Shown here: one piece after another, positions 1-64,000 of the stretch
Position numbering within the stretch: the stretch's first letter is position 1
Layout: each line of letters opens with the position of its first letter
Assembly (NCBI GenBank): GCA_029706075.1
Contig: JAINUG010000139.1
Span: 2,463,510-2,527,509, forward strand
Direction: 5' to 3'
Source: Aldrovandia affinis
Lineage: Eukaryota > Chordata > Actinopteri > Notacanthiformes > Halosauridae
DNA: 64,000 bases
Program-made: the position numbers and the translations under genes
The notes under the pieces: generated by a model
Seen by the model: only the letters and a program-made list of their open reading frames with translations
What the model was told of the DNA's origin: nothing
Databases searched by the model: none

Positions 1-3000
1 TGGGGGCTTACTTGTCGCAGCCCAACACGGTTAAATGTTCCGCCAACGGAGGCAGTAAGCACATGAACTACGGATTTGCAGCCATGCAGGGCTGGCGTGT
101 TTCAATGGAGGTAAGATAGCCAACAGGCTAGTTACAATCTTTGTCTCACACTGATATGTCGAGCTAAGCTCACCTGTCGTTTAATTGTGGAAATACGAAC
201 GCCTGAAGCCAGAATTGGTATCGGCTCCAGAAGTGGTTGGCTAAGTGGAGGAAAATGGGAACTGGGAACTGGGAAAAATATAGGGCCATTACCATTTCGA
301 GACAAAAAAAGTCAGTTTTTTTAAAACGTGGACAATATCTGGATAAACGATACAATGTAAATTTGGATTGACATCAAATACTCACTGAAATTGGGCGGAG
401 AACAAATATTCCTTAGAGATGGGAAAGGACCCAGAATTTGGACCAGGTCAAATAAATTAGGGTATGCGTTCCAAAAATGGTTACAAATGGGACTCCAAAT
501 TTGGTCAATTTTTAAATGGAAGGGACATTATGTAATTTGAACAACTTGCCCAAGCGTATGATCTTCCACATTCATATTTTTTTCGTTCCTTACAGAAATA
601 AAAACGAGAATACACGGTCTGAGATAGAGGTCTGAGAATGATTGACTGGACATGCCCTTGTGTGAGAGTCCGGGGTTTTCTATATGTTTATTTATTCACT
701 TTTGTGTACCCCCTCCCCAAAAAAAGGGTTGACTTAACTAAAAGACACTGGGAACAAAGATAATGCAGTTTGGGTGCGTGAGTGTAGTCTCTCAGGAATA
801 TTATCATGTAAATATGAAAATGCTGCATAGGAAACAAGACGAGTGTGGCTGTGAGTGCTTATAGGTGCATTTCAGTGAGAATCATTTATTTATACAAAAT
901 GGAAATTGTAATGCATAAAATACGTGTTCGGATAAATTAGTTTATTAGTAAATGGGGTTTTATTTAATTATTTATGTTAATATTTGTATTGATTTACTGA
1001 AATATTTATGTATTTACGTTTTTTTCTTTCCTATTGGGTTAATGTAAGTACTTACTAAAACATATGCTTAAAGGTACATTTGCCTCCATAAGTGTACGTT
1101 CCGCCCATAGTGTGACAACTGAATAATTGTGAACACAGTATGTGAAAGTGTGTGTTTGGGTGTTTTTTTTAGTTTAAAAAATAAATAAATAATAATAATA
1201 ACAATGTTTTTTTGTATTGTATGTGTATTTTGTATGTATAATGTTTCTTTTCCACTGATACAATTATTTTTAAAATAAATTATATTTAACTGTTCTGATG
1301 GTGGCTAGCAAGAGAGAAGTTAGCTTGCTGGAACGTTATCTAATGTTATCTATATTCCGCTCCCACTAAAGTTAGGTTGATTTTATCCTTGTTTAATAAT
1401 TGTAAAACATTTAATGGAAAAGGAATGGTCTGATTGTATATGCTATTCAATAATTGACATAGTAGCTTGTTAGTTAGCTGACGTTAGCTTTTTATATACC
1501 GTCTTCTAGTCTGTTTGTTGTGTAGGTGTGTGCCTTGTGGCGGGCTCAGACGGCACTCAGGTCTAAACCTATGTTCCCCTACAGGACGCTCATAACTGTA
1601 TTCCAGAACTGGATGACGAAACGGCCATGTTTGCAGTTTATGATGGGCATGGAGGTATAAGTTTGAAATGACCTATTCAAATGCGAGCATATTGTGGATC
1701 AAGACTGGGCCAATATTCAGAACCATTTTACAGACACTGAAACCAGACAGAGGCATAACATCTTAAGAGGGCCATGTTTTTTCTTAAGTGTTTCATAAAT
1801 CGTGAGCCAGTTATGAGGGAAGTTGCTAAATAAGCCAAAATAAATTGCTAAATTGGCTGGAATGTAATGCCTGAGGGGTAACATCATAGTTCACATGCTC
1901 CGTAATGTTTGAAAGCTTTTCTCCATCTTTCAAGGTGAGGAGGTTGCATTGTACTGCTCTAAATACCTACCTGAAATCATAAAGGAACAAAAGGCATACA
2001 AGGATGGCAAGCTCCAAAAGGTGAGAACTGAGCAGACACCCAGCGTGCTAATGCATCGATCCCTTCTGCGTTAAGTTAGTGTGAAAGGCATCAACTCACC
2101 AGGAAAGGCACACATTGGATTGGTTGCAGGTGATGTTTGCTAAATTGCTTTCGTATGGAATGGGATGTACAGGTGTTACAGAGCACATATTTTCTTCCCT
2201 TGAATCCATATTGGTGGCTCAGTCCAAATAGCTGTAGAAAAAGAATGATTTTGGATCTGTGCCTGTGTGCTGTCAGTCTCCAGAGTGGAGATGGGTGCTT
2301 AGATCTTTTCCGTATACTTATTCGATGCTATTAATACTAATATTTGGAGCATTAAAACTTAATTTGTAGATGTACTGCAGTTCTTAGATGCATGTTTAGT
2401 ATACTGACATTTGGCAGTGCCAATGTATCTTAGGCTCTGGAAGATGCATTCATGGCGATTGACCGTAGTATTACAACAGAGGAAGTGATCAAAGAGCTGA
2501 CTCGGATGGCTGGTCGGCCGCAGGAAGAAGCGGGCAAAGACAGAGTGGCCGAAGAAGACGACGGTGAGTGGGCATCCGCAGCTCCACTCAGTCGCAGCTC
2601 CACAGTTACTTTTTTAAAAAGATCTGAGAGTGAGCATGGCTATAGGGCCACTCTCTCTATCATGGTTTAATACAAACCCCAATGAACACCACAGCAACGG
2701 TTGATATACATGCATATCTTAGGATAATGAAACAGAATAGCGCCAGTTCACTACTGTCCCTCCCAGGTAAGATGAAGGCACAGGTCCAGATGTTTGTGTG
2801 CTGGTCTTCAGTCTAATGTCGTTTTTCCATCGACAGCACGGCACGGCACAGGAACCATCCGTACCCGTAACTATCCCCTTCACGGGTCAAGTCCCTGTGT
2901 TGTTTTTCCACCGCACAACAGAACCGTGAAGATGAGAGGTGTTCGATATGAGTTATCTGAAGTGACAAAAAATGCAACCGCCGTGGTGACATTAACATTG

Positions 3001-6000
3001 ACATTGTAAACATTCCAGCTCAAATTCACAAAAGCAGAACACTGCTTTCACCTTAACATTAGCTACAATTTTCTTATCTCTACCTAGATGTTTGGGAGTC
3101 ATGTCAAGGGCAGCGAGCACAGGAGGTACCATGCAGTGACTTCACACTAGGCTATGTAATCTTTCATATTTATTATTTGGCGTTGGTCCTCCAATTAATT
3201 GCAATTTACCAAGATCACATTTACTACCTCATTTCTTACATCTGTAGCCTACATTTTTAAAAATCGTATAAAAATGAAAACATTAGCAATATTTGTCTTT
3301 GTGTTTACATCTGTGCTTTTATGTAGCCTGTTGCTGGAAAAATGTCCAGCATGAGCTACAAGTAGTAGTGAACGATATTTCGTATTCCGATTGCTATTCC
3401 GATATCAATTTATCAATCATTAGCAATATCATACAGCTAAAGTTTGCGATATAAGTCTATAGCAATGCTCAATGCTGGGCATGTTTTGTCTTACATGTTT
3501 CCCACACATACTTGCAGACTAGCTTTGTCTCCCCAGAACTCATTTACCAAAATCACATCCCAGACTTAGTCCCAGCCCAAGCAAGTATCAATCTCTGATG
3601 CGTTTGAAAATGGAACGCCTTACGAAAAAAAACTCTCAAAGGCACAGCGGTGAAAGAAGCAGTAGGACAGCTCTGTTCATTCCGTAATGTGATTAAGAAG
3701 TTCAACAGAAACAGTTGAATAGTTTTTTTTTTTCAACATTTCAGTAAGCTAAACTAATATTGGGAAAATGGTTTTGTTTGGGTTCCCTTAATTCACTTAC
3801 AGTATTATAATGCCTATTCTATGATGTCTGGAATACATAGGCAATGTCAATGATCAATTGTCCACCCATGTGTTTTGTTACATCGCGTGCTATATCGCAA
3901 TCGCATTATTATCGCAATATGAGATTTTGCCCATATCGTACAGCCCTAGCTATGAGCTAAAAAATAATGAAACGCGAGTCGATTTATGAAGGCGCAGGAT
4001 TGTTCAAACAGTTTGTCATTTGACACTGTCCAGTTCAGATACTTTTGTTTCAAATGCCTGGGTTTAGCTCGAGCATCGGAATGCATCGAAGTGATTCCTA
4101 TATCTTTAAAAAAATCTATTTGTGAGGAATGGAAATGTTGTACTAAGAAAATGTATATTCTAATGGCGTGGATGAAAATGACAATACTATACTTTGTCCT
4201 TTCAAAGAAAACACAAACCTAACTTGTAGAATCACGGAAACCTGACAATGCTAAACTCTATATAATACTCTTCGAATAATAGCCTACCAATAATCGAAGT
4301 TAAGCTAAAAAAAACATGGCGGTCTGAGATTTAGTGTGACGATTTTGTGACTATTGCGCTTGACAAATCAATAGTCTGCAGTATTGCTAGCTCCACCCCT
4401 AGGTCCCTGTTTGGCTCGGTAGTACCTAAACAGAGCAGTAGCTAAATTCAGCACGGGTACTTAGGTTTGGTACGGGTCACTTGGCAGTGGAAAAAGTAAC
4501 AAAACGTGGGAGCACGGATTGGTAACCGTGCTGTGCCATACCGTACTGTCCGGTGGGAAAACACTATAGCTTGTTTGGTAGCTACAACAGGTCCCATTCT
4601 GTTTCATGATCTCATACAGTCGTCCCCGATATCAGAATAAAAGGGAAGGAATTTATTGTTAATCAAACAAAATGTTTCTCAAGTGCAGCGGATTTAATTC
4701 ACAAAAATAAAAGGGTTGTATTGGGGTTGGTAATATGTCCATTCCTCCTGCCAGTGGACAATGAGGAAGCTGAACTTCTGCATGAGGAAGCCACCATGAC
4801 GATAGAGGAGCTGCTGATCCGATACAGACAGAACCTGAGCGCACTCAAAAATGCCAGGAAGTCCAGCCCCCTGGCCAAACGGGAAGATGTGGAGACAACC
4901 CACGCCGAAACTGCTGCTAACGGGGAGGTGGGGTGTGGGGGCTCAGATGAGGATGCTGGGAGCAAGGGTGGTGCCTTGGGGGGGGAGAGCGTGGTTGGGG
5001 TTGGGCATGCGAGCAGCTCAAAGATGCGGGCTTGTCGGAGTTCCCGGGTTGAAGGGGGGAAGGCAGGCCCCTGCAGTGGGGAGAGGAGCCCTAAGAGTGG
5101 AGGCAGTGTTGGGCCAGGGGGGGACCCGAAGGGTGGAGGAGGAGGGGATGGTCCGGTGGGCGATGCAGGGCCCTCCTGCTCCTCTGCATCGGCACAACCA
5201 CAGGGCGGGACCAAGTCCCAGTTCTTTGAAGATGGTGAGGAGTCAGAGGAGGAGGAGGAAGAGGAAGATCCCAGCGAGGAAGAGGTGAGGATATTTCAAC
5301 ATTTCATTTTCTTCATGCGTTGTAAGTCACACCGCCTAAGAGTGTTTGCTAAATGATATTCATTAAAGAGATTGAGATTAAATATTTAGATACAATTCAT
5401 CCATCTGTGAATATTTTATTGTGTATCCATATTTATATATTGTATTATAAATTTCACTTGGGTATTACGTGTTATATAATCTTACTCTGTATAGAATAAG
5501 TAGTGGTGCACAGTGTCTGTTTGATGTGGTTTTTTACATTTATTTAACCAGGAATAGCCCTGTTGAGATTAACAATCTTTTTCAAGAGGGTCCTGGCCAA
5601 GACCGGCAGCAGCAATAGGTTACAGACAAGGATGAAACAATTGACAAAAATGACAAATTACGGCCACACTGAAACATTTACAGCCTATTGCTCCAGCCTC
5701 TAATTGCTTTATCATATTTTTAAACACCCTTAATGAGACTAGCTCTGTAACATGCAACTCACTCTGTAGCACATGTGGAGGGCGCAAGCAGACCCTCTTT
5801 AAAGCTCTCTTTCCCATGTCAATACGGGCATTTGGGACCGATGGTAAATATGAGCCCTGGAAATGTAGGCAATATCTTCCCACACTTCTCTGGTGAATAT
5901 AACTGCACACTGGGGATAGGATTGATGGTAATGTCCCTCTTTCAGGACTGTAGTGAGGAAGAGGCCGGCGAGTACACCAGCGATGAAGAAGACAACACAG

Positions 6001-8795
6001 AGGAAGAGGGGGAGGAAGATGAGGAGGAGGAGGAAGAGATGTGCCTTCCTGGGATGGATGGGAAAGAGGAGGTGAAACCAAGACTCCCAACAGTTGTTTG
6101 ATTGCAAGTTTGGGCATCCTTGTTTTGTTGTCCATGGCAGTGAAATATTTGATTGTAAATGTAATCAATTCTTGTCTTTTTTTCCCCTCAGAGAATTTTA
6201 CTGAAAGCACTTAAATAAAGTAACTTGCATGACCAATAAAAAACATAGTCAAACACACATCCAAACTATACTGTAGGTCCAGGATCAAAAACACTTACCA
6301 GCAAGAAGTAATACTGTCCACACTATAATGTTTCTGTGATAGTTTATTTGCAGATACACTTGGACAACATTTTGATCTGCAAGGATCTCCATCCTTCCTC
6401 AAGACCCAAAAATATATACAGTATATATCAAAGGAGTGTTAAAGTGTGCTTACTATTTCTATTTTTTCATAACTTCCATGTCCAGATGTGATTGAGCTTC
6501 TACCTGAGAGGGCAGTGTGTAAGTCTTATGGCCAGGCTGTTCAGTTAGGCCCAAAGGTGGGCCAGGAGTAACAGGATTGCCCTTGCGTTCCCCATAAAGA
6601 TATGCATGGGCGGCAGTCAGAGCTGGACCCTTGAGGATGTTTCTCTGGTTCCACATCTGGTTTGGTGTTTTCCAGCCTGGCTCAGACAGCGGGACCACTG
6701 CGGTAGTGGCACTGATTCGGGGGAAGCAACTGATTGTGGCCAACGCCGGGGACTCTCGCTGTGTGGTGTCGGAGCAGGGCAAGGCCGTGGACATGTCCTA
6801 TGACCACAAGCCAGAGGACGAGCTGGAGCTGGCCAGGATAAAGAATGCTGGAGGGAAGGTGACCATGGATGGGCGTGTCAATGGTGGTCTCAACCTCTCC
6901 AGGGCCATTGGTAAACTGGTTTCCCTGTTTTCCCTCAGAATTCACTGAAGTAATGTTTGCTGCTCTGGTGTTTAAACATTCACCTGAGTCGTATTGTTGG
7001 CATTGGACCCATGTACAATCAAACAGAATTCAAAGGCAAAACGTTTTTAAATGTTAATGTGTTGTAAATATTTATGTAAATATTAACATGTAAACTAATA
7101 CACAAACTGCTTAATATTAATTGGAGTTGACTAGTTGTAATGAAAGGAAAACCAGGTAGTGAAAAGGAATTCCTTGTGTTTTTGGTCTCAGGGGATCACT
7201 TTTACAAACGAAACAAGGCCCTTGCTCCAGAAGAGCAGATGATCTCCGCTCTGCCAGACATCAAAGTGCTGACTCTCAACAAGGAACACGACTTCATGGT
7301 CATCGCTTGTGATGGAATCTGGTATAGCTTCCAGTAGCATTCTGATTGTTCTGTGGTTTACTGTCATAGTTTACAGAAAGTGGTATGAATGTGCATATCT
7401 CAGGCAGAGCCATGTAGCAGTCAGTATTTTGCTTTATTTTATTACATGTAAACAATCTCCCCCCTCCAAACTTGTGATTGTTGTTCACAGGAACGTGATG
7501 AGTAGCCAGGAGGTGGTGGATTTTGTCAGTCAGAGGATAAAGCCAAATGTTCGCGGTGATGTCTTGGTGCTGTCCACTATTGTGGAGGAGGTGGGTCACA
7601 TGCTCATACATGCCTAGTATAATTTGTGTCAAAGACAGTCCGTTTGTATTGGTTTTGGTTTGCCACATTGTTTTTAGGTAAACAGAGTCTCTTCTGGCCT
7701 CTGACTGGGCTGGATTGTAGGCAATTCAGCTCTTTCTATCCCCAATACACAATACACTCTGCCCAAAATCCATAATTTCATAATGTACTACTCACTATGT
7801 ACTACTCACTATTCACTACTCACTATTCACTACTCACCATGGGACTACTATTATGTTTAGCTAGCTATGTAACTAGGTAAGTTTATGTAATAAACATTAA
7901 CAGTGAATCAAATAAAAATTGCTGTGATGAAATGAGTTGGCTAGCGCTGTTTAACATTTGAAGCAACATGGCTAACATTTGCTAGCAACATATCTTATGA
8001 TTAGTGTGTTTTTATGATTAGATAAAATGGCTAACTTCACTATTATAGCTAACCAGTCAAGTCTTTAACATTAACTTTGTATCATTCAGTTTTTAATAAC
8101 TAGTTAGCTAGCTAATTTAGCTTGCAAGGCAGATAATAGCATCACGACAGGCTACATTACAAAACATTATAGATGGCGTTACTTCCTCATTCAAAAGCTG
8201 GCCATCCAGTCTGGTTGGTTTAACATTAGATGGCCTTTTCTATTTTCTATTAGAAAACCGTCCTTTCATGTCCCAGCTAGCTGAGCCAAACAACACAAAT
8301 TACGGTTGGTCTGTGTGACCTTTGTGGGTAGGTTGTCTTTGTAAGTGATTGGCAATTCCAAATTGTGGATTAAAGGGAAGAATGGTAGCCAGATCATTGA
8401 GGAAAACTGAAACATTATTTTGAACAGTATATTGACATTTTTTGGGACATTTTATTTTAAGCTTATTCTCTTTGCCTTTTTAAAAGAAATTGGGAGTACA
8501 GAAGAGCTTGGACCAAGCTGTCGTCAGCAAGAAAGATTAGGATCTAACCTGCGCTGAGCAGATTCAGGGTTATGAGCTGACCAGCTCTCTGACTGTCTTT
8601 CCCCAGCTGTTGGACCACTGCTTGGCGCCAGACACCTCCGGCGATGGTACAGGCTGTGACAACATGACCTGCATCATCATCACCTTCTCCCCGCCCTCCA
8701 ACAGCAGCCCAGGTCAAGGGGGTGAGAAGCGCAAGCCAGACCATTGCAGCCCGGAGAAGAATGGAAAGGACAGCAAAAAGCCCAAACCCGAATAA
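1..8795 (+). CDS. ppm1g: Protein phosphatase PPM1G (PP2C-gamma), ten exons
   Basis: Mg2+/Mn2+-dependent Ser/Thr phosphatase of the PP2C family; the known family member is nuclear and acts on splicing and chromatin proteins. Coding exons: 1-110, 1585-1654, 1935-2020, 2434-2563, 4755-5284, 5946-6071, 6676-6910, 7192-7321, 7491-7590, 8607-8795, all GT-AG. With the missing A of ATG restored the sum is 1707 nt, 568 residues plus stop (human about 546). The protein opens G-A-Y-L-S-Q, so Gly2 is a candidate myristoylation site. Exon 2 carries the metal-binding VYDGHGG motif. Exons 5-6 code for the PPM1G-specific Ser/Gly-rich and Glu/Asp-rich insert that interrupts the catalytic domain. Exons 7-10 give NAGDSRC, the ACDGIW region and [11 protein letters not shown], followed by a Lys-rich tail that could act as a nuclear signal. 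No disabling change is visible. Exon edges are eye-called. Confidence 0.96.
2818..4564. mobile_element. Non-autonomous DNA transposon in ppm1g intron 4
   Basis: The two ends are imperfect inverted copies: GTTTTTCCATCGACAGCACGG on the left matches the reverse complement of the right end (GTTTTCCCACCGGACAGTACGG) at most positions. The interior has no credible transposase. I see no clear target-site duplication, so the superfamily is unassigned. A hAT-type MITE (3363-3948) sits inside it. Confidence 0.6.
3363..3948. mobile_element. hAT-type MITE nested in the intron 4 transposon
   Basis: The right end reads TAGGGCTGTACGATAT in reverse complement and the left end is TAGTAGTGAACGATAT. Candidate 8-bp target-site duplications GCTACAAG and GCTATGAG flank it (6 of 8 match). 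AT-rich interior, no ORF. Confidence 0.55.
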
Positions 8796-9346
8796 TCCAA
8801 TAAACGAGCCGGCTCCACTTTACACACAGATATGAACTTTTCATTTCCCCCTGGAATTCGATTTTTTTTTTTTTGGGGTCTAAAGAGAGACTGTCCATGG
8901 AGGAATTCTAGTTATGTGTCTTAAGACAGGAGACATTTTTATCTGTAAATCAGACATTTTTTATTTTTACAATGGTGTGTTTGTTGGTTAAGCGGTCTTC
9001 ACCACCCCTCCACCCACAATATTCAGAGGTTTCTAAAAGGTATGCCAGTGATGGGACTGAAGTTGTCTGTGAATCTTCAATGTATTGTCTTGTTCATGCC
9101 CATACTATTTATATACATATTTTTTCATAATTGTCAATTTGGGGGAAAAGAGTGAAATTTCTTTTTTGTAATTGTTTAGCAGTGTGAACAATATGTACAT
9201 TAAAATAATTTTTTTCAAATTAACGTGATTCTGTTTCTTTTTTTCTTTTTCTTTTTTTGGAGATTGGTATACTCCAATCCAGTCCATTGTCCCCATGGGG
9301 TAATGTTGATTTTGTGGAGAAAAATAATAATAGCCATATAAATAAA
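8796..9346 (+). other. ppm1g: ppm1g 3' untranslated region
   Basis: T-rich sequence after the stop codon. AATAAA hexamers occur at 8799-8804, probably too close to the stop to be the only one, and at 9341-9346. The end was not proven by transcript data. Confidence 0.5.
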
Positions 9347-9609
9347 AGCTAAATTGAAATTGCATGGTCTAGGTTACTATTTGCAACTGACCGGGGCGAA
9401 ACTGCTGGTTGTTTCGTGGTTTGGGTTTGTTACATTTCTGTTGCTTTTGATAATGGACTCAAATGTGTCTATCCCACTCCAACTCCTCCAGCTGAAAGTT
9501 ACAGCCTTGCTTTACATACTGAGATTTACAAGCAAAATTATATTGCATATCAAACTGAAATATCTGCAGTATTTTGGTGTCAGGATTATTTTATATATTA
9601 TATATTTAC

Positions 9610-9905
9610 TCTGACTCTGAAGTGGTTCGAAACCTGCATCTCTACCAGACTGACCCTGGTCATCAGCCCTGAGCGGTGGTGGAATTTGGCTGTCCGCCCT
9701 ATGGAGAGGGGGGAGGGCGAGCCGGCACAAGTTCGTCGAGGAGCAGGAAGGGCGTCCGTGGTCGGGTTCCGCCTCAGAGGAGGCGGATCTACCGCGCCAG
9801 GAAAATTGGCTCATTACCCGGAGGACGGGTGACGGACTCGTGGGGGAGGGTGAATTGAAATAGAGGGTATAATTGGCAACCAAATTTTTTGGAGGAAAAA
9901 TTAGA
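9610..9905 (+). mobile_element. Truncated tRNA-type SINE
   Basis: GC-rich block with a B-box-like GTTCGAAACC stretch near the start, a G-rich body with words shared with the SINEs near 20.1 and 45.2 kb, and an AT-rich tail reading GGTATAATTGGCAACC. ORFs across it are incidental. Confidence 0.5.
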
Positions 9906-10539
9906 AACTTATTTTTAAAAACCAATGTGATTTATTTACCTGAGTTAAGACATAAATATAAAGGAGACCTGCATTAAACTTGTTGGCAGTTGTTCAATTT
10001 ATAATGTTGATGCATGCTGGTGTCCATGTTGTGTGTATCACGTATGTCATTGGCTAGCATCTCACTGATGGGCCAGACTGTTTGCTTAATGTTTGTAAGC
10101 TTGTATAGTGTCATTTCTACATGTTAAAAATGATCATACATCAGTTATAAATTGATGTATAGGCTGGTAATTACCCCTGGGTAGTAAAATCCTTGTGCTC
10201 ACAAGGATGTAATTTTCTGTTAGATGTACGTTATCCAAATGTTATAAGCCATTACCTCAATGTCCCAGTACATTGTTCCTACACTACATTGTTTTGCCTT
10301 GGGTTGATGTCTCGGGTTTGACTCATGTCTTTGATATGTGCACTTGATAAAGATTTCACTCTTCGATGCATATCTGTAATTGATGCCGTTTAATGTCAAA
10401 ACATACTGCTGTCAGTCATGTCAAATGCTGTTAAAATTGTATGAAGGTACAAATATATAACATTTAACACCTAAAAACATCATGAATACAATTTATTTGT
10501 TTGGTATTTTCATAATACAAAAGGCAACACAGAGGACCT
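9906..10539. other. Intergenic DNA, no gene seen
   Basis: AT-rich sequence between the SINE and the LINE fragment. Both strands were read; no exon, RNA gene or repeat boundary can be supported. Confidence 0.5.
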
Positions 10540-11205
10540 GAAGCAGGAACTAGTCTAGTGTTCAACCGACCCAAGTTCACGCATGTCACCCCACTACTCA
10601 CCTCTCTGCACTGGCTCCCTATCGCAGCACGCATAAAATTGAAATCACTGGTGCTGGCTTATCAAGCCACTAGAGGAATTACCTCCAGACACTCATAACA
10701 CCCTACACCCTAGCCAGACCCCTCCACTCTGCCTCTGGCAAACTGACTGTCCCATCCCTCCGGGCCCCAGGCATCCGCTCCTCGCGGTCTCTTCTCTGTC
10801 CTGACCCCTCGGTGGTGGAACGATCTTCCACACTCAGTCAGGACCGTGGAATCAATGGCCATCTTCCACAAGAGACTCAAAACCCACCTATTCAGACTCC
10901 ACTACCATTGAATCTGTACATTTAACTAATTGTCATCACCACTGCTTACATGTTTAATACTGCATTTCGTAATATCTATCTATGTTTAATACTGTCTCAA
11001 AAACAAAATCTACTAACCTTTTCTTTCCATGTGTTACAAGTACGGTATGCAGCTGCCAATAATGATGTCTATTGCTGTATTACTGCACTGAACTCTTGCT
11101 CGAACTACAATTCATCATTACATGTACAAATGCACATCTTCTACGTCGCTCTGGATAAGAGCATCTGCGAAATGCTTCAAATGTAAAAATGTAAGGTAAA
11201 ATGAG
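10540..11205 (+). mobile_element. 3' fragment of a non-LTR retrotransposon
   Basis: Decayed translation shows the carboxy-terminal LINE pattern: a T-x-L-L-T-S-L-H-W-L-P-I block, then GKLTVPSLRAPG and WNDLP-like remnants. The 3' end contains GCTCTGGATAAGAGCATCTGC followed by AATGTAA repeats, a common fish LINE tail. There are several stops and frameshifts. Confidence 0.7.
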
Positions 11206-11465
11206 CTGCTTCCGCACTGCCAGCTGCGTTTGATCACATTTACCACAGTGGAGGCCGTATGAACATCCCCTTCCAACAGTGAGTGTCTGCCATCTGAAAC
11301 ATGAGGGCATAACCGTTACTGAGAAAATACAGCTATCACTGCAAACTGCTTTCCAGGCAGCACACAATACCTGACAACAGACCCAGGTCTTTGCAACGAG
11401 GACCAATGAAAATCTGACCATAGGTCACTTGATGAACAATGAGATACCAAAAATACTGGGATGCT

Positions 11466-11580
11466 TTTATTAAGGAATATTAGTTTATGATGACAACAAT
11501 ACATACCTACAATATTTTATTAAGGAATATTAGTTCATGATGACAACAATACATACCTGTATTCTTTTATTAAGGAATAT
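11466..11580. repeat. 50-bp tandem duplication, 2.3 copies
   Basis: Copies start at 11466, 11516 and 11566 (partial), each opening TTTATTAAGGAATAT. The first two differ at only a few positions. The unit includes the 3' end of the last visible exon of the minus-strand gene and its GT donor, so the donor is present twice. Confidence 0.9.
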
Positions 11581-14370
11581 CAACTTCTGGCTTAACAGCT
11601 TGATTTCCTGCGGAATAAAGTCAGGTGATTGTGCAGCTCTGTGGTGGCTGTTATGGTACGTGATATGAATTTTCATTTTCATAAGAGCATCATCAGAAAG
11701 AGGATGAATAGATGGTACCTGATTGATCTTTTCGTCATGTCTTAACTTGATCTGTGGCACAAGTCCCTCCAGTCTTTCAATCTAAACACATATTTATGTT
11801 AACACAAAGGTTTAACATTTGAACCAAGGTTTGAACATCTAACAATTGTCAAATATTTGTTTTGTGGCAATTGTGGTTATTTCTGTAGGAAACATTCCTG
11901 TATATGTATGGGGTATGCCCTGCCAACACATGACTTGGCAGATGGCATGCCTACCATCACAATATACAATACACAGATTAATGGCCTACAAATATTTAGT
12001 TTTACATTTAAATTATATGAATCCAATACAAAATGTGAGGAAATGATCTCAGATTAAAATATTTCTGCTCTTACTCTTCTCACAATACTGTGCAGTTGAG
12101 TCTTTGTGCTTTTATTGATTACAGTTGTGGCATTGACCCGTGGCCTGGGAACAACTGCATATGGGGAAAGAACACAGAGAAAGAGGGAGTGAATGAGTGA
12201 ATAACCTGCCAATGTGTTTCTGTCATGATTTTTTTACGAATTACTTACTTGTATACCAATGTAATATCCAGAGCTGCAGTAATTTTCTGGCACTAGTAGT
12301 TATCAACCCAGTGTACCGTGGCCAGTTACAGCAATTATTTGCATGAAAATATGTATTATATTTATTTAATTATTTGGCAGGCACCATTATACAGAGATAT
12401 TTATATGGTCATCATGGTAAAAAAAACAACAACACACATGTATACACAAGTAAGCTACAGGGCATCCTGCAACATGGTGATTGATTGGGCTTGTCTGTGC
12501 TCTCAAATTAAAAAACGACCTTGCGTGGATGGTACAGGCCAGCAGATATGACTGGGCACGTCACATTGGTGAGAAAAGAAAAACTGGATAAAATTGGTTA
12601 TAAATAACAACAACAACAACAAAAAAAAAAAAGAAAAGTGAGTAAGTGGGTTTAACACAATGGTAGGAGATAGTGTGTAGCCTGCAGTGTTGACAGGTGC
12701 AATTAGTGCATTACACCACTAGGGGGACAAAGAGTTCAGAAAATAAGATGCAAGTTGGCATATATACACATATAGGAGAAACAGAAAGATAGTGATTGTC
12801 CAGTGGATAGTTGTAATATTCCAGTTATAATATTACATATCGATATAATTAGTATATTTATTAATAAATATCCAGCTGTAATTATCCTTGTCGAGTCATC
12901 TTACCATGTTGGAAAATCGCCACCACCTCCAGAACATAGGGCCTAGAGATTAAAACACACATGGAGCATAATTGGGACTCCTAAATGTAATGAATACCTA
13001 CTACATACAAACAGAAAACAGAACCCCAGCTAGAATCCATTCACCCTAGTACTCACAATATTCATATCTAAATAAATCTAGATCTAACATTTATAATTCT
13101 ATAAAGTAAGAAATAAGTTGAAGGTATTACTCACGTGTGTTTGCTGTTCACAGGAATACAGCTGTTTAATGGAATTAGAGAGCCACGATTGTTTCTGATC
13201 TGTAAATGTCATTACATGATATTTAGCACCATTCTGAAGAGGAGAGCTGATCAATTGTGGGACATCAAATGTTTGACAACAGGATTAGTTGTTCATTGTT
13301 TATAAATAACTAAGTTATTTATATATCTTTTCAATTCAAATTAATAAATGAAGTTATTTCATGAACTGAAAAGTAAATTGATTTTGTGAACTTGGAGGAC
13401 TGATCGGAGAATAAATATTATCAGAATGTATGTAGAATTGTTAGGATTATTAATTAATGTTTATATTTAAATACCTTCAATGTCACAGGAGCAGAATTCA
13501 GCCCAAAATAACTGGAAATGATCTGTACAGAAAAAAAATTATTCATTTATTCAGCCCATTTACCAGGTAGTGTTATCAAATCTTGGATGTGTTAGTGTGG
13601 TGCTAGAATTGACTCAAGTCTGCTAACAAAGACTGAAAAAAGGGTCATATTCTACCCTGATCACAGAAAGAAAAATAATTATGATCGCACAGTTACTGTG
13701 AGAAGAAAAGAGCAACACTACCTGTCGAACAGTGGCTGATTCTACTCCCATTTTTATGGTTACTTCTCGCAAGGCCGTGATTCTATCATCTGTAAGAAAT
13801 TACAATGAAAAGCTACATTTTCTAAAATGGTTCTAACGTTGCTAAATTTTTAACTCAATTTAGTTTTAGCAATTCAATTATTGTAAAGATTTTATTGTGG
13901 AGCAATTTGGTCTAGACTGTACATAAATCCAAAATTTCTGTTCGCTGTCTTTTTATTTTTAGCTCTTCAGTTCCTTTTGTCAAGCTACCTAGAATGCACG
14001 CTGTCAAATACATCTGCAACCCCAACTAACCCCGTCATTGCAACAAGATAAGCCGACACAGAAGGTTTCTCAAGCTACGTTCTCGTTTTATTATTTTTTA
14101 TTTCTATTTTTGTCAGTAAAACTAGCAAATGATACACAATGGGACATATATCTGACTTAATGTTTCTATGGAAACGACACAAAACACAAAGGGAAACCAT
14201 CAGCAAAACCGCTAGACATTTTTGTTTTGTAGGCTACTATCAATCGACATTTAAGTCCATCAAACAAAACAAAAAAACGTACCGTTAAGATCAAGTCTTT
14301 TTAAAGCAATCCATACTTTAGTAACCCCTCGCGTTTTATCGGAACAAATGTGTTCCATATCGTTTATCAT
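11557..14370 (-). CDS. Unrecognised multi-exon gene, 3' end not resolved
   Basis: I do not recognise this gene. Seven minus-strand exons keep one frame: 14283-14370 (ATG at 14368-14370), 13722-13789, 13475-13522, 13135-13199, 12905-12942, 12075-12154, 11557-11781; sum 612 nt, 204 residues, no stop. The first part is mixed helical (LREVTIKMGVESATVRQ), followed by NRGSLIPLN and TPYVLEVV segments that could be beta strands of a ubiquitin-like fold. A charged helix-rich part follows (IERLEGLVPQIKLRHDEKI). A second in-frame ATG lies four codons into exon 1. The terminal exon is uncertain because the 50-bp duplication overlaps the last donor; a weak candidate continues at about 11.4 kb. It lies between ppm1g and pbld. 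The unbroken splice phase over seven exons is the evidence that it is a gene. Confidence 0.78.
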
Positions 14371-15470
14371 CTCTCTGTCGCTGTACTCGGGATGCAGGGG
14401 ACGCAAAAAGTGTTAAAGAAGTTCCGCCCTCTCGTACTGTGAATCTCATTACGATCCATTGGCTAGCTCGCTAGCCAACCGCCCAATTCCCCTCATTCAC
14501 ACGAATAATTCAATACTTTGAAGTATTGAGTCCAATACTTCAAAGCGCGAAATAAGCAATAGTTGCAGCAAGGGAAATATCATGTTGCCGTTTTGCTAGA
14601 TATTTGATACTAGCCTCGCCATAAAGTAGGCTACCTATGACATTAGTCATGAGCTAGATAGAACAGTACTTTAGATAAATAGGGCCCCTCAGGTGGCGCA
14701 ACTGGTAAAAGCACTTGTTCTAAGTGCAGGTTGCCCACCGGCTCTGGCCGGGAGTGCCATTCGGGGGCATTCTGGGGGAAAAAAATATCTGGAACAAAAA
14801 TGTAAAAAAATAAATAATAATTTAGCCAAATAACGTTTTGTGTCTCACTTATAAAAACTGCTGCTGCATTTTATGAAATATGTGCATATTTGGGTCACTA
14901 GTGTGGTATTTCTTATAACATTTCAAAAAGGTTTGAAACAAATTGAACAAGAGTATCGTTGGTATCTGCTTCCTGAGTCTAGCTAGCTCACAATTTGAAT
15001 GTAGGCTATTCATTTTAGCTTTAATAAAGTGTTTGCAATTGGGTGTTCCAAATATATGTGTCTTTGGTGAGTTATGGCAGAGGACTGGGGTTCCAGTTCT
15101 CCCGGTTACTGTAGGCATGTGATGCCGGGAGGGGTGGAGAGAGGAGTAGAGGGTGCTGCTCCTCCTTTTTTGGCTGCTGTCAGGTGCTGTTCCAAAGCCT
15201 GGGAGCCTACAGGACCTTGGACAGCAGAAGCCTCACACACAAGCATGCTCACCTGAGGCTGATCAGTAATCAGCTCAGGTGTTGCCTATTGCCTTCAATA
15301 GCTATTTTATAAAAGTGTAGCCAGACAAGCCTGGGGAGAGACTTTGGGACATGGAGCTGTATAGTTTGTTCTTACAGAGTTCCCGTCCCCTTCCCTTCCA
15401 ATAAGTCCCTCAAATACCTGTTCAAATTTCAGTAAAGGATTTTGGTGGATGAAAAGTCATATTAACCCCT
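14371..15470. other. Upstream region of the unrecognised gene, with SINE head
   Basis: CpG-containing sequence directly upstream of the minus-strand ATG may be its promoter. From about 14686 to 14790 a tRNA-like SINE head appears (GGTGGCGCAACTGGTAAAAG, then GGCCGGGAGTGCCA). At 15.07-15.37 kb there is a GC-rich stretch with a TATTTTATAAAAG box that could be LTR-derived. No host exon seen. Confidence 0.45.
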
Positions 15471-15479
15471 GTGACTCGC

Positions 15480-18165
15480 TATGGGTAACGACTTTTAGAG
15501 AAATCTGTAGCTCAACAATTAACTGCTTTCCTAAAAACGAATAATCTATATGAAACACTACAATCAGGTTTTAGACCAAACCATAGCACTGAGACGGCAC
15601 TTATTAAAGTTGTAAATAACTTACTGTTAGCATCGGATACTGGTTGTGTTTCTATTCTAGTGCTCCTTGACATAGGCTAAGTGCTGCTTATGACATTATG
15701 TCACGTTTCAGTGTATTCATGCCACGTTTTATGTTTTACTCATGTCACGTTTCATTTCATGTCATGTCTTGATTCTGTTTTTCATGTTACGTTTCGTTTC
15801 ATAGTTAAGGCATACACTTTCCGCAAATCTTGCATTCATGCTTTCTCTCTCTCTCTCTCGCTGTCGCTCACACTTCCTTATTGTTTCTAACCACATGTAT
15901 TCATGTTTCCTTACGTTCACGTCTGATTTACTAATTTACTAACGATTAGATAGGTTCATTGTTTCTGCTAGCACGATTGGCACTCTTAGTAACTCTTTGC
16001 CGACGTGCTGGAGATTTACTAACTTGCTAACCACGTGTAGGCTATTCATGTTTCCTTACGTTTCTAGTTCACGTCTGATTTACTAATCTACTAACGCTAG
16101 GTCAGGATAGGATAATTACTAACAACGACTAATTATCTTGTTACCTTGTCCTGCACTCCTCAGCTGTTTTCTGTTTCGCGCTGTTTCTCAAGCTAAGTGT
16201 CTGCACCTGTCTACACCTGCATATAAGCTCAGTGTTTTTGTCATGTCATTGCGAAATTGCTACCTAGTTTTCTATTGCACTCTTGAGCGTTTTGCTTGTC
16301 TGATTTCGTTGTTACGATCCTAGCCTGTTTATTGACCATTGCTACTGCCTGCCTTTTTTGTTACCACTGCCTGTTTGTACCACGAGTTTTTGCCTGCTGT
16401 CTTTTTGTGCCTTTGCCCAGCGGAGCACTCAGACTCTTGCACCGTCTTCGACTACGAGCCTGCCTGCCGCCCTCCTGTACCTCTGCCCCGCTGACAGACC
16501 GGTTTCAATTTGTGCAATTAGATCAAGAGTTCTCTGACTACTCTCAGGTTAAATATGGTATTCTCATTATACTTGCTACCACTGGGTAATGTATTCGTAA
16601 ACATGGTGTGAATTGCATTCCTTTAATAAAACCATTGCTTTATTTCATGTCTTCGTTGATACACAGCTGTACATATCAATGAAACCAGGTGAAATAAATC
16701 ATTATCAGACCGGTTTCAACTCACTCAGAAATATGGTATTCTTGTATCTCTGATACAAAGTATTGGATGACAGTAAACTTCCTGCTTTTGAATTCAGATA
16801 AAACAGAGATGATGGTCTTGGGCCCCAAAAAATTAAGGAACAAGTTGGATCTGCAGTTAAATGCAGGTGATTGCCTGGTTGCATCAAGTCTGACGGTCAA
16901 GAACCGTGGCTTTATTGATCAGGATCTTGCATTTGACACACATTAAAAACACTTCCAGCGTGGCCTTCTTTCACCTAAGAAAAATAGTTAAAATTAGGCA
17001 CATTAGATGGATGCAAAAACCTTGATGCATGCTTTTGTCGCATCGAGGCTAGACTATTGTAATGCCTTATCTGTCTGCTCTAGTGGCTCTCAAGAGTCTT
17101 CAACTAGTACAGAATACAGCAGCATGTATTTTGACTAGACTTCTTACTAGATCTAAGAAGTATGAGCACATTTCTCCTGTGTTAGCATCATTACATTGGC
17201 TTCCTGTTAAATATCGGGCTGATTATAAAGTACTGCTACTAACTTTTAAAGCAGTGCACAGACTTGCACCTATACATCTGACTGAAATGATTATCCCTTT
17301 GTTCTCAAGAAGCCGGCCATCTATTACTCCCTAGAATTTTGAAAAGCACAGCTGGTGGTAAAGTCTTCTCTTTTAGAGCTCCTCTGTTGTGGAACAGTTT
17401 ACCAAAGCATGTTAGGGATTTGGACACAGTTTCAATTTTTAAGTCTAGATTAAAAACATATCTTTTCAGCCTAGCCTACTGCCAAACATAGTCTAGGTGG
17501 AGAGATGGAGAAGGCCGTGCCCTAGTGTCTTATGGAGTGAGAAACTTTCCATACTGTCACCTCAATGTGTTACCAATAACCACTGTTAGGCTGGTTATCC
17601 TTGATCAGGTGTGGATGGTTTGGAACTCTGTCATGGCTGCGTGTATTCTCTGTCCCTCTCCTAATAGGTATGCTGCCATAGCTTACACCTGTCGGGGCTA
17701 TCTGTATATTTCCTATGCTTGTGCTCCCCTGCTTTCACACAATGCTACTGGCTATAGCACTGCTTCACCCACCCCTGAGCCCTAGATCCTACGAGAAGGG
17801 TGAGCTGCCCCTATCAACCCTCACCCCCACACCTACCCCAGTCCCTGGATCTGGACCCCTTTCACGTGGTTTAGCCCCCGCCCACTGACTACCTAACTCA
17901 GGAGGCGCAAAGTCATCCAGCCCTGAGTCACCTTGGACTGACCATGATACTGTCTTTTTTGGACACACCCTGTGCCGGCCAGAAGAGGATGCCCCCCCCC
18001 CTTTTAGTCTGGTTTCGCCCTATCAAGGGAGTTTTTCCTTGCCACTGTCGCCTTAGGCTTGCTTTTGGGGGGGTCTAGGCCTGGGTTCCCTTCTGTTAAA
18101 TGTTTTGTGACAATTCATTTGTGAAAAGCGCTATACAAATAAATTTGATTTGATTTGATTTGACA
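15480..18165 (+). mobile_element. Decayed L2/CR1-type LINE
   Basis: Reverse-transcriptase remnants occur in order: [14 protein letters not shown] near 15.56 kb, LLDIG (from LLDLSAAFD), DRFQFVQLDQE near 16.5 kb, then the carboxy-terminal ASLHWLPVKYRADYKVL block (17062-17334). A 3' UTR with a GGGAGTTTTTCCTTGCCACTG-like segment ends in an AAAGCGCTATACAAATAAA box and TTTGA repeats. Frames are broken, the finger/palm region is largely missing, and an unrelated insert sits between 15.7 and 16.5 kb. Pseudogenic. Confidence 0.85.
15699..16495. mobile_element. LTR-like insert inside the LINE
   Basis: This stretch replaces the LINE sequence expected between the AAYDI and DRFQFVQ parts of reverse transcriptase. 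It starts TGTCACGTTTCAG, is pyrimidine-rich, contains a (TC)n run at 15844-15859, and has no ORF. Ends and target-site duplication were not resolved, so solo LTR is a guess. Confidence 0.4.
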
Positions 18166-19204
18166 ACAATTACACAATGGTTCTCTGTGGCATGAACATA
18201 TTTTAACTGAAAATGTTATTATGAATACAATAATACCATTCTCTGATCTCTGATCTGCAAATGTCCATAGAAATGTGTGTGTGCCTGTCCATGCCCAATT
18301 ATTTTTTGAGAGCATATTTCTAACGGTTATTTAACATAACATAACATAAGGGGAAGACGAGAACAGGCCATTCAGCCCAACACTGCTCGTCCATTCCTAC
18401 CACTAATCTGCTCACAATGCTTAGTTTACCCAAAGGCTAGAGTGTCTAACACTGGATCGAGCCTGGCCTTGAATACCCCTATTTGTGCGATACTACATTA
18501 TCTCAGAAAAAGACCACCAGCCTTTATAACCTAGACCTCTATGGGGTTGAGTCTGGGCTATGTCATCACAGGGAATCCTCAGTACCAGGACATAATTAAA
18601 CCTTTGCTGTACACCAGTCTTCCATCACTGCTGAATTTACATTCTACTTTCAATATTAAGATCCTTCTGGAGATGACTGCACCAGTTCTCTGTGAAACTT
18701 GTATACAACTATATCCAATTTCCTTCATGTGATACTGTTGAAATAATTTTTCTGTTCAAATAAATTCTAAGTTGCCCTTTCCTGCATTAAAGGAGGACCT
18801 TTCTTTGCTGCTTTAGGTTGAAAGAACAGTATAAATGTGCAATCTGTCTCTAATGAGTATTATTGCAATGCTGTCTTTTCCAAGAACTGGAACAAGGGCA
18901 GCAGGAAGCAAAACCAAATCTGGCTGATCCGGCACAACAAGATTGCTATTCCATGGCATTACTCATTCAAAGCAGCCACAAATAATGATGCATTGGCATC
19001 GGCTCACTCAGAGATGACTGCCTGGAGTCTATCCAAAGGCAAATTATTTTCTCCACATTACTCCTATTTTTGCTCTTGATCAGGGCAAAAGGGAGTCAGT
19101 GAAATGTTCTGTTTTCGGCAGAGTACGACACACAAGCCCTATTTCTTAATTGCAGTAACAGTTTTGTGAAAAATAATTAAACTAAAGACTAAAAACTGTA
19201 GATG
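18166..19204. other. Intergenic repeat debris
   Basis: From 18335 to about 18560 there is a fragment beginning with ACATAAC repeats and AACAGGCCATTCAGCCCAAC, which resembles an old dispersed repeat. The remainder shows no exon. ORFs of 60-80 codons here have no recognisable features. Confidence 0.4.
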
Positions 19205-19566
19205 CAATACCCTCCAAAATTATTCACACCCTTGATAAAGATGAGCAAAGAAGACTGCATTAAATAAATAATGCATGTAATGAGCTATATTGTATGCTAA
19301 AAAAGGGGGAAATTTTATTATTTTATACCAATACAATTGCTCAAAGAATATTTGCCACAACTATTCACACCCTTGATAATTGATTTAGATAAAATCCAAC
19401 AATATATAAAAATGAGGTAACATACATGTAAAATCCATTTGTAATCCATCAACATGGGGAAAGGCAAATAATCCTCAAAGGAAACAAGACAAAGGGTTGT
19501 TGACCTTCAGAAGTCATAAGATGGTTGCAAACAAATAAATAAAAATGTTAAAGATAACACCTTCTA

Positions 19567-20466
19567 GGCCTCCCAGGTTGTCTAGTGCAGCGGTCCCCAA
19601 CCTTTTTTGTACCACGGACCAGTTTCATGCAAGACAAGATGGGGGTGGAGAGAGAGAGAATCACGCGCATAACAAAACACAATAAAGTGCATATTATATC
19701 ATTTAATTATTAATTTAATTATTACATTTATAATGTTAATGTGACTCAACTCAACTTCTTTTAAATGCAGCTTTTTTTTTTTTTGCCAGTCTTGGAGTCT
19801 TCTGCTGTCTCATCATTGGGTCTTTCCCCCTTTTCAAAGAAGCTCTCCAGCAATGTTTGTTTTTTACTAATTTTTGCTAGGGTTAGTTTGTGGGCTTAAT
19901 TTATTGGTGCATGGAAAAAAACTGAGACAAGTGCGGAAAAGAGGCACAGACAGAAGTGGTCATTTTTCGAAATAAAACACCCTGCAGACTGCGATAGTCA
20001 ATAAAATGGAAATAAAATTAAAATTAAAATGTTTTTATTCTTTCTGTGTGGCCCGGTACTGGTCCGTGGCCCGGTGGTTGGGGACCCCTGGTCTAGTGGT
20101 TACAACGTTTTATGTTGGCCACTGCGACCGGCGTTCGATTCCACCGGCCGTGCCAAAGTCGGTTCTGGCCGGGAGTGCCACCGGGGGCGACAATTGGCTT
20201 TCCATCCCAGGGGGGGGAGGGAAGCTGACAGGAAATTCGCTGTGCACAGGAGTGGCTCTGTAGTACTGGAGTTATGGTCGACAGCCTAGCAAGTGCCATC
20301 TCGGAGGAGACAATAACGATACTCTGCCTTTGTCACTGCCGGTCACAGGGCTATGGCAGCGAACTCACAATACCAGGAGGGTATTGACATAAAAAGAGAG
20401 GGTGTCATTTGTTACTAAATTGGAAGAAAATGGGATAAAATCAGAAACAAAATAAAAAATATAAAA
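19567..20466 (+). mobile_element. tRNA-derived SINE inside the Tc1 element
   Basis: The head has an A-box-like GTGGTTACAACG and a B box GCGTTCGATTCC. The body contains GGCCGGGAGTGCCACCGGGG and the tail GGATAAAATCAGAAAC. Flanks ATAACACCTTCT and ATAACACTTTCT look like a ~12-bp target-site duplication. The A-box region is split by a hAT element. Confidence 0.8.
19588..20090. mobile_element. hAT-type non-autonomous element inside the SINE
   Basis: Ends CAGCGGTCCCCAACC and GGTTGGGGACCCCTG form terminal inverted repeats. A perfect 8-bp target-site duplication GTCTAGTG occurs at 19580-19587 and 20091-20098; removing the element restores a continuous SINE head. No transposase ORF. Confidence 0.92.
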
Positions 20467-20499
20467 ACATAACACTTTCTACTATTAAATCAATAATTA

Positions 20500-21095
20500 A
20501 GAGGTTTAAAACCAGCCTGGTAGAGGACATGCCTCTTTCACCCACACACAGTGTGCCTCACTTGGTTTGGTTAGCAAAGAAACATCTCAAGAGCCACAGT
20601 TGGAGATTTGCAAAACTTGGTTGCAACTTGGGGGGTTCCAGAAAAAAGTCTCTATAGAGGGCAATCAACAAAAATAATCTTGAGTTTGTTAAAGGCATTG
20701 GAACTTCACTTGGAACTGGGTGCTATTGTCAGATGAGGTCAAAATGTAGGTTTTTGGCTATCCACTCCAGAGGTGGGTTTGGCATCAGAAGAAGGACACA
20801 TGTTGAAAACGTCATACCTACTGTGAAATATGGTGGTCGATCTTTGATGTTATGGGATTGTTTTGAATCTACTGGTCCTGGGGCTCTTGTTGAGGTCAAT
20901 GGAATCATGAACTCCATCATTTGGGCCATAAACCTGGTTCCTTCTGCCAGAAAGCTGAAACTTGGCCACAAATTGATCTTTCAGCAAGACAATGATTCCA
21001 AGCATACCTCAAAATCAACCAAGAAATGGTTAACTGACCACAAAATTACTGTTTTGCAATGGCAATATCAGTCTCCAGACTTGAACACAAGTTAA
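20500..21095 (+). pseudogene. Tc1 transposase remnant
   Basis: The longest piece (20733-21095) has GGRSLMLWDCFESTGPG, then QQDNDSKHTSKSTK and LQWQYQSPDLN, which are the DDE-domain blocks of Tc1 transposases. The amino-terminal half was broken by the SINE and by stops. No complete frame remains. Confidence 0.88.
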
Positions 21096-21583
21096 AATTT
21101 GTGGTTGAAATGGAGGGGGGGAGTCCACAAGTACAGACCAAGGATCTGAAGATTCTTGAAAGATTCTGTATGGAGGAATGGCCAACGGCCCCCCCAGTAT
21201 GTTCACCAATCTAAATAAAACACAATAGAAGATAATGACTATAGACGACGAGTAGTGTTATCCTTGTGTGGGGAGGGTGCACACAGTACTGAAAACAGGG
21301 GTGTGAACAACTGTGACATATCTTTTTGGGAAGAAATATTGTTAAACAAGACTTTTTCTCTGAGCAATTGTACTAGTATAAAATAATATTTTAGAGCATA
21401 CAATATAGCTCATTACCTGTATTGTTTAATTTATACAGCCTTCTTTGCTCATCTTTATCAACGGTGTGAATAATTTTGGAGGGTACTGTAGATACTACTT
21501 TAGATAAGGGGTAAATAGAGCAAAAGATGACACACACTGTGGGGTCTCTGAGAGACAGTTTTAATGGAGGAATTCTGGGGCGT

Positions 21584-33944
<12,361 letters not shown>

Positions 33945-35805
33945 CGGGTCTTAGGATGTTTTTTTTTGTTGGTTGACTTTTTGTAGATTTTCTACGACCT
34001 TATACAAAGGTTTTAACCGTCTTTGTTCCTGCCTTCAGAGGAATACCCTAATGGACTTTAAACTAAACCGCAAACATGCATATTTAAAGGGACAGTGTCC
34101 TAAGCGTTACATGAAAAGTCTATCAATGTTCTGAACTCAGCACCCCTTCATAATGTATTTATATATAGATATATTTTTTTTTCTCTCCATACTTTACCTT
34201 CATTGAACCGGGTCAACTGAGAACTCCATTTTCGTTTGGAGTGATTAATTGGGGAATCAAAATGGGTAGGGGATGGAAGGAATTGTGTGGCCAATGAGAT
34301 GTAGGAGAATGATTAGCTAGCCAGGTGTAGAGAGACAGTGTTTGTGGGAAATTGACTCAAAATTTTACACCCCTACTCTTTTAAAAAGTTCCATGAGATT
34401 TTTAATGACCACAATGAGTCAGGAGTATGCATACAGTAAAAGGTAATTGCACTTAAATGTTGAATCATTGTGCTTGCCTAAATATTTAATTAAACAAAAA
34501 GCCATTATAAAAACGAACACGAATAAAACATCGGTTCTACTGTTCAATCCATGCTATCTGAGTGCTGGCACATTGACATCTGTGAATAATATAACTTTAT
34601 ATTCGTGTAAGATAAAATGGTTGGCTGCAATGTAACATTTCTCGCCTGCACATCTAGTGCTGAGCTCGGTCCAACATCTCGCGAGATTATCTAATGAGCC
34701 ATCGCTTTCTACCTGGGGTGGGTTGGTGTTTGGCGACGGTGAGAAACTAAACAGGCTAGTTGTATATTTGTGTAGAACAATATATATGAGACAAAAAATA
34801 GTACATGACGCGTCAAGGGTAATCACACGCAGCTCTATATAAGTCACTTGAAATGAGCTTTTCGTAACGGGCGAGAGTCTTGTTTTGAGGCCTAGCAAGC
34901 TAGTTGTCGTTGTCATGAACACCGTAGTGTTAGTGCAGCTAGGTAGCTGGGCTTAGCCAACGTACTCAACTGCCATAGCCGCAGCATAACGTTGCTTGCT
35001 CCGCTATACTAACTAACGTCAAATATACTGAACAGAATATATTTATGATAAACTTAAAATGGCAAGCTTGGTTGCTTTATAATTTCAAGATTGTTCATAT
35101 AGCATCGATTGTCGCCAAGCTAACCTAGCTAGCTGGCTAGGCTAAAACATAGCGTGGTGATGATGGCTGAACGTTAATAGCTAGTTAACTATAACTGCCA
35201 CAACTTATCGAATGTGTTCGTTATTTCCAATGAGTATGACTAGTAATCGAATTTTTAAGATAGCATTACAGAGTTGCCTGTGGTGACTGTTGGTGAAGCT
35301 AGAGGTCGTTCTACAGTCCGAGCAAATGCGGCCGATGATATAACAACTGTACGAGTTGGTCAACCGGGTACTTAGCTTTATTGAAAAATAACTATATATA
35401 TGGCTAGCTATATTTTTCCTCTATACGTCTATAGCCAGTGAGATGGCGTGCCTACGTAGGAAAAAAAAAACATTTGGTAACGTAGTTGAAATAAGTATAA
35501 GCTGGCACTGAGTTTTTCTACAGTCTAAAGTATGCTGCCTTAAATAAATGTTAATTTTGGGAAAAGGAGCTGATGTGCTAATAACACATTGGGTTTGCTT
35601 TTGAGGTCCCCCCTTAACACATAAAACGTTAGCCTGCCGGTGCTCCAGTCTGACATACAAGTGGAAAGCACGTTACTAACGCTGTAGTCTGCTTTTGAAG
35701 CACACGTTTATACTGTGGTTTGTTTTGAATATTATTCATTTCTTTAATGTGTGATATCTGCTTCCTGTTCTCCACAGTAGCCGTGCAGAAGTGGGGGACT
35801 TAACG
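33945..35805. promoter_or_regulatory. Divergent pbld/hnrnph3 upstream region
   Basis: Gene-free 1.9 kb between the two divergent starts. It holds TCTCGCGAGA (34677-34686), a possible non-coding first exon of hnrnph3 ending at a GT donor at 34738/34739 (CGACG|GTGAGA), and the 5' UTR part of exon 2, which begins after the AG at 35777. The first exon is inferred, not proven. Confidence 0.55.
34677..34686. promoter_or_regulatory. TCTCGCGAGA palindromic promoter motif
   Basis: A perfect 10-bp palindrome. This element is known from vertebrate CpG-island housekeeping promoters and is bound by BANP. It lies 733 bp from the pbld start codon and 1.1 kb upstream of the hnrnph3 start codon, in a suitable place for the hnrnph3 promoter. 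Confidence 0.8.
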
Positions 35806-38800
35806 ATGTCTCTTAGCGATGAGGGATTCGTGGTGCGGATTCGGGGCTTGCCTTGGTCCTGCACACAGGAGGAAGTCGCAAGCTTTTTCTCAGGTGGTGT
35901 TACCTTTTTATTTATCAACTGACAGTGGAATGAGTCATCGTTCAGTCCAGAGTATTGTTGTTATATTTGTGATGCACGTCATTTAATGTACTTGTCATTT
36001 TAAAGAAAGATGTGTTGTGTACCTGTGTTGACCTCTGTGGGGATGAGAGCCTGCATTTTAACATGAGGTAATCCCCGGTCTTTCTGCAGATTGTGACATC
36101 ATTGGGGGTGTGAATGGAGTGTGTTTCACCTTCTCAAAAGAAGGCAGGCCCAGTGGGGAAGCATTTGTGGAACTGAAAACTGCAGAAGACTTCAAGAATG
36201 CCATCACCAAGGACCGCAAGTACATGGGGCATCGCTACATTGAAGGTACTGCATTGAAGTGAGACTGCCAGGGCACAGCAGTCTCTCAGCATAGTAATTT
36301 GGTAGAATGCTTACTTGAATCATATTATTTGTATAGCACAGAAGAAGTGTGTTTTCATCAGGTTGAAATAGCTCACGTGTCCAATCACGCTAGTTTCCTG
36401 AAGTGTTTTGTAGAACAGGTTTTTATTAACCGTGCGCCATAGGAGGGGTGTTTTTTTTGAATCTAGTGTGTTCCTCCCAGTATTCAAATCGAACCGCAGT
36501 GAGATGGACTGGGTCCTGAAGCGCTGCGGGCCGACAGACTACGACAGCTGCAGCGGCTGCATGCTGCGCCTGAGGGGCCTGCCGTTCGGCTGCAGTAAGG
36601 AGGAGATAGTGCAGTTCTTCGCAGGTACAACCCCCCTCCCCCCCACGTCCCCTGTGTGTCACACCAGCAGAGTCTCCTCTCCTCCGGGGACACCAGCGTG
36701 AATAGAATTGTTCCATCCTGCCTGGCTCCAGGGGAAAACCCATCCACTGTTAGCCCTGTATAATTTTGAGTCTTTAAGCAAAAAGTTCAGCCTTCCTAAG
36801 AGCTTGTGAGCATAAATATAAGCTTGCTAACAGTGGTGCCAGATGCTTTTATGCAGATTGTGACGAGCCTGATTTAAAATACGAGGCAAATTCCTCCTAC
36901 ATATAGACACATTCCATATACGGCTGTTATTACTGGAGGACATGTGGTGGCTTTTATTGCGTCATAGAAGCTTTCGTCCGAAACCCCCATTTTAAATGAG
37001 TTTTGGACATTTCCTCCATGTACATTTTTTTTCAGGATTGTAAGTAATATTTCGGCACCATTTTATACATTTAATACAAGGTGGATGCAAAATGAAAACC
37101 TTTTTTTTTTTTTTTTTTTTTTATAAACTAGAAAGATTTTCCCTAAGATATTATCTTTATGCCTATATAGTGATAAAAGTCACAACATCTTCCTCTGCAG
37201 AGCTGCTTTCTGTGTTTGTCCCTGTTATGGGAAAAATACTAATCTGTGTTAAATAGTGTGATGCTACGATGTTCATGGATAAAATTGACTATGTTTTTCC
37301 TTTTTGAATCATTTTGTGTCATGTAGGGAACTGTCAAATTTAAATGGCCAAGTGGTATTGGGGGGCAGGGTCTTTTAAAATTTATTTTATTTTTTTACTG
37401 TAGGTGGGGAATGTCACAGCTTTTTTAACATGTCTCCCCTTGTGGGGGTTATTTGTCCTTGGGTTAAAGGGTTGAAAATCGTGCCAAATGGGATAACATT
37501 GCCGATGGACTACCAGGGGAGGAGCACAGGGGAGGCCTTCGTGCAGTTTGCCTCAAAGGAGATAGCAGAAAAAGCTCTGGGGAAACACAAGGAAAGGATA
37601 GGGCACAGGTGGGGACGCAGAGACCGGGCTGGGAATTAATGCCACAGTATCACTAATGCCGGGCGGGGGGGTCATGCATCTTTACTCAAGCCAAAGATGA
37701 TATGATCATATAACCACAATCTCCAAACAAGGGCATACATCTGACCTTCTGTGGGAAAGAGGAATGACGTTCAGCATGGCAGAATTCAGTGAGGGCTATG
37801 TCTGTACTCGTAGACCTGCTGTCTGTCTGTTATAATCCTGGGGAAGAAACACCAGTGAAAGGGGCTATGCTTCTGTCCCACTATGTATTCTGACATACGG
37901 CCATGTTATCAAAGTGCAAAAAATCTATGCCTTCCACGTCTTAACGTGTCTATCCAGCGTCTAACCGTCCAGACATACCAAGTTCACCCACCCCCAAGTG
38001 GGTTAAATAATTCCATTCATTGAAAAAAAAAAAAAAAAAAAAAAAAAAAAGGTTTTCGCAAATTGCAAGCTGCTATGTGATGTGTGTGGAGGACAAAACT
38101 GCCATTCAGATGAAGCAGGGTCAGTGTGATGCGTGACGCAGTTTCCTTGCACATCAGCGTTATGTGAGAGTTTATTGAACGGTCTAGACAGGTATCACCT
38201 CTGGCTCGCTCTTGTCTTTTGCCTAAGCCAGAACTACATGCGTTACTCAGCACCACACAGATCTAGATTGTGCCAGAATAGTCTGCATACACACCCGAAA
38301 AGCAAACTGTAGTTGGCACATCAGTACGTTTCTTTTTTACACCCGTATAGGCAAATCCTGTAAAGAATAGTTATTTAGAGACTTGTCATCATATGCTCCT
38401 GTGGTAACGTCCTTGTTGAAATGATTGAGTGTTACATTTCCCTGATTTAGTTACTTCGTGTACTTTGTGTGGAATCTGTTAATTTTCTACGAGGGAGCTT
38501 GAATTTTTAGCCGGATATTTTTAAATATCCCACAGAGAAAACACCCCAGGAGCACCCTAAAACTAATCTTGTGGCTTTTTTTTGCAGAAGTTAAATCGTT
38601 TCCCCAGAAGGAGTTGGATGCTTATAAACAGATGGAAACGTCCCCCAGTTTTAACAGGAGTATACTATGGATAAGGAAATAAGTGATGTTTAAATGTGTG
38701 AAGAGGCTGTAGCCATTGACTCCTGATGGCCCCTGTGTGCTCCAATGCAGGAGAGTTTACGTGCGTGCGCGCCTTCATGCAGAGAGAAAGTTGCAAGGCC

Positions 38801-41800
38801 ACAGCTGGAGTGGCAGACGCAATTGACTATAATCCAGTGCAACCCTTTTTTTGGAAACCCAGTGTACATCACCCATTGCTTTGTCAGAGATTACTGCATT
38901 GTTCTCTGAAACATTAGTAAGCCTTTCTGTATGGAAAAATGGCTTTCAAGCAATGCTAAAAGTACACAAAACATGTGGAAGTGTTTGGTAAATACAGGCA
39001 CAGATAAACGTTTGAATTATATAAATTGATAGTTGACAAATGTTAAACATTTTGTAAAACTAAAGAGCCATGGACAATATTGTATGTCCTTTGGAAGCAA
39101 GATAAAATACAGCAAAACAAAAATGAGAGGTGGAGTGATAAATGAGGCCTTGAGCTCTCAGAAACTGTATTTTGTAGGCTGTATTTAAGTCCTATAGCTG
39201 CAAGATTGCAATACAGCCTCTTCATTAAGCCACTTGTTCATTAAGCCACATTTAGACCTAGTGAATTGCATGGACTTGTAATTCATGTAGCTATGTGCCT
39301 GGCATATACTGCTTATTTATTAATTTGGCTCAACAGTATGTACGGTAATGTGTAAAAAAATAGCCTTCATGAATGTTCACCAGTTACAGAATATGATTTC
39401 TCAATTTTTACTTTTAACTGAAATACAGAAGCTGGAATGCCCATTGAGACAAATGAAAATGTATAAAATAGTAATAGAATTTGTGATAAGATTAGTTTCT
39501 TTGCTTTAAATCGGGATCATTGAAATTGGCCAGTTTTTCATGAATCACTACGTGACAATACCTGGTTGTGAGCAGAGCAGCATAGCATGGTGACCTGAAG
39601 TGGATTTTGCCAGATGTTTTTAAATTCTCGCTTCCAGACACAGGAGAGAGAAACAGAGTGCGAGAGCAGGAATAACACAAAACAGTCTTCACCCTACTTG
39701 GGCAAAAACAACAAACTAAAATAACAAGCTAAATGAAAGTCTGCCTCCTCCAAGGTGGAAATCCCCTTCCGGGGAACGACACTGAACAAACATACACGGA
39801 AGGTGTCCACTTTTCAGTCGTTTCCTCCCCACATTTAACCGACAGCGCACCTTCTTCGTCCGGAGTTCTGCTTTGACTTCGACAGGCACACACATATGTT
39901 GTGACTTTTAAGTGTTTCCTAAACCTATGCAAACACAGACAAACTTTTCAGTCTCGAGTTCTCTTCACAATCACAGAGAGAGAGACTCCCCACTTTTCAG
40001 TGTGAGCCCTCTTTTGCTCTTTATTTCCACACAAACAGGAAGCACTCTACACAGTAACTTAACACACACACTCCTCCTCCTCTTCCTCCTCCTCCGAGGT
40101 GGAGACCCCCATCCGGGGAACGCACACACAGTATGACACAACTCACATGAACAACACCACTCACAATGAATACAACACGCGCACATGGATGACCAGACCA
40201 AGACTAACACTGAATGCCTAGTAGCCACACCTGCACTTAAATAGGCTTAATTGCTGCCTGGCTCAGGTGGAACTTGTGAGGCAATCATTCATTTCGTTGT
40301 TCACGCACCTAATCACAGTTAACTCACAACACGCAATCCACAGAAACCACATCCACTCACAAACACAATCCATCAATTGAAATCCTCACTTGACAGTCAC
40401 TCCAATTAACACTGATTGATTATGACCTTTGGAAGGTCCTCCACAGCAATACTGTAGCAAAACACAGGCAACCCTGCAACTCCCCTGTTGCCGAGACCGA
40501 CGCCCGCAAAGGTTTTAATGTTGTTTTAAATATTTTTTTATTTTGTTGTCTGTGCTGTGAGCCTGCTATGTCAGTGGATTCTGTAGCTGTATTGTCTGCA
40601 TTTCAAACCACCATATCTGGCACAGTAGTCTGTCCCTTTATCTGTCTCAGATACAAGACCGTGATCTTAAGTAGGTTTTTGATTGTTATTAATGAAAGTC
40701 AAGAGAATAAATGGATTTGCTTAATGCTCTAGCTCAGTGGTTCTCCAACTCGGTCCTGAAGTACCACCGTGTATAGTGGTTTTCGTTACAATTAAGGTGG
40801 TTGAAAACATGTTTAGGTTCCATCATTTTGTAATTTTGTGCTAAAATAGATCTTAACACAATGCTGGTTTGGCTCAATACCATTTGCTTTATTGTTGTCA
40901 TTTTCCACAAATGTTTTAATTTAAATGACCAGGTGTCCACACTTTCAGCATTTAGGACTTAATTGATTTCAGCTGTAGGTCTTATCAGTAATAAAATGTA
41001 ACCTCTTTCAAAATGAATCACTTGCCACATCACATTACAGAAAATTAAAGCATTAGTTGTCTGAGAACTGATTAAAGGTCCTTAAATTATATAGGATATT
41101 AATTATTTTAACATGAACATGTTTCTGACATAATGTGGCATTAAGAGGGTAACTTTAATTCATTAGACATTAAATGTGTCCAATTAAAAACAATTAACAG
41201 CTTGTTATACTTCAGGAATTGCAACTATTTTTGGAACGAGAACCAGCATACACTGGTAATCCAGCACTGAGTTTGAGAAACAATGCTTTAGCTGACTAGA
41301 TGGCACAAAAAGCCTTTTACAAAAATGCTTTGCATTCTCCAAATCACATACAATTATCAACCACTGAATAATCATTTAAATCTGTACCATTCTAGAGAAG
41401 AAGCCATTTTGGTTTCAATTTAAAAAAATGTAACTGACAGTATTTCAGTCGCTTATCGATTTGTTAAGTCTAGCTATTATAAGTAAGTAAATTATGAAAA
41501 GTATTGAGTAGCGACATGGCAACATTGTTGGATAGACAGTTTGAGCTGTAGTTTTTGTTATTACCTTACCTGTTTGCGTTAAGCTACATAATTGCACTAG
41601 TTTGGTAAGCAGGTGGACAGTCATGTGAATGTACTGCATTCCAAATGTGCAGTCTGCTCCCCCTAACACATCCTATTGTAAAAATACTTCAACCTGCAAA
41701 GTACTCGCAGATTGCACACATGCTCATGTGCAAATTGTATTGCAGTGCAGTGATTGCGTCACTGTCTGTAACAGTCGAGGGAACATATTGAGGTTGTATG

Positions 41801-44800
41801 AAACCTTTGCTGGATAGACACTTTAAGAAAACTAACAGATTGTGCCATAGAGTTAGAACTAGCGAAGTGTGCTTAAACAGTTACCATTGCTCAGTACCTA
41901 CGCCCAGCAAAATTATAAAGCCAACCATCCTTTTGGAAAGTGGTCCCAAGAATATGTATCATATTTGAAAGTCTCTTTGTTCTTGTCTATTTATGACTGC
42001 CCATACATGTAACATCTACGTACAGTACATGTCTCATCTCCTAAAATGCTGCTTGTTAGCTGCAACAGTAACACTTGGCCTAGTGTGTATATTTTACCAA
42101 TCATTCATCTGCATGTGAACCTTCACAGGTACATAGAGATTTTTAAGAGCAGCAGGAATGAGATCCGGGCGTACTACGAGCTGCCCCGGAGGATGATGGG
42201 TCAAAGACCGGGACCGTACGACAGACCCATGATGGGGCGGGGCGGGTTTTTCGGTCCTGCACCAGGAAGAGGGGGCGGTCTTTTGGACCAGATGCGCAGT
42301 GGAGGTGGCTACAGTGGGGGTATACTCTGTTCAATGGAAATAAAAATATTAATATCGAAATAATCATCTTGTAATCAAGTCATCTTGTAATGGAGGCCTT
42401 TGTGCATGCCCAGGTATATGGTCTAACCAGTAACTGTATAACGGTTTAACAAACGCAGACAGAAAGGTCTGAAGGATCTTAAAATACTCTGTATGGAGGA
42501 ACGGTCAAAGACCTCCCCCAATATGTAAAATCTCATAAAACACTAGAAGACAGCATGCTAATGCAGATTTATTTTTGTTCGATTTTATTTAAAATAATGA
42601 TTAGATGTGTAAATAATTGTGAAATATCTTTTTTTGGAAAACAAAATATTATTGTTAAAATGTTTTTCTTTGAACAATTGTTTTGGTATAAAATAATATA
42701 TTTTTGAGCATACAATATAGCTCATTATGTGCATATATATCCATTTGGGAAAACAAATATTACTTAAACAAAATCCTTTCCTCTGTGCAATTGTATGAAA
42801 TATAATTTTGTTAATGAGCATACAATATAGGTCATTACCTGTATTGGTTATTTTATACAGCCTTTTTTGCTAATCTTTATCATTTTTTTTATTGTTACTT
42901 ACATATATAAACTATATTTCGTTCCATATTCCAAGTTAAAATCAGAATCAGTCCAAAGCTAGCCCATGATATTACTCTGCCCATGATAGCATGCTTAGAG
43001 TGGACAGAAATAGAGAATTCAGTTCAGTCCTTTGTTTCCGTACTGTGATGGGACTGCTGTATTAAGTGTGATTCACTGGCATAATGTGGATAAAGTTAAC
43101 ACTGTATTTGCAAAGACCAAACTAATTTTTTTACTATTAAAGATTAAGTGGATAATTCTATATATTTAAAATGGCTTAATTTAATCTGATTCTTAGTCCT
43201 ATTTTCATCCTTACCGTGCAATACGAGAATTGTCCCATATGTATGGCGGTTGGGGGTTTGATTCCATAACATGATGTTAAATTTATATATACATGTAATA
43301 TGTGTATTATGTAAAAGATGCATTAAGCAAGTCAATTTGCAATAATTCAGAATTTAATATTTGCTGCTCCGTATCCGGTGATCCTGTAGAAATTAAATGT
43401 AATTTTGTTTCTTTAAATGTCTTCTCTCAAGGCTATGGTGGATTTGACAACTACAACGGCTTCAATAATTACTGTTTTGGTAATGGTATGTTTGAAGACA
43501 GGATGAGGGGAGATAGAGGAAGAGGTAAGAGCCGCGTGTCTCTCATCTGGTCGTGCCGTGACCCGTTGGATTTGGGTGTGTGATAAAGCGTGGTCTCTCT
43601 TGTGCAGGTCTGAGTGTGGACTCGGGATCTGGCTTCCATAGTGGACATTTTGTGCACATGCGTGGCCTGCCCTTCCGTGCCACCGAGGCGGACATCGCCA
43701 ATGTGAGCTCACTTTAATTAATACAAACCCAGACATCACCAACGTGAGCTCATTTTCTTACAGAAATGAAGGTGTTGTCAACGTGTGCTAATGTTTCAAA
43801 TATAAACAGACATCGCCTAGTGAGGAATTTTCACTCATAAATATTTGATATTTTAGAATCCAATCTGTATGTTCTGTCTTGTGTGACTGCTGAATGACTG
43901 AAGGTTTGCCCTTTGTACAGAACGATGTCGGCTTTGCTTAGGATATTTTCTTCTCGTGAGGAATTATTTTCTTGCTTGCTTGTAGGGCATTGCGTCAGTC
44001 TTGGTGGTTGTGATGACTAACTGTGACTGCCTGTGGCTTCCTCTTTGTGTTGCTCTGCAGTTCTTTTCTCCATTGAATCCTGTGCGGGTCCACATTGACG
44101 TTGGGCCAAATGGGAAATCCACAGGCGAAGCGGATGTGGAGTTTGGGTCTCATGAAGATGCCGTGTCGGCCATGTCGAAGGACAAAAACCACATGCGTAC
44201 GTGACTGCCTTATTTCCTCCTGCGCTGTTTCATTCATGTTACTGTATGGGAAAATGGGGCTACAGCTGTGTCCTGTTATGAATGCTTCTTTATAAGATAT
44301 TTGTAGATTTTACTATGTTATGTTAAAAGGAGATTTCATGCAATGGCGGTCTTGTGTTTAATGTTTTAAATGAATCAGTGCTGCTTTCCTCTTCTGCTGT
44401 TTTTTTTGTTTGTTCTTATGCAGTTTTGAAATTTACAAATTTTGTGATATGAGAAGTTTTATAGTTTGGGCTCCATGTACTGAGACAGTGGAGTCATTTG
44501 TTATAATAAATGGAACATGACCCTCCTGTGCATTAAAAAACAGAAACATTCAAAACTGGTTAATGCTTAAGGCACCCTGAGCACTGAGCAAATGAATAAG
44601 CTCAAATAATTTAGTCTGGGGAACTTTGCATTCTACAGATTGGGAATACCTATTCCATTCGAACTAGCGCAAGTTGATTATTTCTTTATTCCTTATTATT
44701 GCGGCGAATACGCGCTAATGTGGAAAATGGCTGTTGCTCCCTGAGCTTTGCTCGTATACACTCCAAACTTGGCAAACACATTTCAAGAGTGATGTCCTTT

Positions 44801-47028
44801 TGATTACAGTCTTTGGACAGTTTTGTTTTTGTTGCACGGGGCTTGGAAGCCTCCGAGGTTGCCTGCAGCCTCTAATTTTTACTTTAATTATTTGGCCATT
44901 GGGTCACTTCAAGAGAATAAATGCTTTCAAACACCTCCAGTAAAGGACCGGTTCAAAATACAATATGATACAATTAAGGCCCTAGACATTTCATATGAAC
45001 GTTTTTTATTATTGCAAAACACATCCTTAAAAGATTATAGATATGACCATTGTCAGTCGTCAGTTTAAATTACTTTTAAAAAAACTGTCAAGGCTTCCCG
45101 GGTGGTCTAGGTTACAACGTTCAAAGCTGGCCACTGCGACTGGGGTTCGATTCCATTGGCCGCGCCAGTATCAGCTCTGGTTGGGAGTGCCACTAGGGGC
45201 CGGCAATTGGCTGTCTGCCCCAGGGAGGGGGAGGGAAGCCGATGCGAGTTCGCTGCGTATAAAACTGGCCCTGTGCGTGCATACCGGAGTTACGGTGATG
45301 GCTTGGTGGTGCCCAGCCACATATCACTGCCAGCATCAGGACCATGGTAGCGAACTGGTAAGATAGATGAAGGAGTGGGATAATTGGATACTAAAAATGG
45401 GGAGAAAAACGGGGAGAAAACAGCAGGAAAATAAAATAGAAAGAAAACCAACAACTTTGGAAGTCACCCATGTTCACCTTAAATCCAAAGACAATAGAAT
45501 ATAATAATAGTAGAAATGCTTGGAATAATTAACTTGTCTACGTAATTAGCATTAAATGAATCCCCTTTATGGAGCTGGTTAATGAAAAAGCATGATGGTT
45601 TGTTATGTAAGAATAGTTGTGTCAGGTGGGGAATATAAAAAATTTAAATTAAAAAAAGTATTTAATGTAAAATGTCCACCTTGTGTTGCAGAACACCGTT
45701 ACATCGAGCTCTTCTTGAACTCAACTGCCAGCGGTGGATCTGAAACGGGTCAGTAAGCTACAATAATGTTTGATTGTACCAGTGTGACTGTGTTTATCGT
45801 TTGATTGTACCAGTGTGACTGTGTTTAGTGTAGGATTGTACCAGTGTGACTGTGTTTAGTGTAGGATTGTACCAGTGTGACTGTGTTTAGTGTAGGATTG
45901 TACCAGTGTGACTGTGCTTTGTGTTGGATTGTACCAGTGTGACTGTTTAGTGTAGGATTGTACCAGTGTGACTGTGTTTAGCATTTGATTGTACCAGTGT
46001 GACTGTGTTTAGTGTAGGATTGTACCAGTGTGACTGTGTTTAGTGTAGGATTGTACCAGTGTGACTGTGTTTAGCATTTGATTGTACCAGTGTGACTGTG
46101 TTTAGTGTTTGATTGTACCAGTGTGACTGTGTTTAGTGTAAGATTGTACCAGTATGACTGTGTTTAGCATTTGATTGTACCAGTGTGACTGTTTAGTGTA
46201 GGATTGTACCAGTGTGACTGTGTTTAGCATTTGATTGTACCAGTGTGACTGTTTAGTGTAGGATTGTACCAGTGTGACTGTGTTTAGTGTTTGATTGTAC
46301 CAGTGTGACTGTACCAGTGTGACTGTAGGATTGTACCAGTGTGACTGTGTTTGATTGTACCAGTGTGACTGTTTAGTTTTGAGTGTACTGTGTTTAGTGT
46401 TTCATTGTACCAGTGTGACTGTGTTTAGTATAGGATTGTACCAGTGTGACTGTGTTTAGTGTATGATTGTACCAGTGTGACTGTGTTTAGTGTAGGATTG
46501 TACCAGTGTGACTGTGTTTAGTGTAGGATTGTACCAGTGTGACTGTTTAGCATTTGATTGTACCAGTGTGACTGTGTTTAGTGTAGGATTGTACCAGTGT
46601 GACTGTGTTTAGTGTAGGATTGTACCAGTGTGACTGTGTTTAGTGTTTGATTGTACCAGTGTGACTGTGTTTATCGTTTGATTGTACCAGTGTGACTGTG
46701 TTTAGTGTTTGATTGTACCAGTGTGACTGTGTTTAGTGTAGGATTGTACCAGTGTGACTGTGTTTAGTGTAGGATTGTACCAGTGTGACTGTGTTTAGTG
46801 TAGGATTGTACCAGTGTGACTGTGTTTAGTGTTTGATTGTACCAGTGTGACTGTGTTTAGCATTTGATTGTACCAGTGTGACTGTGTTTTGTGTTTGATT
46901 ATACCAGTGTAGAGGTGCTTAGCGTTTGATTGACACTGATTAATTTCGTTTCAGGCCGTGGAGGTGGTTTCTATGGTAATTCTGGAAGCATGGGCTCAAG
47001 GGGGGGCAGCCTCAGGGGGATGTTCTAA
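35806..47028 (+). CDS. hnrnph3: hnRNP H3-type splicing factor, three quasi-RRMs
   Basis: RNA-binding protein of the hnRNP H/F family, nuclear, binding G-rich RNA in splicing control. Coding exons: 35806-35893, 36090-36245, 36481-36624, 37470-37608, 42129-42319, 43432-43524, 43608-43702, 44061-44196, 45692-45748, 46955-47028; 1173 nt, 390 residues plus stop, all GT-AG. Three qRRMs carry [22 protein letters not shown] and [11 protein letters not shown] as RNP-like motifs. Between qRRM2 and 3 is a GYR-type segment ([10 protein letters not shown], then [14 protein letters not shown]). The carboxy tail is short (GGSLRGMF) compared with human H3. Mammalian H3 lacks qRRM1; this gene has it. Assignment to H3 rather than H1/F rests on the [13 protein letters not shown] region and on pbld and rufy2 as neighbours. 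Confidence 0.95.
39700..40510. mobile_element. Probable LTR-type insertion in hnrnph3 intron 4
   Basis: GC-richer than its surroundings, with an internal direct repeat: CCTCCAAGGTGGAAATCCCC at about 39749 and CCTCCGAGGTGGAGACCCCC at about 40090, each followed by CCGGGGAACG. A reverse-strand AATAAA-type hexamer occurs near 40020. Ends not resolved. Confidence 0.4.
40735..41285. mobile_element. hAT-type element in hnrnph3 intron 4
   Basis: Ends CAGTGGTTCTCCAACTC and, in reverse complement, CATTGTTTCTCAAACTC. Target-site duplications CTCTAGCT (40727-40734) and CTTTAGCT (41286-41293) match at 7 of 8. No transposase. Confidence 0.82.
42462..42885 (+). mobile_element. Tc1-family 3' remnant in hnrnph3 intron 5
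   Basis: Collinear with the end of the Tc1 element at 21.2-21.45 kb and with the remnant at 22.7 kb: GTATGGAGGAACGGTCAAAG, then GAGCATACAATATAGCTCAT and a second GAGCATACAATATAGGTCAT. The very tip of the inverted repeat is missing. Confidence 0.75.
45090..45450 (+). mobile_element. tRNA-derived SINE in hnrnph3 intron 8
   Basis: Same family as the SINE at 19.6-20.5 kb: head CCCGGGTGGTCTAGGTTACAA, B box GGGGTTCGATTCC, body TTGGGAGTGCCACTAGGGG, tail GGATAATTGGATACTAAAAA. Forward orientation. Confidence 0.85.
45765..46935 (+). repeat. 31-bp minisatellite in hnrnph3 intron 9
   Basis: About 37 copies of a unit close to GATTGTACCAGTGTGACTGT plus GTTTAGTGTAG. Variant units end TTTAGCATTT, TTTATCGTTT or TTTAGTGTTT. 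The core TTGTACCAGTGTGACTGT is nearly invariant. It begins about 17 bp after the exon 9 donor and ends about 20 bp before the exon 10 acceptor, so it fills the intron. Confidence 0.97.
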
Positions 47029-47052
47029 AGGAGCAGCAGATACACACACCCC

Positions 47053-47082
47053 CTACACACACACACACACACACACACACAC
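47053..47082 (+). repeat. (AC)n microsatellite in the hnrnph3 3' UTR
   Basis: A pure AC run of about 15 units, beginning 25 bp after the stop codon. Confidence 0.95.
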
Positions 47083-47201
47083 CATTTTCAACCACATGTT
47101 AAAAATGATATTGTTTTTTGTTGTTTTCTTTTTTGTATTTGGGGATGTTTTTCACATGTTCATAAAAATTGTACTTAGGTTTTCCGGTCTGAAAGAGTGG
47201 A

Positions 47202-47207
47202 AATAAA
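47202..47207 (+). terminator. hnrnph3: hnrnph3 polyadenylation signal
   Basis: AATAAA 174 bp after the stop codon, followed by AT/GT-rich sequence. The usual position for a short 3' UTR. Confidence 0.75.
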
Positions 47208-47329
47208 ATATATTTGAGATGGTGCATAGGTTAACCAGCTATTGTACATTTTGCTTATTAAATTTTATATTAATCTTTGTTGTCTGAGTCTCTTCACTCA
47301 AAATCATTACCCATGTATTTTTGGGTAAA

Positions 47330-47613
47330 AGTTGGGAACCAGACTTTTTAGCATAATTCAGGTATGCTGAATCCGATAAACCCAAACAAAATGTTGAGTT
47401 TTTGACCTTCTAATTTGCATAACAAAACGGCTGCCAAATTTCAAATTTTCTCCAATAACTCTGTAACCAGGAAAGCAAAAATGACAAAGAAAGTGTCTAT
47501 ACCTATGTTTTGAGGGTCAGATAATGTGATTAAGACAATTCTAAAGTAATCAGTGGTAATCCTACTCTTAAAATATGCAAAATAGCGGCCGCCATTACAG
47601 AAAAACGCACGTA
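47330..47613 (+). repeat. Left terminal inverted repeat
   Basis: Pairs with 52584-52855. Over long stretches the two match with only scattered differences, for example AGCGGCCGCCATTACAG against AGTGGCCGCCATTACAG. Confidence 0.9.
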
Positions 47614-48597
47614 AACGCCGTTTACGTACCTCTTAAAAATACAGTTTGCTCACCTCTATATTAGCGTTTGCACATCTTTTTATTTTGCTGATTCGAGTTT
47701 CCCTATTTTTAAGCGGTGCAGCCGCTTCTATATGTGACACGTGTTTCCGTCCGTGTGTCCGTTCGTAGCATGAGATTTAGACCAATCAGGAGTCACCAAT
47801 ACTGTTGCACACCAGCACTAGAGGGCAGGCATGAGGAATGCATGGCCTGCTTCAGACAGCTCTATCTAAAACAGTATAAATGTTACAGCTATTGACACCA
47901 TATGAATCCTGGGAACAAGATGAACATTTTGGTATATAATATGTCTGTTTAGCTTAAAAACTAGGCCTGGTGACAAGTTAGAAAATGGGTATGTATTCAA
48001 AGTTAGCAGCTCAGAAACTAGAGTGGAGTGCCATTCGTTTGAATGGGGAACATGGTTGTCAAACAAATGGTCATAACTCGAAAACTATAAATCACTTAGA
48101 TAATTACATTTTAAGAATCAGCGGAGTTGTGTGAATATTTCGATGTATAATATGTGTATGAGCTGTTAAAACTGTAAGAGTGGTGGCAGTTTGCAAAATG
48201 TGTGGATATTTTCAAATCACCAGCTGTCACCACCACTTTAGAACTCCACTCTAGCGGCAGTTGGTAATTTCAAAATCCACACACATTCTCTGTTTAACTG
48301 TTGACTGCTTTTGACTACAAGAGACATTCAGTGAGGATCATCACTTGTTCATAAAACTGAAGAAACCAGAAGAAAGCTTAGGGACTCCCAAGAATATCGA
48401 TTTGATCGACCGTCTTGAGAATGTCTTAGATTCTGCTGAAGCCCACACTTGTGTCGCACAAAATATGCTATGCCCACTTCACAGACAAAAGTAAACTTGA
48501 ACGTTTGCAGAAGACGCAGGCAGAGGAACCAGAGCAGACAGCAGTAGGATATTTGCCCGTAGTTCTTGCTCCGGCTCATGAGTTAGATACACTAAAT

Positions 48598-48790
48598 CAG
48601 TGGTTCTCAATCCTCTCCTCGGGGAACCCCAGCCAGTCCATGTATTTGTTAAATTCCACCACCAGCACACCTGATTCAACTAATCAACGCTCGTTAAGTA
48701 GAAATTAGTTGAATCAGGTGTGCTGGTGGTGGAACTGAACAAATACATGGACTGGCTGGGGTTCCCCGAGGAGAGGATTAAGAACCACTG
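48598..48790. mobile_element. hAT-type foldback MITE inside the transposon gene
   Basis: A 193-bp near-perfect palindrome: CAGTGGTTCTCAATCCTCTC at the left pairs with GAGAGGATTAAGAACCACTG at the right, with arms of about 85 bp. Perfect 8-bp target-site duplication CACTAAAT at 48590-48597 and 48791-48798. It splits the coding frame of the transposon protein. Confidence 0.96.
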
Positions 48791-49504
48791 CACTAAATAC
48801 AGTCGTGAAGAGGTGCATGGCAATATCTTCACATTTTGGTCAGGAGCATACAGTCCTTACAGTGGACCAAGCACTATTCTGCAAACTCATGGAACTGAAG
48901 TGGTCTGTCGAAGAATACCGGGATAAATTAATCCCTCGCCTTGGTGGACTTTATACCGCGATGAACTTCCTGAAGGCTATAGGAGATCACATGGCTGGAT
49001 CTGGTTTAGCTGAAGAGTGGCTGGAGAGTGGACTGCTGGGGTGAGGGTGCTGTGCAGCTTGTCCTGTCAGGAAAAGCATACAACAAGGCTCTGAGAGCTC
49101 ACAAACTTACCTTACAAGCCCTGTGGCGGCTTTTGTTGCCAACATTTCTCTTGTTTGCGGCAGAATCGGACAAGGAATGCCATGATGAAATTTCTGCATT
49201 GGCTGCTGATGATGATCCTGAAAGAATTCCAGAGCTGATAACATGCCTGAAGCAGATTTCACAAGCTTCTCACAGATTTCTTGGCAAGTAAATCTGATGA
49301 TGTGAACTCCGTCTTTTGGTGGAACGACATGGACATGGTCTCAGTACTGTTGCAATTCACTCAAGCTCAGTGTGATGGAATCTTGGACCTTCATCTCCAC
49401 TCCTTCAGTCTGATGTTGCCATACTTCATGCGGTATGACAACCTGAACTATGCAAGATGGGGTCCAGTGTATATAGCTGAGATGCATCAACTTGCATTTT
49501 CCCA

Positions 49505-50068
49505 TGGGGCTGCACAAGAAAATGGCTGCCTGGCCTCCAACACATGGCAGCCCAAAACACTACATTTCCCAGCAGGCCACAGTCACACCTGAACGGAGTG
49601 AAGGCAATGGAGCTAACGACCAGCTGAAGGCCATTTCAAGGCCTATTTAAAGGACTCGCTCGCAGCACCTGCTGAGAGGAGTAGGAACGTATTGAGTGTG
49701 TTGAAGGAGAGAGAAAGAGAAGCCTGTGAAGTTGTTGACCAGCCAGGATTTAGAAAGAGAGTGTTGGAGTGTGTTTTTTTGTGAATGAACTTGGATTGTT
49801 TTGAGGACCCCCTTTGGATATCGACTACGGACTGGATTATGGACTTGGACCTGGATTTTGGATTGGATTTTGGACATTGACGACGAGATAAGGATTTGTG
49901 GACTTTGTGTTTGTATTCCCCTGAAGACCCCACCCTTTGTTTTGTGTTGTCTAAACTAATTGTTTATTAAATCATTGTTTTGTTTTTGAATACTGCCTCC
50001 TCCTTGTTCTTAAACTTGCCTACGCCCTCTGCAAGGTCCGTGCGTGTCGCCCAACCCCTGGGGACACC
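49505..50068 (+). mobile_element. LTR-like insert inside the transposon gene
   Basis: This stretch separates two parts of the same protein (EMHQL before, VLSEFQRDNF after). It begins with a TGGGGCTGCACAAG-like end, contains CACTACATTTCCCAGCAGGCC and a purine-rich body with GGACTGGATTATGGACTTGG, and ends near GGGGACACCACA. It has no ORF and could be a solo LTR. Ends and target duplication are uncertain. Confidence 0.55.
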
Positions 50069-52583
50069 ACACCGTGTTATCAGAGTTTCAAAGGGACAAC
50101 TTTGTTGTCAAGCGTTCTGTTCAAAAGTTCAACCAAGTAGATCCAGACCATGCCATGGAGTGGATAAATGGTACAGGAAAGAAAGGAGGTGGAATCATTG
50201 GCATCACAAAGACAACATCAGCGCTTTGTAGATGGACCCTTTCATATAATCTGAGGTCTCACATTGCAGATGAAATGCATGGAATGTACAACAACTGTCC
50301 TGGCAGTACACGTGTTCACAATGAAGCTACCAAATCATGGCAAAAGTGGGACAACAACGACGAAATGCCATTGCTCTTGGCCTTCCAGGGATTCAAGGTG
50401 TTTGATTCAGTTTCACCAGGGTCATTGCAAAATCTTGCCACAAAAGACTTAGCAACAGAGGCAATCCAAAACTCGTTACTTTGTGCCAAAGAACTCGGAC
50501 AAGAAGTGAACAGATTTGTTGAGTGGAGGATGATTGTCCCTGAGCAAGGTGACAAGCCAGATGTCCCAATCCATGTGACCCTACACAGGAGTAATGCCAA
50601 AACGTTTGCATCTCTGTATGAAGTGGTCAAAGACCCCAAAGACAAGGACAAGAGAACTATCCTGAAGGCAGACAGAAACATCCTCCAACGCCTTGTTACT
50701 GCCTATGAGGCAGGTCGTCCAGTTGACTTGCCAGCTGTCCTAAAGCACGAGCTTCTGCCAGTTCCTGTATCACTTGCTGAAATGAATGGTACACTCCGCA
50801 CTGGAAACAAGTCCGTACTGGCAGACAAGTTAACTGAAGACATAGTCTGTCCTGAAGCTACTGAACTTCATGACTCATCGTCTTGCCTCATTATTGATGG
50901 ACAAGCACTGGTGGTTGCTCTGGGAAAGCCTGACAATGCAGTGACCTTTGGTGATTTGGCTGACACATATGTAAGAGCAGTACTGAAGGCAGGTTCTAAC
51001 TACCAACGGGTAGACGTGTTCGACAGATATAGAGAAGAGACAATCAAGGATGCTACCAGGACATGACGCACAAAAGCAGCTCGACCAATCAGACGACTTG
51101 TTGAGGGTCGTGATGTGCCATCTTGCACATTTACTGTCTGAGGAACTGTGTTCTCAGGCACCTGATGATAAGGAGATTGTAGTTGCTGGGGGATTCAGAG
51201 AGGAACTTGAGGTTAGGCCATCAAAGACAACCACTAATTTGACTCAACTGAGAGCCACACATGAAGAAGCTGACACGGGTTGGTGTTACATGCTGTGCAC
51301 AGCCAGTTCAATACAGTTGTTGTGTCATCAAGGGACACTGATGTTCTCGTGCTTTTGGTTTCCCACTTCCCACGTGTACAATGTGAACACCTCTGGATGA
51401 TGTCTGGTACCACTAAGAAACGGCGATATATACCCATTGATGCAGTTTTCAACAACCTACCAAGAGATTCAGTAACAGCTTTGTTACCATTTAATGCATT
51501 AACCGGGTGCGACACCACATCCTACATCGCAAATCACACCAAAAGGTCATCATGGAAAGTCTTCAAAGAGCACCATCAATTACTCATAAACTTGGGAATC
51601 GGTGAACTCACAGAGGAGACCATTCGATCTTCAGAAGTGTTTGTCTGCAGAATATATGATGTGCACAAAACAGACTCTGTTGATGCAGCAAGGCATATAC
51701 TGTTCTCCAAGACTGGTAAACCAGAAGCAATGCCACCAACAAGTGATGCTCTCCAGTTCCATTTGATGCGAGTACACTATCAAGCAATGGTTTGGAGAAA
51801 TGCTCACTGTGCCGTACCTGAGCTTCCTGCACATGTGGACATGGGATGGAAACATGGTGATTCAGGACTTCAGCCTATTCTGATTGAGTCCAATCCCAGA
51901 AGGTTGCCTGGAGGTTGCCTGGATTTTTGCCTGGATTTTGTGTGCATGCCAGAAGCAATGCAAGGCGCGTCAGTGCAAATGCCACAAATCCGGGTTACGA
52001 TGCACATCGATGTGTGCATGTCAGAAACAAAGTGAAGAACTCCTTGCATGAATATGTTCTAGTCCAACAAAGTTTATTCTACCAGACATCAGGATGAGGC
52101 ATTTTGTGAGTGAGACTTCATAATTTCAGTTCTGAGTCAGTAAGACTCGTTTTGAACTCAGAGTTCTGCTTATTTGTATTCATTGAACTGTTTACCATGA
52201 CAAATGTGTCTCAAACTATAAACCGCATATAGACTACAACCAACTCTCTTTCATGGTACTGTTTATTTTTTTATCCATGAATTAAAAATCCTTCCTTCAA
52301 AACCATGACCTCAATAGTCCTTGTGTGGTTCAATGGCCATTGAGAGGGATTGACATAACATATTGCTCTGTGATGCCTGAATAAGCATCAAGGAGTATTT
52401 TGGGGTAAAGTTGGGAACCTGTGCATTGAGCATTGTTACATGGATTGTTGTGTAATTCATTGGTAGCTAATTTGCATAATGAAGCATCTGGCTTATCACT
52501 GATCACATTCTCAGACCCTCAAAACATAGGTATAGACACTAATTTCTCATGTTTGCTTGCCTAGTTACAGAGATATTGGGGAA

Positions 52584-52855
52584 AAATGATTTTTCTGTAA
52601 TGGCGGCCACTAATTTGCATATTTTAAGAGTAGGATTATCACTGATTACTTAAAAATTTTCTTAATCACATTATCTGACCCTCAAAACATAGGTATAGAC
52701 ACTTTCTTTGTCATTTTTGCTTTCCTGGTTACAGAGTTATTGGAGAAAATCGGAAATTTGGCGGCCATTTTGTTATGCAAATTAGAAAATTTTGCTTGGG
52801 AGCCAGGTTGATTGGATTCAGCATATCTGAATTATGCTAAAAAGTCTGGTTCCCA
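52584..52855 (-). repeat. Right terminal inverted repeat
   Basis: Reverse complement of the left end. A second, partial subterminal copy in the same orientation lies just inside it at about 52512-52584 (GACCCTCAAAACATAGGTAT occurs twice). Confidence 0.9.
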
Positions 52856-52868
52856 ACCCCAAAATTCA

Positions 52869-54925
52869 CGTAGAGCCTTATACGGGGCCTTTTTTCAGAA
52901 ATCCTACTAGACTAATACGAGGGACCAATCGCAACATGGCAACGCAAGAATGCAAACGCACTTCATGGGCCATTCCATAGATCGCAAGCTGCTGTCTACT
53001 TCAGTAACACGCATTTAGGTTGTATTATAGGGCAAGTGGATCAATTTAACACTACTGCTGACAAACACAAGGCCTTATCACTGCCTCCTAGAGGATTCTA
53101 AATAAGTAAGGCTGCAGCACTTCTACCAGTCATTAGAGCTTCCCTATAACAGAACACTGTAGGCCACAACCCTACACTCAAACCTGCAGCAAAAGCACTA
53201 GAATCAGGACGATCATTAAAAGTAGCCAGCACCTCAATCACCATTAATACTTCACCATTAACAGACTTCACTTTAAAGGCAATGTACATTTTTGGCCACA
53301 AAATGAATACTTTAGCATTGTGGACAAGGGCATCAAATTCAGTGTACTCACTGTAAACATACAATGGCATTTCTTTAGCAGTTATAACTGCACACACAAT
53401 ATGTGGACTTCCAATTATCTAAGCAACGCAGTGACATCCAATGTTTTTATGAAATGTAAAACAGTTTCTTTTAAATCAAAGATATTAATGGATTAATTCC
53501 AGTTTTGGAGCAATTCATTCAAAGTGTACACAAATCACTTGTTACTTATCAAACGTATATACAATAAATGTATAGGACAGTTTAGTGGTCACTAACAAAG
53601 TTACAGTACAATGTCGCGCCTTTGGCCTTTGTGGGTGAACAAGTGAACTCAGCGTTACATCTAAAACTTGACCAATTAAATTTAAATACTTTTCTGAAAT
53701 AACATCCACAAAATACTGCTTCTTGAAAAAAGTCCAGTTTAACAGTAAATATTTTAATTGACACTTACTGTAAATATTTGCTATATCCTATAAATAATTT
53801 CTAATATTACCATGAGTCTTTAAGAATATAGGCATTTGTCAGTAATCCATTTAAAATAATTACATTAATATAAAACAAAGTTACTGTGCTGTAGTTTCTG
53901 TTCCTTCAAGTTAGTCAGCATTGAGAACAATATTAGGGTTTATGAAAAATACAACTTTCTGAAAAGTTTTCCTCCCTGCAAAAAAAAGAAAAGAACACAC
54001 CTTGTTTTGGCTGTACCATCTGAACTTAATTTCCCAGGCACGTGTGAATTATGAAATCCAGACCATCCCTACCCCAAATAAAAACCAAGTCATGCAACAG
54101 TCTGCTGGACAGAGCAATCTCTACATTTTCACATAAAATAAGTAACAAAAAGGTCAATACAAATATCCTGTTAATTAAACCAGCTCCTCGCAGGACCAGG
54201 GAGCACGTTCTCATTCATTCTACTCCCAGTTTTATGTTCTGTCATTATCTGTATCTAGTGTCTTATGACTTTGTGTCCTTTGCAAACACCCTTAGCTTGC
54301 AGAATTACATTTTCAGGCATTATCCATTTATACAGTAGGATATGTACTGAAGCGATGTAGTACTTGCTCAAGGGCACAGCAGTAACTTTGGATTCATACT
54401 GTTTCACCCCACAATGAGCTTGATTCTCTGTTCAAACCTTTTCATTCTGCTGCTGAAACTCCACAATGAGCCACATCCTTTCTTTTTTAAGAGACATTGG
54501 CCTCAATTCATTCAACATTTGTCCGTAACTTGTGCTAACAACTGAATGCAAGTGGAACTTTTCTCCTTTGCAAAGCTTGGCAAGTTAATTTTGGTGATTG
54601 GCGAACTTGCCAAATTGAAAAAAGAACACTTTATTTCTGAGCGAATCTTAAAGGCAAATGCTTGTTGAACCCAGACCACTGTGTTTCATTGGCATATTTG
54701 AGAATGCAGACAGTCACCATAGATATTGGTCTCACAAAGCACTTCAGACACAGTTGGAAATTAAATGAAAAAGGGACTGGTTTCCCATTGGCTGCCCCCC
54801 TATCCATTGTAAACACATAAGAGGAGGCTGCAGTCTGGGCTTTGCTGCAGCCATTTGGTTTGGAGTTGCGTGGACGAGGCTGAGAGCGGAGGTGGTTGGG
54901 GCCCTAGCGGGCTAGCCCTGCCCCC
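52869..54925. other. Intergenic DNA and rufy2 3' UTR
   Basis: No exon seen on either strand from 52869 to about 54629. The reverse complement of TTTATT at 54630-54635 is an AATAAA about 290 bp past the rufy2 stop, a likely polyadenylation signal; 54636-54925 would then be the 3' UTR. Confidence 0.55.
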
Positions 54926-57900
54926 TCAGGTAGCATTGGAGGAGCAGCGCTGGAGGAGCAGGGCGTGGCAGGTATCGCAGACCCTCACTGGTTTGGGCGA
55001 GGCGGGGAGGGGCAGCTCATTGTCAGAGCAGGCGTTGCAGAATATCTCCCCGCAGTTTCGACAGTGGTGCTGGAAAATGAGCAGGAAAAGCCAAGTGGTA
55101 AAACACAGGACCTTTTTGTGACAGATCTTAACACAGAAAACTATAGGGAAAAATTACAATTAATTAATCAGATGTATAAGTATTTACATGTTGTAAATTG
55201 CAATTGCTTGATGGATAAAAAGCTAACACTTCAGAGTTATTCTATAATCCAGAGCTGCAGGTCTGATCTTTGTGTTAAATGGAAATCACATCAGGGCCTC
55301 CCCTCCTTTGCAGTTCCAGGTTATAATTGATTAAGTTGTCGGTGAATTCTAAAAAACTACCCAGAATCCACAGGGTTTGAGACCGCTTTAAAGGGGAATT
55401 TCAGTCTGGGGGACTTAAATGAATACATAACACAACACCTGAGGCTTGTCTTCCACTTCAACCATTGACTCTTGTTGAAGAGTGGTATTGTATTCTCTAT
55501 TAGACTCTGCTATGGCACATTCAGGCCGTACAGGCCACATGTGGTGGTCCAGCACTCTACAAAGTGACTTTACATCGTTTTTTTTGTTTTGTTTACCACT
55601 TGTACTCTAGGTGCCACATAGCAACTATGACTATATGGTGAACATCCCATTTAATCAGCCGCTGGATTACATTGATAAAGTCATTTTCACTGTATTATTG
55701 CTCTTAGAGTTTGATTTACTTTGAAGAGGGTAAAAATAAAGCCTCATGAGTGGTACAAAGCGTGACACTGTTAACATTTACATTCTTTTAAATTTGAGCA
55801 AACATTTGCATGAAGTTTGTTTTTAAATTTGAGTATAATTTGATTAAGTTTGTGTGTGGTGGATGGCAACGGGTTGTTGGACTGGATCATTTCTTGCATT
55901 AGCTATGTGTACGACAGGGATTAGTTAGCAGGGATATTGTGCACATCACACATGCACTGTTGTTTCAGATGGAATTGAATTATCAGTATCGTAGTTGTCA
56001 CCCCTAACGTTAAGCATAATACATATTTTAAAGACCAGTTGTGTCCTGTTTAAAAGCCCAACCTTTCTTCTGGATATGGAAAACTCCTTTTCACACAACT
56101 TGCAGTGGGTGGCCTCCTTGTCTTTCAACCACACCTGCCCCCCCTGGAACACAAAGCCATGATTCCTGAACTCAGCTTGGAAATGGTATACACAAGTACA
56201 TCCATTAAAACATAAAACCATAGTGAGAATATTTAAAGACTATGACTGTAAATTGATAATGTAATTAACAGTAATAACTGTTTTAAATTCAATTATACAT
56301 GTTTGAGGTGGCAGATCTTAATAGAGAAATGAAATAGTTGATAGATGTAACAGCTAATCCAGGGGTGTCCAAACCTTTTCCACTGAGGGCCAAATGCAGA
56401 AAAACCCTGCTGGGCCACTATTAGAGCGCTCCATTTTCTGTCGACGGGGTGCTACGGTTAAAAAGCTGAGACCAGTTCTTTTAACTCTGTGTTCAATGAA
56501 TACGGTGGCTCCACTATGGTGAAACTAAAATTACAACTCAGTCAAGTGCAAGTTTCATGCGCGGGCCATATTCCATTATTTGTTTTTTTCCCTAAATTTA
56601 AATGGACCGCGGCTTATATTCAGGTGCGGGCCGTAGTTTGGACACCCTGAGCTAATCTAACACCCACCTGTAGCGCTTTGTTTGCTTCTTTTATGTCTTC
56701 AATTTTCAACTTTGATCTGAAACATTAAAGAAATGGCAAGTTTAGCAAATACAAACATGCCATCTAATGAAAGTTAAATACAGACAATGGATTGAGATAT
56801 ATTGTGCACTTCAATTACTGCCTGTTTTCATGGCCAATCTACAGGATTCAATTGGCTACCGACTAATATTAAACATTCTAAATATAATGGTGAAAATCAT
56901 TCTTGATAAACTAAATTGCATCTTGGTATTAACAAAAGGTCTATACAGTGATATTGACTCTATTGATGCTGATATTGAATTAACCCCTTCACTGTCACTG
57001 GCGGGCCGTCTACATCATATAACATGCCCTTCTTTAAATATCATGGTTCAATGTACCGAAAATATGAACATGTATTATATGCAGAGATCAGGTGGAAGCT
57101 TGTCTTTTCAACAGTGGAGGCCAATTCACATCAATACGATGAGCTTCATAACGCCAACAACAGCAAAGATGTCATTCTCCTGGGTCAACGAGATACTGTA
57201 TGTGAGTGTGTTTCGCATAGGAAAGGTTTCTATCCTCATAATGTTAAATCTTTGCTACAAAATAAGCCCTTTACCATTATTCTCCAATAAGTGTTGGCCA
57301 AACAGTGGCAACAGTAATATGATCCGCTGGCATAATGGATACTACTTCCCTCCATATATACTGAAATTGGTCTAGGGTTCTAGCCAATGGGATATCTTTT
57401 ACAACAATATAATATCTCCTTTGGTTTGCATTTACTATCATGAATGATCTTTATGCGCATCTTGATGCTACTGAAGATGCATGCGATTGAAGAGGGCGCA
57501 CACACTTTTTGGAAAAAACTCAAAAAACTTTTTAGAAAACTCTTTATACTTTTCTCTTAGTTTATTTGAATTTATTATTTGCTTTTACGATGCCAAAAGC
57601 CCCAAAGCAACCGGTTCATTTAACGTGAGGCTTTGCATAAGACACTAACAGGCTCTACAAATAGTTTTTTTCAATGAGGGCAGACAATTGCCAGAAGTGC
57701 AATTCTGTCTTGGCTAAAACAAATTGGAAAAAAACTTCTGTTCCTGCTATCCACTTCTTTGGTTTGACTTTTGTGTGTGTCTAATAGGCAACAACATGTT
57801 GCAGTCTGATTCTCAGTGTTACATAATTTAATTGGGCCACTTGGAGACATTAGGGGACACGTTGAGCCATCACATTAGTATCTGTTTTGTAAGCAAAATA

Positions 57901-60900
57901 ATGATCCATAATGGTTTAGCTGATAGAAACAGGTTTTATAGTCATCAAAACATTTATTGTCACAGATGTGAATAGTAATCATTGGGCCAATTTGGCCACC
58001 AAGGTTTTGGGACACCACTCACTAAAAGCCCTCTAGTTCATGAGCCTCTGGGTCTGGAAGTCTAATGCTTTACACAGACTTAGTTGCCCCATTGTACAAG
58101 AAATGCACATAATTCCACAGGTCTATTCCATGCTTTTCAAACATGACATTCTACACAAGAAAACTATGCCTATTTGTTGTATGTTTGGTCTTTGGTACTT
58201 TAGGCGGTGTCATGCTATATGATCACACCCTCATAAACCACAAGGTGTTGTGAAAAAGTGTAATTAAAGATGTGAAACACTGCAAATCGGCAATATCTGG
58301 AGGTATATTCAGGTTATTTTCCATGTTAAATGTCTGGGTTTGACCAGTTCTCATTTAGACTGATCAGCAAAAGCCACCATGAGCTCTGAACTGATAGACT
58401 GTGCAGTGCAGTAGATGCTGATTGGTTAATGATCTATAAAGTTGATAGGTTGATAATCTATGAAGCTGATTGGTTCGTGAGGTATTTACTCGCTGAGTTT
58501 GCAACCAAGCTCTTGGAGTGCCTGCTCCTGCTCCTGGCAGATTCCCTGCAGCTGCCTGTTCTCGTCCTGCAGCCTGTGAAACTCCTGAAGCAACACATAC
58601 AACATAGCTGTAAACCCTGTATTCACTGTGCAAATGTAACATCTGCCTGCATACAGTTTCAAAAGTTAACATAAAGGAAGCCCTAAACATGGAAACATTG
58701 TTAGCATTCCTGTTAGACTGACCGAGAAAGGGAGGGAGACTTCAGCTGATACTTTTAATATTGTGACGTCCAAATGTATTCATACCCTTAAAATGTAACA
58801 AAATTATGAGTTAGCAGAAAATTTACAATTGCATTACCACTAGACAGAGTAACACCATATGTGACTTTGACACAGACAAGATGGTAAATTTGAATCGGCT
58901 TCAGACACTTCAGATCCTACTCTGGGATTCACTCATTCTGGCACAATTTCTCCTGCCCATTTAGATTTCATGGTGGCCATGTGCTCAGTCCACAAATGGC
59001 TTATATGATTGAGGTGTGGGTTTTGAGGTCAATCTAAATATATACAAAAAAAAAAAAAAAAAAAGATTTCATGTTCCCTTAACCCAGGGGTTTCAAAGAG
59101 CCATTTGGACTGTTTCCTTTTTCTGTCGAACCAATTATTTTATTGAAAAACTGGATATTTTTCTTAACCAATTATTTGAAAAACTGGATATTTTTCTGTG
59201 ATGGTATTGGATCAATATCCTACCATCATTATCGAACCAGAAAGTCCATATTCAACTAAGCTTCTGACAAACCAAATTTGTATTATTTAAAGAGAAAAAA
59301 ATATAATTCGGGGAGTCCAAAGTGTGGCTCCCAGGCACGGCATGTACTGGTTGTCTGTCCTTCTCAATGTTTTTGTTAATTTGTGACATTTATTGTAATA
59401 AACCATTAGAATATTTAAATTTTCCTGGCCATTCTGACTGGAGATGGATTATCAGACTTACATGGTAGAAATATTGAATCTACATTATCTGTGGCATGAA
59501 TAGATTTGAAGGCCACTGTAGATAACATGCCATGAAAAATAAAACCTTTACATTTATCTGTTAAAGCAGGGATCTCAAACTTCTTCAGTGCAAGCAGGTT
59601 TTTGCGGTTTTCTTTCAAACAGCAGCCAATTTAGACCTTTAGCCAGTCAATGGACTTATTGGACTCATTAGCCAATCAATGACTTAAATTAAGCACTTCA
59701 GTACTGAAACACACCAAAACCCAGCAAATACTGTGACCATCCATGACTAGAGTTTGATATCCCTGTGTTAGAGTAGATATGTGTTTTCACGTTGTGTGAG
59801 TTTATAGTCACAAAGACGGTTCAAGGCAATGACTTTAAATAAAAATGTGAGAAAGCAAGTGTTACGCTAGAAAATAATTGACCTTTTTCAGTCCGTTAAT
59901 CTGCTGTGCCTCTGCACTGAGCTGGGCGATGGTTTCTTGTTCTCTTTCCAGATCGTTCTGTAGAGTCTGCCGCCACTCTTTCTCAATCTTCAAGTCTGTT
60001 TCCAGCTGAAGCCTGAATAAATAAGAAGGTTATCTTATACCAGGGCACATTTACACAGCATACTTTATAAACATAGAGTCCATTTATACAGCAGCATATG
60101 TAGACTGCAGACACTCAGGTAAAGTACCTTTATCAAGTTGGAAGTCTAACCTTTAACATTTGGGGTAAAGGGTCAACTATCACCCCAAATTCTTGTATTA
60201 ACCCTCTTGATTACAAATCACTAGATTTAATTTCTATGTAAAATACATGTACTGTATGACATCAAATAAGCAAACAACCATTTATTAATTGCTGAATTGA
60301 TTTATCAAACTATTGAAAATAAGGCCCTAATTATGAACAGCAATGCGTTTAAATACACAGGATGTGAGACATATTGAGACAGAGAGTACAGTTTAAATGC
60401 ACAGTAGGGGATCAGAGAGTACAGTGATCGTGGCACTCACAGCTGAGTCTCTCTGTGGGTGATCTGTTTTTGCAGGCTGTCTGCTTTATTGGCAAAGTCC
60501 TGCTTGAACTTGCGGGCTCCATCCTCAGCGCTCCATCGATCGCGCTCCGCATCCTGCAATCTGCCATAATTCAAACCAACTGGGTAAAACCGAGGCTCCC
60601 ATCACACCAGGGAGGGGGGGGGGGCAATGAAAAAGACCAACAACAGAAAATGGGGATGTCAACCATCTAAAAGGAAAACCATTGGCCTGAAAATTGGAGA
60701 GTGGAGAGAAAATAAAAAAAGGAGAGAGTTGGCGTGTAAGATTTGGGCAAGGCTGGCGTGTGAGCACAGGGTTAAGCATGGGTTCATTGTTTGCTCAACG
60801 TCACGGGTAAAAAAACAGACCCTGTTTAATTCAAAATGATGCACGCCAAGGACGATGAGCAGTCTTTGAAAACATCTAATTTTATTGTTTCAGATCTTAA

Positions 60901-63666
60901 AAGACATACAATGTACTTTTTAATTCTCTCTAATGGGTGCCCTACCTTACAATTATTTGTACGTGTTATTACAACATTAAGGGCTGCTCTATAAAACTCT
61001 TAAAAAAGCTAGTCTTGAAAAAATCTAAATAACTGAAAAAAATTATTATAATAATTAACAACTAAACCAAGAGAACAGTCAACCCTTTTGATTACAGATA
61101 ACAGATGCTTCATCCTATCAGACCACTGCCTACTCGGTACAGGGAAATTGTCTGTGTTAAACTTCAGAAAGAAATATCTTTGACAAGCTTGTACTGGTGT
61201 TCAGTGTCTGTGCTGGCACATTTCACAAAGGACATTGCCAGAGTTCGTGTCTGATTCAGCAAGTCTTTATCGCTGTTGAAATTAAAAGTTTTAAAGATGG
61301 GGGGAAATCAAGAGGTGGGGGAGGTGTGTCGACGTTGACAAATGTGCAAAAGTGATGGAGATATGGAGAACAAGAAAGGAAAACGGGAGAACAAAAAAGG
61401 GAAAAGAGGATGTCAATATCAGTGAAATATCCATGTTACTAAAAGCTTTAAGAGATTATTAAGCAAATGCATTCGTAAAGTATTACAAACAAGATGGCGG
61501 TAAACCAACAGAAGAGAAAGGAAGGGGTGGCCCGTGTTGACAGGAACATGACAAAGCCGTGAAAGCACCACATCACACAACCAGGCATCAGAGAAGAAGG
61601 TACGGAACCAAACTGAAATAAGGTGACACGTATTCATCTCTAAAAAGGAGGGCATGCAAAACACCAGAGAGTAGGCCTTGAAATTAACATTATCTTTAGA
61701 ACCAGCCAGTATTGCTGAAAAACTACATATTTTACCTACAAGTTTAACATTGAGTTGGACCCTTTTGTCTTGCACACAACACTTTCCGTTTAGATTTTAA
61801 AACTCAATGACACTGTACCCAAAAAACCCACAGACAATCCCATGAGCTCAAATGTATAAGGCAGCCTATGAAACGGTAATGTTGGACAGGGATTGGTTGT
61901 AGTGCTTTCCTTGACAATAATATCCTATGAATATTACCACAAATAATATAGCATGGAAATTACTATCATGTGCTGCCTATTAATTCATGCTTTCATCTTA
62001 GTGCCTCAGGGGTAGAACCAGGATTGTCCCTCAGACATCAACACAAAATCTGGAGAAAGTTCTCCACTGATGCAATGGATTCCTGAACATACTTTTGATT
62101 TTTTTCACATTGTGGCCTGAAGTGAGCTACAAGTGATTTTGGTTGCATTTAGCCACCAAATATGGTATGCCGTTGTCAAGGAGAGTGCTTACGAACCTCT
62201 GTCAGTCGTCCACAACAATAAGCTACAGTGGTAGAGTAAAGCCTTTCTGTCTATTTCAGCACATGAGCTATTCTGTTGTTTTTAAGTAAGGGTCCGTTCA
62301 TTGAGTTCTGAGCGTTAAATGGAGACCAAAAAGGGTACGAGCCAAATTGAATATTAAAGCAAACACAGCCAAAGTGGCTGGTAAAGCTGATGATGATGAT
62401 GGTGATGATGATTACTATTATTATAATCATTATTATAATAATTATTATTGGTGTTATTGTTTTTATGTTTATTATTATTATTAATTAGAATAATAATAAT
62501 TTCAAGCCATGTGAGAATAATCAGGCATTCCAATAGTGTTTCCACTTACAAGACTAACAGACTGACTGGACTTATATAATGTGTATTATAGAATTGCTGT
62601 AATTAGGGCTGGGAAAGTGAGGTAGGTTTCATTAACCCTATGATAGGAGGAGGTAATAATTCTGCTGTCAGTCATTGGCCCCTATAAACTAATCAAAGAC
62701 TGCTCTCCCTTAAAAAAAACACTGGTTCTGATCAGTATTATTGATAACACGCTCATCTTGGGTTTCATGAACCCTCACTCTCCCATTAATAGCAGTAATA
62801 TACAGTCCATTCGTAAAGTATTCAGACCCCTTCACTTTTTCCACATTTTGATATGTTACAGCCTTATTCTAAAATTGATTAAATTCATTTTTTTCCTCAT
62901 CAATCTACACACAATAGCCCATAACGACAAAGCAAAATGTTTTAGAAATGTTTGTACATTTATTACAAATAAAAAACAAGTATTCAGACCCTTTGGTTTT
63001 TACTCTGACATGCACTGTCAACTGTGGGACCTTATATAAATTCAATTGATTGTGCCTTTCTTTAAAGCATGTCTACAAAAGTCCCAATTCAATTTGCCAA
63101 GCAGGTGAACTCTCTATAATCAAGTTCTGTTGAGACATCTCAAGGATGATCAAAGGGAAAGTCCCCAGGATGCACCATCATTGAAATGCTCAATTTCTTC
63201 TTTCCCAGTTACTGGGTTTGTCATAGCAAATGGCTTGGTCTGAATGCACTTATGTAAATGTGATATCAGTTTTTAATTTTGAATAAATCAAGTTCAAAAG
63301 GATTCAAAGGGAACAAAGACCTGTTTTTGCTTTGTCATTATGGGGTTTTTATTTTGAATAAATACATTGGACCTGAGGTCAATTAAAAAATCAATTTTAG
63401 AATAAGGCTGTACATTCTACATTAAATACATCCTACATATTCAGTACATCCTACACATTTACATTAGACACTACTTAAAAAGTTCATCCACAACAAGAAC
63501 ATAGGCATACGCTGTTCACTATCCGAACCCTTCGGGTAAATATGATTTAAGAAAATCAAGCTCCCTACCTTTGTTCAAGCTGCTTCATGGTTGCAGTTAT
63601 TTGATTGGTCTTCTCCTCCAGCCGTGTGATGATGTCATTCTTCTGTTTCATGTTGTCATCAGAACG
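54926..63666 (-). CDS. rufy2: RUFY2, carboxy-terminal part (coiled coil + FYVE)
   Basis: RUN and FYVE domain protein, an endosomal adaptor binding PI3P. The RUN half lies beyond the right edge. Seven minus-strand exons: 63569-63666, 60441-60560, 59883-60012, 58490-58584, 56668-56716, 56063-56143, 54926-55069; 717 nt, 239 codons including stop, all junctions in phase. The first five exons code a long charged coiled coil (for example [36 protein letters not shown]). The last two code the FYVE finger: [22 protein letters not shown] with the basic R(R/K)HHCR signature, then CSDNELPLP and VCDTCH, giving the expected eight zinc ligands. The 56143 end is the better of two acceptors because it keeps phase with the preceding exon. 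The family's usual start is not in this window. Confidence 0.95.
56360..56649. mobile_element. hAT-type element beside a rufy2 splice donor
   Basis: Ends CAGGGGTGTCCAAACC and GTTTGGACACCCTG. Perfect 8-bp target-site duplication AGCTAATC at 56352-56359 and 56650-56657. The right end is 18 bp from the exon at 56668-56716, on its donor side. Confidence 0.95.
56717..58489. other. rufy2 intron, nothing recognised
   Basis: AT-rich intron between the exons at 56668-56716 and 58490-58584. The 200-codon reading frame at 56767-57375 has no recognisable domain, a biased composition and no splice context, so it is not called a gene. Confidence 0.5.
58760..59050. mobile_element. Old Tc1-like remnant
   Basis: CCAAATGTATTCATACCCTT resembles a Tc1 terminus, and CTCAGTCCACAAATGGCTTA with the following GATTGAGGTGTGGGTTTTGA resembles an interior segment of Tc1 transposons. 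Heavily decayed. Confidence 0.4.
59567..59765. mobile_element. hAT-type MITE in a rufy2 intron
   Basis: Ends CAGGGATCTCAAAC and GTTTGATATCCCTG. Flanks TGTTAAAG (59559-59566) and TGTTAGAG (59766-59773) match at 7 of 8. Confidence 0.85.
60561..62384. other. Part of a rufy2 intron without recognised content
   Basis: Purine-rich and AT-rich sequence with no exon in phase with its neighbours. A poly-G run is at 60613-60623. Confidence 0.45.
62385..62500. repeat. ATG/ATT trinucleotide microsatellite
   Basis: GATGATGATGATGGTGATGATG passes into interrupted ATT/AAT repeats over roughly 110 bp. The apparent poly-Asn and poly-His reading frame on the minus strand is a product of this repeat. Confidence 0.9.
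62800..63412. mobile_element. Internally deleted Tc1-like element
   Basis: The left end has CAGTCCATTCGTAAAGTATTCAGACCCCTT-type sequence, a common fish Tc1 terminus, followed by CTTATTCTAAAATTGATTAAA. The right end carries the inverse, TCAATTTTAGAATAAGGCTG, at 63393-63412. The interior has no intact transposase. Confidence 0.75.
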
Positions 63667-64000
63667 CTGTCGAGATAAAAGACAGTACCTAAAATCTAGA
63701 ATCACCTTGCAGGAAGGAGCCATCCTGTGATCCAAGATTGTTAGCCAAAACAGCCTGTATCAATCGCAGCCAGCATGGCACTCAGGCAGTGTCGACCAGC
63801 AAGAGCACCTTATCCAGAGCAACCAACAAAACAAATTGCACAGGCGCAGGAAAATATAAGAGTACTAATACTACAGAAAGAGGATCAGAAATACTGTCTG
63901 TTAAATTGTAGCCAAGAAGTACTAGAATCAACTGTACAATATATTCAACCAATCAGACAATATATTCAACGAATATGATGACATATCCAACAACCTGAAA

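What the first reader, a model, noticed from the sequence alone, without database searches (positions are those of the whole stretch)
47318..52868. Large TIR transposon coding an XPG-like nuclease with a CXC cysteine tail
About 280-bp inverted ends enclose a long protein with no classical hAT, Tc1, piggyBac or PIF signature. Its carboxy half has HEEADT, DTDVLVLL and TGCDTTS blocks, which look like the acidic metal-binding steps of XPG/FEN-type PIN nucleases, and ends in a dense cysteine array like the CXC of tesmin-type DNA-binding proteins. This may be an Academ-type element or a little-described relative. How the nuclease and CXC parts serve transposition is unclear. This is the best candidate for an under-described system in the window.
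Basis: partly seen in the sequence, partly recalled or inferred. Interest (0 to 1): 0.8.

Follow-up and report, generated by a model that had tools for sequence, protein, structure and literature searches.

The report
Broken transposon with FEN-like nuclease domain
A decayed copy of a large DNA transposon whose single enzyme joins a P-element-like transposase to a repair-type flap nuclease and a cysteine tail; it fits a kind already named (Academ), and what the nuclease does in jumping is still an open question.

The parts
47317..52914 (+). Transposon copy as it stands (outermost 40-50 bp missing on the left)
   Evidence: homology to other genomic copies stops at 47317 on the left; the terminal motif ends at 52914 on the right
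47317..47605 (+). Left terminal inverted repeat, outer end lost
52590..52914 (-). Right terminal inverted repeat, ends ...AATCCTACTAGACTA at 52914
52398..52540 (.). Subterminal partial copies of the TIR sequence, direct and inverted
   Evidence: D2-D4, I4, I6
52915..52917 (.). Expected right-hand 3-bp target duplication (ATA); cannot be checked because the left end is lost
   Evidence: sequence; inference from the other copies
48445..48597 (+). Transposase pieces matching P0121 residues 75-107 and 590-619, joined directly; the residues between (with D476) are deleted
   Evidence: tblastn; translation
48598..48790 (.). Nested hAT-like inverted-repeat element (arms 87 nt, 97%), flanked by CACTAAAT on both sides
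48799..49041 (+). Transposase, frame 1; holds the position of catalytic D642 (48865-48867)
49031..49249 (+). Transposase, frame 2
49254..49493 (+). Transposase, frame 3
49494..50073 (.). ~580-bp foreign insert in the transposase gene; nature not settled
   Evidence: residues 852 and 856 of P0121 flank it; absent from the C2500 copy L002
50074..51120 (+). Transposase, frame 1: catalytic E884 position (50158-50160), then the start of the nuclease (IIDGQAL 50890-50910, D of FDRY 51022-51024); stop TGA at 51064
51122..51277 (+). Nuclease, frame 2, with HEEADT (51260-51277)
51280..51927 (+). Nuclease, frame 1, with DTDVLVLL (51334-51357) and TGCDTTS (51502-51522)
51941..52039 (+). Cysteine-rich (CXC-like) tail, frame 2

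Best explanation
An inactivated copy of a DNA transposon of the Academ kind (AcademX: transposase plus nuclease). Shown: a multi-copy element with inverted ends that start TAG, 3-bp target duplications, and intact relatives that encode one ~1530-aa protein made of two N-terminal CxxC...HxxC units, a DDE transposase domain with a helical insertion, a FEN/EXO1-type nuclease domain and a nine-cysteine tail (folds by prediction). Inferred: the zinc modules bind the long inverted repeats; the DDE domain cleaves the element's 3' ends and joins them to target DNA with a 3-nt stagger; the FEN-like domain cleaves the other, 5' strand, either at excision (as TnsA does beside TnsB, recalled) or as the 5' flap of donor DNA left after joining, turning a joined intermediate into a simple insertion; gap filling gives the 3-bp duplication. 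The window copy itself cannot do this, having lost D476 and its reading frame.
Confidence: 0.85

Rival explanations
1. Same element, but the FEN-like domain is not part of the strand chemistry; it acts later on repair intermediates (gap or flap processing at the donor or target, or template switching during repair).
For: FEN/EXO1-class enzymes are repair nucleases (established knowledge). Several copies carry right-half segments in inverted order (L010/L025, L011, L017, L020, L041), as expected from interrupted repair after excision.
Against: Near-absolute conservation of the active site shows that it is needed but not when it acts; rearranged copies are also common in DNA transposons without such a domain (general knowledge).
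Confidence: 0.35
2. A distinct, unnamed superfamily that shares the DDE-plus-FEN layout with Academ but is not nested within it.
For: No library sequence was available to test; the only Pfam links are weak (DUF6589 in 20 of 32 relatives at E<=1); no held paper contains both whole words 'Academ' and 'XPG'.
Against: TSD length, nuclease and DDE agree with published Academ statements; Academ is reported in teleosts and bivalves.
Confidence: 0.1
3. A host gene family with a PIN nuclease, by chance bordered by repeats.
For: Uniform domain order in 32 long relatives; source names such as 'Tesmin/TSO1-like CXC domain-containing protein' for coral members.
Against: About 32 dispersed places, with shared ends, 3-bp duplications and partial copies.
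Confidence: 0.02

Closest known systems
AcademX lineage of the Academ superfamily (Kapitonov and Jurka 2010; Kojima 2020; neither held, cited through PMC10045372 and PMC4455052)
   Same: DDE transposase with a nuclease, TSD 3-4 bp; XPG type and a Cys8 finger are recalled
   Different: No sequence-level comparison was possible; nine rather than the recalled eight tail cysteines
AcademH
   Same: Same superfamily
   Different: Helicase instead of nuclease and TSD 9-10 bp (PMC10045372 passage); here 3 bp, and no accepted helicase match in Pfam
P element transposase
   Different: No FEN-type domain or CXC tail; 8-bp target duplications (recalled)
FEN1/EXO1/XPG/GEN1 nucleases
   Same: Fold and seven acidic metal-site positions
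   Different: About 10% identity in the fold alignments; here fused inside a transposase instead of standing at a protein's N terminus
TnsA+TnsB of Tn7
   Same: Proposed division of labour: DDE for 3' strands, another nuclease for 5' strands
   Different: Unrelated nuclease fold, separate proteins (recalled); an analogy only

Membership tests
Academ (AcademX) | DDE/D transposase domain | tested here: met
   fold and invariant D/D/E triad in relatives
Academ (AcademX) | nuclease in the same protein (published as 'nuclease'; XPG type recalled) | tested here: met
   EXO1/FEN1/XPG fold and conserved acids
Academ (AcademX) | target duplication of 3 or 4 bp | tested here: met
   3 bp in 11 of 12 copies; published value from PMC10045372
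Academ (AcademX) | length near the Academ mean of 5565 bp reported for bivalves (PMC10294476) | tested here: inconclusive
   the window copy is 5.6 kb only after a ~1.45-kb deletion and two inserts; distant copies 5951 and 7002 bp; no intact copy of this family was seen
Academ (AcademX) | Cys8 zinc finger (recalled, not read here) | tested here: inconclusive
   nine invariant cysteines CxC-x3-C-x4-CxC-x6-C-x3-CxC-x9-C
Academ (AcademX) | nearest to Repbase Academ proteins in sequence or tree | not testable with these tools
   no repeat library held; the Kojima 2020 paper is not held
AcademH | helicase domain and 9-10 bp target duplication | tested here: not met
   3-bp duplications; Pfam scan of 32 relatives shows no helicase family beyond one chance-level Pox_D5 (E 0.051) in one member
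hAT / P element | 8-bp target duplication (recalled) | tested here: not met
   0 of 12 copies fit 8 bp
piggyBac / Kolobok | TTAA target duplication (PMC9587614) | tested here: not met
   0 of 12 fit 4 bp
Tc1/mariner | TA target duplication (recalled) | tested here: not met
   3-bp duplications such as AAA, CAA, TAC
XPG/FEN superfamily | PIN-like fold with seven metal-site acids | tested here: met
   residue mapping by order and spacing, FEN1 numbering recalled
XPG/FEN superfamily | match to Pfam XPG models by sequence | tested here: not met
   none in 32 relatives at E<=1 nor in 8 further ones at E<=5; the fold comparison is the stronger test
Tesmin/TSO1 CXC | match to Pfam TCR | tested here: inconclusive
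   4 of 32 relatives at E<=1, best 0.0015

The most novel reading that the evidence does not exclude
The element carries a complete two-strand cutting machine in one polypeptide: a P-element-like DDE domain for 3'-strand cleavage and joining, and a FEN/EXO1-type flap nuclease for the 5' strand, a eukaryotic counterpart of the TnsB/TnsA split, with TAG ends and 3-bp duplications kept across families only about 30% identical.
Probability: 0.3. Interest if true: 0.6.

Novelty: new member of a known kind. Interest (0 to 1): 0.35.

Why it matters
Academ elements are little studied: of the held papers seen here, only short passages mention them. The evidence gives exact ends, a 3-bp target duplication and a predicted fold for both catalytic halves, so the open question of why a transposase carries a flap-type nuclease becomes directly testable with point mutants.

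Tried and rejected
Sequence-only routes gave nothing relevant: Pfam on seven window pieces (two chance hits), PDB sequence search with the 83-row profile (0 hits at E<=10), Rfam, tRNA. One scan of viral contigs with P0001 found no relative. The viral fold library gave nothing at E<=0.001 for the DDE model. A special tie to RAG or Transib is not favoured: fold match only, at lower Z than P element. L059 has inverted repeats but its outer termini and TSD stayed unresolved; L060 showed no convincing pair; both are left out of the TSD count. C1989's left end with its flank was not obtained. The identity of the 49494-50073 insert was not settled, because its genome search did not complete. The protein search scored only the 7999 candidates sharing most words, and the genome search scored 30 of 1374 first-look candidates.

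Literature: founding Academ papers and Yuan and Wessler 2011 are not held. Seen as passages only: PMC10045372, PMC10799480, PMC9587614, PMC4455052, PMC4746887, PMC10294476, PMC9783078. All other papers were seen as search listings. Searches.

Full report
What is in the window. Inverted ends are present, and the protein between them belongs to a large family: 283 proteins at E<=0.001 for the 350-aa piece and 170 for the joined reading (where only the 7999 candidates sharing most words were scored; 120 listed in each). Among them are proteins of 1530-1536 aa with 78-87% identity (P0121-P0124). Against P0121 the window copy is broken: about residues 108-589 are missing, two foreign inserts lie in the gene, 17 codons are gone at 51120/51122, and there are several frameshifts and a stop at 51064.

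Copies and ends. The window lies in a 1.22-Gb genome of unnamed origin. The closest named relative is from the sole Solea senegalensis (P0006, 83% over 66% of the piece), so a ray-finned fish is likely but was not tested. Three searches of that genome hit about 32 separate places by my count, matches under ~30 kb apart mostly taken as one; two places on C1782, 27 kb apart, are counted as two. Counts are lower bounds by the tool's own note. A motif scan of the loci then held, with up to 5 substitutions allowed, gave 31 termini of the form TAGTCTAGYGGGATT or close to it. In most, one of two spacers follows (GGCCCCGTATAAGGCTCTACGAGC or TGTGACTTCTACGAGC, with variants and deletions) before the shared repeat. 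The window's right end has the first spacer and ends at 52914; its left end lost this outer part.

Target duplications. Where both ends could be read, the flanks repeat 3 bp in 9 of 10 copies of this family; the exception is C2122 (AAG against AAA). The chance of two random 3-mers being equal was 0.018. In C1535 the flanks...GGATAAGAGCGTCTGCCAAA and AAATGCCTGTAATG..., rejoin as a repeat that stands uninterrupted in L057 (GGATAAGAGCGTCTGCTAAATGCCTGTAATG), with AAA once. Two distant families in the same genome, L057 (31-33% identical to P0121) and L058 (24-32% by piece), also have inverted repeats beginning TAG and 3-bp duplications, TTA and GTA. I set their ends by eye, looking for the TAG start and the repeat together, so these two are weaker evidence than the ten of the main family. 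L059 and L060 were examined and could not be resolved.

Decay and derivatives. In the protein search of the genome (39 matches, 30 of 1374 first-look candidates scored) no match of this family covers the whole protein. Copies L004, L006, L011 and L041 share a breakpoint at 50340 (L004 and L006 lie 27 kb apart on one contig and may be one event copied), and L010/L025, L011, L017, L020 and L041 carry right-half segments in inverted order. This suggests, without proving it, that deleted forms were moved in trans. More distant families in the same genome keep open frames up to 1292 aa without stops inside the matches (C902), so the kind may have been active more recently than this copy.

Protein anatomy. 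In 32 relatives (31 of 1514-1616 aa and P0197 of 1096 aa) two N-terminal CxxC...HxxC units are nearly invariant; D476, D642, E884, the seven nuclease acids and nine tail cysteines are invariant. In the wider set single rows depart at D1174, D1295 and D1297. Pfam sees only DUF6589 (20 of 32 at E<=1) and weakly the tesmin CXC model (4 of 32); the other 20 families listed are chance-level and in one or two members each. Two AlphaFold2 models were made of relatives: P0155 (1145 aa, 83 rows with one protein entered twice, pLDDT 87.7) and P0200 (792 aa, 74 rows, pLDDT 90.1). In the first, residues 703-1064 match EXO1, FEN1, XRN2, XPG and GEN1 (Foldseek's own best E 2.3e-4 to XRN2). In the second, about residues 154-706 match P element, Hermes, ISCth4, RAG1 and Transib (Foldseek's best only E 0.011). 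The order and spacing of the nuclease acids (D1131, D1174, E1272/D1274, D1295/D1297, D1354) follow FEN1's; FEN1 numbering is recalled, with D86, D181 and D233 appearing in titles of matched entries. The ten acids also stand in distant loci L057, L058 and L060, and in L059 except for Y at the first nuclease position.

How it works. Shown: signs of mobility (ends, duplications, dispersed copies); by prediction, a DDE fold with an intact triad in relatives and a FEN-type fold with an intact metal site; a cysteine tail. Inferred: the DDE domain cuts and joins the 3' ends, and the nuclease handles the 5' strand. If only 3' ends are cut and joined to target, donor DNA stays attached to the element's 5' ends as a flap beside a 3-nt gap, which is the kind of junction FEN-type enzymes cut (established knowledge). 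I put the broad identification at 0.85, and the 5'-strand role against the repair-only role at about even odds.

What it is called. A published passage gives AcademX a nuclease and 3- or 4-bp duplications, and AcademH a helicase and 9-10 bp (PMC10045372). Academ is reported in bivalves (PMC10294476) and in teleosts (PMC4746887). The XPG identity of that nuclease and the Cys8 finger are recalled, because the founding papers are not held and no held paper contains both whole words. The features that could be tested fit, apart from length and cysteine count, which are inconclusive; the decisive sequence comparison could not be run. So this is a new member of a known kind, with a catalytic layout that deserves experiments.

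Noticed in passing
48598-48790: hAT-like MITE inserted in the transposase gene, flanked by an 8-bp repeat CACTAAAT.
   Followed up: partly
49494-50073: ~580-bp insert in the transposase gene with TATA-like and poly(A)-signal-like stretches by eye, possibly a solo LTR; part of it (49518-49847) is 84% like a stretch of L027 outside the element match. Its genome search did not complete.
   Followed up: partly
46513-47035: 31-bp minisatellite just upstream of what reads by eye as the last exon of an RGG-rich protein ([23 protein letters not shown] stop); the transposon's left edge lies about 110 bp after a poly(A)-signal-like AATAAA.
   Followed up: no
L057 (905-7906), L058 (1209-7159), L059, L060: Distant families of the same transposon kind coexist in this genome, some with long open frames.
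   Followed up: partly
L010/L025, L011, L017, L020, L041: Copies with right-half segments in inverted order; L011 and L041 share the 50340 breakpoint with L004 and L006.
   Followed up: partly
L016 (G000:C1535:1276016-1276928): A 913-bp derivative inserted in a common repeat that is seen uninterrupted in L057, which makes the AAA duplication clear.
   Followed up: partly
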